Assembly (NCBI GenBank): GCA_013141075.1
Contig: JABFRQ010000001.1
Span: 124,001-188,000, forward strand
From: Methylotenera sp.
GTDB taxonomy: Bacteria; Pseudomonadota; Gammaproteobacteria; Burkholderiales; Methylophilaceae
Length of the DNA stretch: 64,000 bases
Reading direction: 5' to 3'
The notes beneath the pieces are model-generated. The model did not search any database. It worked only from the letters and a program-made list of their open reading frames with translations, and was not told where the DNA came from. The position numbers and the translations under genes are program-made. Below are positions 1 to 64,000 of this stretch, piece by piece; the stretch's first letter is position 1; every line of letters begins with the position of its first letter.

Positions 1-361
1 CATGAATCAGCCCGCGATAATGCAACACTGGTAAATCAAAGCCGCTACCGTTCCAGCTAATAATTTGCGGCGTATACTTTTCAACACCATCAAAAAATCG
101 CTGAATAATCTCGGCTTCGGTAGAGTCTGCATCGCCAAGCGTCCACACTTTAAAATTATTACCTTCACGCAAAGCGCATGAAATTGCGCAAATACGATGT
201 TGATAGAGTGGCAAAAAGTCTGTGCCATTTTGCTGGCGACGTTGATGCAAAGCAATGTTAGCAACGTCTTCATCCGATACGCTGGCGGCTAAGCCCAGCA
301 AGGCGCGCAGACCTGTGGTATCGGGGATGGTTTCTATGTCGAATACGAGGGTTGGTGTCAT
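1..361 (-). CDS. PolB-type 3'-5' exonuclease, partial (3' end outside window)
   Basis: The reading frame opens with ATG at 361 and runs off the left edge of the window with no stop, giving about 120 N-terminal residues. It begins MTPTLVFDIETIPD, which carries the exonuclease I motif (D-x-E) of DnaQ-like 3'-5' exonucleases. Further on, IISWNGSGFDLPVL matches the ExoII motif (N-G-x-x-F-D). This combination is typical of the family described as predicted 3'-5' exonuclease related to the PolB exonuclease domain (PF10108). The likely role is hydrolysis of DNA 3' ends in repair or nucleotide salvage, but the biological function of the family is poorly defined. The catalytic ExoIII part is missing because of the window edge. 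A palindromic repeat lies just upstream. Confidence 0.8.
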   Translation of the reverse strand, partial: MTPTLVFDIETIPDTTGLRALLGLAASVSDEDVANIALHQRRQQNGTDFLPLYQHRICAISCALREGNNFKVWTLGDADSTEAEIIQRFFDGVEKYTPQIISWNGSGFDLPVLHYRGLIH

Positions 362-391
362 TTTGTTAGGATACTATAAAAACGATACTTC

Positions 392-466
392 TTTATCGTC
401 ATTGCGAGCGTAGCGCGCCAATCTAACACTTTCAGATTGCCGCGCTACGCTCGCAATGACGATAAA
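392..466. repeat. Palindromic intergenic repeat, copy 1
   Basis: The arms at 392-424 and 434-466 are inverted and match at 32 of 33 positions around a 9-base loop. The core is GTCATTGCGAGCGTAGCG. Near-identical copies lie at 45829-45895 and 60252-60314, and a variant at 34606-34678. It sits between the exonuclease start and the ydbL stop, so it could act as a terminator or mRNA-stabilising hairpin for the ydbH-ynbE-ydbL transcript. It behaves like a REP/MITE-type element. Confidence 0.85.
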
Positions 467-526
467 ACTGTAGTGATATCAGATGAAGATTTGTTTACTT
501 CTTAAGCCTTTTGCTTGTTAAGCTTG

Positions 527-946
527 TTATTTCTTAACCCAAGCACCGTCTTTTTGATACCACCAGCCACTTTGCGCTTTATCTATCCAGCGGCCAGCAA
601 ACGTGGCTTGAATATCGCCGCGCCATTCTGGGTGGCCGTTACCAGCTGCTATTTCTTTATACAATGCATTGCGGTCACCATTTTCTGCAGCTACTAAGGT
701 ATTGATACCTTGTCTGTCTTTAAGTGGTAACGCGGTGGTATCACGCACTGCGATTAAGCCATCTCCCGTGAGACCTATTGCGCCGCTGGCGTAATGTGGG
801 GCAAGCTGCGTGTGACGTGCTTGCATGCTGGCTTTAATAGCCGAAATTGTTGGGGTGTTCACGTCTAAATCAGCAGCAGCATTTGCCAAATTGCTTGATA
901 AAAACATCATCACCGCCACTAAAAATAGTTTGATAAATTTTTGCAT
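527..946 (-). CDS. ydbL: YdbL-family periplasmic protein (DUF1318)
   Basis: This 139-residue protein has a clear Sec signal peptide (residues 1-23, ending ANA) and a mature part with the YdbL/DUF1318 pattern: a region reading LTGDGLIAVRD, then ADV-like RQGINTLVAAENGDRNALY, and a C-terminal extension ending WWYQKDGAWVKK. In E. coli YdbL is the small periplasmic partner of YnbE and YdbH in inter-membrane phospholipid transport and is proposed to control YnbE assembly. Here it is the last gene of the same three-gene set, 40 bases after ynbE. The tail of about 35 residues, rich in Trp and Lys, looks longer than in the usual short family members. The family call is firm; the role is by homology and gene order. 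Confidence 0.85.
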   Translation of the reverse strand: MQKFIKLFLVAVMMFLSSNLANAAADLDVNTPTISAIKASMQARHTQLAPHYASGAIGLTGDGLIAVRDTTALPLKDRQGINTLVAAENGDRNALYKEIAAGNGHPEWRGDIQATFAGRWIDKAQSGWWYQKDGAWVKK

Positions 947-986
947 GTTATTTCCTTTTTAAGACGCTTAATTTTATGATGCTTAA

Positions 987-1190
987 TTATTTAGCTGGTT
1001 GTGCTGTAGGCGCATCTGCTGGCTTATCGGTAGGCGTTGGTACGCCATCTTTTAGCTGCCAAACTTCGTCAATAATTTTATCCGCGGCCTTTTCTGCGGC
1101 AGCAGCGGGGAAATAAATGTTAATAGTCACGCAGGCTGATAGCAGGCCAATTAACGTTAAAATTGTGATGGGTTTGATGTTTTGTTTCAT
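987..1190 (-). CDS. ynbE: YnbE-family outer-membrane lipoprotein
   Basis: This is a 67-residue lipoprotein precursor with a lipobox (LLSAC) and lipidated cysteine at residue 20. It is followed by TINIYFPAAAAEKAADKIIDEVW, the YnbE signature (PF13617). The C-terminus is Pro/Ala-rich and probably disordered. In E. coli YnbE is an outer-membrane lipoprotein that contacts the C-terminus of YdbH, and the two are thought to form a bridge carrying phospholipid across the periplasm. The gene lies between ydbH and ydbL in the same order as in enterobacteria, with short spacers, which supports the call strongly despite its size. Confidence 0.88.
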   Translation of the reverse strand: MKQNIKPITILTLIGLLSACVTINIYFPAAAAEKAADKIIDEVWQLKDGVPTPTDKPADAPTAQPAK

Positions 1191-1243
1191 TGTTTATCCT
1201 TTTTTAAACTTACCACTTTTGTTATGTAGCTTAGCATCAAGCC

Positions 1244-3037
1244 TTACTTCACCAGCATTTTAGTATTGCCATCAGTAATGCGCTTCATTCTACCTAGTAA
1301 ATCAGCCAAACTGACTTTTTGTGTATAGCCATTCACATTAACGGCAGGGATACCTTTCCCTTTAACGATAATGTACCCCGTTGCGGTTGACTCCACACCA
1401 CCTAATTCACATACATCTTGTCGTAATTTACAACTTAAACCAATTTTATCGTAGTTAAATTCTTTAAAAAACCGTAAAAAAGTACGTTGCACGGCGGCGG
1501 CTGTGCCTTCGCCACCTAATGCGGTAATGTTTTCAACCGCGCGTTGTGATATTTTTTTTCTCTGTTTCGTTTCACCCGTGTGAATATAAGCATCTAAATA
1601 CACAGGCTTCCAGTTTTCTAGCACCATATTTTTCACATCGCCCTCTAGTTTTCCCGAAATATCGCCAAAGCTAAATGTGCGCGTCACCGCGCCTAAATCA
1701 ATATCGCGCATCAGCAACTCTGCTCGCATACGCGGCGCAACCCCGAGTGGGTCGTCAATTTTAAGCTTATCCATCGCGATGGTGCCATCAAACACGTTAA
1801 ACGTCATTGCGCCATCCATCGCGAGTTGTTTGCCTGCATAAGTGATTTGCGGCACTTGGCCCGATATTTTGCCCTGCATGGCTGGCCAGCCTAACGCCTT
1901 GCTAAACTCATTCATTGAAATTGGCGTTAAATTCATACTTAAATGCCAGTACCAATTATCCGCAATCATCGCGGCAGATAAATCAGTAAAGTTCAGAGCG
2001 CCATCTAAAATAGGCAAACTAAGTTGCGGCGCGGTAAACGAATAACGGTTGATTTCCGCACTTAAATTGGTGTTACCTAGTGGCATTTTAAGCAAATGGC
2101 CACTTTTATAATCAATACTCACCGTCTTTGCGTTGTTGTAGTCCCAAGGTAGATGCGCATTCATATGGTTAAACGCAAACTTGCCATTTTTATCGTCAAT
2201 GTTGGCGTCGCGTAAATTCAGCTCGAAGCTACTAGGTTCTAGGTTTTTAATCTCAAATTGCCAGTCTGCTTTACCTGAAACATCTAAGTTGCCAAAGGCT
2301 GATTTTTCAACCATGGGTTTTAAAAAAACTGAATAAAGCCCTGCAAAATCAACATCTTTAGCCGATACTTTAATATCTTCTACCACTTTGGTTTGCGTGT
2401 TAATTTGCACGCTGCTGGTCATCATACCAACGCCATTCACTAACAAGCTGGCATTATCTATATTGAGCATGGGCGCTTTAAACGTGCCGTTTACTTCAAA
2501 TTTATTGCCCGCTTTACCAAAGTAAAATGGCTGCCAAAAAAGCTCGCCTTTATCCCAACTAATCAAGCCATTCCATTGCCAACGATTGTTGATATTTTTT
2601 GCGGCAAGTTTAATTTGACCTGTGAGTTTTTCACCCGCATGCAAGCCAGATTCATCGCTAAAGTTTGCATTATCAAACGCTAAATTCATTGAAAAGTCGT
2701 TTGGGTAGCTCACAAATTTGATGGAAAATGGCACTTTAGTTTGGCTAGCGATAAAGCTACCATTGAGGCAATCTATTTGGCCAATTTTATCGGTATTAAA
2801 TTGTGCACATTGCAAATCAAACGGAATAAACGCCCTTTCATTAGTAGGTTTTATTTCGGCATGTAATTTAAGTGTGGGCTCTACACCTTTCAAATCTACC
2901 TGAAACTGCGCATTTTTGAGCTTGCCTGCAGGTGCGTCAATTTCACCCACTTGAAAATGAATAGCACTAATAGCAAAAGCTTGTTGGCAAAACAAACTTA
3001 TGCCTAAAGTAAAGCTTACTAATAACTGGCGCAACAT
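1244..3037 (-). CDS. ydbH: YdbH-family AsmA-like inter-membrane transport protein
   Basis: The frame is open from 3091, but ATG at 3037 gives a normal signal or anchor sequence (MLRQLLVSFTLGISLFCQQAFA) and starts 13 bases after the cysM stop, so I prefer it; the longer start would overlap cysM. The product has about 597 residues, dominated by beta-strand-like alternating segments typical of AsmA/YdbH proteins (long hydrophobic-groove lipid-transport bridges). The C-terminal part (from about residue 400, including GKISGQVPQITY, FDGTIAMDKLKI and IVKGKGIPAVNVNGY) resembles the conserved YdbH C-terminus. It is shorter than E. coli YdbH (about 880 residues). Together with ynbE and ydbL immediately downstream it forms the known YdbH-YnbE-YdbL set, proposed to move phospholipids to the outer membrane redundantly with YhdP and TamB. 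Confidence 0.82.
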   Translation of the reverse strand: MLRQLLVSFTLGISLFCQQAFAISAIHFQVGEIDAPAGKLKNAQFQVDLKGVEPTLKLHAEIKPTNERAFIPFDLQCAQFNTDKIGQIDCLNGSFIASQTKVPFSIKFVSYPNDFSMNLAFDNANFSDESGLHAGEKLTGQIKLAAKNINNRWQWNGLISWDKGELFWQPFYFGKAGNKFEVNGTFKAPMLNIDNASLLVNGVGMMTSSVQINTQTKVVEDIKVSAKDVDFAGLYSVFLKPMVEKSAFGNLDVSGKADWQFEIKNLEPSSFELNLRDANIDDKNGKFAFNHMNAHLPWDYNNAKTVSIDYKSGHLLKMPLGNTNLSAEINRYSFTAPQLSLPILDGALNFTDLSAAMIADNWYWHLSMNLTPISMNEFSKALGWPAMQGKISGQVPQITYAGKQLAMDGAMTFNVFDGTIAMDKLKIDDPLGVAPRMRAELLMRDIDLGAVTRTFSFGDISGKLEGDVKNMVLENWKPVYLDAYIHTGETKQRKKISQRAVENITALGGEGTAAAVQRTFLRFFKEFNYDKIGLSCKLRQDVCELGGVESTATGYIIVKGKGIPAVNVNGYTQKVSLADLLGRMKRITDGNTKMLVK

Positions 3038-3050
3038 TAACTTGGAGACA

Positions 3051-3938
3051 TTAACTTGGGAAAACGCCTGTGGATAAATAACGGTCTCCACGGTCGCATA
3101 CTATAGTCACAATCACTGCATTTTCTAACTCTTTTGATAATTGCAATGCCGTGTAAAGCGCGCCGCCGCTAGAGATTCCTGCAAAAACACCTTCTTCGGT
3201 GGCGAGTTTTCTGGTTATATTTTCCGCATTCTTTTGGTTCACGTAACGCAATTCATCTACCCGTTTTGCATCAAAAATGGTTGGCATATATTCCACTGGC
3301 CACTTACGAATGCCTGGAATCTGGCTACCTTCTTCAGGCTGCACGCCAATAATTTTGATGTTTGAATTTTGCTCTTTTAAATAGCGCGAAGTGCCCATAA
3401 TTGTGCCTGTGGTGCCCATGCTAGAAACAAAATGTGTGACTTTGCCTGCGGTATCACGCCAAATTTCAGGGCCTGTGCCTTCATAATGCGCGAGTGGGTT
3501 ATCCATATTGCCAAATTGGTCAAGCACAATGCCCTCGCCCTCAGCGGCCATTTTTTGTGCTACATCTCTGGCTAATTCCATGCTGCCATCTTTTGGCGTC
3601 AGCACCAACTCAGCACCATAAGCTTTCATACTTTGGCGGCGTTCTACACTTTGGTTTTCTGGCATTACCAACACCATTTTATAACCACGCATTGCCGCCA
3701 CCATTGCCAGCGCAATGCCTGTGTTACCGCTGGTAGCCTCAATGAGCGTGTCACCAGGCTTGATATCGCCGCGCGCTTCAGCGTGCATAATCATCGAAAG
3801 CGCTGGCCTATCTTTCACCGAACCTGCAGGGTTATTGCCTTCAAGTTTGAGTAAAATGGTGTTGCTGGTATCGCCGCCTAAACGTTGTAATTTAACAAGT
3901 GGCGTGTTACCTACAAATTGGTCTAAAGTTTTATACAT
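3051..3938 (-). CDS. cysM: Cysteine synthase B (O-acetylserine sulfhydrylase)
   Basis: The 295-residue product aligns by eye from end to end with E. coli CysM: GNTPLVKLQRLGG near the start, the PLP lysine K42 in NNPAGSVKDR, the phosphate-binding loop SGNTGIALAM, the glycine loop SSMGTTGTIMG, and the C-terminal CDRGDRYLSTGVF. It condenses O-acetylserine with sulfide or thiosulfate to make cysteine (or S-sulfocysteine) in the cytoplasm. The KLQRLGG, LKLEGNNPAGSVKDR and CDRGDRYLSTGVF matches favour CysM over CysK. It starts two bases after dsbB and is followed 13 bases later by ydbH, so it is inside a tight minus-strand operon. Confidence 0.95.
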   Translation of the reverse strand: MYKTLDQFVGNTPLVKLQRLGGDTSNTILLKLEGNNPAGSVKDRPALSMIMHAEARGDIKPGDTLIEATSGNTGIALAMVAAMRGYKMVLVMPENQSVERRQSMKAYGAELVLTPKDGSMELARDVAQKMAAEGEGIVLDQFGNMDNPLAHYEGTGPEIWRDTAGKVTHFVSSMGTTGTIMGTSRYLKEQNSNIKIIGVQPEEGSQIPGIRKWPVEYMPTIFDAKRVDELRYVNQKNAENITRKLATEEGVFAGISSGGALYTALQLSKELENAVIVTIVCDRGDRYLSTGVFPS

Positions 3939-3940
3939 AC

Positions 3941-4450
3941 TTACTTTCTATTTAATTTTGCTAAGATATTTATCTTACCTAAATACACTGCGTAAACACC
4001 AAACCCAATAAACGCGATTAACGCCTGTTGTGGAATGGTTAAGCCGAGCAATGTCCAGTCTATCGCCGCGCAATCGCCAGTGCCTTTAAAAATTAAGGTG
4101 AACATTTTTTTGAGCGGAAAGTTTTCAAACATATAATCAAACCCCACACCACAACTGGCTTGCATGGTTTCGCGGTGCGCTTGTATCCACCAGTGGCGCG
4201 TTGCCCAACCAGCGCCAACCAAAGCGGTAAGTACTTGAAGCGCCGCAAAAGTTTTGGGGCGTTTATTCACAATGGCTGCAATTAAAAACAAAACACCTAG
4301 CGACATAAATACAATGCGCTGGGTAATGCACAGCGGGCAAGGGTCTAGGTTGTAAGTAGTTTGAATCCATAAGGCGAGGCCGACCAAGCCAAAACAGGCT
4401 ATAAAGCCAATTAAATAGCCACGTCTGCCGCTGAGTATATTCTTTAACAT
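3941..4450 (-). CDS. dsbB: Disulfide bond formation protein B
   Basis: This inner-membrane quinone oxidoreductase re-oxidises DsbA. The frame is open upstream to 4504, but ATG at 4450 (MLKNILSGRRGYL) places the first membrane segment at the usual distance from the N-terminus, giving about 169 residues. Four hydrophobic segments are visible. The first periplasmic redox pair is C38-P-L-C41 (the CxxC motif) and the second pair lies in the large loop (QASCGVGFDY and GTGDCAAIDW). The Arg after the first pair (TQR) is also conserved in DsbB. The gene leads the run dsbB-cysM-ydbH-ynbE-ydbL and is divergent from xseA. Confidence 0.92.
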   Translation of the reverse strand: MLKNILSGRRGYLIGFIACFGLVGLALWIQTTYNLDPCPLCITQRIVFMSLGVLFLIAAIVNKRPKTFAALQVLTALVGAGWATRHWWIQAHRETMQASCGVGFDYMFENFPLKKMFTLIFKGTGDCAAIDWTLLGLTIPQQALIAFIGFGVYAVYLGKINILAKLNRK

Positions 4451-4517
4451 GTTTAAAAAAACCTTTTTAAAATTCTTACGCATACGCGATTCTTGCCTAG
4501 GCAAGACTAACAGTAAT

Positions 4518-4548
4518 TTGAGGCGACTGCTGAAAACTCACTTATAAT
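4518..4548 (+). promoter_or_regulatory. Possible sigma70 promoter of xseA
   Basis: A perfect -10 box TATAAT lies at 4543-4548, 33 bases before the xseA start codon, with TTGAGG at 4518-4523 as a candidate -35 at a slightly long spacing of 19. The position between the divergent dsbB and xseA genes fits. The -35 match is imperfect. Confidence 0.45.
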
Positions 4549-4581
4549 TCACCTAATAAACATTGTAATAGATAAAGCCCC

Positions 4582-5802
4582 ATGACAGAACCCAGTTTAT
4601 TTCTTAATCAAAAAATTATGACAGTCACCGAGCTAAATCGTTTAGCGCGTGAGGTATTAGAGTTAAGTTTTCCGCTATTTTGGGTATCTGGCGAGGTTTC
4701 TAACTTCACCCGCGCGGCCAGCGGCCATTGGTATTTTTCACTTAAAGATGCTGGCGCGCAAGTCAAATGTGTGATGTTTAAAGGCCGCAATAGTTATGTA
4801 GACTTTACGCCGCGCGAGGGCGATAAAATTGAAGCGCGCTGCACAGTGACGCTTTATGAAGCACGAGGTGATTTTCAACTCACCGTTGAGTTTGTGCAAA
4901 AAGCTGGCTTGGGTGCGCTGTTTGAGGCATTTGAGAAATTAAAAGCCAAGCTAACCCATGAAGGCTTATTTGATGCGGCTTACAAGCAGGCGATTCCTAA
5001 GCATCCACAAAAAATTGGTATTGTCACTTCGCCCGATGCCGCCGCTTTGCGCGATGTGTTGACCACATTAAAACGCCGTAACCCGAATATTAGCGTGATT
5101 ATTTACCCCACACCCGTGCAAGGCAAAGGCGCGGCGCAACTTATCGCCAACGCCATTCACACCGCCAATAATCGCGCAGAAGTGGATACGCTGATTATTT
5201 GCCGAGGCGGCGGCAGTATGGAAGATTTATGGCAATTTAACGAAGAAATCGTCGCCCGCGCGATTGATGAATGCAGCATTCCCACCATTAGCGGCGTTGG
5301 GCATGAAACAGACTTCACCATTTGCGATTTTGTGGCAGATTGTCGCGCCGCCACGCCCACAGCGGCGGCTGAGCTTGCAACACAACCGCGTGAAAACCTA
5401 TTAAGCGCACTGCAACAACTGCAACAAAGGCTGGGCAGAAACGCCTTACAACTCATCAACCAACGCACACAAGCGCTTGATTATTTAGCTAGAAGATTAG
5501 TTTCACCCACGCAACAAATTGCGCAGCAAAAATCGCAATTGGCGCAAATAACTGCTCGCTTAAACGCAAGCATCAACCAACAGCTACAAACCAAACAACA
5601 CAATGTGCTGCGCTTGAGCCAAAACCTGCAACATTTAAACCCGCAAGCCGTGCTAAAACGCGGCTACGCAATGGTGCAAAATCAATTGGGGAATATTGTT
5701 TCATCAAGCGAGCAATTAAACATTGGTGATGAAGTAAAGCTGACTTTTGGCGTTGGCACGGCAGGTGCAACTATCAATAATACCAGCAACAAAACGCGCT
5801 AA
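4582..5802 (+). CDS. xseA: Exodeoxyribonuclease VII large subunit
   Basis: The 406-residue product has the XseA order: an N-terminal OB-fold (residues about 10-110, with LFWVSGEVSNFTR and GHWYFSLKDAGAQVKCVMF), the catalytic core (TSPDAAALRDVL, CRGGGSMEDLWQFN, ISGVGHETDFTICDFVAD, RAATPTAAAEL), a long Gln-rich coiled-coil region (about 270-350), and the C-terminal LKRGYAMVQ segment. With the small subunit XseB it degrades single-stranded DNA in both directions in mismatch repair and recombination. xseB is not in this window. Its stop codon overlaps the stop of the convergent gene at 5799 by two bases. Confidence 0.95.
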   Translation: MTEPSLFLNQKIMTVTELNRLAREVLELSFPLFWVSGEVSNFTRAASGHWYFSLKDAGAQVKCVMFKGRNSYVDFTPREGDKIEARCTVTLYEARGDFQLTVEFVQKAGLGALFEAFEKLKAKLTHEGLFDAAYKQAIPKHPQKIGIVTSPDAAALRDVLTTLKRRNPNISVIIYPTPVQGKGAAQLIANAIHTANNRAEVDTLIICRGGGSMEDLWQFNEEIVARAIDECSIPTISGVGHETDFTICDFVADCRAATPTAAAELATQPRENLLSALQQLQQRLGRNALQLINQRTQALDYLARRLVSPTQQIAQQKSQLAQITARLNASINQQLQTKQHNVLRLSQNLQHLNPQAVLKRGYAMVQNQLGNIVSSSEQLNIGDEVKLTFGVGTAGATINNTSNKTR

Positions 5803-6362
5803 TTTTGTAGATAGATAAATATCGGTACTTGGATTGCTATGACTTTAACGAATCCATCTTCTGCTGCGTTAACACGGAGGTCGGGATGCGTCAGAAAAAG
5901 CTGCTCCGCCCTATTGCTAACACTTAGTGTAATTTTGGTATGATTGTAACCATTAGCTTCTGTAGTGTGTTTAATCGATTCAATTTTAAGCATACTCGGA
6001 CTAACCTGAAGTTTCTGCCTAAGAAGCTTATAATATAGCGATTCAGCTTGATCTGGATGCATAGCCCTTGATTTAAGAAACATCTGACATTTTTTGCTAT
6101 TTTCTGGGTCAATTATTTGAAACTTGTCCTTGCACATCTTGAGCTCCAAAATCGCTTCATTGTTTTCCAATGACCCTATCCCTTCAAAATGAATCACTTC
6201 AGCCAAAGTTGGAGCTTTTGGCCCAAAAACTGTCTGAATAAATTCTTTCACATCTTGTTGAATCTCTTTGTCGCTAAAATGGTCAGAATCTGCCATGGAA
6301 ATGCTAGGAAGAAGAATTATTACTAAATTAGCCAATGACCGTATTACTGATAATAGCTTCAT
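5799..6362 (-). CDS. Uncharacterised secreted protein
   Basis: I do not recognise this 187-residue protein. It begins with a plausible Sec signal peptide (MKLLSVIRSLANLVIILLPSISMA, cleavage near residue 24). The mature part is charged and mixed alpha/beta with two cysteines close together (EMCKDKF... KKCQMF), which could form a disulfide in the periplasm. No membrane segment follows the signal. The stop codon overlaps that of xseA on the other strand, and a strong palindrome lies just upstream of its start at 6413-6445, so it is probably transcribed alone. Codon use is more AT-rich and less regular than in neighbouring genes, suggesting an accessory gene. Confidence 0.65.
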   Translation of the reverse strand: MKLLSVIRSLANLVIILLPSISMADSDHFSDKEIQQDVKEFIQTVFGPKAPTLAEVIHFEGIGSLENNEAILELKMCKDKFQIIDPENSKKCQMFLKSRAMHPDQAESLYYKLLRQKLQVSPSMLKIESIKHTTEANGYNHTKITLSVSNRAEQLFLTHPDLRVNAAEDGFVKVIAIQVPIFIYLQN

Positions 6363-6412
6363 CTTATTAGCAATTCCATTTGTAATTATTTGATTGATTG
6401 TGGTTAAGCCCG

Positions 6413-6445
6413 CGTACGGCGTACCCGTTTACGGTACGCCGTACG
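6413..6445. repeat. Perfect palindrome, 13-base arms
   Basis: CGTACGGCGTACC at 6413-6425 and its exact complement at 6433-6445 flank a 7-base spacer. It lies between the DUF455 gene and the secreted protein gene on the minus strand. There is no T-run directly after it, so it is more likely a repeat element or an operator than a simple terminator. A further weak hairpin (CTCAAAG...CTTTTGAG) lies at 6491-6508. Confidence 0.7.
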
Positions 6446-6521
6446 TTGAATCTCACCCTTCGACGGGCTGCTTCGCGAGTCCGCCCTATTCTCAAAGTTG
6501 CTTTTGAGCGTTTTAGTACGT

Positions 6522-7319
6522 TTAAATTGCCGCTAATACTTGTAACTCTAGCTCAGTAAAACCTGCTTCACGCCTTGCATCTAAGTTAAATGGTGGGCGT
6601 GGTTTTGGTGCGTCATATTGCTCGGCTAGTTGCTCATAAGTGGCAATTGGTTCTAGGCCGCGCTGTTCGCAAAGCCAATTAAACCAAGTGTTGCCTATTG
6701 AAACATGGCCTACTTCGTCACGCAAGGTAATGTCTAAAATCTCAGCAGCTAGTAAATCGCCCGCTTGTGCGAGTTTGGCGCGTAAGGCTGGCAAGGCATC
6801 TAAACCGCGCGCTTCCATGGTGCGCGGTACGAGTGCCATGCGAGCCAGCACATCATTTTTGGTTCTATCCACCATTTCCCACAAACTATTATGTGCGTCA
6901 AAATCACCGTAAGTAAACCCTAAAGTTTGTAGATGTGTATTGAGTAGCGAGTAATGATGCGCTTCTTCAATGGCTACTTTTAGCCAGTCGCGATAATAAT
7001 TTTCGGGCATATCGGCAAAGCGCCAAATGGCATCTAAAGCCAAATTGATGGCGTTAAATTCAATATGCGTGAGCGCGTGAATTAAGCCCGCACGGCCTTC
7101 AATTGTGCGCATAGAGCGCTTAGCCACTTGCAAAGGCGAAACTAATTGCGGCTTAGCAGGGATGCCAGGAATGGTTTTAGATATGCCCTGCGAGGCGCAT
7201 AGATGCTGGCTCGCAGCGATGCGTAAATTTTCACCCTTAAGCGCTAATACGCCTTTGGATTTTTTTGTCGCATCGCATTCGCATAGTAAATCTAGCGCGG
7301 CTTGTCGTAGTTCTTTCAC
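6522..7319 (-). CDS. DUF455 ferritin-like protein
   Basis: The 265-residue product matches the DUF455 family (PF04305) of ferritin-like helical-bundle proteins. The expected metal-binding carboxylate/histidine motifs are visible: LTHIEFNAINLALDAIWRF (E, H), IEEAHHYSLLNTHLQTLGF (E-x-x-H), and LDITLRDEVGHVSIGNTWF (E-x-x-H). These suggest a di-iron site, so oxidase or hydroxylase chemistry is possible, but no function is established for the family. It is soluble with no signal peptide. It ends the minus-strand run that starts with the flavocytochrome c genes and begins only two bases after the beta-propeller lipoprotein gene, so the two are probably cotranscribed. Confidence 0.85.
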   Translation of the reverse strand: MKELRQAALDLLCECDATKKSKGVLALKGENLRIAASQHLCASQGISKTIPGIPAKPQLVSPLQVAKRSMRTIEGRAGLIHALTHIEFNAINLALDAIWRFADMPENYYRDWLKVAIEEAHHYSLLNTHLQTLGFTYGDFDAHNSLWEMVDRTKNDVLARMALVPRTMEARGLDALPALRAKLAQAGDLLAAEILDITLRDEVGHVSIGNTWFNWLCEQRGLEPIATYEQLAEQYDAPKPRPPFNLDARREAGFTELELQVLAAI

Positions 7320-7321
7320 GC

Positions 7322-8194
7322 TTATTTTAGCGAAATAAAATCAAGCTCGCCCGCTTTCATGTCTGGCACCATCAGGTATTTTTCATTTTTAGTCGTGGCA
7401 ATATCTGCCGCAGATTGATAGCCACTTTTCAACTCAGAAAGCTCACCTTTTGTGCTCAAACTAAACACCTTGCCTGACTTCCAATCGCTCACATACATGG
7501 TGCCATTTGAGTGATGCACTACGCCATCACCACCGCCAAAACCTTCAGCAATATCAGTTAAAGCTTTGGTTTGTTGGTTAAAACTGTACAACACGCCTGA
7601 AGTAAAATCGACAAAAATCAATATATTGCTGGTGTCATCTGCCAATAAGCCATTTGGCGCCATTACGCGGGCATCTTGCTTGCCATCGATGAGTAATGTG
7701 ACTTTTCCAGCTGCATCAAGTTTATAAATCGCGCCGCCTTTTCCTGTGCCTAAAATATCGCCGCTGTCAGACACATACAAATTGCCTTGTGGGTCGGCTT
7801 CTAGGTCATTTAAAAATTGTGGCGTTGCAGGAAAAGCGCTGGCAGCCGCAAAAACACTGGCTTTACCATCTGCAAGCGAGATTTTTATAATTTTGGTTTT
7901 ATCAGCCACATATAAATAATCACCAATAATTTTCAAACCTTTTGGGTCATCCAAACCTTGCGCAAACATGCGTGCAAGGCCGTTTTCTATTACAGAAATT
8001 TGGCCATCACCATCTTTACCAAAACCACCAATTTCAGATACAAAAATACGCCCATCTTTGGCTTGCACAACAGATTCTGGCGTTTTTAAGCCTGTAATTT
8101 TTTGCATTAAACCCTGATTAGATTTGAGTTCTTTTACGCAACCAACCCCAACAAATGCAGCCATCAACGCGATGATAAGTAATTTTTTTTGCAT
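7322..8194 (-). CDS. SMP-30/NHL-type beta-propeller lipoprotein
   Basis: This is a 290-residue lipoprotein with a lipobox ending at C19 (VGVGC). The mature part shows repeated blades of the SMP-30/gluconolactonase/NHL type: VQAKDGRIFVSEIG, IGDYLYVADKTKIIKI, ADPQGNLYVSDSG, MAPNGLLADDTSNILIFVDF, VHHSNGTMYVSDWKSGKVFSL. Such six-bladed propellers bind a divalent metal and include lactonases and substrate-binding scaffolds. No specific substrate can be named. It is presumably anchored in the envelope and faces the periplasm. Its position after the PQQ-type sugar dehydrogenase gene would fit hydrolysis of the lactone made by that enzyme, but this is only inference. Confidence 0.75.
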   Translation of the reverse strand: MQKKLLIIALMAAFVGVGCVKELKSNQGLMQKITGLKTPESVVQAKDGRIFVSEIGGFGKDGDGQISVIENGLARMFAQGLDDPKGLKIIGDYLYVADKTKIIKISLADGKASVFAAASAFPATPQFLNDLEADPQGNLYVSDSGDILGTGKGGAIYKLDAAGKVTLLIDGKQDARVMAPNGLLADDTSNILIFVDFTSGVLYSFNQQTKALTDIAEGFGGGDGVVHHSNGTMYVSDWKSGKVFSLSTKGELSELKSGYQSAADIATTKNEKYLMVPDMKAGELDFISLK

Positions 8195-8259
8195 GATATA
8201 TTCCTTTTATTTTTTGAAAATTTGCAGCATTTAACTTTAATAGCGGTTAATAAATAACA

Positions 8260-8826
8260 TTAATAAAAATTGATTTTAGGTGCTTCTTGCTCACCAATTA
8301 TGCCGCACGGCAGCTTGCTTTCTATCTTTGTGCCGCTAGCTGTTGCGTCAATTTGTAGCTTGGTCATTAAATCTTGCATGGCCAACGCATAAGCCTTTTT
8401 TAAGTGTAATTTTGTGCCTACATCTACGCTGGTAGCGCCTTGCTGCTGCGCCTCGCCCACGTAAGTGCCCAGCACATTGCCGCCACTAGAAAATACCGTG
8501 GCTACCAGCCTGCTATGATACACGCGCATTTGTGGGTTATAAAATAAACTGGGCTTAATGCGGATTATATTATCCGCTGTTTCATTAGACTTACACAGTG
8601 CAATATCAGCATATCTAGCTTGTAGCGCTTGGCGCGCAATGGGCTCTACCAAAGGGCCTTGCTCGAACCAATAATCATAATATGGGTGTAGCAAATGCAC
8701 ACTATAGTTGTAATCATTTGGGCTAATATACAATAAAGTATTCGCATTAACTTGCGCCACATTAGTCATTCCAACAAGCACAAGTACGCCTGTCAAGGCG
8801 ATTTTTTTGAATGTGTTTTTCATCAT
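8260..8826 (-). CDS. Uncharacterised periplasmic protein
   Basis: I cannot assign this 188-residue protein. It begins MMKNTFKKIALTGVLVLVGMTNVAQVNA, a clear Sec signal peptide (cleavage near residue 29). The mature part starts with a Tyr-rich stretch (LLYISPNDYNYSVHLLHPYYDYWFEQG) and continues with an alpha/beta region (DIALCKSNETADNIIRIKPSLFYNPQMRVYHSRLVATVF) that resembles, in style only, small envelope proteins that assist transport systems. There are two cysteines (about residues 79 and 175). It lies between the PQQ-type dehydrogenase and the propeller lipoprotein on the same strand, so it is probably part of that periplasmic block. Confidence 0.65.
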   Translation of the reverse strand: MMKNTFKKIALTGVLVLVGMTNVAQVNANTLLYISPNDYNYSVHLLHPYYDYWFEQGPLVEPIARQALQARYADIALCKSNETADNIIRIKPSLFYNPQMRVYHSRLVATVFSSGGNVLGTYVGEAQQQGATSVDVGTKLHLKKAYALAMQDLMTKLQIDATASGTKIESKLPCGIIGEQEAPKINFY

Positions 8827-8850
8827 TTCATTCCTAAATACGAGGCGTTT

Positions 8851-10089
8851 TTATTTAGCAGGTTGATTACTAATTCTATAAATTACGCCTGCTTCATCGT
8901 CGGACACGTACAATGCAGCATCCGTTCCCACTGCCACATCTACAGGCCGCCCCCAAGCGTTGTCGCCCACTAGCCAACCGCTTGCAAAATCTACAACTTC
9001 ACTTGGCTGATTATTCTTAAATTTTACGCGCACCAGCTTGTAGCCTGATGGTTGCTTGCGATTCCAAGAACCGTGTAAAGCCACAATCGCATCTTGTTTA
9101 TAATCGGCAGGCCAATTGGTTTTATCTAAAAATGTAATGCCGATTGGTGTGGAATGAGAGGTGAAGGTGATTTCTGGCGCTTGCGTAGTATTACAAAAAC
9201 CTGCTTCAGCGGCAAAATTGGGGTCTTTTACTTGAACTTTAATATGATTGAGGCCACCCCAACAATGCGGCCAACCATAATGCTTGCCCGCTTCAATTTT
9301 ATTTAAATGTTCAGGTGGTAGTTCATCATCCACAGCGCCATTTTTTGTGGCAGAGCGGTTATCGGCGCCATTATTGGTGGCATACATCGCGCCCGATTCT
9401 GGGTGCCAAGCAAAACCTTGCGAATTGCGCAGGCCACGTGCCCACACGGCAGATTGCTGATGCCGACCTAACGTTAATAGCGCACCTGCGGGTTTACCGT
9501 CTTGTGTATAACGCAAAATAGTGGCGCGTGTAGCGTCACTTTCAATACACACATTGCAGCTTGAGCCCACATTGATAAACAAATAACCATCTGGACTAAG
9601 TTTAATGTTTTTGAGCCTATGACCGCCTGCTGACAAGTTACTAATAAACGGCGTGATTTTTGCAGGCCAAAATTTGTTTTTCTCAACGCCAGTTTTTTTC
9701 AGCTTAACCACGCCATTTTGGTTAGCCACTAAAAGCGCGTCACCCACAAACGCCAGCCCCTGCGGCGCATTTAGGTTATCTGCCACAGTAATTACTTCGT
9801 CCGCAATGCCGTCTTTATTGGCGTCTGGTAGCATCACTACTTTATCGCCCTTAGCAGATGACACATATAAATTGCCTTGTGCATCAAACGCCATAAACCT
9901 AGCGCCCGCTAAATCTTCGCCGTTTTTGGTATTGGCATCTGCATAAATGCTTATTTTAAAACCAGCGGGTAGCTTGATTTGGTTTAAATCTGGGCTTGCA
10001 ATTGCAGTTTGTGAGTAAACATAGAATGAACTGAATAATACAATTATTGCAATCAATCTAAATATTGGTATTTGTAGGGTTTGATGCAT
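8851..10089 (-). CDS. PQQ-dependent sugar dehydrogenase (soluble GDH/sorbosone dehydrogenase type)
   Basis: The 412-residue product starts with a signal peptide (residues about 1-31, ending AIAS) and continues as a six-bladed beta-propeller: IKLPAGFKISIYAD, MAFDAQGNLYVSSAKGD, LNAPQGLAFVGDALLVANQNG, RGLRNSQGFAWHPESGAMYATNNGADNR, DDELPPEHLNKIEAGKHYGWPHCWGG, and VALHGSWNRKQPSGYKLVRV. This order matches the soluble PQQ-dependent glucose/sorbosone dehydrogenase family. It would oxidise an aldose or similar sugar in the periplasm and pass electrons to cytochrome c or quinone. The substrate cannot be told from the sequence, and family members without demonstrated PQQ activity exist. It is 27 bases after the flavocytochrome c flavoprotein gene, suggesting a shared transcript and perhaps a shared cytochrome c acceptor. 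Confidence 0.82.
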   Translation of the reverse strand: MHQTLQIPIFRLIAIIVLFSSFYVYSQTAIASPDLNQIKLPAGFKISIYADANTKNGEDLAGARFMAFDAQGNLYVSSAKGDKVVMLPDANKDGIADEVITVADNLNAPQGLAFVGDALLVANQNGVVKLKKTGVEKNKFWPAKITPFISNLSAGGHRLKNIKLSPDGYLFINVGSSCNVCIESDATRATILRYTQDGKPAGALLTLGRHQQSAVWARGLRNSQGFAWHPESGAMYATNNGADNRSATKNGAVDDELPPEHLNKIEAGKHYGWPHCWGGLNHIKVQVKDPNFAAEAGFCNTTQAPEITFTSHSTPIGITFLDKTNWPADYKQDAIVALHGSWNRKQPSGYKLVRVKFKNNQPSEVVDFASGWLVGDNAWGRPVDVAVGTDAALYVSDDEAGVIYRISNQPAK

Positions 10090-10116
10090 GTTTTACCCTC
10101 ATATTTATGCAAACAA

Positions 10117-11397
10117 TTATGTAAGCGTATCCGCCCAAATATTTTGCGCCCAATTTTGAGCGTATGCGCCTTCTTTCTCACTTGGGCTCATAGAAACGCC
10201 ACCGCCTTCGGCAGAAAGCATGAGTTTTTTATTCGCATCGTAACGAAAAACATTGGCCACGTGCATCGCCTGTTTATCATCTACAAAGCTGTAGCAGGTG
10301 TTCGCGAATACTGGCATTGGGTCTGGTGCTAGCCCTGCCATCAACTGCACAATAGCATTAGCACACACTTTGGCTTGGCTAGTCGCCATATGTGCCGATT
10401 TTGGCTGCCCTGCGGCTACGCTATCGCCTAACACATGCACATTTTTTGCAAGCTTAGATTCATAAGTTAAAAAATCCACCTCACACCAAGGATAATCTGG
10501 CTCAATTAGATGCGCCAATTGCGCTATTTTGCCAGCACGTTGTGGCGGAATAATATTCAGCACGTCGGCTTTAATTTTATCAAACTCAGTGTTCACTGTT
10601 TTGCTGGCAACATCCACGCCTGTAATGGCGTTATCAGGGCGATAATCCACAATGCCAGCGTAGGTTTCATTAAACACTTTTGCAAACAAACCTTTTTTAG
10701 AGATAATTTCTGCATTGGCATCTAGCACAATGACTTTAGATTTTGGTTTGTTATTTTTGAGGTAAAAAGCTACTTGGCAGGCACGCTCATACGGGCCTGG
10801 TGGGCAACGATATGGCGCTTTTGGCACGTTCATCACAAACACGCCGCCGTCTGGCATAGCTTCTAGCTGATTGCGTAAGTTTACGGTTTGCCAGCCAGCT
10901 TTCCATGCGTGTGGAATTTGTTGTTGTGCTTCGCTGCTCGCTAACATTGGCAGAGAATCGTAATTAAAATCGACCCCTGGCGCGACGATTAGCCTGTCAT
11001 AGTTAAGCTCACCACGTAACATGGTAATTTTTTTTGCGTTGGCATCCACCGCTGTCACAGTATCTTGCACCCATTTAATACCGTGGTTAGCTTTTAGCGC
11101 ATCATAACCAAAGGTTAAATCGTTAATGCTTTTGCTACCACCCAACACCAAATTACTGAGCGGGCATGATACAAACTGTGCATTTGGCTCAACCACGATT
11201 ACTTCAATGTTGCCTAAGCTCCACATGCGCAAATATTTAGCCGCGGTAGCGCCAGCATAGCCGCCACCAACCACAACAACGCGGCCTAAAGGCGGCTTAG
11301 TCGCACGCGCAAAACCATTATTACTCAGCAACAATGCGCCTACCACACCTGCTGTTTTAATAAAATCACGACGATTAAAATGATTGGCATTATTCAT
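10117..11397 (-). CDS. fccB: Flavocytochrome c sulfide dehydrogenase, flavoprotein subunit
   Basis: The 426-residue product has a twin-arginine signal (NRRDFIKTAG, residues 8-17) followed by an FAD-binding Rossmann motif VVVGGGYAGA (residues 41-50). The flavocytochrome c signature YRCPPGPYERA has C198, and PWCEVDF has C305. These two cysteines match the pair that forms the redox disulfide beside FAD in FccB, and C78 (FVSCPLSN) is also conserved in the family. HVLGDSVAAGQPKSAHMATSQ is the second FAD contact near the C-terminus. It oxidises sulfide to sulfur in the periplasm and passes electrons to the cytochrome subunit encoded just upstream, whose gene it overlaps by eight bases. SoxF is a close relative, but no sox genes are in the window. 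Confidence 0.9.
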   Translation of the reverse strand: MNNANHFNRRDFIKTAGVVGALLLSNNGFARATKPPLGRVVVVGGGYAGATAAKYLRMWSLGNIEVIVVEPNAQFVSCPLSNLVLGGSKSINDLTFGYDALKANHGIKWVQDTVTAVDANAKKITMLRGELNYDRLIVAPGVDFNYDSLPMLASSEAQQQIPHAWKAGWQTVNLRNQLEAMPDGGVFVMNVPKAPYRCPPGPYERACQVAFYLKNNKPKSKVIVLDANAEIISKKGLFAKVFNETYAGIVDYRPDNAITGVDVASKTVNTEFDKIKADVLNIIPPQRAGKIAQLAHLIEPDYPWCEVDFLTYESKLAKNVHVLGDSVAAGQPKSAHMATSQAKVCANAIVQLMAGLAPDPMPVFANTCYSFVDDKQAMHVANVFRYDANKKLMLSAEGGGVSMSPSEKEGAYAQNWAQNIWADTLT

Positions 11398-11806
11398 GGC
11401 TAGCTTTCAATGTTTGTGATTTTATTGGCGTAGCGACAACACGTTTTTGCTCAGAAAAATGCACCGCAAGTTGTTCGATTTCATTCACCGTTAAGCCTTT
11501 TGCATGGTGATGCATCACTGTGGCCTTACGGCTACCGTCTTTAAAACCAAGCATTTTTTCTTTAAACTCGGCAGACTTCATGCCCGCAAGCACGGCGTTC
11601 GCGCCGCTATTGTCATCCGCGCCACTGCTAGCAACTGAGTTGCCAAACGTGCCATGGCAAGCCGCACATGAAGCCGCAAGTGCGCGTATATGCGTATTTT
11701 GTACCGCCGTAAATGAAGAAACCTCAGCCGCGTTACCAAACTTTGGTAAGCAAACTGAGGTTGTCAGGAGTAATATTAAAAACCGATTAAGTGATAATTT
11801 TTTCAT
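11390..11806 (-). CDS. fccA: Flavocytochrome c cytochrome subunit (monoheme)
   Basis: I take ATG at 11806 (MKKLSLNRFLILLL) as the start because it gives a normal signal peptide; the frame is open to 11827. The product has about 138 residues. Heme c binds at C47-A-A-C50-H51 (SCAACHGTFG), and a likely axial methionine lies in KATVMHHHAKGLT. The C-terminal part (LTVNEIEQLAVHFSEQKR) is the usual class I cytochrome c helix. As it has only one CxxCH it is the monoheme type, shorter than the diheme subunit of Allochromatium. Its overlap with fccB argues for translational coupling and complex formation in the periplasm. Confidence 0.88.
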   Translation of the reverse strand: MKKLSLNRFLILLLTTSVCLPKFGNAAEVSSFTAVQNTHIRALAASCAACHGTFGNSVASSGADDNSGANAVLAGMKSAEFKEKMLGFKDGSRKATVMHHHAKGLTVNEIEQLAVHFSEQKRVVATPIKSQTLKASHE

Positions 11807-11882
11807 TGGTGTTTTACAATCGTTCAAAACACCATTCTAAATGGTTTTTAGTTTAAGTGCGTGACTCTAGTCACACAAAAAA

Positions 11883-12380
11883 TTAGTCTGATTCACCAAA
11901 ACATCTTTGTTCTTTGCAGCCATCATCTTTAACGCCCAAACCTGTTAAAAAGCCAATCATTTCTTTGTTGTCCACATCTTGAAATGGACGTAGCAATGAA
12001 ACATTGGCTTTTAGTTTTTCATTCACATTAGCGCCGCTTTTTGCTAATAATGTAGCCATGTCTTTATAGCCATTAAATACAGCTAAATGAAATGCGGTGT
12101 TGTGTGAAAGTGGATGAACATAATTTAAATCAGCTCCCTTAGCAATCAAATATTTAGCAACTTCCATTTGGCCTTTATTCGCGGCCATTTGTATTGGTGA
12201 CCAAGCAAAAGATTTGTAATTTGCGTCAGCTGGGTTAGCTTCTACAAACTTTTTCACAACCGCAACATCACCCTCTGTAATGGCATTGATGAATGCTAGC
12301 GAATCATCGTCGCTTAGCGCATGCGCCTGAATAGAAAAACTTAAAGCTAATATTGCCAATAATGCACTAAACAATTTCAT
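11883..12380 (-). CDS. Secreted ankyrin-repeat protein
   Basis: With ATG at 12380 (MKLFSALLAILALSFSIQAHA) the protein has a clean signal peptide and about 165 residues; an upstream in-frame ATG at 12395 is possible. About four ankyrin repeats can be read: NAITEGDVAVVKKFVEANP, SPIQMAANKGQMEVAKYLIAKGADLNYV, NTAFHLAVFNGYKDMATLLAKSGANVNEK, then LLRPFQDVDNKEMIGFLTGLG. The C-terminus has a cysteine pair (GCKEQRC). Periplasmic ankyrin proteins are protein-binding modules, in some bacteria linked to oxidative-stress enzymes. Here the gene lies directly upstream of the flavocytochrome c pair on the same strand (gap 76 bases), so it could head that transcription unit. Confidence 0.75.
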   Translation of the reverse strand: MKLFSALLAILALSFSIQAHALSDDDSLAFINAITEGDVAVVKKFVEANPADANYKSFAWSPIQMAANKGQMEVAKYLIAKGADLNYVHPLSHNTAFHLAVFNGYKDMATLLAKSGANVNEKLKANVSLLRPFQDVDNKEMIGFLTGLGVKDDGCKEQRCFGESD

Positions 12381-12433
12381 GTAATTACTCTCCAAAAAAA
12401 CTTAAAATTTACGACTAAAATTAAACCAAAAAA

Positions 12434-15400
12434 TCACCCCAAAAATTTTCTTGCATTACGGAACATCCGCATCCAAGCACTATCTTCTGCATCATCACAA
12501 CGCTGCCAAGTGTTTTGCACATTGCGAATCACCCGTTCAGGATGTGGCATCATAATACTAAAACGCCCATCTGTGCTGGTTAATCCCGTAATTCCTTGTG
12601 GTGAACCATTAGGATTAAACGGGTAGCTAGTGGTTGGCGTTGACGCATTGTCGATAAAGCGCATAGTCACCAATTTATTAGCTAGTACGTCATTGACCGC
12701 AGAACTTTGAGAAGGTTCTTTAAACTCAGCGTATCCTTCACCATGTGCAACGGCAATTGGCATTTTGCTGCCTGCCATGCCGTTAAAGAACAAAGATGGT
12801 GACTCTAATACCTCTACCATTGCCAGCCTAGCTTCAAATTGCTCAGATTTATTTTTCACAAAATGCGGCCAATGCGCTGCACCTGGAATAATACTTTGTA
12901 AATTACTCATCATTTGGCAACCATTACAAACACCTAATGCAAAACTGTCATTACGGTTAAAGAATGCTGAGAATTCATCGCGCGCACGTGCATTGAACAA
13001 AATAGACTTAGCCCAACCTTCACCCGCACCAAGTACATCACCGTATGAGAAACCACCGCAAGCTACAAAACCCGCAAAGTCTTTCAATGACACGCGGCCA
13101 GCAATGATGTCACTCATGTGCACGTCAAAGGTATCAAACCCTGCACGGTCAAATGACACCGCCATTTCCACATGACCATTTACGCCCTGTTCACGCAAGA
13201 TTGCCATTTTAGGGCGCACGCCAGTGTTGATATAAGGCGCAGCAATGTTTTCACTTGGCTTGTAAGTCAGCTCTGCAAATAAACCGCGATTGCTTTCATC
13301 TAAAATACAGTCATATTCTTGCTGTGCGCATGCTGGGTTATCACGCAACTTTTGCATTTGATAAGTAGTTTCAGACCACATACGATGCAAATTAACGCGT
13401 GCATCACTGAATACTAGCTTGCCATGCTGTTTGATTTCAATTTGGTTGCCTACAATAACTTCACCAACAACATGCGCTAAACCGTTAAATTGCTTAACAA
13501 TAGATTCCGCATCTACTGTTGCTACTTGAATCACAGCACCTAACTCTTCGTTATACAAAGCACTGACTACATCGCCCTGCAAGCCGCTTATATCTACATT
13601 CAAGCCACAATGACCTGCGAAGGCCATTTCAACAAGAGTGGTAAATAAGCCACCGTCTGAACGGTCATGATAGGCCGAAATTTTTCCAGCTTTATTCAAT
13701 TGCTGAATCGTATTAAAGAAATGCTTCAATTGAGCTGCATCATCCACATCTGGCGCTACATCACCCACTGCACCGTAAACCTGCGCCAAGCTTGAACCAC
13801 CCATACGGTTTTTGCCTGCGCCTAAATCGATTAAAATAAGCTTAGAAGTTAAATCAGTTTGTAATTGCGGCGTTAAGGTTTTGCGTGCGTCTGGCGTGGT
13901 TGCGAAAGCCGTTACGACCAATGAAATCGGTGATGTCACAGCCTTATTGGCACCGTCATCATTCCACACCGTTTTCATGCTCATTGAATCTTTACCTACT
14001 GGAATACTAATTCCCAATGCAGGGCAAAGTTCCATACCTACGGCTTTCACAGTGGCATACATCGCAGCATCTTCACCAGCATGTCCAGCTGGCGCCATCC
14101 AATTGGCAGATAGTTTCAGTACACTTAAATCATCAATCAAACAGGCTGCAATATTGGTAATAGCTTCACCAATCGCCATGCGACCTGATGCTGGCGCATT
14201 GATTAGCGCTAGCGGTGCTTTTTCGCCAATTGCAAACGCTTCACCCACATAAGTTTCATAGCCAGCAAGCGTTACAGCCACATCAGCCACTGGCACTTGC
14301 CATGGGCCAACCATTTGCTCACGGGCCACTAAACCAGTGACTGAACGGTCACCAATGGTAATCAAGAAGGTTTTATCAGCCACACCTGGCAATCTCAACA
14401 CACGTGAAGCTGCATCTTTTAAATCAATTTTGCTGGTATCAAAAGCTATTAATTGTTTGGTCGTGCTTTTTACGTCACGCGTCATTTTTGGTGGCTTGCC
14501 AAGCAATACAGACATATCCATATCTACTGGCTTATTGTCAAAATGACTATCAGCCACGGTTAAATGGCGCTCTTCAGTAGCGATACCCACCACAGCAAAC
14601 GGGCAACGCTCACGCTCACAAATCGCTTTAAAGCGCGGTAAATCTTTTTGCGCAATCGCCATCACATAACGCTCTTGCGCTTCGTTACTCCACAACTCAC
14701 GCGGAGACATGCCAGGCTCTTCATTATTCACATCACGCAATTGGAAAGTTGCACCCACACCAGCATCATTGACTAACTCTGGGAACGCGTTTGAAATACC
14801 ACCAGCGCCTACATCGTGAATACTCAAAATCGGGTTAGCATCGCCTAGTTGCCAACAACGGTCAATCACCTCTTGTGCCCTGCGCTCTAACTCTGGGTTG
14901 CCTCGTTGTACTGAATCAAAATCTAAGTTTTCAACATTGCTACCAGTATCCATACTTGAAGCCGCGCTGCCGCCAAGGCCAATCAACATGGCTGGGCCGC
15001 CGAGTTGCACTAAAGCCGCACCTGCAGGAATTGGATTCTTTTTAGAATGTTTTGCTGAAATATTACCCAAACCACCTGCCAGCATAATTGGCTTATGGTA
15101 ACCACGCATCTCGTTATTACTTTCCAATTCAAACGTACGGAAGTAACCTGCAATATTCGGGCGACCAAATTCATTGTTGTAAGCTGCGCCGCCTAATGGG
15201 CCATCAATCATAATTTGGAATGGTGAAGCGATGCGACCTGGGCGACCATAATCGTTTGCTTCCCAAGGTTGTTCAAAATTTGGAATATTTAAGTTTGAAA
15301 CTGAAAAACCCGTTAAACCCGCTTTTGGTTTAGAGCCACTACCCGTTGCACCTTCATCACGAATCTCGCCACCTGCGCCTGTTGCCGCACCTGCGAACGG

Positions 15401-16366
15401 TGAAATCGCTGTTGGGTGGTTGTGAGTTTCCACCTTCATTAGGTAATGCATTTCTTCTTCAATAAAGCTATACGCGCCATTTTCACGCGGGTAAAAACGC
15501 TTGGTTTTTTCGCCTGACAACTGGCCTTCAACAATAGAAGAGTTGTCAGAATAAGCCACAACCGTGCTACCAGGGTTAAGCTTATGCGTGTTGCGTATCA
15601 TGCCAAATAGAGAAAACTCTTGTTGCGCGCCATCAATCACCCAATCCGCATTAAAAATCTTATGGCGACAATGCTCAGAGTTAGCTTGCGCGAACATCAT
15701 GAGCTCAACATCGGTTGGATTACGCTGAATTTTGGTGAAATTGTCGAACAAATAATCCACTTCATCGGGTGATAAGGCCAAGCCCATATCGCCGTTAGCT
15801 TTTACCAACGCCTGCTTGCCACCCTGCAAAATATCAACCGTGCTTAATGGCTTAGGTGCATCAGTATGATAAAGTTTTGCAGCATCATCCAAACTCGCAA
15901 ACACCATTTCTGTCATGCGGTCGTGAATCAATGGCAATAATTGTTTGCGCTCATCTTGTGTAAGTTTTTCACCATTTTTTGTTTGCACAAAATAAGCAAT
16001 ACCGCGCTCTACGCGTTGTACAGCCTCTAAACCACAGTGTTTAACAATATCAGTCGCGCGCGAAGCCCAAGGTGAAATCGTTCCGATTCGAGGAATGACT
16101 AACAGCAATTCGCCTTGAGGGTCTTCGACTTCCAAGCTTGGGCCGTAAGTCAAAATCTGTTTTAAAGTATCTTGCTGCGCATCATTTAATGCAACATCCG
16201 CACCATTTTTTTCACACCAGACAAAATGCCTAAACTCAGCATAAATATGCGTAATATTCGCAGCATTCTTGCTTAGTTGAGATTGAATTTTCTCGATACG
16301 AAATTGAGATAAAGCGGCACTGCCACGCAGGCAAGCCATTTGAGTGTGGGCTTTAGATTGAGTCAT
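12434..16366 (-). CDS. purL: Phosphoribosylformylglycinamidine synthase, single-chain
   Basis: About 1310 residues, the size of the large single-chain PurL of proteobacteria. The N-terminal domain opens with [17 protein letters not shown], followed by the FGAM synthase core ([91 protein letters not shown]). The C-terminal class I glutaminase domain has the nucleophile Cys in [14 protein letters not shown] and a catalytic histidine in [11 protein letters not shown]. It converts FGAR, glutamine and ATP into FGAM in purine synthesis. The start is uncertain: ATG at 16366 (MTQSKAHTQ) or 16339 (MACLRG). The frame is open to 16390. Confidence 0.96.
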
Positions 16367-16520
16367 TAAAATTTGGCTAAATAAATACAAATTGCGAAAG
16401 CTGAATTCTAACAGATTGACGGCAATTAAGCCTAAAATTGCTGATTGCTAAGTCCTAAGATTTACCAGGAAGTGATTGTGAGTAGTTGATGCTATTTATT
16501 TTTTGCAGGGAGTATTAGTG

Positions 16521-16571
16521 AAACGTAATACGCCGTAAGAAAAAATTCTTACGGCGCAATGCGCTACGTTT
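16521..16571. terminator. Stem-loop between serine hydrolase gene and purL
   Basis: CGCCGTAAGAA at 16531-16541 pairs exactly with TTCTTACGGCG at 16546-16556, and an outer pair AAACGTA (16521-16527) / TACGTTT (16565-16571) extends the stem around a bulge. On the minus strand it follows the serine hydrolase stop codon at 16586. There is no long T-run, so it may be a repeat element acting as a transcript end rather than a classical intrinsic terminator. Confidence 0.55.
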
Positions 16572-16585
16572 ATTGTCGCCCTACC

Positions 16586-17905
16586 TTAGATTGCGTTCTC
16601 ATCAACCTTCCTCGCCACATCGATAAAGCCAGAATACCCAAGCATTTCAACAGCGATAACAGCTTCACTTGCATCACTTATAAAACGAAAACGGACAGGC
16701 GAATTGCCTTTGATAAAAAACTCATTTGGAGTGTATGCTACCAGTTCAACGCGGGGGTCTTGCATAACCTGTGAGTAGAGTCGATTTTCTTCTCGCGTGA
16801 TACGACTTTCTTCTGAATCATTGGTTTTATAGACACCTTCATATCTAGCAATAGCTTCTGGGCCTAGTTCAATAACGATAGGGTCTTTATATGGTTTACC
16901 AATAACTGATGCAGCAACTTTAAATGCTAACAGTGCAGAGCTAACCCCTCCATTGTTGGAAAAAACAGCCACAAATACACGATAATTGGGCATGCGAATC
17001 GCATAAGTAAGAAAACCATGAATGAAACCCCCATGTGTGATTTGTAAATGCCCTTCATATTCAGAAATCCCCCACCCATAACCGTATGAGGTAGGGTCTC
17101 CATTAGCGAGCTGGTGCGGAATAAACGCTTTTTGCAGCGTTTCTTGCTTGAGTAATTGTTCTGTATATAGGGCTGCGTCCCAGATGGCCAAATCGTCAAC
17201 GGTAGATGTCAACGCACCTGCCGAAAAAAACTGTGTCATGCTGATATAGGGCGCGTTGACATATCCCTCTGAATCCTTGTCGTAACCATCAGCTCGTCGT
17301 GGAATCAACCGTGAAGTACTATCTAAATAAGATTGCTTCATCCCTAAGGGGGTAAAAATGTTTTGTTGGATAAACTGTTCGTAAGTTTGACCAGATACTT
17401 TTTCAATAACCGCGCCTAATAGGGTATAGCCTGAATTGCTGTAGGCCCAACGCGTGTCTGGGGCAAAGTCCATAAGCTGATCCTTGAAAAAAGTAATCAG
17501 TTCTTCTACCGTGAAATCCTTTCTCCATAAAGAAAGCCACTCTGGCATATTGGTATAACTTTTGATACCAGAGGTATGCGTTAACAGATGCTCAATCGTG
17601 ATGACGTGACCTTGCGTTGGGTAGTCTGGCAGAAACTTGGAAATGGAGTCATCAAGGGATAGCTTTTCTTGTTCGACCAGCATGAGTATAGCCACAGCTG
17701 TGAACTGTTTCGTGATCGAGCCTATGCGAAAAACCATATCAGGTTCAATCGGCACGCCAAGTTCGAGATTGGCCATGCCGTGGCCTTTACGGAAAATAAC
17801 CTCTCCATCTTTAACAACAATCACCGCTGCTCCTGGTTCTGTTGCCTTATATGTTTCTTGTATCAAGTCATCAATTGTTTGAACTAAGTGATTGTTAGCT
17901 TGCAT
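16586..17905 (-). CDS. Serine hydrolase of the beta-lactamase/penicillin-binding protein class C family
   Basis: The 439-residue product belongs to the Beta-lactamase family PF00144. The catalytic Ser-x-x-Lys is S63-I-T-K66, the second motif is Y155-S-N157, and the third (KTG-equivalent) is probably HGG in QITHGGFIHG. A smaller C-terminal domain follows (from about residue 340). Family members include esterases, D-aminopeptidases, DD-peptidases and class C beta-lactamases; the sequence does not say which. No signal peptide is visible at ATG 17905, which has a GGAG ribosome site about 8 bases upstream, so a cytoplasmic location is likely, which is unusual for a true beta-lactamase. Spelling of this gene is somewhat less AT-driven at third positions than its neighbours, so it could be acquired; this is an impression only. 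Confidence 0.8.
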   Translation of the reverse strand: MQANNHLVQTIDDLIQETYKATEPGAAVIVVKDGEVIFRKGHGMANLELGVPIEPDMVFRIGSITKQFTAVAILMLVEQEKLSLDDSISKFLPDYPTQGHVITIEHLLTHTSGIKSYTNMPEWLSLWRKDFTVEELITFFKDQLMDFAPDTRWAYSNSGYTLLGAVIEKVSGQTYEQFIQQNIFTPLGMKQSYLDSTSRLIPRRADGYDKDSEGYVNAPYISMTQFFSAGALTSTVDDLAIWDAALYTEQLLKQETLQKAFIPHQLANGDPTSYGYGWGISEYEGHLQITHGGFIHGFLTYAIRMPNYRVFVAVFSNNGGVSSALLAFKVAASVIGKPYKDPIVIELGPEAIARYEGVYKTNDSEESRITREENRLYSQVMQDPRVELVAYTPNEFFIKGNSPVRFRFISDASEAVIAVEMLGYSGFIDVARKVDENAI

Positions 17906-17980
17906 GTGTTGCTCCAGTTATGATGCATAGTAATGTGCTTATTTCGGTGTGTCTATCAAAGGTGGTAGCTCACTTTTGAT

Positions 17981-18586
17981 TTACGAACCTGACTCCACAC
18001 TGCGCGGCCAAGGCTTATCGTGGCACACATCACAGCTTTCAAAGGTTATAAAGTGTGAGTTTGGCTTTTTTGTTGCGCCATTTTTGCCTGATAAATGGCA
18101 GTTGTTACAAGTTCTGGGCGTTACTTTTGCTTTATCGTGGCTAAATTCAGCTACCCAGTTTTTAGTGGTGTGGCAAACCGCGCAATCTAAAATGGTTTGC
18201 ACATGGTCGCTAGGCATTGCTTGCTTGTATGCGGCGTTGTGGCAGGTATCGCAACGTTGTGACGATACCGCTGAATGCTTAGTTTGGGCAGGTGTAAAGT
18301 TGCTGTCATTGTGGCAGCTTTCACAAGCAATGGCGCTCGTGGGAATATGTGTTTTAGACATTTGCTTGGCGGTAGGCATAGCGCCTGCATGACAGCCAGC
18401 GCAGGTTGTCGGTGCGGTTTCTGCAATCAATGCGCCCTGATGACAATTAGTACAAGTACATTTATTTTGAATATGTGCGCCAGTAATTTTCCAGCGTGTA
18501 TGTTCAACCCAACGCCCGTTACATGCTGATGTTGCTTGCGCAAGTGCTGGCAACATCAGCAATAAACAAAGTAACAGTTTTTTCAA
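17981..18586 (-). CDS. Periplasmic multiheme cytochrome c, seven CxxCH motifs
   Basis: The product (about 200 residues) contains seven CxxCH heme c sites: CTNCH, CAGCH, CESCH, CDTCH, CAVCH, CNNCH and CDVCH, with extra histidines as axial ligands. It resembles the cytochrome c3-like / doubled-CXXCH families used for electron transfer in the periplasm or at the cell surface. The frame is open from 18613, where no ATG is available and the start would be TTG. I prefer the TTG at 18586, giving MKKLLLCLLLMLPALAQA, a typical signal peptide. It follows the DUF4197 gene closely, so the two are likely cotranscribed. A long open frame on the opposite strand (17949-18392) is a shadow. Redox partner unknown. 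Confidence 0.88.
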   Translation of the reverse strand: MKKLLLCLLLMLPALAQATSACNGRWVEHTRWKITGAHIQNKCTCTNCHQGALIAETAPTTCAGCHAGAMPTAKQMSKTHIPTSAIACESCHNDSNFTPAQTKHSAVSSQRCDTCHNAAYKQAMPSDHVQTILDCAVCHTTKNWVAEFSHDKAKVTPRTCNNCHLSGKNGATKKPNSHFITFESCDVCHDKPWPRSVESGS

Positions 18587-18628
18587 AGCATCAGCCAAAG
18601 CCAGCAATAGCAAGCGGCTTACGATTGA

Positions 18629-19306
18629 TTACAACGCGCCAAACACCTTTTTCAGCAAGTTGCTGGCTTGACCAACTGGGTCTTGGCGAATGGCGGCTTC
18701 TTCTTTGGCTATCATTAAATACACGCCATCTAGCGCTTTTTTAGTGACATATTGGTTGATGTTAGCATCCTCACCTTTAATCAAGCCTAATTTACTGCCT
18801 TGCGCTGCATATTTGTTATAAGAATCAGCCAGTTGCACATTGGCAGTCGCTTTTTCTACAATCGGCAAAAACTTGGCGGCCATTTGCTCAGAAGTTGCTT
18901 TTTTGAAATATTGTGTGGCTGAATCTTGCGGGCCAGTCAAAATTGCTTTGGCATCTGCCAACGTCATTTTTTTAATTGAATCAACTAATAGCGTTTTGGC
19001 TTCTGGCACAGCCGCTTCTGCCGCGCGGTTCATTTTTAATACTAATTCGTCAGTTTGTTTGCCCATACCCATCATTTTCATGACTTTTTCAGCTTTTTTC
19101 AGTGATTTTGGTAGCGGAATTTTGACTTCTTTATTACCCAAAAAGCCATCTGCTGAACCTAATGAAGCAATCGCTTTGCCTACGCCTTGCGTAAGCGCTT
19201 CTTTTAAGCCGCCGCTGGCCTCTGCATTACTTAAATCGCTCACACTCAAGGCGTTGGCGTGCGTTGCGAATAAAACAAAACTTAAAGCGGTTATTAGTTT
19301 GCGCAT
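18629..19306 (-). CDS. DUF4197 periplasmic protein
   Basis: The 225-residue product has a signal peptide (MRKLITALSFVLFATHANA, cleavage near residue 19) and then the DUF4197 pattern (PF13852): SGGLKEALTQGVGKAIASLGSADGFLGNKEVKIPLPKSLKKAEKVMKMMGMGKQTDELVLKMNRAAEAAVPEA, MTLADAKAILTGPQDSATQYFKKATSE, and the C-terminal KALDGVYLMIAKEEAAIRQDPVGQASNLLKKVFGAL. It is an all-helical secreted protein of unknown function, common in proteobacteria. It is the first gene of a pair with the heptaheme cytochrome (the cytochrome frame begins within about 40 bases of its stop). Confidence 0.88.
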   Translation of the reverse strand: MRKLITALSFVLFATHANALSVSDLSNAEASGGLKEALTQGVGKAIASLGSADGFLGNKEVKIPLPKSLKKAEKVMKMMGMGKQTDELVLKMNRAAEAAVPEAKTLLVDSIKKMTLADAKAILTGPQDSATQYFKKATSEQMAAKFLPIVEKATANVQLADSYNKYAAQGSKLGLIKGEDANINQYVTKKALDGVYLMIAKEEAAIRQDPVGQASNLLKKVFGAL

Positions 19307-19429
19307 TTTAATCTCCAGTGAATGATGTGCTACATAAGCTTAACTTATATACCGACTAAGCATATTACAGATAACAATAATTTACACTAATTTTTCTGTA
19401 ATGCGCTGAAATGAGGTGATTTATAATAA

Positions 19430-19482
19430 AAAAGCACTGCCCTGCGAGCCGCATGGATATTGGCTCGCAGGGCAGTGCTTTT
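19430..19482 (-). terminator. Intrinsic terminator of glgP
   Basis: Two perfect 21-base arms (19430-19450 and 19462-19482) form a strong GC-rich hairpin with an 11-base loop. Read on the minus strand the hairpin ends in six T residues, right after the glgP stop at 19504. The outer A/T ends make it potentially bidirectional. Confidence 0.88.
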
Positions 19483-19503
19483 AATGGCATTTGAATACTT
19501 TAA

Positions 19504-22053
19504 TTAGCTTTTACTGGCCTTTGCGTGCCAAATATTATTCGCGTAATCGCTAATGGCACGATCACTTGAAAACTTAGCCATATTTGCCACGTTTAAAATC
19601 GCCATGCGTGTCCATTCGTCTTGATTTTGATACACGCTGGAAACTTTATCTTGCGTTTCAATGTAGCTTGCGTAATCGGCTAGTAGTAAATATTGGTCGC
19701 CATTATTGAGTAAATTATCAATAATCGGCTGGTAACGATTTGGCTCTTCTACCGAGAAAAAGCCGCTGCCTATCATATCTAACACTTCTTTTAGTGCGGG
19801 GTTATTGTTGTAATAATCACGCGGGTTATAGCCGTTGGCTTTAGTTTCCGCCACTTGCGGGGTAGTTAGGCCAAAAATAAAGATATTATCAATACCCACT
19901 TCTTCCATAATTTCCACATTGGCGCCATCTAAAGTGCCGATAGTTAGAGCGCCGTTTAGTGCCATTTTCATGTTGCCCGTGCCGCTAGCCTCGGTGCCTG
20001 CGGTAGAAATTTGCTCAGATAAATCACTGCCTGGGAATAGAATTTCAGCGGCTGAAACTTCATAATTGGGGTAATACACCACTTTTAGTTGGTCACCCAC
20101 GTGAATATCGTTGTTCACAATCAACGCCACATCGTTAATTAGGCGAATAATCTGTTTCGCCATCCAATAACCTGGTGCGGCTTTACCACCAAAAATCACT
20201 GTGCGTGGCGTAATATTTTTCTCGCCACTACGAATACGGTTGTACAAAGTAATCACGTGCAACACGTTGAGCAACTGGCGTTTATATTCGTGAATACGTT
20301 TAATTTGCACGTCAAACAAGCTATTTACATTGAGTTTAATGCCCGTTTTTTGCTCGATTTTATTGGCCAGCCGTACTTTATTGGCAAGTTTTACTGCCGC
20401 AAAAGCTTTTTTGAAATCCTTATCATTGGCCAATGGCGTAATTTTTTTAATTTGCGTCAGGTCTTTTTTAAAGCCTGCACCAATCGCGCTTTCAATTAAA
20501 GCGGTTAAACCAGGGTTAGCTTGGTTTAACCAGCGGCGCGGCGTAATGCCGTTGGTTACGTTGGTTAATTTACCTGGGTAAATACGGTCGAAGTCTGCAA
20601 ATAAAAATTCTTTTAGTAGTTCACTATGCAAGGCTGCCACGCCATTTACCGTGTGCGAACCAACTACCGCCAAATGCGCCATACGCACACGGCGGCCATG
20701 TGTTTCATCAATAATTGAAACGCGTGTGAGTAAATCTGCGTCACCTGGGAATTTATGATTCACCATGTGTAAAAATTCATCGTTAATTTTGTAGATAATT
20801 TCTAAATGGCGCGGCAACAAGCGGCCAAATAAATCTACAGACCATGTTTCTAGCGCTTCTGGCATGAGCGTGTGATTGGTGTAGGCGAAAATTTTATTCA
20901 CCAAAGCCCAAGATTGCGCCCAAGGTAAATGGTGGCAATCGACCAATTGATACATCATTTCGGCCACACCGATAGAAGGGTGCGTATCATTCAATTGAAT
21001 GGCAATTTTCTCTGGCAGAATATTCCAATCAGACTGTTTTTTGATTTCATGCGTGGTTAAAAAGCGACGCAAAATATCTTGAATAGACGCGGAAACAAAG
21101 AAATATTGTTGTTTTAAGCGCAACTCTTTACCCAATACCGAGGCATCATTTGGATAAAGCACTTTTGAAATATTTTCTGTTTCGTTGCGTTCTTCTACGG
21201 CTTTTTCATAGTTACCATCATTAAAATGGCGCAAATCAAACTCACGCGCGGCCTTGGCAGACCACAAACGTAAACTGTTTACGGTATCGCCACCAAAGCC
21301 TGGTACTGGCACATCGTAAGCCATTGCTACCACGTGTTCGCCATCAATCCAGTGCTGTTTTTCACCTTCTTCAGAGGAATATTTAACTAATTGGCCGTAA
21401 AACCGAATGTTAAAGGTGACTTCTGGGCGCTGAAACTCCCAAATATTGCCGTAGCGCAACCAATTATCTGGGTTTTCAACCTGCTGACCATTTTCAATGG
21501 TTTGCTTAAACATGCCGTATTCATAACGAATACCGTAACCTGTGGCGGGAATCGCCATCGTTGCCATAGAATCTAAAAAGCATGCAGCTAGACGGCCTAA
21601 ACCACCATTACCTAACGCAGCATCGGTTTCCATTTCAACCGTATTTTCTAATTCAAGCCCTAAACCTGCCAAACCTTCTTTTAATTCATCTTTAATGCCC
21701 AAATTTAGTGCAGCATTGCTCAACATGCGCCCGATTAAGAACTCTAATGATAAATAATAAACGCGTTTGGGGTCATCACGATAATAAGCTTCTGCCGTTT
21801 TAACCCAACGCTCTACTACGTGGTCGCGCACTGTGTAGCTCGATGCATCGTACCAATCTCTTGGCGTTGCGGCCTCACTAGTTTTAAAGCTAGAAAATAT
21901 CAAATGGTTCTGCAACGCCTGTTTTACTGGGGTAAGTTTAGGCATTACACTTGCTTTAGCCTTGCTTGCTTTCGTTGGCTTGGCTTTAGAAGCAACAGCA
22001 ACTTTTGTGACTTTTGCTTTAGATTTGGCGGGAGTTTTAGTTGGTGTTTTCAT
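19504..22053 (-). CDS. glgP: Glycogen/starch phosphorylase
   Basis: An 849-residue GT35 enzyme that releases glucose-1-phosphate from alpha-1,4-glucan. Visible family blocks: YYLSLEFLIGRMLSNAALNLG, DAALGNGGLGRLAACFLDSMAT, the 250-300 region, HLLPRHLEIIYKIN, VNGVAALHSELLK, TNGITPRRWL, RIHEYKRQLLN, and the PLP-binding TEASGTGNMKMALNGALTIGTLDGANVEI near the C-terminus. The core matches the usual 800-840 residues. The first 40 or so residues are an extra Lys/Ala/Pro-rich tail (repeats of AKAK, KASK, TPAKSKAK) without family resemblance. No other glycogen gene is in the window. A strong terminator follows, so it is the last gene of its transcript. Confidence 0.95.
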   Translation of the reverse strand: MKTPTKTPAKSKAKVTKVAVASKAKPTKASKAKASVMPKLTPVKQALQNHLIFSSFKTSEAATPRDWYDASSYTVRDHVVERWVKTAEAYYRDDPKRVYYLSLEFLIGRMLSNAALNLGIKDELKEGLAGLGLELENTVEMETDAALGNGGLGRLAACFLDSMATMAIPATGYGIRYEYGMFKQTIENGQQVENPDNWLRYGNIWEFQRPEVTFNIRFYGQLVKYSSEEGEKQHWIDGEHVVAMAYDVPVPGFGGDTVNSLRLWSAKAAREFDLRHFNDGNYEKAVEERNETENISKVLYPNDASVLGKELRLKQQYFFVSASIQDILRRFLTTHEIKKQSDWNILPEKIAIQLNDTHPSIGVAEMMYQLVDCHHLPWAQSWALVNKIFAYTNHTLMPEALETWSVDLFGRLLPRHLEIIYKINDEFLHMVNHKFPGDADLLTRVSIIDETHGRRVRMAHLAVVGSHTVNGVAALHSELLKEFLFADFDRIYPGKLTNVTNGITPRRWLNQANPGLTALIESAIGAGFKKDLTQIKKITPLANDKDFKKAFAAVKLANKVRLANKIEQKTGIKLNVNSLFDVQIKRIHEYKRQLLNVLHVITLYNRIRSGEKNITPRTVIFGGKAAPGYWMAKQIIRLINDVALIVNNDIHVGDQLKVVYYPNYEVSAAEILFPGSDLSEQISTAGTEASGTGNMKMALNGALTIGTLDGANVEIMEEVGIDNIFIFGLTTPQVAETKANGYNPRDYYNNNPALKEVLDMIGSGFFSVEEPNRYQPIIDNLLNNGDQYLLLADYASYIETQDKVSSVYQNQDEWTRMAILNVANMAKFSSDRAISDYANNIWHAKASKS

Positions 22054-22134
22054 AGAAACCTTAATTTATTACGAATAATATTGGATAACCTCAAGTGGTA
22101 TTCTAGCAAAAAATGTACCACCTATAAATGACTG

Positions 22135-23934
22135 TTACTTTAATAATTCTCGCAAGCCCCATTTTCCTTCACCAAGCAACTCAAGTTCTAGCGTGTGGAA
22201 ACCAAGCAAGCTACTGCGGTGACCAACGCTAACGATGATGGTTTGTGGCAATGACTGGCGCAATAATTGATACATTGCATATTCCAAACCTTCATCCATA
22301 GCTGAACTGGCCTCATCTAGAAATATCAATTTCGCTTGGCTCAGTAATGCACGGCCAATCGCCAAGCGTTGTTGTTCGCCCAGTGATAATATGCCACCCC
22401 AATCAGCCTCTTCATCAAGCCGCGCAACTAAATGTGCGAGTTGGCATTGACGTAATATATCGGCCGCTTCACTGCCATATTGCTTAGTTTCATCTTGTGT
22501 AGTTACGGGGTAATACAGCGCGGTGCGCAGTGTGCCAAGTGGCAAATAAGGTTTCTGCGGCAAAAATAAGGCTTGCTCTACGGGGAATGAAACATTACCT
22601 TCAGCATAAGGCCACAGGCCAGCAATGGCGCGCAGCAAGGTGGTTTTACCAATGCCTGACGCGCCGCGAATAATTAAAGTGTCACCCGCCGATAGCTTTA
22701 AATGTAGACTTTCTATCAATATTTGATTGGCTGGGGTGCAAACGGTGAGTGCATCAATCATCAAACCGTGTGGCATTGGTTGTAATTGTGCGGCTGGTAG
22801 TAGTTCTACCGCATCCATTGTTTCTAAAAAACCGCTTAAACGCGCTAGCACTGCTCGAAAACTGGCAAAGTTATCATAAGAACTACGAAAAAATGATAAG
22901 GCACCTTGCACTTCACCAAAAGCTTGCCCAGTCTGCATTACGTCACCCAAGGTAATTTGCTTACTAAATAACCGTGGCGCTTGCACAATAAATGGAAAAA
23001 CAACCGCCGCTTGACTCACCGTAAAATTAAACCCTTGAAACTTCAGCGAACGAAAAACAATCGCCCAAGCATTGCGAATAACATCAGCAAAGCGTGTGAG
23101 TAAATTTCCCTGCTCTATTTTTTCACCTCTAAAAAAAGCAATGCTTTCGCCATATTCACGCACGCGGATTAAAGCGTAACGAAAGTTAGCATTAAATTGC
23201 TCATCTTTAAAATTAAGCGCTATGAGCGGTCTGCCAAGCTTTACGGCAAAAATGGTGGCGATAAAAACGTAGATATAGACTAAAAACACCATTGCACGTG
23301 GAATTTCTATGCCAAATATCGCCAACGCCCCTGATAAGCCCCACAAAATAAGCGTGAATGAAACCAGCGAAACTACGGAATTTAACAGACCCATTGATAG
23401 GCTTAGTGTTCTATTCACAAAACTATCTACATCTTGTTGAATCCGCTGATCTGGGTTGTCGGCATTTGAAGTGGCGAACTGACTACGATAATAACTCTGC
23501 TGCGCTAACCAGCGCGTCATCATAAAATCTGTAAGCCAAACGCGCCAGCGAATTTGAAAAGATTGTTGTAAATAGAAATCGAGCAAAGAACGCCCAACAT
23601 GAATGGTCGCAAGCACGGAAAACACCAAAAGCATAAACCAAAAGGCTTTGGCATCCAGCTTTTGTAACGCCGTATAAAAGCCGTTATACCAAAACGAAAA
23701 CAGCACATTCATACGCACTGAAAATAGCGTCATCAACACAATCACCGCCAGTGTGACGAACGGTGCTTTACTGCGTGCGGGGCTAAAATACGGCCAAGCG
23801 ATAAGCTTAAATTGACGCCCCCAACTCGTCCACCGCGCCAATGCCGCTATGATTAAACATAGTCCAATGATGCTAAAAATAAAGGCCTTACCCAGCCAGA
23901 TGATGCTGGCTAGCAGCTCGTGATTCCAATCCAT
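22135..23934 (-). CDS. ABC transporter, fused membrane and ATPase domains (SbmA/BacA/YddA type)
   Basis: The 599-residue product has an N-terminal membrane domain (about residues 1-330, six hydrophobic segments, ABC_membrane_2 family, PF06472) and a C-terminal ATPase with Walker A (GASGIGKTTLLR), signature LSLGEQQRLAIGRAL, Walker B (KLIFLDEASSAMDEG) and the switch histidine (SVGHR). This fused type includes E. coli YddA, mycobacterial BacA and the peroxisomal ALD transporters. Suggested substrates are peptides, vitamin B12 or fatty acyl compounds, and none can be chosen here. As a homodimer it would form a full exporter or importer in the inner membrane. The gene is 81 bases upstream of glgP on the same strand. 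Confidence 0.88.
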   Translation of the reverse strand: MDWNHELLASIIWLGKAFIFSIIGLCLIIAALARWTSWGRQFKLIAWPYFSPARSKAPFVTLAVIVLMTLFSVRMNVLFSFWYNGFYTALQKLDAKAFWFMLLVFSVLATIHVGRSLLDFYLQQSFQIRWRVWLTDFMMTRWLAQQSYYRSQFATSNADNPDQRIQQDVDSFVNRTLSLSMGLLNSVVSLVSFTLILWGLSGALAIFGIEIPRAMVFLVYIYVFIATIFAVKLGRPLIALNFKDEQFNANFRYALIRVREYGESIAFFRGEKIEQGNLLTRFADVIRNAWAIVFRSLKFQGFNFTVSQAAVVFPFIVQAPRLFSKQITLGDVMQTGQAFGEVQGALSFFRSSYDNFASFRAVLARLSGFLETMDAVELLPAAQLQPMPHGLMIDALTVCTPANQILIESLHLKLSAGDTLIIRGASGIGKTTLLRAIAGLWPYAEGNVSFPVEQALFLPQKPYLPLGTLRTALYYPVTTQDETKQYGSEAADILRQCQLAHLVARLDEEADWGGILSLGEQQRLAIGRALLSQAKLIFLDEASSAMDEGLEYAMYQLLRQSLPQTIIVSVGHRSSLLGFHTLELELLGEGKWGLRELLK

Positions 23935-24112
23935 CTTAATTATTCCTTATTGTGTAGATTGCACTGCGCAATTATCTAAAGCTGCCATTTTTAAGGTTAT
24001 ATAACAATTTACTACGTATCAATACTCCAGCATTAAAGCCTCGTTCAAATAAATTGCACAATCATTATACTCAACTTTTAAATACATTTTTTGTTGAAAA
24101 CATTACGCATAC

Positions 24113-24142
24113 TTGACACTCTGTTTTGCAGAGTAATATACT
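24113..24142 (+). promoter_or_regulatory. Strong sigma70-type promoter of the 24172-26746 operon
   Basis: A perfect -35 TTGACA (24113-24118) and a -10 TATACT (24137-24142) are separated by 18 bases, about 30 bases before the first start codon. Both boxes are embedded in a double palindromic operator. A start point near 24149 would fall in the second operator. Confidence 0.8.
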
Positions 24143-24156
24143 CTGCAAAACAGAGT
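24118..24156 (+). promoter_or_regulatory. Two tandem palindromic operators inside the promoter
   Basis: The sequence ACTCTG-N5-CAGAGT occurs twice, at 24118-24134 and 24140-24156, with a 5-base spacer. Each unit is itself a perfect 6+6 dyad, and the two units (spacers TTTTG and CAAAA) form together a perfect 17-base inverted repeat. Their centres are 22 bases apart, about two helical turns, so two dimers would sit on the same DNA face. The first unit lies between -35 and -10, the second covers -10 and the start point. This is what an autorepressor site looks like; the winged-helix regulator encoded at 25690 is the natural candidate. Confidence 0.82.
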
Positions 24157-24171
24157 TAAATGAGGTTAATG

Positions 24172-25203
24172 ATGACTAACAATGCAAACCAACAAATTAA
24201 CGCGATTCACAACATGCTTTCAAATGGGCATCGTAACTTGCGCATGGAGGCACATAGCTTGTGGCTATGGGGCCTATCTGGCGGGTTGTTATTGGCAATT
24301 AGCGACCATATTTTAACTGCGTCACAAATTCCCGACTTACATCTACGCCCATTTGCTTGGCTAGCATTGCTTATCGTTGTATTTGGTGGCGTTGCCATTG
24401 CTGATTGGCGTTTAACCAAAAAAGTGAAGGCCACGCGTGACGAGTCATGGTCATTTATTCATCGGCAAATTATTAAAGTGTGGTGGCTGCTCATCAGCAT
24501 AGGGGTTCTGCTCACGTTTGCGATATTTTTCTTTGGTGGTGGCTATATGATCTATTCCGCATGGATTATATTAGTTGGCCTAGGGCTGTTTATACACGGC
24601 TTGTTTTCAGATGAAATGCTAGAATGGGCTGGCGGCGCTTTATTGATTATTGGCATTTTATGTCTAAGTTTTAAGCTACCTTACCAATCAATGAAATGGA
24701 TAGCCGCCTCGATATTTGCTGTAGGACTACCGCTACTCGCCATTATTATCAATCAACAAAAAATTGCTTGGCAAAAATTAGCTTGTTTATTGGCTTGGCT
24801 ATTAGTGACCATATTGCCGCCCATACTAACATTGCGATTGATTTCTAATACAGCACCTGATGTACCCGTGATTTCGTTAGCGCAATTTAAGGCACAGCAA
24901 TCCGTTGTAAAAACGCAGATTGTGACGATTCCTGAAAACACGCTAATTCCTGTCAACATTCAACTCACTGGTGATTTGTTTAAAAACAATCCAAACCTGA
25001 TATTGCCACTTCAACTCAACAAAACCATTGAAATGGTCATGGTAGATGGCAAACCAACTCGCCAAGTGAGGTTTGCAGGCGATAGCTGGCGCCATGCTAA
25101 TGAAGCAGGCTGGGTGCATATTCCGTGGATAAAAGCAGAAATGACGCCCAGCGCCACCCCTGAAATTACCACCAGCTTAATTGTGAATCTACAAGAAAAA
25201 TAG
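24172..25203 (+). CDS. Uncharacterised multi-pass membrane protein
   Basis: I cannot name this protein (343 residues from ATG 24172, which has GAGG six bases upstream; ATG at 24160 and 24169 are alternatives). It has an N-terminal amphipathic segment (NQQINAIHNMLSNGHRNLRMEAHSLWLWG), then about eight hydrophobic segments in the first 230 residues, and a C-terminal hydrophilic domain of about 110 residues (from PDVPVISLAQFK to VNLQEK) that looks beta-rich and contains a Pro-bounded loop (VTIPENTLIPVNIQLTG). The double operator directly upstream and the regulator gene three genes down suggest an inducible envelope function. It may sense or alter the membrane, but this is a guess. Confidence 0.75.
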   Translation: MTNNANQQINAIHNMLSNGHRNLRMEAHSLWLWGLSGGLLLAISDHILTASQIPDLHLRPFAWLALLIVVFGGVAIADWRLTKKVKATRDESWSFIHRQIIKVWWLLISIGVLLTFAIFFFGGGYMIYSAWIILVGLGLFIHGLFSDEMLEWAGGALLIIGILCLSFKLPYQSMKWIAASIFAVGLPLLAIIINQQKIAWQKLACLLAWLLVTILPPILTLRLISNTAPDVPVISLAQFKAQQSVVKTQIVTIPENTLIPVNIQLTGDLFKNNPNLILPLQLNKTIEMVMVDGKPTRQVRFAGDSWRHANEAGWVHIPWIKAEMTPSATPEITTSLIVNLQEK

Positions 25204-25273
25204 AATTTTTATAGAATATTTAACGTCTACTTTTATTTCCAACAACCTGCTTTTTCAAACTAAGGAGATTTTT

Positions 25274-25669
25274 ATGTCTAAAGTAATTTACCCCGTTTTA
25301 ATCAGTGCAATTATTTCAATGAGTGGTTGTGCCAGCTTAACGACACCAAGCGCACAAAGCTTGTCGCAAGTGCCTGTTGTGAAGTTTGGTGAAGCCGCTC
25401 CAAGCGACCATATAACCCTCTATCCAGCAGGAGCTAGTTTACCTGTGCTTACCTCAGTTAAAGGTTCGTTGTTTGAAAAAACGGATGAATCTACACTCAA
25501 CGTTACACTTAAAAAGAACCTGTATGTGTACAAACAGTGGGTAAGTTTTGATGGTAAAAGTTGGATGACTGGTAACAAAGCGATCACTGGCAATATTTTA
25601 ATGACCTTGCCTGGTGAAAAAAATGGTCAAGATGCTGGCACATTAAGTGCCGAATTTAACCTAAAATAA
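25274..25669 (+). CDS. Small lipoprotein of unknown function
   Basis: A 131-residue precursor with an excellent ribosome site (AAGGAG, 6 bases before ATG) and a lipobox SMSGC with the lipidated cysteine at residue 19. The mature region (from AS-LTTPSAQ) is probably beta-rich with no further membrane segment: VVKFGEAAPSDHITLYPAGASLPVLTSVKGSLFEK, TLKKNLYVYKQWVSFDGKSW. Sequence features identify no known family to me. It is the second gene of the operator-controlled cluster, 70 bases after the membrane protein and 20 bases before the regulator, so all three are probably one transcript. Confidence 0.75.
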   Translation: MSKVIYPVLISAIISMSGCASLTTPSAQSLSQVPVVKFGEAAPSDHITLYPAGASLPVLTSVKGSLFEKTDESTLNVTLKKNLYVYKQWVSFDGKSWMTGNKAITGNILMTLPGEKNGQDAGTLSAEFNLK

Positions 25670-25689
25670 GCACATTAAAACAAACTAAT

Positions 25690-26025
25690 ATGAACGAATT
25701 AGACGCACTGTTACACCAACCTCTACGCACCCAAGTTGTGGCATTTTTGGCGGGTGCGGGAGAGGTGACATTTACCGAACTTAAGCAAAGGTTGGATGTT
25801 TCTGACGGCAATCTAGAGTCGCATTTAAAAAAATTGATTGCAGCGGAATACGTGATGGTAAGAAAAGAATCTGGCCAAGGTCGCCCACAAACTTACTATG
25901 CTTTAACAACTATAGGCAACACAGCATTGCAAAACTACGTGCTAGTGTTGCAACAGCTATTAACCAATGACCAAGCTAGCAAACCCTCATTTTTTGAAAT
26001 AATGACGCCAGTGAAAGGCAACTAA
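25690..26025 (+). CDS. Winged-helix transcriptional regulator (PF13601-like)
   Basis: The 111-residue product is a compact winged helix-turn-helix protein. The helices are LLHQPLRTQVVAFLAGAGEVTFTELKQRLDVSDGNLESHLKKLIAAEYVMVRKESGQGRPQTYYALTTIGNTALQNYVLVLQQLL. The HTH is in TFTELKQRLDVSDGNLESHLKKL, and the wing is the GRPQTYY hairpin. This is the ArsR/MarR-related type called HTH_34 (winged-helix DNA-binding domain). It has no effector domain and no cysteines in the HTH, so it would respond through its dimer interface or C-terminal tail. Homologues are often encoded next to a membrane protein they control. I infer that it binds the ACTCTG-N5-CAGAGT sites at 24118 and represses its own operon. 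Confidence 0.85.
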   Translation: MNELDALLHQPLRTQVVAFLAGAGEVTFTELKQRLDVSDGNLESHLKKLIAAEYVMVRKESGQGRPQTYYALTTIGNTALQNYVLVLQQLLTNDQASKPSFFEIMTPVKGN

Positions 26026-26029
26026 GGCA

Positions 26030-26746
26030 TTGACCTTTGAAGACTTTACGCTAAAAAATGTGAAAGCGAACGCATTTTCATACAAGCCGCAATCACTCAC
26101 ACCCTACATAGTTTTAGCCGTTATTTTGCATGTTATGTTACTGTGGATTGTAAAATTCACGCCAAATGCGCCAATGAATCTACCCATCATGTTCAATGTG
26201 TATTTAAAGCCAATACTCGCACCAGAGCGACCTGCCGAGCTTGAGCCTAGTAAGCCACCGACATCTTCGCCTGTTCAAAAAACACAAAAATCACCAACGC
26301 CTACCACTAATAGAATTAAACATAACGCGTTTACAGAGCCAACGCCTAACCCAGAGCCCAAACCGATTGCAACACAAGCGAGCACAGAACAGCCCGTTAC
26401 AAGCATTAACATTAGCGCCAATATTGACTTACCAAATCCAAAAATTTCTACTGAGAGTTTATTAGAATCCGCCCGCCGTATTGCCATTGAAGAGGCTAAA
26501 AATATGCCCAAAGAAAAAGGTGATGACATCGCGCTGGCAGATAGGCCAATATCGCCAGAAATTGCAAAAGCCATTGGTAAAAAGAAAAAGCGTAAGGCCG
26601 AGGCTGGCACCTTTACAGTCAACGGCGTTGTCATACAAGTGAACCCTGATGGTAGCTCTAACTGCTTTTTACCGCCACCAGAGTCTTCTATGCCTTACGG
26701 CTCATTTTCACCTCCAACACTTGGAACGCCATGTCCAGGAGATTAA
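26030..26746 (+). CDS. TonB-like, N-terminally anchored Pro-rich periplasmic protein
   Basis: The frame has no ATG before its single membrane segment, so TTG at 26030 (AAGG three bases upstream) is the most likely start, giving 238 residues. The layout is TonB-like: a short N-tail, one membrane helix (about residues 23-42, LTPYIVLAVILHVMLLWIV), then a Pro/Thr/Glu-rich periplasmic linker (PERPAELEPSKPPTSSP, TPNPEPKP) and a small C-terminal domain from about 155 (ARRIAIEEAKNMPKEKG, EAGTFTVNGVVIQVNPDGSSNCFLPPPE). The C-terminus does not look like the TonB beta-domain, and no ExbB/ExbD is near. It starts four bases after the regulator gene. Function unknown. Confidence 0.72.
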   Translation: MTFEDFTLKNVKANAFSYKPQSLTPYIVLAVILHVMLLWIVKFTPNAPMNLPIMFNVYLKPILAPERPAELEPSKPPTSSPVQKTQKSPTPTTNRIKHNAFTEPTPNPEPKPIATQASTEQPVTSINISANIDLPNPKISTESLLESARRIAIEEAKNMPKEKGDDIALADRPISPEIAKAIGKKKKRKAEAGTFTVNGVVIQVNPDGSSNCFLPPPESSMPYGSFSPPTLGTPCPGD

Positions 26747-26850
26747 GTTCCTCAGCATTTTTAGTACGATTTAACTAAACTAAGCAATATTTGTTAAACT
26801 TGTTTGTGTTAAGGTTGCATTCAAATTTAAGATCAGTTTTAATAATATAA

Positions 26851-28335
26851 ATGTCAAAAAAAATTACCTTTTTAATTTGTGCGCTACTTTTTTTGAGCCT
26901 AAGCGCTTGCACTACGCTTAACAATCTCGGCCAAAAGCATAATCCGCAAAATACGGTTAAAACCACTAAAGTCGCGGCGCGTTGGCAAGCGAACTTGCCG
27001 CATGATGGAAAAATAACTGATTTACAACAATTTTGGCAACAATATCAAGACGCTTTATTACTTGAGTTAATTGAAATTGCACAAACAGAATCTGCGACTT
27101 TGGCCTCGGCAAAAGCACGTATTGCACAAGCGCGTGCTAAGCGCGTGCAAACCGATGCCGCTTTGTTGCCAGCGGTGGATGGCTCGGCATCGGCTTCGCG
27201 CAGTGTGCAACAGCCTGCCACCAGCGTGCAAGGTAATGGTGTGCAAGGCGGCGGCAGTAGCGCCTACAATAATGCAAAAGTTGACGTGCAAGCGAGTTGG
27301 GAGCTTGATATTTTCGGCGTAAACCACGCGGCGCGAGATGCAAACCTAGCACAAGAAAATGCTGCGCAAGCCAATTGGCACGATGCGCGCGTAGCAGTTG
27401 CCGCCGAGTTGGCTAACGCGTACTTTAGTCAGCGTTTTTGTGAAAAGCAGTTGAATATTTTAGAAGCTGATGCAAAATCGCGTGCTGAATCATTACGCTT
27501 AACCGAAATTACCGTTGCGGCGGGCTTTTCAGCGCCCGCTAGTGCGCATCTTGCAAGGGCTAGCATGGCCGATGCCGCGCAACAAATTAAAGCGCAGCTT
27601 GCACAATGCGATTTAGATGTTAAAGCGCTAGTCGCACTCACAGGGCTAGATGAGTCAGCCTTGCGCGAAAAACTTAAATCGCAAAGGTTCAACCCAAACA
27701 ATAACGCGCTTAACAGCCTATTTTCGATGAGTGAAGTTCCTGCACAAATAATTACGCAACGACCCGACATTAACGCTGCTGAGGCAGATTTAATAAGCGC
27801 CGCAACCGATATTAGAAGCACTTATGCAGAAAGCTTACCCAAAGTATCGCTCAATGGCTCAATTGGTTGGATGCGGCTTTCTGGTAGCAATTTTAGTAGC
27901 AATGGTAAAACTTGGTCATTGGGGCCAATCTCTATCACGTTCCCCATTTTTCACCCAGGCGTTGCAGAAGCTGGTTTAGCAAGCGCCGAGGCTAATTATG
28001 AAGATAAAGCGGCGACTTATCGCAGCAAAGTACGTTATGCCGTCAAAGAGGTTGAAGATGCCTTAGTGAATTTACATAGTGCCAATACGCGACAAGCCGA
28101 TATTGCAGATGCCGTTAAAAATTATCAAGCTTCATTTGCCGCCACAGAAACCAAGGTAAAGGCTGGCTTCGCAAATTTAATTGAGCTTGAAGAGCAGCGC
28201 CGAAGTCTATTACTCACCGAAACTACCGCGCTAAATAACCTTAAACAACGCACACTAGCTTGGGTGAGTTTGTATCGCGCGGCAGGCGGTGGTTGGAATA
28301 AAAAAGTACTTGCTGAAACTGGAAACTCAAAATGA
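26851..28335 (+). CDS. RND efflux outer-membrane factor lipoprotein (NodT family)
   Basis: The 494-residue product is a TolC-like trimeric outer-membrane channel of the NodT/OprM type. It has a lipobox SLSAC near residue 20, two internally repeated OEP domains (PF02321): LLELIEIAQTESATLASAKARIAQARAKR with DVQASWELDIFGVNHAARDANLA in the first half, and QRPDINAAEADLISAATDIRSTYAESLPKVSLNGSIGW with YRSKVRYAVKEVEDALVNL in the second. It is the first of three genes of a complete RND tripartite exporter and overlaps the adaptor gene by four bases (ATGA). The substrate cannot be told; local winged-helix and TonB-like genes lie upstream. Confidence 0.92.
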   Translation: MSKKITFLICALLFLSLSACTTLNNLGQKHNPQNTVKTTKVAARWQANLPHDGKITDLQQFWQQYQDALLLELIEIAQTESATLASAKARIAQARAKRVQTDAALLPAVDGSASASRSVQQPATSVQGNGVQGGGSSAYNNAKVDVQASWELDIFGVNHAARDANLAQENAAQANWHDARVAVAAELANAYFSQRFCEKQLNILEADAKSRAESLRLTEITVAAGFSAPASAHLARASMADAAQQIKAQLAQCDLDVKALVALTGLDESALREKLKSQRFNPNNNALNSLFSMSEVPAQIITQRPDINAAEADLISAATDIRSTYAESLPKVSLNGSIGWMRLSGSNFSSNGKTWSLGPISITFPIFHPGVAEAGLASAEANYEDKAATYRSKVRYAVKEVEDALVNLHSANTRQADIADAVKNYQASFAATETKVKAGFANLIELEEQRRSLLLTETTALNNLKQRTLAWVSLYRAAGGGWNKKVLAETGNSK

Positions 28336-29423
28336 ATAAAAAAATAATCTTTGCCATTTTAATTGCCTTTGGCGCATTCGCAGGCGGATGCCAAAACAAG
28401 CAGGACAATACTGACAAAAAGACTGAGACCAAAGATGTCGCGCCCAAAGCTAGCCTTTCTGTCAGCACAGTAAAGCCACAGCAAACTTTATTGCACAAAA
28501 CCATTAACGCTAATGGCAACGTCGCGGCATGGCAAGAAAGTAGTATTAGCGCAGAAACTAACGGCTTGTTATTGCGTGAAGTGCTGGTGAATATTGGCGA
28601 CCAAGTCAAGCGCGGGCAAGTATTGGCGCGCTTTGCCGCCGCAACAATAGAAACCGACATTGCACAAATGCAAGCCAATATAGCAGAAGCGCAAGCCATG
28701 CTTACAGAAGCCTCGAGCAATGCTAACCGCGCACGTAGCATTCAAGATTCTGGCGCGTTAAGTAAGCAACAAATTGAGCAATACATCACGGCTGAAGCTA
28801 CAGCCAAAGCACGTTTAAATGCGAGCCAAGCGAACTTAAATGCGCAAAATATCAGACTAAAGCAAACCGCTGTACTTGCGCCTGACGACGGCATTATTTC
28901 GCAAAACCCTGCCACAGTCGGCACGGTGTATGCGGCTGGGCAAGAGTTATTTCGCTTGATTCGCAAAGGCCGCATTGAATGGCGCGCCGATTTAACTTCA
29001 GCCGACATTTCACAAATAAAAACAGGTATGAAAGCCCGCATTACCTTGCCAGATGGCAGCTCCACACACGGAAAAGTGCGCACCATTGCGCCTAGTGTAG
29101 ATGCCAAAACGCGCAATGCTGTGGTGTTTGTAGATATGCCCGCTGGTAGCGCAAAAATTGGCATGTTTGCGCGTGGCGATTTTGTGATTGGCGAAACTAA
29201 CAGCCTCACTTTGCCTAACTCGGCGATTGTGATGCGCGATGGTTTTGCATATGTGATGCAAGTAGAAAGCAACCATAAAATTAAACAAACAAAAGTACAG
29301 TTAGGGCAGCGCAAAGATGACCGCGTAGAAATACTTAACTTAGCGGCAACAGATGCCAATTTTGTAGAAAGCGGCGGCGCATTTTTGGCAGATGGCGATA
29401 GCGTGCGAGTGATTAGCAAATGA
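28332..29423 (+). CDS. RND efflux periplasmic adaptor (membrane fusion protein)
   Basis: The 363-residue lipoprotein (lipobox AGGC, residue about 20) is a HlyD/AcrA-type adaptor. It has a barrel-sandwich hybrid (WQESSISAETNGLLLREVLVNIGDQVKRGQVLARF), an alpha-hairpin (IAQMQANIAEAQAMLTEASSNANRARSIQDSGALSKQQIEQYITAEATAKARLNASQANLNAQNIRLK), a second lipoyl-like half (TAVLAPDDGIISQNPATVGTVYAAGQELFRLI), and a beta-barrel with membrane-proximal domain. It bridges pump and channel across the periplasm. The overlap with the pump gene (ATGA at 29420-29423) indicates translational coupling. Confidence 0.93.
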   Translation: MNKKIIFAILIAFGAFAGGCQNKQDNTDKKTETKDVAPKASLSVSTVKPQQTLLHKTINANGNVAAWQESSISAETNGLLLREVLVNIGDQVKRGQVLARFAAATIETDIAQMQANIAEAQAMLTEASSNANRARSIQDSGALSKQQIEQYITAEATAKARLNASQANLNAQNIRLKQTAVLAPDDGIISQNPATVGTVYAAGQELFRLIRKGRIEWRADLTSADISQIKTGMKARITLPDGSSTHGKVRTIAPSVDAKTRNAVVFVDMPAGSAKIGMFARGDFVIGETNSLTLPNSAIVMRDGFAYVMQVESNHKIKQTKVQLGQRKDDRVEILNLAATDANFVESGGAFLADGDSVRVISK

Positions 29424-32400
29424 ATATTTCTAGCTGGTCCATCAAAAACCCTGTTCCTGCACTGATTTTATTCATTCTGCTGTGCTTGGCTGGCAGCATG
29501 AGTTTTAACAGCATGAAAGTGCAAAACTTTCCTGATTTAGATTTACCTACCGTCACCGTAAGCGCGGCATTGCCAGGCGCGTCGCCAGATCAGCTTGAAA
29601 CGCAAGTGGCGCGCAAAATAGAAAATTCCGTAGCCAAATTGCAAGGCTTGCGTCATATTTACACCACTATTCAAGACGGCGGCGTCACCATTACCGCTGA
29701 ATTTCGCTTAGAAAAGCCCGTGCAAGAAGCGGTAGATGATGTGCGTTCCGCGGTTTCTGAAGTGCGCGCTGACTTGCCTAATGAACTACGTGAGCCAATT
29801 GTCAGCAAGCTCAATATCGCGGGTTCGCCCATTTTAGCTTTCACCATTGCCTCAAACCGCATGGATGCTGAAGCGCTTTCTTGGTTTGTAGATGACGCGC
29901 TCACCAAAAAATTGCTCGGCGTTAATGGCGTGGGCAATGTTGGGCGTGTAGGCGGTGTTAATCGGCAAGTGTGGGTAGAGCTAGATACCGCACAATTGCA
30001 ATCGCTCAACGCCACCGCGGCAGATATTTCACGTAACCTAAGTTTAACGCAGCTAGAAGCCGCAGGTGGCGTAACCAAACTCAGCGGTAGTGAGCAACCG
30101 ATTCGCACCATGGCTAAAGTGAAATCTGCCGATGAATTAGCCAATATGCAAATCGCGCTGAGTGACGGCCGTAACGTGCGCTTAAACCAAGTGGCGAATG
30201 TAATAGACACGATTGCTGAGCCAAAATCTGCCGCATTTTTAGATGGCAAAAGTGTCATTGGTTTTGAAGTGAGCCGTAGCAAAGGTGCCAGCGAGCTTGA
30301 AGTGGGCGCGGGCGTTTATAAAGTGTTAGACGCAATCAAACTGGCGCACCCTGATATTGAAATTACCGAAGCCTTTAATTTTGTGCAGCCTGTGCAAGAT
30401 GAATTTGATGCTTCTATGGTCATGCTTTACGAAGGCGCGCTGCTTGCCGTGCTGGTGGTATTCTTATTTTTGCGCGATTTTCGGGCGACTTTCGTTTCTG
30501 CCGTCGCCCTACCTTTATCCATTATTCCAGCCTTTATCGGCATGAAAATGATGGGCTTTTCTATCAACATTGTGACCTTACTCGCACTCTCTTTGGTGGT
30601 CGGCGTGCTGGTAGATGACGCGATTGTTGAAGTTGAAAATATCGTGCGTCATTTGCGCATGGGGAAATCGCCCTTTGAGGCCGCACTAATTGCCACCGAA
30701 GAAATTGGCTTGGCCGTTGTTGCCACCACATTTACACTCATTGCCGTATTTTTACCTACTGCTTTTATGGATGGCATTCCTGGTAAATTCTTCAAACAAT
30801 TTGGCTGGACAGCCGCGTTTGCGATATTCGCATCATTGCTAGTAGCACGGCTACTCACGCCGATGATGGCCGCTTATTTGATGCAGCCAGCCAAACATGA
30901 AGTAACCAAAGATGGCGCGCTTATGCGCACTTATATGCGCCTTGCACGTTGGTGCGTGAGCCACCGTTTAATCACCTCTGTGGCCGCCATTGCATTTTTT
31001 GTCGGTTCAATTTCGCTCATTCCCTTATTACCAACAGGTTTTGTACCCGCGGACGATAACTCACAAACCCAAGTACGCATTGAACTAGCGCCAGGGGCAA
31101 CATTGGCGCAAACCATTGCAGTGAGCGAGCAAGCACGGCTGATATTAAAAAACATTAAGCATGTGAATAGCGTTTATACCACTGTGGGCGGCGGCGCGGC
31201 GGGTAGCGACCCATTTGCAGGTGGCGGCAGTGCCGAAGCACGAAAATCCACCCTCACCATTCAAATTGACCCACGTGGTAGTCGCCCCAAAAAGCAAGTG
31301 ATTGAAACCGAAATGCGTGAAAAACTGCAAGCTTTAGCAGGCGTGCGGCTAGGTGTAGGTTTAGAAGGCTCTGGCGAAAAATACGTGTTAGCACTCACCA
31401 GCGAAGATAGCAGCGCGCTACAAGTGGCCGCCAGTGCAGTAGAAAAAGACTTACGCACCATAAAAGGCCTAGGCAATATCACCTCAAGTGCGGCACTTGT
31501 GCGGCAAGAAATTATCGTCAAACCAGATTTTGCCGCCGCCGCAGATTTGGGCGTCACTAGCAACGCAATTGGCGAAACGCTACGCATTGCCACGGTGGGC
31601 GATTACGAACAGCTATTACCCAAGCTCAATTTAGAGCAGCGCCAAGTGCCTATTGTCGTCAAACTCAACAATGCAGCAAGGCAAGACCTCAGCACGCTAG
31701 GCAAACTCGCCGTGCCAGGCGCACGTGGTACTGTGCCACTTGAACAAGTCGCCAGCTTGCAGGTGTCTAGCGGACCTGCGGTGATTTCGCGCTATGACCG
31801 CGCCCGAAATGTGCAGTTTAATATTGAGCTTTCTGGCCTACCGATTGGTGACGCCGCAGCAGCCATCAAAAAGCTCCCCAGCATTCAACACCTACCTGCT
31901 GGCGTAGCGCAAGCCGAGCTTGGCGATGCAGAAATGATGGGCGAATTATTTGCGAGCTTCGGCATTGCCATGCTCACGGGCGTGCTATGTATTTACTTTG
32001 TACTAGTGTTATTGTTCAAAGACTTTTTACAGCCCATTACTATTTTAGTCGCCTTACCATTGTCACTTGGCGGTGCGTTTTTAGCTTTATTAGTGGCTGG
32101 CAAAGCGCTTTCTATGCCCTCGCTCATCGGCTTGGTAATGCTCATGGGCATTGCCACTAAAAACTCTATATTACTGGTGGAATACGCCATTATGGCAAGA
32201 CGTGAACACGGTATGACGCGCTTTGAAGCAATTATGGATGCTTGCCACAAACGCGTTCGCCCCATTGTGATGACCACCATCGCCATGACTGCAGGCATGT
32301 TACCAGTAGCCTTGTCGCTTGGCGCAGGCGATGGCTCTTTCCGCAGTCCGATGGCGGTGTCTGTAATAGGAGGCTTGCTAACTTCTACATTACTCAGCTT

Positions 32401-32491
32401 ACTGGTGATTCCCGTGGCTTATACTTTGGTGGATGACGTACAACAGTTTTTTGCTAGGCTTGCTAGAAAATTTAAGCACACTACACCATAA
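29420..32491 (+). CDS. RND multidrug efflux pump permease (HAE1-like)
   Basis: The 1023-residue product has the AcrB-family layout: a first membrane helix (PVPALILFILLCLAGSMSF), a large periplasmic loop (residues about 35-330), six membrane helices, a second periplasmic loop (about 545-850) and six more helices. The proton relay pair D-D is in SLVVGVLVDDAIVEVENI (TM4). Conserved blocks include PDLDLPTVTVSAALPGASPDQLETQVARKIE, and GLVMLMGIATKNSILLVEYA plus KRVRPIVMTTIAMTAGMLPVAL in the second half. It uses the proton gradient to export hydrophobic drugs or other toxic compounds. Similarity cannot identify substrate. A bidirectional terminator follows immediately. Confidence 0.95.
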   Translation: MNISSWSIKNPVPALILFILLCLAGSMSFNSMKVQNFPDLDLPTVTVSAALPGASPDQLETQVARKIENSVAKLQGLRHIYTTIQDGGVTITAEFRLEKPVQEAVDDVRSAVSEVRADLPNELREPIVSKLNIAGSPILAFTIASNRMDAEALSWFVDDALTKKLLGVNGVGNVGRVGGVNRQVWVELDTAQLQSLNATAADISRNLSLTQLEAAGGVTKLSGSEQPIRTMAKVKSADELANMQIALSDGRNVRLNQVANVIDTIAEPKSAAFLDGKSVIGFEVSRSKGASELEVGAGVYKVLDAIKLAHPDIEITEAFNFVQPVQDEFDASMVMLYEGALLAVLVVFLFLRDFRATFVSAVALPLSIIPAFIGMKMMGFSINIVTLLALSLVVGVLVDDAIVEVENIVRHLRMGKSPFEAALIATEEIGLAVVATTFTLIAVFLPTAFMDGIPGKFFKQFGWTAAFAIFASLLVARLLTPMMAAYLMQPAKHEVTKDGALMRTYMRLARWCVSHRLITSVAAIAFFVGSISLIPLLPTGFVPADDNSQTQVRIELAPGATLAQTIAVSEQARLILKNIKHVNSVYTTVGGGAAGSDPFAGGGSAEARKSTLTIQIDPRGSRPKKQVIETEMREKLQALAGVRLGVGLEGSGEKYVLALTSEDSSALQVAASAVEKDLRTIKGLGNITSSAALVRQEIIVKPDFAAAADLGVTSNAIGETLRIATVGDYEQLLPKLNLEQRQVPIVVKLNNAARQDLSTLGKLAVPGARGTVPLEQVASLQVSSGPAVISRYDRARNVQFNIELSGLPIGDAAAAIKKLPSIQHLPAGVAQAELGDAEMMGELFASFGIAMLTGVLCIYFVLVLLFKDFLQPITILVALPLSLGGAFLALLVAGKALSMPSLIGLVMLMGIATKNSILLVEYAIMARREHGMTRFEAIMDACHKRVRPIVMTTIAMTAGMLPVALSLGAGDGSFRSPMAVSVIGGLLTSTLLSLLVIPVAYTLVDDVQQFFARLARKFKHTTP

Positions 32492-32504
32492 ATTGTTCAC
32501 AATA

Positions 32505-32538
32505 AAAAAACCGCCGAGCTTACGCAGGGCGGTTTTTT
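32505..32538. terminator. Bidirectional intrinsic terminator between the RND operon and htpG
   Basis: AAAAAACCGCC (32505-32515) and GGCGGTTTTTT (32528-32538) are perfect 11-base arms around a 12-base loop. Plus-strand transcription from the RND genes and minus-strand transcription from htpG converge here, and each reads into a T-run. Confidence 0.9.
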
Positions 32539-32552
32539 AATCATGCAATACC

Positions 32553-34487
32553 TTAACTAATTAAGCTATTCATGCGCTTCACAAAACTTGCTGGGTCATC
32601 CAGCGTGCCACCTTCTGCGAGCAATGCCTGGTCAAACAGCACATGCGCTAAGTCAGTAAATACGGCATCCGTAGACTCACTTTCAAGCCGTTTTACTAAT
32701 TTATGGCTAGTGTTGATTTCTAAAATAGGCTTACTTTCTGGCGCATTTTGACCTGCGGCTTTAAGCATACGCGCTAGGTTGCCAGATAAATCGTGCGCCT
32801 CGCTCACCAAGCAAGCTGGCGAATCAGTAAGGCGATGCGTCACACGTACATCTTTCACTTGACCACCCAAGGTTTGCTTGATTTTTTCTACCAGCGTTTT
32901 CGCTTCTTCTTCAATTTTCTTTTGAATTTCTTTTTCGGTTTCAGATTCTAGCTTGCCTAAATCTAAATCGCCTTTAGCAATAGACTGCAATTTTTTACCT
33001 TCAAATTCAGTTAAGCTGCCCAACATCCACTCGTCCACACGGTCGCTCATTAGCAGCACTTCAATGCCTTTTTTGCGGAAGATTTCTAAATGCGGGCTGT
33101 GTTGCGCGGCAGCAAAAGTATCGGCAGTAATGTAGTAAATTGCATCTTGCTCAGGCTGCATTTTCTCCACATAGTCTTTTAATGAGATGCTCTGCGAGGC
33201 AGTATCCATGCGGGTGCTGGCGAAGCGTAATAAACCTGCTATTTTGTCTTTATTAGCGAAATCTTCGCCTAAACCTTCTTTTAACACACGGCCAAATTCA
33301 GTATAAAACTTAGCATAATCATCAGGTTTGTCTTTCGCCATGTCTTCTAGCAAGCCCAAAATCTTTTTGATTGAGCCTGCTTTAATCGCATCTACATCGC
33401 GGCTTGATTGCAAAATCTCGCGCGAAACATTCAATGGCAAATCGGCGGTATCAATTACGCCGCGCACAAAACGCAAGTATTGCGGCATCAATTTTTCAGC
33501 GTCTTCCATAATAAATACGCGTTTTACATACAGCTTAATGCCATGGCGACGTTCGCGGTCGTACAAGTCAAACGGCGCTTTGCTTGGAATGTACAACAGC
33601 GAAATGTATTCTTGTTTGCCTTCTACACGGCTATGGGTATAAGCCAGCGGCGCTTCAAAATCATGCGAAACATGTTTGTAGAACTCGTTATATTCGTCTT
33701 CTGTAATATCATTTTTGCTACGCGCCCACAAGGCAGAGGCTTTGTTGATGGTTTCAAATTCGTCCAACATCACCATTTCACCTGGTTTTTGTACGCCATC
33801 CGCACCCATTTCGCCTTCTTTCCACTCAGTTTTTTGCATCAAAATCGGCAAAGTAATGTGGTCTGAATATTTGCGAATGATGGACTTTAATTTCCAATCA
33901 TTTAAAAATTCGTCTTCATCTTTGCGTAAATGCAGTACGATTTCAGTGCCTCGCGTGGCTTTATCAGCATCTTCTAAAGTAAAATCACCCTCACCTGTTG
34001 ATTCCCAGCGCACTGCTTCAGTGCTACCTGCGCGGCGCGTTGTGAGCGTCACTTTATCGGCAATGATAAATGCTGAATAAAAGCCCACGCCAAATTGACC
34101 TATCAAATTAGCATCTTTCGCCTGGTCACCAGACAACGCATTAAAAAATTCTTTAGTGCCTGATTTTGCAATCGTACCAATATTCGCAATAACTTCATCA
34201 CGACTCATGCCGATGCCGTTATCGCTAATAGTGATTGTGCGAGTTTCTTTATCAAACGCAACACGAATTTTTAATTCGCTATCACCTTCGTAAAGCGCGC
34301 CATTGGCAATGGCTTCAAAACGTAATTTGTCAGCAGCGTCTGATGCGTTAGAAATTAGCTCGCGCAACACAATCTCTTTATTGGAATACAACGAGTGAAT
34401 CATCAACTGAAGTAGTTGTTTCACTTCTGCCTGAAACGGCATAGATTGTTTTTGTGCTGTCTTTTTTTCTGAAGTCTTGGCAGACAT
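32553..34487 (-). CDS. htpG: Hsp90-family chaperone HtpG
   Basis: The 644-residue product aligns from end to end with HtpG: N-terminal GHKL ATPase ([74 protein letters not shown]), a middle domain with the catalytic arginine region ([21 protein letters not shown]), and a C-terminal dimerisation domain. It lacks the long charged linker of eukaryotic Hsp90. It acts in the cytoplasm as an ATP-dependent dimer that remodels client proteins under stress. The first codons contain a short Lys/Thr-rich extension ([14 protein letters not shown]). The gene is alone between the terminator and a 204-base gap. Confidence 0.96.
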
Positions 34488-34605
34488 AACTTAAGCTCCT
34501 AAATTTTAATGGTTAAAACAATAGGAGTTAAATGGAGATGATGTTGATGGTTTTCAAGTGCGGGTACGCTTACCGCAAGCAATAAATGCCAATACAAAGA
34601 GTTTA

Positions 34606-34678
34606 TCATTCTGAGCGTAGCGAAGAATCCAGCAACTCAAGTAAATTTGCTCTGTATGCTTCGCTACGCTCAGAATGA
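34606..34678. repeat. Palindromic intergenic repeat, variant copy
   Basis: TCATTCTGAGCGTAGCGAAG at 34606-34625 has a perfect 20-base inverted partner at 34659-34678. It differs from copies 392, 45829 and 60252 in the core (TCTGAGCGTAGCG in place of TTGCGAGCGTAGCG), so it is a related but separate subfamily. It lies after the DUF1501 stop on the minus strand, in the htpG upstream region. Confidence 0.8.
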
Positions 34679-34691
34679 CTTAAGTTACGAT

Positions 34692-36089
34692 TTAAACAAA
34701 GCCTAAATTACGCGTACTAAAGTTTTTAAGATTAGGCAATAAATCTAACAATTGCGTATCTGTCACGCCCATCCATTTACCCAAGGTAGCCGCGTATTGG
34801 TCAACAGAAGTGGTTGGTAATAAACGCCCTTCGCCTACATCATCCACGCCATTGCTTGCAACCACTGGCGCAGTGCCATAATAACTTTGGCCTAATACCG
34901 CGCCACCCACCATAAAGTGCATGCTGCCCCAGCCATGGTCTGAGCCATCGTTATTGCCAACCAAGCTACGACCAAAGTCAGATGCCGTGAATGCGGTGAC
35001 TTGGTTTTGCACACCTAATTCTACAGTGGTATCATAAAACGCCTTCATGGCATCAGCCACTTTTTTGAGCAAAGCGGGATGTTTATCAAGCAAGCCATCA
35101 TGGTTATCAAAACCGCCAATCGACACAAAAAATACTTGGCGCTTCACCGCTAAGGCATCGGCGCTCGCAATCATTTTAGCCACTAATTGAAGTTGGTTAG
35201 CTAAGTTATTGCCAGTTGGAAATGGCGTGATTATTGCAGGCACAGCAGCCAGCGCATTATTTAACGCTGCGCCAGAATCTAGTGAGCGCTTAGTGATAAT
35301 GTTGTGCTCATTTTCAAACATATGTGGGCGCGAGTCTGAAATCAGTTTTTTTAATGTTGCGCCACAGGCCTGTGAGCCGTACAAATAATCTGCAGAATAT
35401 AAGGGCACTGCACCTTGCGTTGTCACTTGGTATTGTGTGGAACTTTTGCCAGATAAATATACCGCGTTATCTGCTACGTTGATATTGGTAAACACTGCTT
35501 TACCGTTGCCTGCTTCAAACAAATCGCCCATGCGCCCGCCCCAGCCTGAGGGTGCGCCTTCTGGTGAGAGTGATTGCCAAAACGATTGTTGATCATTATG
35601 TGAAAATAATCTTGGTGGCCGCGGTACTGATTTATTATTAAATTGTGTTTTTGTTGTCGGTTGCACTAGCGTGCCCACGTTCAACAGCACAGCCATGCGG
35701 CCTGCGTCAAAAATACCCTTGAGTGGCGCCAGTGCTGGTGCGAGCGCATATTGGTGCGCTACCCCATTTACATCAAACGGCGTATTGCCTGCCCTAGGCG
35801 TTAATGCAGTTGCTGTAAGATTCGCTTGTGCATAAGCCAAGGTTGGGCGCAGCAGCTGGTAAGCATTGTAGTTATTGATGTCATAAGGCACTAGCGTATT
35901 AGCATAGTCATTACCACCATATAAAAATATGCACACAAGCGCTTTATAATCAGTGGCAGTTGCGGCAGAGGCTTCAGAAATCGCGGCAAGATTCAATGCC
36001 AATGGCGAAGTAACACCTGCGGCGATAAAAGCAGAGCCACGTTGTAAAAAAGCGCGGCGTGAGGCATTCATTGCTGGTCTTTTATTCAT
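34692..36089 (-). CDS. DUF1501 secreted protein (sulfatase-like fold), Tat substrate
   Basis: The 465-residue product has a twin-arginine signal (ASRRAFLQRGSAFIAAG, RR at residues 11-12) and the DUF1501 core (PF07394): LVCIFLYGGNDYANTLVPYD, NTPFDVNGVAHQYALAPALAPLKGIFDAGRMAVLLNVGTL, HNDQQSFWQS, FFVSIGGFDNHDGLLDKHPALLKKVADAM, AFTASDFGRSL and NDGSDHGWGSMHFMVGGAV. The G-G-x-D-x-H and S-D-H-G-W-G segments are the metal-binding sites of an alkaline-phosphatase-like fold. Function is unknown. It follows the DUF1800 gene after 12 bases; these two families are regularly encoded together. Confidence 0.9.
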   Translation of the reverse strand: MNKRPAMNASRRAFLQRGSAFIAAGVTSPLALNLAAISEASAATATDYKALVCIFLYGGNDYANTLVPYDINNYNAYQLLRPTLAYAQANLTATALTPRAGNTPFDVNGVAHQYALAPALAPLKGIFDAGRMAVLLNVGTLVQPTTKTQFNNKSVPRPPRLFSHNDQQSFWQSLSPEGAPSGWGGRMGDLFEAGNGKAVFTNINVADNAVYLSGKSSTQYQVTTQGAVPLYSADYLYGSQACGATLKKLISDSRPHMFENEHNIITKRSLDSGAALNNALAAVPAIITPFPTGNNLANQLQLVAKMIASADALAVKRQVFFVSIGGFDNHDGLLDKHPALLKKVADAMKAFYDTTVELGVQNQVTAFTASDFGRSLVGNNDGSDHGWGSMHFMVGGAVLGQSYYGTAPVVASNGVDDVGEGRLLPTTSVDQYAATLGKWMGVTDTQLLDLLPNLKNFSTRNLGFV

Positions 36090-36101
36090 GATCTGTCCTT
36101 T

Positions 36102-37961
36102 TTATTTGCTTACAATACATTCAGGCGCAGCTAGCACCAATAATATTGCGGCATAAATTCTATTTTTTAGATAATGGCCTGAATGACTAGCAGCTTTGCC
36201 ATCATCAGTAATTGTGCTTAGTGCAGTGCTAATACTACTGGCGGTTGTGGCGCTCAATTGGTTGGCGGTAAGCAGTAAGTTAAGCTCTTTCACCAAAGCA
36301 GTGGTGTCTGCGGCTAAGGGCAGCAAGCTACTATAATCCACCGTAAGATTAGTAAACTTATCAGTGGCTTTTGGCACCGCTGAATAAGCTGAGTAACTAA
36401 ACACTTTGTTCGTCATGTAATTGAGGTAACCCACTACAGAAGTTTCATTGGCTAACTGTAGCTCAGGCGCAACCAAGCCTGCCGAGGCAATACTGCTATT
36501 GGGCGGCACATAACCTGGGCGGAAGAAGTTGAACACACTTGGTGCGCGCAATGGCCCTTGGCCTATGCCCCAATCTGATGCAGCGATGTACTCTGGATCC
36601 CAAGCGCCGTTGGGTGAAGTTACATTAAAAGCACGTGCCCAAGCGGTAAAACGCAATATTGGCTCACGCACCTTACCAAATTGTATATTGCTTAAATTGG
36701 CTTGATTACGCGCTTCATCATCTAACAATATGGCTCTAATTACCGCTTTTAAATCGCCTTTTATTCCTTTACCGTTGTCATTAAATACGGCAGCAACACG
36801 CCCAACATAAGCGGGAATCGGGTTACTAGTCACTAATCGTTGAATAAGCTGGCGACTAACAAAAGGCGCTACATTAGGGTGCGCAAAAATAATATCAATC
36901 GCCATGGCTAAGCTGGCAGCGCCGTTAAGCCCTGCTGGCACAGTGCTACCTAAAAATGTAGAGGATCCTGTTTCATGGCTGTTGTTATTACTAATATCAA
37001 TCAACTGCACCATGGGGGTTTTAAGCGTGGTTGGGGTCAGGCGCTGAATGTACGGGTTGCCCACTGGAGAATCCCAAACCCAGCCTGTGAAAATTCTAGC
37101 GAGCTGAGAAATATCATCTTGCACATAGGATTCCACTTGCGCACCATTTACTAATTTAGGCGTGCCATCCACATTGAGTTGCACTAGGCCGATGGTAAAC
37201 AGCTGCATGAGCTCGCGGGCATAATTTTCATCAGGCTTTGAACCCTTTGCAACATTAGCTTTTTCATTATAGGCAAATGTCAGGTATTGCCCCATGGCGG
37301 GGTCTTTAGAAACAGCAAGTAACAAATCTTTGTAGTTACCTAAAGCATGTTTTTCAAGTAAATCTAAATAGCCAGCAGCACGAAATTGTGGCCAATCTCC
37401 ATCTAACCCATCAATAGAAACCACAATAATTTCAGATAAAGCCAAGGCAACGCGCTGCCGCAAGGTGTCTGGTGCTGAAAATAATTTGCGCCAAGCCGTG
37501 GCGTCAAAGCCATTTTGGTTGAATCTAAAATCTATGTGTGTGAATGGTTTGCCAGTTGAAGGGTCATTATGCGTGGCCATCCAATCCCAATGCTTATCTT
37601 GCGCAGGCATGGCAAATTGCTTATCTAACCAAGCGGTATAACCCATGTTTTGCACTTCAGCAATAAGTGTACGATTAGCGCCAGTAGTGGCTTGTGTGAG
37701 AAAACGTGCCGCTTCAGTGGCGGTGGGCGCACCAACCTGCGGCGTGGTTGGCGTGCTTGTGGCGCTACTGCCACCGCCGCCACAAGCTTCAAGCAGCAAG
37801 GCAGCAGCGGCGGCACTTGCCAGCCCAAGATTACCAATACCTTCTTCAGCTTTTGGTTTAAGGCCAGAATTTGTTTCGTTGTTATTTATTTCTACGACAT
37901 TTTCAGTACTATTGATTTTTTCACTTATTATTGCTTGATTTTTAATTATTTGACTAGCCAT
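36102..37961 (-). CDS. DUF1800 secreted protein
   Basis: The 619-residue product carries the DUF1800 domain (PF08811) from about residue 85: ATEAARFLTQATTGANRTLIAEVQNMGYTAWLDKQF, LRQRVALALSEIIVVS, ENYARELMQLFTIGLVQL, ARIFTGWVWD, FIFAHPNVAPFVSRQLIQRLV, KAVIRAILLDDEAR, and APSVFNFFRPGYVPP. The expected hydrophobic export sequence with lipobox-like LLLEACGGGG sits unusually far in, with the cysteine at residue 60, after about 43 polar residues. Cotranscribed with DUF1501, its usual partner. No enzymatic activity is assigned to either family; a role in secreted or surface phosphoester chemistry has been suggested only by fold. Confidence 0.9.
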   Translation of the reverse strand: MASQIIKNQAIISEKINSTENVVEINNNETNSGLKPKAEEGIGNLGLASAAAAALLLEACGGGGSSATSTPTTPQVGAPTATEAARFLTQATTGANRTLIAEVQNMGYTAWLDKQFAMPAQDKHWDWMATHNDPSTGKPFTHIDFRFNQNGFDATAWRKLFSAPDTLRQRVALALSEIIVVSIDGLDGDWPQFRAAGYLDLLEKHALGNYKDLLLAVSKDPAMGQYLTFAYNEKANVAKGSKPDENYARELMQLFTIGLVQLNVDGTPKLVNGAQVESYVQDDISQLARIFTGWVWDSPVGNPYIQRLTPTTLKTPMVQLIDISNNNSHETGSSTFLGSTVPAGLNGAASLAMAIDIIFAHPNVAPFVSRQLIQRLVTSNPIPAYVGRVAAVFNDNGKGIKGDLKAVIRAILLDDEARNQANLSNIQFGKVREPILRFTAWARAFNVTSPNGAWDPEYIAASDWGIGQGPLRAPSVFNFFRPGYVPPNSSIASAGLVAPELQLANETSVVGYLNYMTNKVFSYSAYSAVPKATDKFTNLTVDYSSLLPLAADTTALVKELNLLLTANQLSATTASSISTALSTITDDGKAASHSGHYLKNRIYAAILLVLAAPECIVSK

Positions 37962-38180
37962 GGCGTTTCCTCAGATAGACGCCCCTAATGAATAACTTTT
38001 TTATTATTGATAAGCGGCAAAATAGCAACTTAATGCTAACGAACCCTTTAAAACTTTCCCCTCAATCTGTGTTGAGTGAATGTAATTTGAGTATATGCAA
38101 ATTGCATAAATAGTTAGCAAATGGATACTGCCTATATTTCTTGAAAGCGTCAACCTCTACTTTTTCAACCCACATCAATA

Positions 38181-40916
38181 TTATGTTGCAAAAACAAAAT
38201 TCCACAATGCTGAAACGGCCAGCACATGCGCGCTAACCGACGCTGCATCCACACGCAAATGCGTTGCCCCTTGCAGCTTAAGTGTGTGCTGAAGATGTCG
38301 ATAATCTCTATATGCCAACACGACCTTTTCGGCCAAATTAGCGTCAATAATATTAAGTTTTGCCAATAGCTTTAGCAGGCCAATATTACCGATGTTACCC
38401 GTGAGTTGCGAGTACTGTTTGGCATATGCTAATACCAAATATTGCACTAAAAATTCCACATCAATAATGCCACCCACGCTGTGTTTAATATCAAAAATTT
38501 CAGTGCCAATGTGTAGCGTGGCACGCATTTTTTCGCGCATATTTTGCACATCTAATTTCAGCTGCGCCAACTCGCGCGTTTGCGTAATCACTTCTATACG
38601 AATCGCCTCAAAAGCCTCGCCGATATTCGTGTCCCCCGCCACAAATCGTGCGCGGGTAATGGCTTGATGCTCCCACACCCACGCTTTATTGAGCTGATAT
38701 TCGCGAAAAGCCGCCACACTACTCACCAGCAAGCCACTATTGCCATCTGGCCGCAGTTGCAAGTCAGTTTCATATAACAAACCTGCTGAAGTTAGGCTAT
38801 TAAACCAGTTGCTGATGCGCTGTGCAAAGCGTGCATAAACTTCGCCAGCCTCTGATGATTCATCATCGTACAAGAAAATAATATCTAAATCCGAGGCATA
38901 ACCTAGCTCTTTACCACCCAGCTTGCCATAGCCGATAACTGCGAACTTTGGCACTGCAATATGTTTGCCGCGCACATTTGGCCAAATGACTTCTAAAGCG
39001 ACACTTAAAATTAGCTCCGCCAATGCGCTTAAATAGTCTGAAAGCGTTTCTAGTACAAGTTCACCGTGAATATCTTGTGCGGCGAACCTAAACACATAAG
39101 CATGCTTGAAGTGACGCATCACGTCCATTTGGCGCTCAATATCGCCGTCAAACTCGGCCAAACGACCCAACAACTCTGTGCGCATAACAGCGAAATCTGG
39201 CGCGGCATATAAGGTGCGCGTATCTAAAAGTTCATCCAGCAAAATGGGGTGCTGCGTTAAATAATTGGCTAGCCAAGGGCTGCTACTACACAATTTCACC
39301 AGTAAATGCATGGCTTGCGGATGCTCAGCCAACAACGCCAAATAACTCGCGCGGCGACAAATGCTTTCTAGCAAATCAATTAAGCGCATTAAGGTGGTTT
39401 CAGGGTTTGATGTTTTTGCAGCAAGTGAAAGTACATGTGGCATCAGCGCATCAAAACGTATTCGGCTTAATTCTGGCAACTGCAAATAACGGCTACTGCC
39501 ATGCAAAGTATGCACGCGGCGCAAGGTTTCATGCGCTTCAGCAAAGCCTAATTGTTGCAGCGCAAGCTCAGATTCTTGCTCCGCCAGTGCGCCATTCCAG
39601 ATGGATTTTTCCACTTCAAATTTATCTGCACTTGCATTTGCATCACTGAAAGTGTCGTCAAAATACTGTTGCACTTGGCTGCGGTATGCATTTAATTTTG
39701 CCAAAAACTCACTCCAGCTGGCAAAATTCATGGCTTTCGCAATTCGCGATTTTCCATCATCAGATTTTGGCAATTCTTGCGTTTGCGCATCATCTATATA
39801 CATTAATCGATGCTCTAAATTACGCAAAAACACGTAAGCTTCGGTTAAGTCATTCACGGTTTTTTCTGGCAGCAAGCCTTTGTTTTGTAAAAGTTTTAAC
39901 ACGCTTAATGTCGGCTTAATTTGCAAGCTCACATCTTGTCCACCACGAATCAGCTGAAATACTTGTGCAATAAATTCAATCTCGCGAATACCACCACGCC
40001 CTAGCTTAATGTTGTCTTGCATGCCTTTGCTATTCACGTCGCGCTGAATTTGAATTTTTAAATCGCGCATGCTTGCAAATGCGCCAAAATCCAAATATTT
40101 TCTAAAAATGAATGGCCTGAGAAGCGCATGGATATTGGCTCCCAGAGCATCGTCTTTTACACTAAAAATGGCGCGGCCTTTTATCCACGCGTAACGCTCC
40201 CATTCGCGGCCGTTGTTTTGGTAATATTCTTCAAGCGCATCTAAATTTGAAACCAGCGCGCCTTCACTGCCAAACGGCCGCAAGCGCATATCTACACGAA
40301 ACACAAAGCCATCTTCGGTAATTTCATCTATAGAAGCGATGAGTTTTTTAGCTAAGCGAGTGAAAAAATCTTGGTTGCTAATAGAATTTTCGCCAACCGT
40401 CGTGCCTTCATTTTCATAAGCAAAAATTAAATCAATATCAGATGACACATTCAGTTCACCGCCGCCCAGCTTGCCCATACCAATGACAATAAAACGTTGC
40501 GCAGAACCTTGCGCATCTACTGGCTGCCCATACGCATGCACCAGCCACGTGTTGAGATAATCCACCGCCGTATTCAGCACACACTCGGCCAATTGCGTAG
40601 TGGTTTGCATCACCTCTTGCAAATCTGCAAAGCCATTCAAATCACGCACAATAATCCGTGCCATCACTTGGCTGCGAAGTAATCGTAGCGCGCGCTTTAA
40701 AGAAACTTCATCAACAATATTTTGTTGCGATAAAAAACTTTGCATATTGCTTAACTGATACGCTGAGTGTAGATTTTCTAGCAAATCATTCAATAAGCGG
40801 GCATCTTTTGTAAACAATCTGGCAACAAATGGGCTGCACGCGACTGCATAGCGCACGTAAGCCGCTTCGCTAGACGTGGTGCGGGTTTCAGACAATAAAT
40901 TTTCAAGTGTTAGCAT
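38181..40916 (-). CDS. glnE: Bifunctional glutamine synthetase adenylyltransferase/deadenylylase
   Basis: The 911-residue product contains two nucleotidyltransferase domains. The first (deadenylylase) has GMGKLGGGELNVSSDIDLIFAYENEG near residue 165, and the second (adenylyltransferase) has GYGKLGGKELGYASDLDIIFLYDDES near 660. In between are the glutamine synthetase adenylyltransferase regulatory helices (ENLEHRLMYIDDAQTQELP, with KVLIGGIREIEFIAQVFQLI type segments GRGGIREIEFIAQ). It adds or removes AMP from glutamine synthetase according to PII uridylylation, tuning nitrogen assimilation. glnA and glnB are not here. It is divergent from acs. Confidence 0.95.
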   Translation of the reverse strand: MLTLENLLSETRTTSSEAAYVRYAVACSPFVARLFTKDARLLNDLLENLHSAYQLSNMQSFLSQQNIVDEVSLKRALRLLRSQVMARIIVRDLNGFADLQEVMQTTTQLAECVLNTAVDYLNTWLVHAYGQPVDAQGSAQRFIVIGMGKLGGGELNVSSDIDLIFAYENEGTTVGENSISNQDFFTRLAKKLIASIDEITEDGFVFRVDMRLRPFGSEGALVSNLDALEEYYQNNGREWERYAWIKGRAIFSVKDDALGANIHALLRPFIFRKYLDFGAFASMRDLKIQIQRDVNSKGMQDNIKLGRGGIREIEFIAQVFQLIRGGQDVSLQIKPTLSVLKLLQNKGLLPEKTVNDLTEAYVFLRNLEHRLMYIDDAQTQELPKSDDGKSRIAKAMNFASWSEFLAKLNAYRSQVQQYFDDTFSDANASADKFEVEKSIWNGALAEQESELALQQLGFAEAHETLRRVHTLHGSSRYLQLPELSRIRFDALMPHVLSLAAKTSNPETTLMRLIDLLESICRRASYLALLAEHPQAMHLLVKLCSSSPWLANYLTQHPILLDELLDTRTLYAAPDFAVMRTELLGRLAEFDGDIERQMDVMRHFKHAYVFRFAAQDIHGELVLETLSDYLSALAELILSVALEVIWPNVRGKHIAVPKFAVIGYGKLGGKELGYASDLDIIFLYDDESSEAGEVYARFAQRISNWFNSLTSAGLLYETDLQLRPDGNSGLLVSSVAAFREYQLNKAWVWEHQAITRARFVAGDTNIGEAFEAIRIEVITQTRELAQLKLDVQNMREKMRATLHIGTEIFDIKHSVGGIIDVEFLVQYLVLAYAKQYSQLTGNIGNIGLLKLLAKLNIIDANLAEKVVLAYRDYRHLQHTLKLQGATHLRVDAASVSAHVLAVSALWNFVFAT

Positions 40917-41037
40917 AGGTTTTTTAAGGTAATATGACGCTTACAATTAGGTTACAACTTTAGTTTTTGCCAATCAATATTTAACATTACTGAACCAAAT
41001 TATAAGTGCGTATCAGTAATTTAAGGGAGTTTTTAGC

Positions 41038-43089
41038 ATGTCAATTGAGTCAGTTCTTCATGAAAACCGTGTTTTTGAACCGAGTAGCGACTTTGTAAAA
41101 AATGCCAATGTAAGCGGCATGGCCGCGTACAACGCGATTTGTGCAGAATTTACTGCCGATTACGCAGGCACATGGGCAAAGCTCGCGCGCGAGCTTTTAG
41201 TGTGGAATAAACCGTTCACTAAGACTTTAAACGAAGAAAAAGCACCCTTCTACAAATGGTTTGAAGACGGCGAGCTAAATGTTTCTGCCAATTGTTTAGA
41301 CAAACATTTAGCGACGATTCCCAACAAAACTGCCATTATTTTTGAAGCTGATAGCGGCGAGAGCAAAAATGTTACCTATAAAGAGCTGTACCATCAAGTG
41401 TGCCAATTCGCCAATGGCCTAAAAACTTTAAACTTGCCTTTCGGTTCACGCGTGGTAATTTACTTGCCGATGGGCATTGAGGCAGTTGTAGCCATGCAGG
41501 CCTGCGCGCGCTTAGGCTTAATTCATTCTGTGGTATTTGGCGGTTTTTCGGCCAAAAGTATACACGAACGTATTTTAGATGCTGGCGCTGCGGCCATCAT
41601 CACCTCTGACGGGCAGTATCGCGGTGGCAAAACACTGCCACTAAAAACAGCCGTGGACGAAGCGATTGTCATGGGTGGCTGTGATTCAATTCAAAAAATC
41701 ATTGTGCTGAAAAAAACAGGTCAAGAAGTAGCTTGGGCATCTAATAACATTTGGTGGAATGACTTAATTAGCGGTCAAGCCGATACTTGCGAACCCGTAA
41801 TGGTCAACGCAGAACATCCACTTTTCTTGCTTTACACTTCGGGCTCAACAGGCAAACCAAAAGGCGTGCAGCATAGCTCTGCAGGCTATTTACTGCACGC
41901 ACTTAACACCATGCGCTGGACATTTGACATCAAAGATAACGACGTATTTTGGTGTACGGCAGATGTGGGCTGGATTACAGGCCACACTTACGTAGCCTAT
42001 GGCCCGCTAGCAATGGGTGCAACGCAAGTAATATTTGAAGGCATCCCCACTTACCCAGACGCTGGCCGCTTCTGGCAGATGATAGAAAAGCACAAAGTCA
42101 CTATTTTTTACACCGCACCAACGGCTATTCGCTCGCTCATCAAGGCTTCTGAAACCACCGCTAGCCTGCATCCAAAAGCATCTAATTTAAGCAGCTTGCG
42201 CATTTTAGGCTCTGTTGGCGAGCCGATTAACCCAGAAGCGTGGATGTGGTATTACGAAAATGTGGGCGGTAGCCGCTGCCCAATTGTGGATACCTTTTGG
42301 CAAACAGAGACTGGCGGCCATGTTATTACCCCGCTACCAGGCGCAACGCCATTAGTGCCAGGCTCATGCACGCTACCTTTCCCAGGTATTGCAATTGATG
42401 TGGTAGACGAAACAGGCAAAGACGTGCCTTGGGGCACAGGCGGGCTATTGGTGATTAAAAAACCATGGCCTTCGATGATACGCACCATTTATAACGACCC
42501 TGAACGCTATGTTGCTAGCTACTACCCAGCCGATTTAGGCGGCACCACCTACTTAGCGGGTGACGGCGCCGTGCGCGATGCCGTAACTGGCAACTTCACC
42601 ATCATGGGCAGAATTGACGACGTGTTGAACGTGTCTGGCCACCGCCTAGGCACCATGGAAATTGAATCTGCACTCGTTTCAAACCCACTAGTAGCCGAGG
42701 CCGCTGTGGTCGGCAAACCGCACGATATTAAAGGCGAATCCGTAGTTGCTTATGTAGTGCTAAAAGGCGCTCGCCCAACAGGTGAAGAAGCGAAAAAAAT
42801 TGTCGAAAACTTGCGCAACTGGGTAGGCAAAGAAATCGGCCCAATCGCCAAGCCTGATGAAATCCGCTTCGGTGACAACCTACCAAAAACCCGCAGCGGC
42901 AAAATTATGCGCAGATTGTTACGCAGCTTGGCGAAAGGCGAAGAAATCACTTCGGATATTTCTACGCTGGATAATCCTGCGATTTTAGAGCAGTTAAAAG
43001 AAGTTTTGTTAAATAACTATGGAAGGCTTGCTTGTATTAGCCGCACTTGTGCTGGCAGCCTTCTTTTTAATGCGTCGGAAGTAATATGA
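41038..43089 (+). CDS. acs: Acetyl-CoA synthetase (AMP-forming)
   Basis: The product (683 residues) makes acetyl-CoA from acetate, ATP and CoA. Visible motifs: A3/P-loop [12 protein letters not shown], substrate pocket [23 protein letters not shown]5 [10 protein letters not shown]8 [23 protein letters not shown], and the C-terminal catalytic lysine in [15 protein letters not shown], the residue acetylated in regulation by Pat-like enzymes. The ribosome site AAGGGAG is about 9 bases upstream. Family members end near LKEVL; here the frame continues for about 26 residues ([20 protein letters not shown]...) of unrelated type before the stop, which may reflect a stop-codon loss or a frame change close to 43010. 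The extension overlaps the small frame at 43019. Confidence 0.93.
43019..43084 (+). CDS. Possible 21-residue single-pass membrane peptide
   Basis: ATG at 43019 opens a frame of 21 codons, [21 protein letters not shown], ending TAA at 43082-43084. It is a perfectly shaped short membrane helix with a Glu before and Arg-Arg-Lys after it (positive-inside C-tail). It is in a different frame from acs and overlaps its C-terminal extension. A TAA in this frame at 43010 lies 9 bases upstream. The ribosome site is weak (AAAAGAAG, about 15 bases upstream). Either this is a genuine small membrane protein gene downstream of acs, or the helix is a chance product. Confidence 0.35.
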
Positions 43090-43134
43090 ACAATGAATTA
43101 GAAACAATTTTTAAGTTTTTGTAAATCAAAATGG

Positions 43135-43158
43135 ATTCCCGCCTGCGCGGGAATGACG
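43135..43158. repeat. Short palindrome, GGAATC-type repeat
   Basis: ATTCCCGC and GCGGGAAT flank a 4-base loop (43135-43154), followed by GACG. It has the look of the common proteobacterial palindromes with GTCATTCC ends, and a relative lies at 52855. Located between acs and prfC, it may help end the acs transcript. Confidence 0.6.
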
Positions 43159-43248
43159 AGGTTGTGAATGTGGCTACACGGGAATGATAAGTGTGTTGCT
43201 ATTTTCAGGTAAAATGCAGCCTTTGTAATTTTAAGTACCTTTTACACC

Positions 43249-44820
43249 ATGTCTCTGCAAGAAGAAATCAAACGTCGTCGTACTTTTGCCATTATCTCTC
43301 ACCCTGATGCGGGTAAAACCACGCTCACCGAGAAACTATTGTGGTTTGGCGGTGCCATTCAAGTAGCGGGTGAGGTGCGTGGGCGCAAGGCTTCGCGCCA
43401 TGCAACTTCAGATTGGATGGAGCTTGAAAAGCAACGTGGTATTTCTGTGACTTCATCCGTGATGCAGTTCCCTTACCGTGAACACATGGTGAATTTGCTA
43501 GACACACCAGGCCATGATGACTTTTCTGAAGATACTTATCGCACGCTGACGGCGGTGGATTCTGCGGTGATGGTGATTGACGCGGTAAATGGCGTAGAAG
43601 CGCAAACCATTAAGCTGTTAAACGTGTGCCGCATGCGTGATACGCCGATTATCACGTTTATTAACAAGTTAGACCGCGAAAGCCGTGAGCCGATTGAGTT
43701 GCTAGATGAAATTGAAACCACGCTGGGCATGGAATGCGCGCCGATGACTTGGCCAATTGGCATGGGTAAGTCGTTTCGCGGTGTTTACAATTTATATACT
43801 GACACCATTTCATTTTTTGACCCGCGTGCAGATAAAGGCACTTCAGAAGTTATTGTAGGCCTAGATAATCGGCGCCTAGACGAGCTTTTAGGCCACGTGG
43901 CGGCACAATTGCGAGTTGATATCGAGTTGGTGCGAGGCGCATCGCACACCTTTGATGCGGCACGTTTTTTAAGTGGTAAGCAAACGCCTGTGTATTTTGG
44001 CTCGGCGATTAACAACTTTGGCGTGCAAAGCTTGCTGGATGCGGTGGTAGATTTATCGCCCGCGCCGCTTGCACGCAACACCGCCAGCCGTTTAGTTGCG
44101 CCAGATGAAAATAAATTTTCAGGTTTCGTATTCAAAATTCAAGCGAATATGGACCCAAAACACCGTGACCGAATCGCCTTTTTGCGCGTTTGCTCAGGCC
44201 GTTTTGAGCGTGGCATGAAAATTAAGCAAGTTTCAACAGGTAAGCTTATGGCTGTGAACAACGCCATCACCTTTATGGCGCAAGACCGCACGACAATGGA
44301 CGAGGCATATTCTGGCGACATTATTGGCATCCCCAATCACGGCACCATTAAAGTGGGCGATACTTTTACTGAAGGCGAAGCGCTGAGGTTTACAGGTATT
44401 CCAAGTTTCGCGCCAGAGTTTTTCCGCCGTGCGCGCATTAAAAACCCGATGAAAATGAAACAATTGCAAATTGGCCTAAAACAACTGGCTGAAGAAGGCG
44501 CTGCACAATTATTCCGCCCATTATTAAGCAACGACCTTATTTTAGGCGCAGTCGGCATGCTGCAATTTGAAGTGGTTTCGCACCGCTTAGAGCATGAATA
44601 CAGCGTGGATATGGTGTTTGAGCCTTATGATTGCTACACCGCGCGCTGGCTACGCGGCAAAGATGCTGACTTAAAAGCCATTGCCGACAAATACGGCTTT
44701 AACGTGGCGCTAGATGGCGCGGATGAATACGTGTACCTCGCGCCCAACCGCGTGAATTTGCAAATGGCGCAAGAGCGCTACCCTGATATTGAGTTTTTAG
44801 AAACACGTGAGATTATCTAA
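43249..44820 (+). CDS. prfC: Peptide chain release factor 3
   Basis: The 523-residue GTPase opens with G1 [25 protein letters not shown], then the switch regions ([27 protein letters not shown]), G3 [14 protein letters not shown] and G4 NKLDRE. These match RF3, a translational GTPase that removes RF1/RF2 from the ribosome after termination. The domain II/III region ([64 protein letters not shown]) is complete. Its end overlaps the start of ychJ by 14 bases, suggesting coupled translation. Confidence 0.96.
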
Positions 44821-45208
44821 CGCGCCATGCCCTTGCGAAAGTGGCAAGTCTTACAACACTTGCTGCGCGCCACTTCATAAAGGTTTGGCCGCACCAACCG
44901 CAGAAGCGCTAATGCGTTCGCGTTATACGGCGTTTGCACTTGCTAAATTTTATCCAAGTTTAGAAGAATATTTACTACAGACTTGGCATGTTGACACGCG
45001 CCCTGCCGCGCTTAACTTGGCTGAAGACCCGCCTACCAAGTGGCTTGGTTTGCAAATAAAGCGCACTGAAACGCTTGGCGAAACAGCCACTGTAGAGTTT
45101 GTTGCGCGTTATAAAATTGCTGGCAAAGCCGAGCGACTGCATGAAATTAGCCAGTTTGAGCGCATAGATGGCTGCTGGTATTACTTAGCGGGAAGCTACC
45201 CCGACTAA
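44807..45208 (+). CDS. ychJ: YchJ-family SEC-C zinc-binding protein
   Basis: The 133-residue product starts with the SEC-C motif [19 protein letters not shown] (residues 8-26), a zinc-binding cluster, followed by the YchJ-type core ([68 protein letters not shown]). It is homologous to E. coli YchJ (UPF0225), a small NTF2-like protein of unknown function. It overlaps prfC by 14 bases in the plus direction, which argues for co-expression. No function is known. Confidence 0.88.
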
Positions 45209-45216
45209 AAATAACG

Positions 45217-45783
45217 TTATACGTTCTCAAAAGCCTCACAAAACTGGCTGAGTAAGCGCCCAAAAATCGGCAATATTTCTTCTTTATCATGCGGGCTTTC
45301 GTCATCTGTGCCCGCGATAACAAAAGCAATAGTAAGTTTATCTAAATTCTCTCTAAACTCCCGCCAATGCTCAACTTCAGCTTCACTTATCAATTGAAAT
45401 TTATGCGTGCCAGCCTCTACAATTTCCACCAATTCAGCATCAGATAAACCTGCAAATAAGGTCTTAGCAATAGTGATTTGTGCTGATGGCAATTGTGGCG
45501 CAATGTCTTCTTGCATCAGTGGCAAGGCTAAAAATGCATATACAAGCAAGGCGTAGGCTTGGTAAACGCTTAACATATCAAAGTTGTCACTACGTTCTTC
45601 TTGTGGCGAGCGCTCAGCCGCTTGAATGGCTTTAAACGTGATGTAACAACTTAAATAATCTGCCGCAGCAAGCGCGTCGTATTCATTTAAATCGGTATTA
45701 GGTTTGGCATTTTGGTTTTGTAGTGTTTCTGCCAAACAAATTGCGTGCATCAGTTTAATGCGTTTTGAATATTGAACTTCCAT
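45217..45783 (-). CDS. Uncharacterised cytoplasmic protein
   Basis: A helical, acidic protein of about 188 residues from ATG 45783; the frame is open to 45795 where a second ATG exists. It contains SKRIKLMHAICLAETLQNQN, a helix-rich middle (NEYDALAAADYLSCYITFKAIQAAERSPQEERSDNFDMLSVYQAYALLVYAFLALPL) and SEAEVEHWREFRENLDKLTIAFVIAGTDDESPHDKEEILPIFGRLL. There is no signal peptide and no clear membrane segment. I do not recognise a family. It is convergent with ychJ (stop codons nine bases apart) and followed on its 5' side by the repeat at 45829. Confidence 0.7.
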   Translation of the reverse strand: MEVQYSKRIKLMHAICLAETLQNQNAKPNTDLNEYDALAAADYLSCYITFKAIQAAERSPQEERSDNFDMLSVYQAYALLVYAFLALPLMQEDIAPQLPSAQITIAKTLFAGLSDAELVEIVEAGTHKFQLISEAEVEHWREFRENLDKLTIAFVIAGTDDESPHDKEEILPIFGRLLSQFCEAFENV

Positions 45784-45828
45784 TACCCATCCCATTTTTA
45801 ATAATTTAACCTAAAATTTTGAGTTACT

Positions 45829-45895
45829 GTCATTACGAGCGAAGCGCGGCAATCTGCAATACAACTTTAGATTGCCGCGCTTCGCTCGTAATGAC
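45829..45895. repeat. Palindromic intergenic repeat, copy 2
   Basis: Perfect inverted arms at 45829-45855 and 45869-45895, 27 bases each with a 13-base loop. The core GTCATTACGAGCGAAGCG differs from copies 392 and 60252 by two compensated changes, one in each palindromic half. It lies between the 5' end of the unknown gene and the 3' end of the ABC-F gene on the minus strand, so it could be a terminator of the ABC-F transcript. Confidence 0.87.
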
Positions 45896-45902
45896 CACGC
45901 GA

Positions 45903-47807
45903 TTATTCTAGCGCTGGCAAGGCTTCTAACAGCTCGTGCAGCTCTAGCCAACGCTCTTCTGCCACTTCTATTTGATTTGCCAATTCAGCTTGTTTTTTCA
46001 GCAAGTTTTGTAGCTCAGTTTTATCGGCCGCGGTGTAAAGCTCGCTCTCGTTTAAGCGGTCATCACACACTTTTTTGTCCGTTTGCCATTTTTCAACATT
46101 GAGTTCTAGCTGTTCAAGCTCTTTCAATAGCGGCCTGCGCTCTAGTATTCTGGCTTGGCGCTCCACCTTGTTTGCGGCCCGATCATTCTTGTTTGGCTTA
46201 TCATCCGCAACAGTTTGCGTTGCTTGTTTTTCTTTTAAACGCTGCTCAGCCAACCATTGGCTATATCCTTCTAAATCGCTATCAAACGGCTCGGCTTTAC
46301 CATCAGCGACTAAAATAAATTCATCGCAAGTGGCGCGGAGTAAGGCTCTATCGTGCGAAACTAAAATCACGCCGCCTTCATAATCTTGCAACGCCAGCGT
46401 AAGCGCGTGGCGCATTTCAAGGTCTAAATGGTTAGTTGGCTCATCAAGCAACAGCAAATTTGGGCGTGTCCAAATGAGCAATGCCAAGGCTAAACGCGAT
46501 TTTTCACCGCCTGAGAAATTCTCGCAAGGGCTGCGCGCCATGTCGCCCCTAAAATCAAAGCCCCCAAGGTAGTTCATATGTTCTTGCTCACGAGTAAGCG
46601 GGTCTAGCTTCATCATGTGCTGCAAGGGCGATTCGTCTGGGCGCAGCTGTTCAAGCTGGTGCTGGGCAAAATAACCGATGTTTAAATCTTTGCCCGTCAC
46701 ACGTTTGCCACTTAAAGGCTGCAATTCATTGGCGAGTAATTTAATGAGCGTGGTTTTACCCGCACCGTTGCGACCTAGTAAGCCAATGCGCTCGCCTGGA
46801 CGTATGGCCAGCACAATATTTTTAATGAGCGCAACGTTGTTATAGCCAACACTCATGTCATCGAGCACTAGCAAAGGGTCAGGGGCTGCAAGTGGCGCTC
46901 TAAACTCAAAATTAAATTGTGAATCTACATGCGCGGCAGAAATCATCTCCATGCGCTCAAGCGCTTTAATGCGGCTTTGCGCTTGCCGAGCTTTAGTAGC
47001 TTGCGCACGAAAGCGGTCAATATAACTATGTAAATGACTCACCTTGCGTTGCTGCTTTTCAAACATAGCTTGTTGTAGCGCTAGTTTCTCAGCACGTTGG
47101 CGCTCAAAATCTGAATAGCCTCCCTTGTAAAGGGTAAGCGTTTGCTGCTCAATATGGGCAATGTGGTTGACGATAGCATCTAAAAAATCTCTATCGTGTG
47201 AAATAAGCAGCAGCGTGCCACGGTAGCTTTGTAGCCAGCCTTCTAGCCAAATCACAGCATCTAAATCTAAATGGTTGGTGGGCTCATCTAGCAACAATAA
47301 GTCTGAACGGCACATCAACGCACGCGCTAAATTTAAGCGCACGCGCCAACCGCCAGAGAAGGTTGAAACAGACTGTTGCAAGTTCGCTTGACTGAAGCCT
47401 AAACCACTCAGTAGCTCCGCCGCACGGGCTTTGGCGCTGTAGCCATCAATATCCATTAAGCGGTGGTGCAGCTCGGCGATAAGCTCGCCTTTGTAGTTCA
47501 CTTCAGCATCTGCCAATGCGGCTTCAATATTACGTAACTCAACATCGCCATCTAACACAAACTCAATGGCGGGCATCGCCAAAGCTGGTGTTTCTTGCGC
47601 TACGTGGGCGATTACCCAAGTGGCTGGCATTTCTAAATCGCCAGATTCCACTTGCATTTCACCGCGCAATAAAGCAAAGAGTGAAGATTTACCCGCGCCA
47701 TTTGCACCTGTTAAGCCAACTTTATGACCTGGGTGCAGTTGTAAAGAAGCCCCTTGAATGAGTACTTTTAAGCCGCGAGTTAGGGTAAGTTGTTTAAATT
47801 GAATCAA
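45903..47807 (-). CDS. yheS: ABC-F ATPase, YheS type
   Basis: The 634-residue product has two ABC domains in one chain without membrane segments, the ABC-F type. Walker A motifs are GANGAGKSS (residues about 34-42) and GRNGAGKTTL; signatures are FSGGWRVRLNLARAL and FSGGEKSRLALALL; Walker B sites are LLLLDEPTNHLDLDAV and LLLLDEPTNHLDLEMR. Between them is the P-site tRNA interaction linker (RAEKLALQQAMFEKQQRKVSHLHSYIDRFRAQATKARQAQSRIKALERM). A long charged coiled coil forms the C-terminus. The N-terminal region follows YheS of E. coli closely. ABC-F proteins act at the ribosome E-site to relieve translation stalls. It is divergent from yhdP. Confidence 0.92.
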   Translation of the reverse strand: MIQFKQLTLTRGLKVLIQGASLQLHPGHKVGLTGANGAGKSSLFALLRGEMQVESGDLEMPATWVIAHVAQETPALAMPAIEFVLDGDVELRNIEAALADAEVNYKGELIAELHHRLMDIDGYSAKARAAELLSGLGFSQANLQQSVSTFSGGWRVRLNLARALMCRSDLLLLDEPTNHLDLDAVIWLEGWLQSYRGTLLLISHDRDFLDAIVNHIAHIEQQTLTLYKGGYSDFERQRAEKLALQQAMFEKQQRKVSHLHSYIDRFRAQATKARQAQSRIKALERMEMISAAHVDSQFNFEFRAPLAAPDPLLVLDDMSVGYNNVALIKNIVLAIRPGERIGLLGRNGAGKTTLIKLLANELQPLSGKRVTGKDLNIGYFAQHQLEQLRPDESPLQHMMKLDPLTREQEHMNYLGGFDFRGDMARSPCENFSGGEKSRLALALLIWTRPNLLLLDEPTNHLDLEMRHALTLALQDYEGGVILVSHDRALLRATCDEFILVADGKAEPFDSDLEGYSQWLAEQRLKEKQATQTVADDKPNKNDRAANKVERQARILERRPLLKELEQLELNVEKWQTDKKVCDDRLNESELYTAADKTELQNLLKKQAELANQIEVAEERWLELHELLEALPALE

Positions 47808-48022
47808 GGGAATGCCAGTAAATAAAAATGCTGGTCAACCAAGATTGACCAAAAACGCTATTCTAATGGATTAGCGCAATACTATTTACAACTTTTTAGC
47901 ACTGCAAGACTCTTAGCTAATCATTAGAACTTATTATCAGTGCGTGACTTATTGCAGTAAAATGATAGTTGTAAGTATTCGACCGCATAGCGCATATATT
48001 AAAAAAAGCTCAAACTTATCTA

Positions 48023-51000
48023 ATGGTTAAAAAATCTTTGTCACTGATTTATCGCATCGCGCTTTGGCTGATTAGCTTTATCGCTATTGTTGTGCTGCTT
48101 GCAGCGCTTATTATTCAGTTTTATGTGTTTCCCAATATTGACCAATATAAAAATAAAATTGCAGATTACGCTAGCAAAGAGGCTAAGCAAAAAGTAGTTA
48201 TCGGTAATATTAAAGCAGGTTGGCAAAATTTCGATCCGCATTTATCAATCGCTAATATTGATATTTATGATGCGCAAAACCGCCCAGCTTTGCAGCTTAA
48301 AAATACAGATGCGTCTTTTTCATGGTTAAGTATTCCACTCTTGGAGCCGCGCCTCGCCAGCTTTACTATTCGCGCCCCAGAGCTCACCATTCGACGTGAT
48401 GCAAAGGGTGATATTTTTGTGGCTGGCATGAGTACAGAGGGGCAATCTAAGCCCGATTTAGCTAACTGGCTACTACGTCAAAGTAAATTTGAAGTGCTAA
48501 ACGCCAAAGTTATTTGGTTAGACGAAATGCGCAACGCGCCCGCATTAAGCCTAGACAAGCTCAACTTGCAAGTATCAAGCCCACCGTGGAAAAGCCTGCT
48601 TAAAAATCACCGAATTACGGTTAGTGCGCTACCATCAATTGGTACAAGTGAACCTATTGTTGTGAATGCTGATGTGTATGGCAACGATGTTAGCCAAATT
48701 GCTCAATGGAGTGGCAGTGTAGAAGCACAATTAAAAAATGCGGATATTGCGGCTTTTAAGCCGTGGGTAGATTACACAAGATTCACGCAGCCGATTAACG
48801 TGCAATCAGGCATTGGCAGCGCTAACGTAAAAGTGCAATTTGCAAAGCAACAAGTGCAGTCAATCACTAGCAAGGTCACGTTAAATAATGTGCAAATACA
48901 ACTTAAATCCAATGCAGAGCCCATGTTGTTAAATACACTTGCAGGTGATTTAAGTTGGAAAAACACAAAGTCAGCGCAAACTTTTAATGTTGAGCATTTA
49001 ACCCTTAACACTGGCAACGGCTTGAATTTACAAGAGGCTTCAGGAAGCTATGTGGAAGATTTAAAAGGTGAAAAATCACTCAACGTTCAATTAGCTCATG
49101 TAGATTTAGCATCAGTAAAACCATATTTAGTACAATTACCATTACCCGCAGATACTTTGCAAAAAATCATAGGGTTATCACCTGCTGGTAAGTTAGATGG
49201 CTTAACCATGCAGTGGAAAGGCAACGCCACCACTACAAAAACTTACTTACTTAACACCAAATTTAATGGCTTGGGCATTGGCTCACATGAAAAAATACCT
49301 GGGTTTAGCAATTTAACAGGCGAAATTAAAGCCAATCAAAATAATGGGAAAATCACGCTTAATTCAAAAAATGTCGCACTAGATTTTAAAACTATTTTAC
49401 GCTGGCCGATTCCTGCAGACACGCTAGATGGCGATATTGCTTGGGAGATTAGCGATAAAGCAACAAAAATTCATACTGATAATTTATCAATCAGCAGCCC
49501 ACATTTGGCAGGCATGGTAAACGCAAGTTATTTGATCGATGGCAACAAAGGTGGCCTGCTAGATTTAAAAGGAAAATTTGGCAAAGCTAATGCCAAGTTT
49601 GCCACATTTTATTACCCTACTATGCTAGGTAAAACCACGCTACACTGGCTAGACACTTCAATACTAGCCGGGCGAGCAGAAGACATTAACTTGATAGTAA
49701 AAGGTCGTTTGGCTGATTTTCCATATGTAAATAGTCAAAATAAATTAGATAGCAAGCTAGGCTTATTTAGAGTTACCGCAAAAGTAAGTGATAGTTTATT
49801 AGAATACGGCGCGGACTGGCCAGTGATTGAAGGCCTAGGGTTAGATTTGCTATTTGAAGGCAAACGCATGGAGCTTAACGCCAATGCAGGGCATATTTTT
49901 GGCAACCAAATCATAAAAAGCAAAACAACTATCGCGCAATTAGATGCTGATTCACCCATGCTAATCATTGATAGTGAACTACAAGGCTCTGTCGAAGAAG
50001 GTATCAAATTTGTGAATAAAAGCCCAGTGCGTGAAGTCACACAAGGCTTTACTGAAGATTTAAAAACCAGCGGGCAAGGCAAGCTGGCGCTAGGTTTAAT
50101 CATCCCCATGCAAAATTTAGAAGCCGCAAAATACAAAGGTGCTTACCAAATTATAGATGGCAGCATGGCGGCACAAAGTATTCCGATACTTACGCGTATC
50201 AATGGTTTGCTTGAGTTTACAGAAAGCAACTTAACCGCAAAAAACATTAACGCTATGGCTTTTGGCTCGCCAGCGGTAATAAGCCTAAATACTGGTAAAG
50301 ATATTAGCAATAATCAAACCAAAATTCTCGTAACGGCCAAAGGAAAAATGAATGATGCTGGCATTAAACAAATGCTACTTGAACAAGGCGCAGATAATGT
50401 GTCTTTAGCAAAAGCCGCCAATTACTTAACGGGTAGCGCAGATTGGCTGGCCGACATTACCATTCAAAAACCTGTCGTGAATATTGATATTCGTTCTGAC
50501 TTGGTTGGTTTAAGCTCTACGCTACCTATTCCGTTTAACAAAAGCGCGAGTGAGCGTTTAAATTTACGTATTATTAAAAAGCAAGAGCCCAGCAAAGACA
50601 CCATTAGCGTTAACTTGGGCAATAAACTTGCCGCAAAAATTGCGCGTGCAGGGGACAATGAAAAACTTCTGTTTGATCGCGGTAGCATTCGCTTTAATAC
50701 AGGTGCACCTGCAGCAAATTCGAGTGAATTAAACAGCAATCTTGAGCTTGGCAACGCTAAAGGCCTGCAAGTTTATGGCAATGTAGATTATCTGAACGTC
50801 GACGCGTGGCGCACTGTTTTACTTGAACTTACTGATGCAAAGTCAGCAAATAAAACATCGCAAGAACCCACGTTGCCAATACAAAAAATTGCGCTCAAAA
50901 TAAATACACTAGATATTTTTGATAGGCGCATCAATCAATTAAAAATATCGCACAGCGCTGATAAAGATGGCTTACGCGCAAACATACAAAGCCGAGAAAT

Positions 51001-51985
51001 TACAGGCGATGTGCAATGGATAAGTGAAAATAACGGTAAGCTGATTGCGCGCTTAAGCAATTTAACCGTGCCTGAAGCTGCGCCAAATAACGCTAGCGCC
51101 AATACGCAAGAATCTAACCAAACCAGTTTTAAAAAATTGGAGCAAGATTACCCAATATTAGACATTACCGCTGATAATTTTAGCTTTAATAAGAAAAATT
51201 TTGGCGCTTTGGCGCTCATCGCCTACCCACAAAATGACAACTGGAATATTGAAAAGCTTAAGCTCACCACCGCTGATAGCGTAATCAACGCTGAAGGGCA
51301 ATGGAATAACTGGGTTAAAAATCCTAATACCTATTTAAACATTACATGGGACATTAAAAATCTAGGAAAAACGCTCAATGGCATTGGCTATCCAGACACC
51401 ATTAAAGGCGGCGCAGGCACACTCACAGGTCAACTACAATGGCCTGGCAGCCCGCATGAATTTAACCCAACTGGTCTAAACGGAGACTTTCAACTTAATC
51501 TTAAAAAAGGCCAGATTTTGAAAGTGCAACCTGGCGTTGGCAGGCTACTAGGCTTATTAAGTTTACAAAGTTTGCCGCGCCGTTTAACCTTAGATTTTAG
51601 AGATTTATTCAGCAATGGGTTTGCTTTTGATAAAATTAGCGGGGCTGCTAAAGTGGAGCGCGGTGTGATGCGCAGTGATAACTTTGAAATGTCTGGCCCT
51701 GCGGCTGATGTGCTTATTAAAGGTGAGACCAATTTACAAAAAGAAACACAGCACTTAACTGTAAAAGTCATGCCACATGTAAGCGATAGTCTCTCACTCG
51801 CAGCATTAGCTGGTGGGCCATTGGCTGGCGCCATTGCATTTTTAGCACAAAAAATATTAAGGGATCCGCTCAATAAAATTGCCTCAAGTGAATATGAAAT
51901 TGTGGGCACTTGGGATAACCCGCAAGAAGTGAATGCAGAAAAAAGCAACGCAGATGCAAATAAAAAATCTATTCTCAACCAGTAA
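48023..51985 (+). CDS. yhdP: YhdP, AsmA-like phospholipid transport protein
   Basis: The 1320-residue product has one N-terminal membrane helix (residues about 13-35, LWLISFIAIVVLLAALIIQFYVF), then long stretches of repeated short amphipathic beta-strands of the AsmA/YhdP type (TFTIRAPELTIRRDAKGD, NVQLAHVDLASVKPYLVQLPL) and a C-terminal helical end. The C-terminal part, with RRLTLDFRDLFSNGFAFDKISGAAKVERGVMRSDNFEMSGPAADVLIKGETNL, is the conserved AsmA-like C-domain. E. coli YhdP has about 1266 residues. It moves phospholipid from inner to outer membrane in a long hydrophobic groove. Neighbours nit-amidase and tldD follow, as in enterobacteria, where yhdP and tldD are adjacent. Confidence 0.93.
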   Translation: MVKKSLSLIYRIALWLISFIAIVVLLAALIIQFYVFPNIDQYKNKIADYASKEAKQKVVIGNIKAGWQNFDPHLSIANIDIYDAQNRPALQLKNTDASFSWLSIPLLEPRLASFTIRAPELTIRRDAKGDIFVAGMSTEGQSKPDLANWLLRQSKFEVLNAKVIWLDEMRNAPALSLDKLNLQVSSPPWKSLLKNHRITVSALPSIGTSEPIVVNADVYGNDVSQIAQWSGSVEAQLKNADIAAFKPWVDYTRFTQPINVQSGIGSANVKVQFAKQQVQSITSKVTLNNVQIQLKSNAEPMLLNTLAGDLSWKNTKSAQTFNVEHLTLNTGNGLNLQEASGSYVEDLKGEKSLNVQLAHVDLASVKPYLVQLPLPADTLQKIIGLSPAGKLDGLTMQWKGNATTTKTYLLNTKFNGLGIGSHEKIPGFSNLTGEIKANQNNGKITLNSKNVALDFKTILRWPIPADTLDGDIAWEISDKATKIHTDNLSISSPHLAGMVNASYLIDGNKGGLLDLKGKFGKANAKFATFYYPTMLGKTTLHWLDTSILAGRAEDINLIVKGRLADFPYVNSQNKLDSKLGLFRVTAKVSDSLLEYGADWPVIEGLGLDLLFEGKRMELNANAGHIFGNQIIKSKTTIAQLDADSPMLIIDSELQGSVEEGIKFVNKSPVREVTQGFTEDLKTSGQGKLALGLIIPMQNLEAAKYKGAYQIIDGSMAAQSIPILTRINGLLEFTESNLTAKNINAMAFGSPAVISLNTGKDISNNQTKILVTAKGKMNDAGIKQMLLEQGADNVSLAKAANYLTGSADWLADITIQKPVVNIDIRSDLVGLSSTLPIPFNKSASERLNLRIIKKQEPSKDTISVNLGNKLAAKIARAGDNEKLLFDRGSIRFNTGAPAANSSELNSNLELGNAKGLQVYGNVDYLNVDAWRTVLLELTDAKSANKTSQEPTLPIQKIALKINTLDIFDRRINQLKISHSADKDGLRANIQSREITGDVQWISENNGKLIARLSNLTVPEAAPNNASANTQESNQTSFKKLEQDYPILDITADNFSFNKKNFGALALIAYPQNDNWNIEKLKLTTADSVINAEGQWNNWVKNPNTYLNITWDIKNLGKTLNGIGYPDTIKGGAGTLTGQLQWPGSPHEFNPTGLNGDFQLNLKKGQILKVQPGVGRLLGLLSLQSLPRRLTLDFRDLFSNGFAFDKISGAAKVERGVMRSDNFEMSGPAADVLIKGETNLQKETQHLTVKVMPHVSDSLSLAALAGGPLAGAIAFLAQKILRDPLNKIASSEYEIVGTWDNPQEVNAEKSNADANKKSILNQ

Positions 51986-52005
51986 ATTTGAATTTAACAC
52001 TAAAC

Positions 52006-52827
52006 ATGACCAAAAATACTCAAGAAATTACTAAAATTGCCGCCATTCAAATGGCATCAGGCCCTAATGTTTCTGCTAATTTAAATGAGGCAAAACGCTT
52101 AATTGAACTCGCTACCAGCCAAGGTGCAAAATTGGTTGTACTGCCAGAATACTTTGCCATTATGGGGCTAAAAGACACCGATAAAGTAGCAGTGCGCGAA
52201 GAAGAAGGTAGCGGCCAAATTCAAGATTTTTTAAGCAGCATCGCTAAAAAATACAAGATTTGGCTCATTGGCGGCACCGTGCCACTCGTGAGTAGTCAAG
52301 CCAACAAAGTGCGTAATAGCTGTTTGGTGTACGACGACACAGGCAAACAAGTCGCCCGCTATGACAAAATTCACTTATTCGGCCTAGATTTAGGCAACGA
52401 GCATTATCATGAAGAAACCACCATAGAAGCGGGCAATGCCGTTAAAGTAGTTGAAACGCCATTTGGTAAAATTGGTTTATCCGTTTGCTATGATTTGCGC
52501 TTTCCTGAGCTTTACCGCGCCATGGGTGAGGTAGATATTATTGTCGTGCCAGCCGCATTTACGGACACCACAGGCAAGGCTCATTGGGAAACATTAATCC
52601 GCGCACGTGCTATTGAAAACCTAAGCTATGTAATTGCCCCAGCACAGGGCGGCTACCATGTTTCAGGCCGCGAAACGCATGGTAACAGTATGATAGTTGA
52701 CCCGTGGGGAACAATTTTAGATAGACTACCACGCGGCTCAGGCGTTGTGATTGCAAATTTCAACCCCAAATACCAAGTAAGCTTACGCACTAGCTTGCCC
52801 GCGCTTAAACATAGAGTGATTAAATAA
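52006..52827 (+). CDS. Nitrilase-superfamily amidase (deaminated glutathione amidase-like)
   Basis: With ATG at 52006 the protein has about 273 residues; the frame is open to TTG at 51988 but the ATG is the better start. The catalytic triad of carbon-nitrogen hydrolases is present: E48 in LPEYF, K121 in YDKIHLFGLDL and C161 in SVCYDLRFPELYR. This pattern (YDKIHLFGLDL, RFPELYR, IVPAAFTDTTGKAHWETLIRARAIENLSYVIAPAQGG) fits the Nit1/deaminated-glutathione amidase subgroup best, an enzyme that clears a metabolic by-product. It starts 20 bases after yhdP and precedes tldD, as in many proteobacteria. Confidence 0.88.
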   Translation: MTKNTQEITKIAAIQMASGPNVSANLNEAKRLIELATSQGAKLVVLPEYFAIMGLKDTDKVAVREEEGSGQIQDFLSSIAKKYKIWLIGGTVPLVSSQANKVRNSCLVYDDTGKQVARYDKIHLFGLDLGNEHYHEETTIEAGNAVKVVETPFGKIGLSVCYDLRFPELYRAMGEVDIIVVPAAFTDTTGKAHWETLIRARAIENLSYVIAPAQGGYHVSGRETHGNSMIVDPWGTILDRLPRGSGVVIANFNPKYQVSLRTSLPALKHRVIK

Positions 52828-52854
52828 CGGCTTACTAAAACATTCAAAGCTGTC

Positions 52855-52874
52855 ATTCCGACGCTGGTCGGAAT
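52855..52874. repeat. Short palindrome, GTCATTCCGAC type
   Basis: ATTCCGAC (52855-52862) and GTCGGAAT (52867-52874) form a perfect 8-base inverted pair around a 4-base loop, preceded by TGTC. It sits in the 76-base gap between the amidase and tldD. Relative of 43135, with a shared outer ATTCC. Confidence 0.6.
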
Positions 52875-52903
52875 CTAGCGCCCTTAAAAGTCAGGACACA
52901 CAC

Positions 52904-54361
52904 ATGAGTAACGAAAACAAAGCGCTAGGCACACACTTTGAAATGGCCACCCAAGCCCTGTTAACGCCATCTAACCTAGATGTAGCTAAGCTGCAAAACG
53001 TGCTGGGCGATATGATGTCGCACAAAATTGATTACGCTGATTTGTATTTTCAATACAGCCGTAGTGAATCTTGGGGCTTAGAAGAAGGCCAAGTAAAATC
53101 TGGCAATTTCAGCATAGACCAAGGTGTGGGCGTGCGTGCTGTGAGTGGCGAAAAAACCGCTTTTGCATATTCTGACGACATTACTTTAAGTGCACTGCAA
53201 GAGGCCGCAAAAGCCACTAAAGCCATTGCCAGCTTAGGCGGCGAGCAAACGGCCAGCTCTGTAGTCAAACGCAATGCCTCGCCACTTTACTTGCCGCAAG
53301 ACCCAATTGCCAGTTTATCGGCAGAATCAAAAGTAAAACTGCTTGAACGTTTAGAAACTTTCGCCAGAAAACTAGATGCCCGCGTAACACAAGTAACCGC
53401 CTCAATTGCGGGTGAATATGAAGTGGTGATGGTCGCGCGCCATGACGGCGTAATGGCGGCCGATGTGCGCCCTTTGGTGCGCTTATCTATTAACGTAATT
53501 GCAGAAAGCAATGGTCGCCGCGAGCAAGGTTCTAGCGGTGGTGGCGGGCGCTTTGATTACAGCTACTTTACCGATGATGTGTTACAAGATTACGCGCAAA
53601 AAGCCGTTCACCAAGCCATTATCAACCTAGATGCACGCCCTGCCCCTGCTGGCAGCATGACTGTTGTGTTAGGCGCTGGCTGGCCTGGCATTTTGCTGCA
53701 CGAAGCCATCGGCCACGGCTTAGAAGGCGACTTTAACCGCAAAGGTAGCTCGGCTTTCAGCAACATGATAGGCCAACAAGTAGCCGCCAAAGGCATCACC
53801 ATTGTAGATGACGGCACCATTGCAGATAGGCGCGGCTCACTAAGCATGGACGATGAAGGCAACCCAACCAATAGAACCGTGCTGATTGAAGACGGCATTT
53901 TGCGCGGCTACATTCAAGACACACTCAACGCAAAGCTAATGAATATGCCCATTACAGGCAATGCAAGGCGTGAAAGCTACGCGCACATCCCCATGCCGCG
54001 CATGACCAACACCTACATGCTAAACGGCACAGTGCCACCTGAAGAAATTATAAAATCAGTTAAAAAAGGTTTATATGCCGCAAATTTTGGCGGTGGGCAA
54101 GTAGATATTACCAGTGGCAAATTCGTGTTCAGCGCATCTGAAGCCTACATGATTGAAGACGGCAAAATCACCTACCCCGTAAAAGGCGCAACGCTCATAG
54201 GCAACGGCCCAGAAGTACTTAAACGTGTGAGCATGATAGGCAACGACATGCAATTAGATAGCGGCGTAGGCACATGCGGCAAAGAAGGTCAAAGCGTGCC
54301 TGTGGGTGTGGGGCAACCAACGTTAAAAATTGATGCGCTAACGGTAGGTGGCACGGCTTAG
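52904..54361 (+). CDS. tldD: Metalloprotease TldD
   Basis: The 485-residue product is TldD, the zinc subunit of the TldD/TldE protease. The metal site is HEAIGHGLEGD (H-E-x-x-x-H). Other family blocks are IDYADLYFQYSRSESWGLEEGQVKSGNFSIDQGVGVRAVSGEKTAFAYSDDI, GSSGGGGRFDYSYFTDD, GILRGYIQDTLNAKLMNMPITGNARRESYAHIPMPRMTNTYM and QVDITSGKFVFSASEAYMIEDGKITYPVKGATLIGNGP. With TldE it degrades peptides, including unfolded leader peptides and the CcdA antitoxin in E. coli. The partner pmbA/tldE is not in the window. The next gene starts directly after its stop (54362). Confidence 0.95.
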   Translation: MSNENKALGTHFEMATQALLTPSNLDVAKLQNVLGDMMSHKIDYADLYFQYSRSESWGLEEGQVKSGNFSIDQGVGVRAVSGEKTAFAYSDDITLSALQEAAKATKAIASLGGEQTASSVVKRNASPLYLPQDPIASLSAESKVKLLERLETFARKLDARVTQVTASIAGEYEVVMVARHDGVMAADVRPLVRLSINVIAESNGRREQGSSGGGGRFDYSYFTDDVLQDYAQKAVHQAIINLDARPAPAGSMTVVLGAGWPGILLHEAIGHGLEGDFNRKGSSAFSNMIGQQVAAKGITIVDDGTIADRRGSLSMDDEGNPTNRTVLIEDGILRGYIQDTLNAKLMNMPITGNARRESYAHIPMPRMTNTYMLNGTVPPEEIIKSVKKGLYAANFGGGQVDITSGKFVFSASEAYMIEDGKITYPVKGATLIGNGPEVLKRVSMIGNDMQLDSGVGTCGKEGQSVPVGVGQPTLKIDALTVGGTA

Positions 54362-55309
54362 ATGGAAAATAAACCAGACACTATAGGTTCAGACAAAGAC
54401 GTTTCTATGAGCTGCCCTAAAGTTACGATGCACCAAGGTGGTGTAGCCTTGTCTCGCGTGGTTGCTGGAATGTGGCGCATGGGCGATTGGAGCATGAGTG
54501 TAAATGCACGCGTGCGCTTGATTGAGCAATGTATTGAAATGGGCGTTACCTCGTTTGACCATGCCGATATTTATGGCGATAGCTCAGTAGAAGCTCTATT
54601 TGGTGAAGCTTTGGCGAGTAGTGTCACCCTCAAAAAACAGCTGCAAATTATTACAAAATGCGGCATTAAACTCCCCACCCATACTGGCGGCATCAGGTCA
54701 CTTAAGCATTACAACTTGAGTGACCAATATATCAAGAAATCAGTTGATAACTCTTTACAAAAATTAGGGGTTGAGAAAATTGATTTACTGCTAATACACC
54801 GCCCTAGCCCACTCATGGATTTTGATGAAATGGCCGCTACATTTCAAGATATCCGCGCCAGTGGTAAGGTGCTGCACTTTGGCGTATCTAACTTTACGCA
54901 AACCCAATTTGCAGCGTTAAACCGACGCTTTCCATTAAGCACTAACCAAGTGGAATTTTCACCATTAAACCTAAATGCAATGAACGATGGCCTATTTGAA
55001 AGCCTACAAGACCTCAATATAGCGCCCATGATATGGTCAGCATTAGGTGGTGGATCGATTTTTAGCAACCATACGGCGCATATACAACGTATTCACCAAG
55101 CATTCACACAAGCAGGGCTATCAATGGGGCTATCGCCAGCAGGCGCTGTATATGCGTGGATTATGCGCCTGCCATGCAAACCCGTGGTATTAACTGGTAG
55201 TGGGCGTATACAAGCCATCGCAGAGGCAGTCACCGCTTCAAATGTGCAAATGGATGCATTGCAATGGTTTGAATTACTAGAAATAATCCGAGGACATGAA
55301 GTCGCTTGA
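54362..55309 (+). CDS. Aldo/keto reductase (YdhF-like)
   Basis: The 315-residue product is an NADPH-dependent aldo/keto reductase of the YdhF type. The active site residues are D-x-x-D-I-Y (DHADIYGDSSVEALFGEAL), K in ITKCGIK, and H in DLLLIHRPSPLMD; the strand order fits a (beta/alpha)8 barrel. The C-terminal NADP contact is VLTGSGRIQAIAEAV. It reduces carbonyls; substrate unknown. Its ATG lies immediately after the tldD stop codon, so the two genes are cotranscribed. A GGCCGCACGG-type link with tldD function is not known. Confidence 0.88.
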   Translation: MENKPDTIGSDKDVSMSCPKVTMHQGGVALSRVVAGMWRMGDWSMSVNARVRLIEQCIEMGVTSFDHADIYGDSSVEALFGEALASSVTLKKQLQIITKCGIKLPTHTGGIRSLKHYNLSDQYIKKSVDNSLQKLGVEKIDLLLIHRPSPLMDFDEMAATFQDIRASGKVLHFGVSNFTQTQFAALNRRFPLSTNQVEFSPLNLNAMNDGLFESLQDLNIAPMIWSALGGGSIFSNHTAHIQRIHQAFTQAGLSMGLSPAGAVYAWIMRLPCKPVVLTGSGRIQAIAEAVTASNVQMDALQWFELLEIIRGHEVA

Positions 55310-55462
55310 GTTAATGTAAAATTAAGCCTCTATTGTAATGAAGTTGACAAAGCTACTAGTAGGCGGCAAAGCTTAATCATAATTTATGAATGACCGATTA
55401 AACTTTAATGGTAAAACAGTCAACATGCAGTATTTACTAGCGCTTATTATCAGGTAACTCAA

Positions 55463-56152
55463 TTGGATAAATACACCTACCTACTCATCTCCGCCATGTT
55501 AGCTGTCATATGGCTTGCTATCATTTTCGCTAGAAACGATTTAAAAAAACGCATTATTAAAGCCAGTATCGCAGGCGGTTTTGTGGGTGTAATCGTCGAG
55601 TTTTGGTATTACCAAGATTACTGGCGGCCACCTACGGTTTTTAACACAGCTATCATTTCTGTTGAAGATTTTCTATTCGGCTTTTTCATTACAGGCATTG
55701 TAGTTTCTATTTTTGATGCAATTTTTACTGAAAGTCGCGTTTTAAATGAAAAGCGCAGGGTAAAGTTTTTTGGCTGTTTATTTTTAATTGCTCTTACTAA
55801 TTTTGCAATTTTCAGCACACTATTAGGTTTTAACTCGATCATAGTGAGCACAATCTCATTTATCGTTTTCACCGTTATCATCCTTATATTAAGAAAAGAC
55901 CTGTTCATTCCCGCCATTATGTCTGGCATTTTAACGCTAGCAGTAATTACACCTATTTACGCTGTTTTATTTAATGTAATTTCACCTAATTTTTGGAATC
56001 AATACTGGCTACTTGCAAATACCAAGTTTGGATTAACTGTACTGGGTAATATTCCAGTTACAGAATTAGTGTGGTATTTTTTATGGGGTTGTTTTGGTGG
56101 TGTTGCATATGATTTTGCTGGGGGTTATACAAAAATAAGTAAATTCAAATAG
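55463..56152 (+). CDS. Multi-pass membrane protein, lycopene-cyclase-domain-like
   Basis: The frame has TTG at 55463 as its likely start (AGG nine bases upstream); the product has about 229 residues and six to seven hydrophobic helices. Two acidic segments, ISVEDFLFGFFITG (about residue 66) and IPVTELVWYFLWGCFGG (about 199), sit in helices as in the CrtYc/CrtYd-type lycopene cyclase domain (where P-x-E-E/D motifs are catalytic), with the same spacing style. The resemblance is distant and the second motif lacks the tandem acid. It may be a cyclase-like enzyme of isoprenoid lipids or just a fold relative. No carotenoid gene is nearby, and I see no isoprenoid neighbours. Confidence 0.65.
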   Translation: MDKYTYLLISAMLAVIWLAIIFARNDLKKRIIKASIAGGFVGVIVEFWYYQDYWRPPTVFNTAIISVEDFLFGFFITGIVVSIFDAIFTESRVLNEKRRVKFFGCLFLIALTNFAIFSTLLGFNSIIVSTISFIVFTVIILILRKDLFIPAIMSGILTLAVITPIYAVLFNVISPNFWNQYWLLANTKFGLTVLGNIPVTELVWYFLWGCFGGVAYDFAGGYTKISKFK

Positions 56153-56211
56153 CCTGCATAGGCCGCATCAACCGTTATAATCTAGCCTTTCAAAATCGCA
56201 AAAAAATATTC

Positions 56212-59200
56212 ATGTCGCAGACTTCACTGCCTATTCCAAAATCTGGTCAAACTAGCCGCGTTGAGCTTGCTATCAATGGTGAAGACGGTTTAGCGCTTGC
56301 AGAGTTAGCATTTAAACTTAAAGGTAATAAGCAGCCGCTGGTGGTTATTACCGCCAACGCGTTTGATGCGCAACGCTTACTTGAAGAAATTCCCTATTTT
56401 GCGCCTAGTTTAAGCGTGCATTTGCTGCCAGATTGGGAAACGCTGCCTTACGACCAATTCTCGCCGCATCCTGACCTTATTTCTGAGCGTTTAACTACGC
56501 TTTACCAAATTAGCCAAAACGCCTGCGATGTAATTATTGTGCCGCTATCCACAGCGCTAATCCGCCTAAGCCCCAAAGCTTTTTTAAGCGCAAATACGTT
56601 CATGCTTAAAAAAGGCCAGACGCTAGATACTGAAGCGCTACGACTGCAATGCGCAGAAGCGGGTTATCATCATGTGAGCCAAGTCATTAGCCACGGTGAG
56701 TTTAGCGTACGTGGCGGCTTGGTAGATTTATTCCCCATGGGTTCTGCGCTGCCTTACCGTATTGATTTATTTGATAACGAAATTGAAACCATCCGCACGT
56801 TTGATGTAGATACGCAGCGTAGTTTGTACCCAGTGCCTGAAATTCGGCTATTACCTGCGCGCGAATTTCCGCTAGATGAAGCAGGTATTGCGCTGTTTCG
56901 CGGGCAATTTAGAGAAGCCTTTGAAGGTGACCCACAACGCGCTAAGATTTATAAAGATGTGAGCAAGGGCGTGGCTTCTGGCGGCATTGAGTGGTATTTA
57001 CCATTGTTCTTTGAGCAAACCGCAACGTTTTTAGATTACCTGCCAACAGATTGTTTGCTTTGCTTGCATGGCGATTTAGACCACAGCGCACAGCAATTTT
57101 GGCGCGAGGCGCAATCGCGTTATCGAACTTTGGCACACGATGCTGAGCGCCCGCTTTTAACCCCTGAAAAACTGCTCATTAAAACCGAAGATTTTTTCAG
57201 CGCCACGCATGCATTTACACGGCTTTCACTCACTACTAATGGCAAGTCTACGGGCTTGCCAGCGTTAGATATTGAGCGCCGCGCCGAGCAGCCTTTACAC
57301 AAATTACAACAATATATCGCAGATTTTTCTGGGCGTATTTTAATCGCCGCAGAAAGCTTAGGCCGCCGCGAAACCATTTCACAATTATTTGCCGAGCATG
57401 GCTTAAAGCCAGCGCTAATAGAAACTTGGGTAGAATTTGTTAATTCAAAAGAAAAAGTGATGCTTGGCGTTGCGCCCTTGCATCATGGCTTTAGTGCGCA
57501 GTTTGCCATTATTACCGAAGCCGAACTCTACGCCGCCACCGTGCGCCAACAACGCCGCCGCGAGAAAGAAAAAGCGCGCAGCACTGAAGGTATGCTTAAA
57601 GATTTGTCCGAATTGCGTATGGATGACCCTGTAGTGCATGAACAGCACGGTGTTGGGCGCTATAAAGGCTTAGTGAACTTAGACTTTGGCGAAGGCGAAA
57701 CCGAGCTTTTGCTGCTTGAATATTTTGGTGACGATAAGCTTTATGTGCCAGTTTCGCAGTTATTTTTAATCTCACGTTATTCTGGCGGGCCGCCAGAAAG
57801 TGCCCCGCTACACCGTTTAGGCAGTGGTAATTGGGAAAAAGCCAAGAAAAAAGCGCTCAAGCAAATCCGTGATACGGCAGCTGAGTTACTCAATTTATAT
57901 GCTCAACGCGCCTCGCGGCGTGGTCATGCGTTCACCTTAAGTTTGCAAGATTACGAAGCGTTTTGCGAAGGCTTCCCATTTGAAGAAACACCAGATCAGC
58001 TTGAAGCCATTGAAAACGTCATCAAAGACATGCAATCAGGCCGCCCTATGGATAGGCTGGTATGTGGCGATGTGGGTTTTGGTAAAACTGAAGTCGCACT
58101 GCGCGCCGCGTTTGTGGCGGTGATGGGCGGCAGGCAAGTTGCAGTATTAGTACCAACCACGCTATTAGCCGAGCAGCACTATAATAATTTTAAAGACCGC
58201 TTTGCGGAATGGCCAATTAAAATTGCCGAAATCTCACGCTTTAGAACCGCCAAAGAACAAAAAGAAGCGCTAGCAGGCTTAGAAGCTGGGCAAATTGATA
58301 TTATTATCGGCACGCACCGCTTGATTCAAAAAGATGTGAAGTTTAAAAACCTAGGCTTAGTGGTGTTAGATGAAGAACACCGTTTTGGTGTGCGCCAAAA
58401 AGAGCAGTTAAAAGCCTTGCGTGCTGAGGTAGATATTCTCACACTCACCGCCACACCGATACCACGCACACTGAGCATGGCGATGGAAGGCTTGCGTGAG
58501 TTTTCTATTATCACCACGCCGCCGCAAAAACGTTTGAGCATTAAAACCTTTCATACCGATTATTCTGAAGGCATTATTCGTGAGGCCGCCATGCGCGAAT
58601 TCAAGCGCGGTGGGCAAGTTTATTTTCTACATAATGAAGTGGCAACCATACATTCTATGCGCGAAAAACTTGAGCGCATATTGCCAGACGCGCGCATTGC
58701 AGTGGCACACGGCCAACTGCGTGAGCGCGAGCTAGAGCATGTGATGCGCGACTTTTATAACCAGCGTTACAACCTATTACTCTGCACTACGATTATTGAA
58801 ACTGGCATTGATGTACCAACCGCCAACACCATTATTTTAAATAAAGCCGATATGTTTGGCCTAGCGCAAATGCACCAGTTACGCGGCCGCGTGGGGCGCT
58901 CGCACCATCAAGCATATGCGTATTTACTCACAGACGCTGACCGAAAAATTACCCCGCAAGCGCAAAAACGCTTAGATGCCATTCAACTGATGGAAGACCT
59001 AGGCGCGGGATTTCACCTTGCCATGCACGATTTAGAGATTCGTGGTGCAGGTGAATTGTTAGGCGACAGCCAAAGTGGTGAAATGCAAGAAATCGGCTTT
59101 CATTTATATTCTGAAATGCTCAACCATGCGGTTAAACAACTCAAAGCGGGTAAAGAGCCTGATTTAAACGCGCCGCTAGGCGTAACCACAGAAATAAATC

Positions 59201-59613
59201 TGCACACACCAGCCCTGCTACCCACCAAATATTGCCCAGATGTGCATGAGCGCCTGGTGATTTACAAACGCCTAGCCAACTGTGTTGAAGATGACGATTT
59301 AGACAACATGCAAGAAGAACTCATCGACCGCTTTGGCTTGCTCCCAGAACAAGGCGAAGCGCTCATTGCCTGCCACAGACTGCGCATTGCCGCTAAAGCC
59401 ATAGGCGTAATTAAAATAGACGCTTCAGATGCCGCAATACAACTGCAATTTAACCCGAAAGCGGATATTGACCCGATGAAGTTAATTGGCCTGTTACAAC
59501 GCGATAAACGTTGCCGCATGAATGGCCCTGATAAATTGCGCGTCACCATCGGCTTGGCTGATATACAATTACGCACTGAATTTGTGAAAACACTATTGAA
59601 AGAGTTTACTTAA
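56212..59613 (+). CDS. mfd: Transcription-repair coupling factor
   Basis: The 1133-residue product is Mfd. In order: a UvrB-like N-terminal module (residues about 20-350, GDFETLPYD-like DWETLPYDQFSPHPDLISERL; SHGEFSVRGGLVDLFPMGSALPYRIDLFDNEIETIRTFD), the RNA polymerase interaction domain (LDFGEGETELLLLEYFGDDKLYVPVSQLFLISRY), the translocase with Walker A CGDVGFGKTEVALRAAF, DEEHRFGVRQKEQLK, TATPIPRTLSMAMEGLREFSII and QLRGRVGRSHHQAYAYLL, and a C-terminal TRG/D7 domain. It displaces RNA polymerase stalled at DNA lesions and recruits UvrA. A TATAAT box lies at 56176-56181. DedA gene follows without gap. Confidence 0.96.
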   Translation: MSQTSLPIPKSGQTSRVELAINGEDGLALAELAFKLKGNKQPLVVITANAFDAQRLLEEIPYFAPSLSVHLLPDWETLPYDQFSPHPDLISERLTTLYQISQNACDVIIVPLSTALIRLSPKAFLSANTFMLKKGQTLDTEALRLQCAEAGYHHVSQVISHGEFSVRGGLVDLFPMGSALPYRIDLFDNEIETIRTFDVDTQRSLYPVPEIRLLPAREFPLDEAGIALFRGQFREAFEGDPQRAKIYKDVSKGVASGGIEWYLPLFFEQTATFLDYLPTDCLLCLHGDLDHSAQQFWREAQSRYRTLAHDAERPLLTPEKLLIKTEDFFSATHAFTRLSLTTNGKSTGLPALDIERRAEQPLHKLQQYIADFSGRILIAAESLGRRETISQLFAEHGLKPALIETWVEFVNSKEKVMLGVAPLHHGFSAQFAIITEAELYAATVRQQRRREKEKARSTEGMLKDLSELRMDDPVVHEQHGVGRYKGLVNLDFGEGETELLLLEYFGDDKLYVPVSQLFLISRYSGGPPESAPLHRLGSGNWEKAKKKALKQIRDTAAELLNLYAQRASRRGHAFTLSLQDYEAFCEGFPFEETPDQLEAIENVIKDMQSGRPMDRLVCGDVGFGKTEVALRAAFVAVMGGRQVAVLVPTTLLAEQHYNNFKDRFAEWPIKIAEISRFRTAKEQKEALAGLEAGQIDIIIGTHRLIQKDVKFKNLGLVVLDEEHRFGVRQKEQLKALRAEVDILTLTATPIPRTLSMAMEGLREFSIITTPPQKRLSIKTFHTDYSEGIIREAAMREFKRGGQVYFLHNEVATIHSMREKLERILPDARIAVAHGQLRERELEHVMRDFYNQRYNLLLCTTIIETGIDVPTANTIILNKADMFGLAQMHQLRGRVGRSHHQAYAYLLTDADRKITPQAQKRLDAIQLMEDLGAGFHLAMHDLEIRGAGELLGDSQSGEMQEIGFHLYSEMLNHAVKQLKAGKEPDLNAPLGVTTEINLHTPALLPTKYCPDVHERLVIYKRLANCVEDDDLDNMQEELIDRFGLLPEQGEALIACHRLRIAAKAIGVIKIDASDAAIQLQFNPKADIDPMKLIGLLQRDKRCRMNGPDKLRVTIGLADIQLRTEFVKTLLKEFT

Positions 59614-60225
59614 ATGTTAGCAAAAATAATTGCCGTCGTTGCCACTTGGATTATGGGCGTGATTTCCACAATGGGTTATGGCGGTATTGTGCTGCTCATG
59701 GCGATTGAATCTGCCTGCATTCCATTGCCTTCTGAAATCATTATGCCATTTGCAGGCTTCTTGGTTTTTAAAGGTGAAATGTCGCTTTGGTTAGTGGCTT
59801 TGGCAGGTGCAATTGGCTGTGTTGTTGGCTCAATCCCTGCCTATTACGTGGGCATGTTAGGTGGCAGACCACTGGCTGAAAAATTTGGTAAATACGTGTT
59901 AATTAGTAAAAAAGATTTAAATTGGGCAGACAAAGCTTTTGCAAAACACGGTGAAATTATTATTTTTGTGGGGCGCATGTTGCCCGCAGTGCGCACGTTT
60001 ATTGCCTTTCCCGCTGGTGTGGCGCGGATGAATATGACTAAATTTGTGATTTACACATTTGTCGGCTCATTTATTTGGTGCTGGTTATTAGCATTTGCGG
60101 GCATGAAAATGGGCGAGAATTGGGAAACGTTAGGCAAATATTTTCACCAGTTTCATTATGTAATTGTTGGTGCTGGCGTGGTGTTTTTGGTGTGGTATGT
60201 AAGGCGGCATTTTAAACACAGTTAA
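59614..60225 (+). CDS. DedA-family membrane protein
   Basis: The 203-residue product has four to five hydrophobic segments and DedA/VTT signatures: LLMAIESACIPLPSEIIMPFAGFLVFKGE (with a conserved acidic residue E), GSIPAYYVGMLGGRPLAEKFGKYVLISKKDL, and IIFVGRMLPAVRTFIAFPAGVARMNMTKFV. Family members act as proton-driven scramblases or flippases for undecaprenyl phosphate and phospholipid, and help membrane homeostasis and drug resistance. The ATG at 59614 lies directly after the mfd stop codon, so the two genes share a transcript. Which lipid it carries cannot be told. Confidence 0.92.
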   Translation: MLAKIIAVVATWIMGVISTMGYGGIVLLMAIESACIPLPSEIIMPFAGFLVFKGEMSLWLVALAGAIGCVVGSIPAYYVGMLGGRPLAEKFGKYVLISKKDLNWADKAFAKHGEIIIFVGRMLPAVRTFIAFPAGVARMNMTKFVIYTFVGSFIWCWLLAFAGMKMGENWETLGKYFHQFHYVIVGAGVVFLVWYVRRHFKHS

Positions 60226-60251
60226 GCCTGCACTATTAGGCATTAACAGCC

Positions 60252-60314
60252 GTCATTGCGAGCGTAGCGCGGCAATCTAACGCTTTTAGATTGCCACGCT
60301 ACGCTCGCAATAAC
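60252..60314. repeat. Palindromic intergenic repeat, copy 3
   Basis: Arms at 60252-60278 and 60288-60314 match in 25 of 27 positions. The left arm is nearly identical to the arm of copy 1 at 392. It lies at the convergent ends of the DedA gene and the helicase gene, where a bidirectional terminator is expected. Confidence 0.85.
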
Positions 60315-60316
60315 AG

Positions 60317-63300
60317 TTAAAAAGTGATGTCTTGCAATTCAATCAGTTGACCTAAGCTCAAAAACAACACCGCCATTTTAATCGGCAAACCTTCACCTAA
60401 AAACAAAGCCGCATAACGCACCAACTGTGGCCGATGTTGCTCTGCGGCGTTAATTAAATCATCTTTTTCATCCAAAGCTGTAAGTTTGTAATCCACAATC
60501 CAGCGCGTACCATCTTCAATAAACGTGCGGTCAATCACGTGGTTTTTAACATTATCTTCTGCCACTTCCATCAAGCTTAATTCACTTGCTGCCTCTGTGT
60601 GATTTGTAAGCACCCATTGCCCTGCTTCACTCGCCAAAGTAGCATTTAAGGCCGCCAATACTTGCGCTGCACCCTGCTCTGCGAGTGGCTTAGAATGGCC
60701 TTGCTGCATCAACCATCTTTGCATCGCTGGCTGGCATTGTTGCAAGCGGGACGCAGGCCAGTTATTCAAGCCGCTTGTGGCGAATAACTGCATATAAAGA
60801 TGAGCAAGTATGCCGCAATGTTTTTGCAGGTCAAATTTATTGAAATTATCATTTGAAAAATCTCTTGTGATATCAGCTTGTAGGTCAGGCTTTAGCCCGT
60901 CATATTTGGGTGAAACCCGACCTACAAGTGGCAAGTCGCCTAACATTTGTACACTAAATTCGCTACTTTGTAAGCGTTGCAATTGCGGTTTAAATTGAGT
61001 GATATCTAGTGTTGGATCGCCATTAGGGCTTTGTGTAACAGGTGCCGCTTGGCTAAATTCTGCTTCTACCGCTGGCCATAACACTTGCAATAATGAATTC
61101 GCTTTGGGCTTTACTTCGCCGTCTTTATTGGCTTCTGCGCTGGCAATAATATGCAATTGCCGCTCTGCACGTGTGGCGGCTACGTAGAGCAAACGCACGG
61201 TTTCGTTATCGCTACGTTCTTTTTCTAGTGCTTTTAAAAATTCATAAATGCTGGCTGGTGCATTTTTGGCTTTTGGGGTGAGCGGAGCGGCGATTAAATG
61301 TAATTGATTGCCCACCATTACCTCTTGCCAAAGCACCAGTTCATTATCAGAGTGCCGTGGTTGCCGGTTGAGCGCGGGCAAAATTACCGTATCAAATTCC
61401 AGCCCTTTTGATTTATGTATGGTTAAAAACTGCAAGCTATCATCGGCGTGAATATCTGGTTTAGCGTAGAGCTTCTTCATGGCTTGCTCCAGCACTTCTA
61501 AATCCAAATGCCCGCCACGGCTTACTTTTTCTACCAAGTCAAAAAATACTTGCACATCGCGATTATCGCCTTCATCCACCAAGCATTTGCCGCCGCCAAG
61601 TTGCAGCCACGTGCTTTCTAACCAACGGCGAATCGGCATGCGGCCTTGTGCTTCAAATGCAGCGCTGAGCACGGTTTTAACATGGTTGATGCGTAGTTGG
61701 CCATCTTCACTTAAGCTGCGTAAACGCGCTTCATCTTGCATCAATTGCCAAATGGTCGCGCGGTGATTATCTGCCGCCAGCTTGTGTAAATCTGCCAACA
61801 TTAGCCCGCACCAAGGCGCGCGCAACATATTTAACCAATGAATTCTATCAGCCCGATGGTGCAGCGCACGCGTGAGCGACAGCGCATCTTGCACGGTTTG
61901 GCGGTCATTCAAATGTTCAATTTCTACTGCCTGAAATTTTAAATGCGGATGATTGCGCCGAATTTCAGACACCAACTCTTTTAAATGGCTACGGCTACGC
62001 ACCAGCACGGCGATTTTTCGTACGGGGTTTTGTAAGCGTAGTTTTACAATTAAATCAGCCACATACGCGGCTTCATGCTGCTTAATATTGAGGCTTTCGG
62101 CATCGTCATCAGTTTTTGCTTCAATAACAAGCGGGTGAATCTGCACGCCTTCATCGGCAATGTTTGGGCGCGTGGCGGTAAATTCTCGGTAGCTAATTGC
62201 GCCTTGGTTGATATTATCCGCGCTAGGGAAAACCTGCCCAAACGCGTGGTTAATCCAACTCACCACCGCGGGGTGCGAGCGATTATTGCGGCTTAACTGC
62301 AAGCGTGTGAGCGGTAAATGGCCGATGCCAAATTGCGACGCCTGCAAAAACAAGCTCACATCCGCCTTACGAAAACGGTAGATAGATTGCATGGGGTCGC
62401 CCACGCAAAATAAGGTGCGACCGTCGTCCACTTGCCAGCCTTCAATCAGCTTTTCTATCAAGCGCATTTGCACGGGGCTGGTGTCTTGAAACTCGTCTAT
62501 TAACAAATGTGAAATTTTATAATCTAGCTTCAACGCTAAGTCTGTTGCGCCCTGCTCGTTTTCTAGCGCTTGTTGCGCGCTGCTGGCAATTGCCACAAAA
62601 TCCACCTCGCCCGCCGCTTGAAACACCAACCACAGATGCCGCTCCGCTAATATTAGCAATTGGGTAAGCGCTTGAATTACCTGCTGATTTTCTGCCAAAG
62701 TTGCCATTGTAGGCAAGCTGAGTACCTTAGCGATGACCTCGCTACTTTCTAGCGTATTAACAATGGCTAAAAACTCTTCTTTTTTGCTTTTATGCTCCTT
62801 ATCTGCAGGAAAGCCATGATTTTTATTCACGCTTTTTCGATAAGTTTGCTCGGTTTTGGTGACTAAAAAATTCGCCAACGCTTGCCACTGCATTAAATCA
62901 TTCGCATCGGCTTGTAACGAAAATTGCCAATCTAGCAAAATCGCAATATCAGCGTTGCAATCCAAATTACTCGCGGCAAAGCGAGCAAGCGGCATCAGTG
63001 AGTTTTGCGCATGGCTAGGCACTATATTTAATGCGGCTTGCAGGGCATCTGCAATTAAATGCTGTAAGGCAGATTCTGTATTCTGCGCAATTTCCTCTGC
63101 CGATAATGCATGATGCTGCCCCGCGTGCGGCAACCATTGGTCGCGCCTCGCCAGCATTTTTGCGAGCAGTGCCATAAGTTTTTCGCTATTGTTATCCATG
63201 TAACGTAGCGCGGTGGTGACGGTGTCATCGGCTTGCGTTTCTTGCGTAATGCCAGCAATGGCGCGGCGCGCGGCTTCTAAATAATGCGTATCAGTATCGT

Positions 63301-63736
63301 CGCTCACCACAGGCTGGCCGCCAAACTTGCTTAACAACGGCATTTGCCGCGTTAAGCTACTACACAGCGCATCAATTGTTAAAATGCGCAAACGGCTAGG
63401 CTGGGTGAGAATATCCCAGTTTTTTGCGTTAGATTGTTGCAAGGCATTATTCGCCAACTCCCGCGTTTTAAGCTTATGCGGCGCGGTTTCTAGCGTTTGT
63501 TGTTGGGCGTTTTCTAAACTTAACAAAATGCGATTGCGCATTTCAGTGGCCGCTTTATTGGTAAACGTGAGCGCAATAATTTCTTCAGGCTCGTTCACCG
63601 TCGCCAATAGTTTAAGGTAACGCTGCGTCAACAACTCCGTTTTACCTGCGCCAGCAGGTGCTTCTACAATGAAAGAAGCGTGCTCTAAAGCGCGTTCGCG
63701 GTTTTGGGTGTCTATAGTGTTTAGGTCCAATGTCAT
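60317..63736 (-). CDS. UvrD-family helicase-nuclease (AddA/RecB-like)
   Basis: The 1139-residue product is a UvrD/Rep-type superfamily 1 helicase: Walker A APAGAGKTELLTQRYLKLL (residues about 26-44), motif Ia ALTFTNKAATEMRNRI, motif II DEFQDTSPVQMRLIEKL, GDPMQSIYRFRKADVSLFLQ, motif V TIHKSKGLEFDTVILP and motif VI RLLYVAATRAERQLHI. The C-terminal PD-(D/E)xK nuclease looks intact (VIDRTFIEDGTRWIVDYKLT and HRPQLVRYA). This is the AddA-like type found in many proteobacteria with an AddB-like partner; no addB is in the window. Its ATG overlaps the stop of the upstream HipA-like gene by four bases. Residues 935-950 derive from an inserted repeat. Confidence 0.92.
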   Translation of the reverse strand: MTLDLNTIDTQNRERALEHASFIVEAPAGAGKTELLTQRYLKLLATVNEPEEIIALTFTNKAATEMRNRILLSLENAQQQTLETAPHKLKTRELANNALQQSNAKNWDILTQPSRLRILTIDALCSSLTRQMPLLSKFGGQPVVSDDTDTHYLEAARRAIAGITQETQADDTVTTALRYMDNNSEKLMALLAKMLARRDQWLPHAGQHHALSAEEIAQNTESALQHLIADALQAALNIVPSHAQNSLMPLARFAASNLDCNADIAILLDWQFSLQADANDLMQWQALANFLVTKTEQTYRKSVNKNHGFPADKEHKSKKEEFLAIVNTLESSEVIAKVLSLPTMATLAENQQVIQALTQLLILAERHLWLVFQAAGEVDFVAIASSAQQALENEQGATDLALKLDYKISHLLIDEFQDTSPVQMRLIEKLIEGWQVDDGRTLFCVGDPMQSIYRFRKADVSLFLQASQFGIGHLPLTRLQLSRNNRSHPAVVSWINHAFGQVFPSADNINQGAISYREFTATRPNIADEGVQIHPLVIEAKTDDDAESLNIKQHEAAYVADLIVKLRLQNPVRKIAVLVRSRSHLKELVSEIRRNHPHLKFQAVEIEHLNDRQTVQDALSLTRALHHRADRIHWLNMLRAPWCGLMLADLHKLAADNHRATIWQLMQDEARLRSLSEDGQLRINHVKTVLSAAFEAQGRMPIRRWLESTWLQLGGGKCLVDEGDNRDVQVFFDLVEKVSRGGHLDLEVLEQAMKKLYAKPDIHADDSLQFLTIHKSKGLEFDTVILPALNRQPRHSDNELVLWQEVMVGNQLHLIAAPLTPKAKNAPASIYEFLKALEKERSDNETVRLLYVAATRAERQLHIIASAEANKDGEVKPKANSLLQVLWPAVEAEFSQAAPVTQSPNGDPTLDITQFKPQLQRLQSSEFSVQMLGDLPLVGRVSPKYDGLKPDLQADITRDFSNDNFNKFDLQKHCGILAHLYMQLFATSGLNNWPASRLQQCQPAMQRWLMQQGHSKPLAEQGAAQVLAALNATLASEAGQWVLTNHTEAASELSLMEVAEDNVKNHVIDRTFIEDGTRWIVDYKLTALDEKDDLINAAEQHRPQLVRYAALFLGEGLPIKMAVLFLSLGQLIELQDITF
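60877..60928. repeat. In-frame palindromic repeat inside the helicase gene
   Basis: CTTGTAGGTC (60877-60886) and GACCTACAAG (60919-60928) are perfect 10-base ends of a 52-base imperfect palindrome (GTAGGTC...TTTAGCCCG...GGGTGAAACCCGACCTAC type). It reads through as LVGRVSPKYDGLKPDLQA on the gene's strand and the frame is kept. Palindromes of this kind are usually intergenic; here it is coding. Confidence 0.75.
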
Positions 63737-64000
63737 GGACTCAGCCGCTCAATTTTAGCACTAGCTATCATGATGTGTCGCTCAAGTGCTGCGACACAGG
63801 TTTCAAATCGTTGACTAAACCTTCCTTCTGCTTTAACACTGGTAAGGAAAATACGCGCCAGTTCTTCTGCACGCAGCCAAGTTTCACTAGGCACGCTAAT
63901 GTGGATGTTTGCTTCGGATATGGAATCAGACAGACCTCCGCCAGTCCTAGGCGCAAAACTCATGGGCGTCATATCATATGCAGGAGCAATACTATAAGGC
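63733..64000 (-). CDS. HipA/YjjJ-type kinase, partial (5' end outside window)
   Basis: The frame enters from the right edge and ends TGA at 63733-63735, giving about 89 C-terminal residues. It reads PYSIAPAYDMTPMSFAPR, the conserved HipA-family segment (AP-x-YD-M-L-P-M-type) that follows the kinase core, best matching the YjjJ-type toxins. The end (LRAEELARIFLTSVKAEGRFSQRFETCVAALERHIMIASAKIERLSP) is the usual helical tail. HipA-family kinases phosphorylate tRNA synthetases and are toxins paired with HipB-like antitoxins; the partner would lie outside the window. The stop overlaps the start of the helicase gene by four bases (ATGA), so the two are likely translationally coupled. Confidence 0.8.
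   Translation of the reverse strand, partial: PYSIAPAYDMTPMSFAPRTGGGLSDSISEANIHISVPSETWLRAEELARIFLTSVKAEGRFSQRFETCVAALERHIMIASAKIERLSP

Follow-up and report, generated by a model that had tools for sequence, protein, structure and literature searches.

In Bacillus subtilis, the polytopic membrane protein SdpI sequesters the small autorepressor SdpR, the product of the same operon, as described in PMC1626106; background on SdpI-like proteins is given in PMC11995493. The operon analysed here lies in a 64,000-nucleotide stretch of a Methylotenera sp. genome, hereafter the window, and resembles the SdpR/SdpI system in combining a small regulator with a polytopic membrane protein. Its parts are different: the regulator falls outside the SdpR family (18.3 bits vs a cut-off of 100), and the membrane protein, gene 1, has no Pfam match at E ≤ 0.1, with three of its homologues giving no match to the SdpI family at E ≤ 1.

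The regulator is instead a member of PF13601 (HTH_34), with a score of 68.7 bits (cut-off 27) over profile positions 1-80 of 80; the earlier note on this DNA had called the third gene of the operon a small winged-helix regulator. Several related profiles also scored above their cut-offs, all of them far under HTH_34: MarR_2 (29.3 vs 27 bits), HTH_20 (28.5 vs 27), HTH_5 of the ArsR type (25.4 vs 22) and HTH_27 (22.5 vs 22.2). PadR (PF03551), which shares the winged helix, stayed under its cut-off (23.2 vs 27 bits), as did a metal-sensor ArsR model (31.8 vs 55). We read the MarR and ArsR matches as superfamily kinship. Structure predictions were made from two-sequence alignments (mean pLDDT 59.4 and 51.0); the low-confidence model of the regulator (59.4) shows helices and strands in an order that would fit a winged helix and places the recognition helix at about residues 40-53. 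By sequence, its closest solved relative is 1UB9 (E = 5.2e-5), the hypothetical protein PH1061.

Among the matches listed in our searches of the open-access literature, we found no description of the function of the PF13601 family, nor an operator, ligand or target for it. The dyad motif strings were likewise not found in the open-access literature searched, in agreement with the remark in the earlier note that the site was not recognised as a known operator. A self-repressing operon is of an ordinary kind; novelty, as far as that literature shows, seems to lie in the site itself, in a family-wide code and in the residue rule described below. They provide a concrete predicted binding site and a specificity rule for a family that, in the literature searched, appears only as a domain and a solved "hypothetical protein".

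Two dyads at the operon promoter

Upstream of gene 1, the promoter carries two copies of the dyad ACTCTG-N5-CAGAGT (Table 1). Both copies, ACTCTGTTTTGCAGAGT and ACTCTGCAAAACAGAGT, are exact and lie 22 bp apart, as the earlier note had described. The larger perfect inverted repeat that they form is real, with arms of 18 bp rather than the 17 bases given there. The coordinates also bear out that the dyads overlay TTGACA and TATACT, with site 1 in the spacer and site 2 over the start point of transcription, predicted at ~24149. These two boxes, separated by 18 bp, make up the top-scoring promoter of the region, where promoter-like matches as a whole showed no excess (9 vs 6.4, SD 2.7, in shuffles). 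Gene 1 likely starts at 24172, behind a GAGG sequence.

Table 1. Promoter elements and genes of the operon, in window coordinates.
Feature	Position	Strand	Remark
-35 box TTGACA	24113..24118	+	11/12 promoter match; last base is first base of dyad 1
Operator site 1 (predicted), ACTCTG-TTTTG-CAGAGT	24118..24134		fills the -35/-10 spacer
-10 box TATACT	24137..24142	+	18 bp from the -35 box
Operator site 2 (predicted), ACTCTG-CAAAA-CAGAGT	24140..24156		over the -10 end and the inferred start point
Larger inverted repeat from both sites	24118..24156		18-bp arms (24118-24135 and 24139-24156), 3-nt centre
GAGG, likely ribosome-binding sequence for the 24172 start	24162..24165	+	read from sequence
Gene 1, polytopic membrane protein, 343 aa	24172..25203	+	C-terminal domain related to gene 2; no Pfam match
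Gene 2, small lipoprotein-like protein, 131 aa	25274..25669	+	Cys19 conserved
Gene 3, HTH_34 (PF13601) winged-helix regulator, 111 aa	25690..26025	+	specificity candidate Glu43
Possible fourth gene, 238 aa, TTG start	26030..26746	+	4 bases past regulator stop; no Pfam match

The assembly (2.48 Mb, 90% complete) contains two exact copies of the dyad, and these are the two at this promoter. When up to two mismatches were allowed, 28 of 100 shuffles of the window matched the observed two hits, both of which are exact, and the whole assembly yielded 33 hits vs 29 for a reversed control; since the looser hits thus approximate the control, the signal resides in exact matches only.

Placed in this way, over the spacer and the inferred start point, a bound repressor would block RNA polymerase, and the operon would repress itself. 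The HTH_34 protein would most likely dock on each 17-bp dyad as a dimer. We consider it very probable that the dyads are operators of the gene-3 protein and that the operon is self-repressing. As to the components of this reading, the comparisons below lead us to infer strongly that the gene-3 protein is the dyad binder, and the geometry of the promoter points to repression.

Distribution of the dyads and the regulator

Homologues of the regulator were found, own genome included, in 7 of 399 genomes of the order (E ≤ 1e-15), 7 of 369 of the class (E ≤ 1e-22) and 8 of 398 of the phylum (E ≤ 1e-22). The window, the search hits, locus L007 and a plasmid together yielded a clade set of 21 regulators, with G281 (E = 2.5e-17) as outgroup. 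The earlier note had named a lack of the dyads upstream of homologous operons as a refuting result, but they are present at the regulator's own operon in all 21, and paired in 20, with 0-2 mismatches in total per pair. The exception to the pairing, G831, has a single exact site upstream of the regulator. In G881, the pair adjoins gene 1 on a different contig, and its copies are non-mirrored, while G807 displays a third, degenerate site between its two dyads.

Counting a second pair in G401, there are 21 pairs, whose centres are spaced by 21-24 bp in 14 cases and by 31-37 bp in 7, with none at 25-30, as if one helical turn had been added in the longer group. On a tree of 22 regulators, three spacing changes are needed, at least two of them forced and one perhaps concerning the single-site G831, so that the longer spacing may have arisen once or more than once. 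The promoter context is kept as well: of 22 promoters (the 21 pairs and one single site, window included), 18 have TTGAC directly against the upstream dyad, the other four being G611, G479 and G671 (divergent lipoprotein gene beside the site, TTGA-like box on the opposite strand) and G807.

Exact matches follow the regulator closely. The string TTGACACTCTGNNNNNCAGAG, which joins the −35 box and dyad, occurred in 6 of 399 genomes of the order, exactly the six that carry the regulator at E ≤ 1.9e-33, and was absent from all 393 without a close regulator. Here, the samples searched for regulator and string were taken as the same (both comprise 399 genomes, and the 27 listed genomes of the first are all in the second). 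A hypergeometric estimate by hand puts such co-occurrence by chance at ~2e-13, with relatedness ignored. The exact dyad was present in 17 of 19 regulator-bearing genomes (reversed control, 2 of 19), missing only in G352, which has one mismatch per site, and in G281. Among its 31 places in these genomes, 28 belong to the operon of the regulator, a figure that includes the two next to gene 1 in G881. The comparison thus lends strong support to the earlier interpretation of the promoter as a repressor arrangement, the dyad being kept with the regulator clade.

The three exact places elsewhere are one pair and one single site. G401 has a second full pair (L063:4258-4296), ~930 kb from its regulator, with TTGACA and TATACT positioned relative to it as in the window and ~240 bp before a gene for a DUF2846 lipoprotein-like protein; it is possibly a second target of the regulator. 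With the site in hand, targets of the regulator become readable from genomes, and this pair is one candidate. The single site is in G671, ~40 bp ahead of a gene of 915 aa, and is not flanked by TTGAC.

When 60 other relatives were examined, 36 from the genus and 24 from the order, none had the regulator at E ≤ 1e-8, and none had a dyad pair at the window spacing with up to three mismatches; hence, the operon is probably an accessory, horizontally acquired unit. Relatives of the operon include one in a Sideroxydans MAG (69% identity over the best segment), which is built differently: its first two genes encode a protein of 949 aa and one with weak similarity to M50, and the regulator comes last, after a gene 1 that is shorter and lacks the C-terminal domain. 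On an Azospirillum oryzae plasmid (L014; 67.6% identity), both the three-gene order and the operators are as in the window, and their occurrence on a plasmid of a different class suggests horizontal transfer. Viral contigs yielded no exact dyad pair with 3-7 bases between the sites, and phages a lone weak regulator hit (33% identity, E = 1e-5).

The five central bases of the dyads are unconserved between loci, yet they are mirrored within pairs across lineages, at 75 of 105 positions vs 53.6 in shuffles. None of 20,000 permutations reached as high a value, in a test that treats related loci as independent and is inflated to that extent. The mirroring could stem from templated repair of near-palindromes or, alternatively, from a need for two-fold symmetry in the bound complex.

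Half-site sequence, recognition helix and rival readings

The search for sites was extended to PF13601 proteins outside the clade. Among 200 genomes of the phylum, 24 had a match at E ≤ 1e-12, at 28 loci; removal of six in-clade loci and addition of G281 gave an outgroup set of 23, of which 1500 bp upstream were scanned for perfect inverted repeats of each possible 5-base arm (1024 arms), separated by N7. The commonest arm was ACTTT, at 9 loci, compared to a mean per arm of 0.09 (base composition unmatched). ACTCT, the arm of the window, was found at 4 of the 23 loci, joint second with CTTTC, GCGAC and CGCCG. A perfect ACTTT or ACTCT site was missing at 10 loci, four of which have CTTTC arms and six none of the three; the four CTTTC loci have SDSVLSKH as recognition helix. 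A Thermomicrobium plasmid record, from another phylum, carries a perfect ACTTTGTATAACAAAGT. Among haloarchaeal plasmid records, one has two copies with one mismatch each and another a two-mismatch match; a third, as well as Kocuria, gave no site.

Which of the two arms occurs follows a residue of the recognition helix. A perfect site with either arm is present at 33 of the 48 loci examined. There, the residue after [S/T/I]DGNL is Ser wherever the arm is ACTTT (10 loci) and Asp, Glu or Gly wherever it is ACTCT (23 loci). One further aligned column separates the groups, in the wing (Tyr70 in the window), and no others do. The rule was formed on these same 33 loci; five more were fetched afterwards, and all four perfect sites among them obey it (two Ser-ACTTT, two Gly-ACTCT), the fifth, L108, having TQGNL and no site, as does L066, also with TQGNL. 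Because the loci represent few lineages, they amount to far fewer than 37 independent cases, both the Ser and the Asp/Glu/Gly group consisting of a handful of lineages with non-independent loci. These data strongly suggest that one recognition-helix residue, Glu43 in the window, helps to choose the fourth base of the half-site.

The covariation of the site with the recognition helix also bears on whether the dyads might belong to a different regulator in wider use, for which this operon is just one target. The second full pair of G401, so distant from the regulator gene, would suit such a regulator, but a site that varies with the helix of the HTH_34 protein would not, and neither would the concentration of exact dyads at this protein's operon, the absence of the −35/dyad string from order genomes without a close regulator, or the presence of the site in the Azospirillum plasmid module; we regard this reading as very unlikely. 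A chance origin of the dyads was rejected in view of the exact-only signal, the 0/60 count in other relatives, and the contrasts of 17/19 vs 2/19 and 6/6 vs 0/393.

Granting that the HTH_34 protein binds the dyads, it might activate from the spacer in the manner of MerR, given that site 1 is centred there. MerR promoters have spacers of 19-20 bp. At an 18-bp spacer and an 11/12 match, however, untwisting should be unneeded, and activation would leave site 2 placed over the inferred start point, so that we hold this mode to be improbable to a high degree. Another possibility is that the inverted repeat works at the RNA level, as a hairpin that attenuates or terminates transcription or blocks translation; if transcribed whole, it would indeed fold very stably, at −29.5 kcal/mol (z = −8.71). 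A transcript from the predicted start, however, lacks the first arm and is unremarkable against shuffles (z = 0.64), and a hairpin sits poorly with pair spacings of up to 37 bp, with the non-mirrored copies of G881 and with the single site of G831; we give it hardly any credence. Self-repression by the gene-3 protein remains the reading that we adopt.

Membrane partner and neighbouring genes

How such repression might be relieved is suggested by the company that the regulator keeps. A simple hydropathy count showed an ORF with two or more hydrophobic segments directly ahead of the regulator at 19 of 22 outgroup loci, and such an ORF was present at all five of the later loci as well; three outgroup regulators and G831 have no such partner. 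Common descent of gene 1 and the outgroup partners is only suggested, by a single hhalign comparison (94.5%, E = 8.3e-8) in which membrane-composition bias is possible; the hmmsearch matches were weak (best E = 0.0011). By analogy with SdpI, the co-encoded membrane protein would sense a change in the envelope and then release or sequester the repressor, its outer domain sensing something in the envelope and its inner segments touching the repressor. We hold this role of gene 1 with moderate to low confidence. The frequency of the membrane partner hints at what the HTH_34 family may sense. More speculatively, an HTH_34 protein with an upstream multi-pass membrane protein may form a widespread envelope-to-DNA module (Pseudomonadota, Thermomicrobiota, perhaps Actinomycetota and haloarchaea), in which a membrane-controlled autorepressor reads ACTYT-N7-ARAGT and one residue sets the fourth base, a generalization that we offer tentatively, as plausible rather than probable.

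In gene 1 of the clade (10 sequences aligned), a segment at the N terminus, ahead of the first membrane helix, is conserved, together with a charged loop containing RDES.SF. The C-terminal domain is related to the gene 2 lipoprotein (hhalign 97%, E = 9.6e-11), and neither gene 1 nor gene 2 has a convincing solved relative. In the window and in L014, L015, L016 and L017, gene 1 is followed by a gene resembling gene 2; in L027, L031 and L032 this gene is divergent, and the remaining clade loci of the neighbourhood comparison showed none. Two clade regulators have related proteins of ~950 aa encoded in their operon or close by (L007:857-3706 and L045:6608-9454; cluster c4), and the one in L007 contains a HEFTH motif. 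Directly downstream of the operon, at 26030-32491 of the window, lie genes for a proline-rich protein and for what look like an outer-membrane efflux protein (by Pfam match, OEP), an adaptor and an RND-type pump, the latter two named by eye. A further small protein, encoded at 17981-18613 on the minus strand, has numerous CxxCH-like motifs and would appear to be a multihaem cytochrome.
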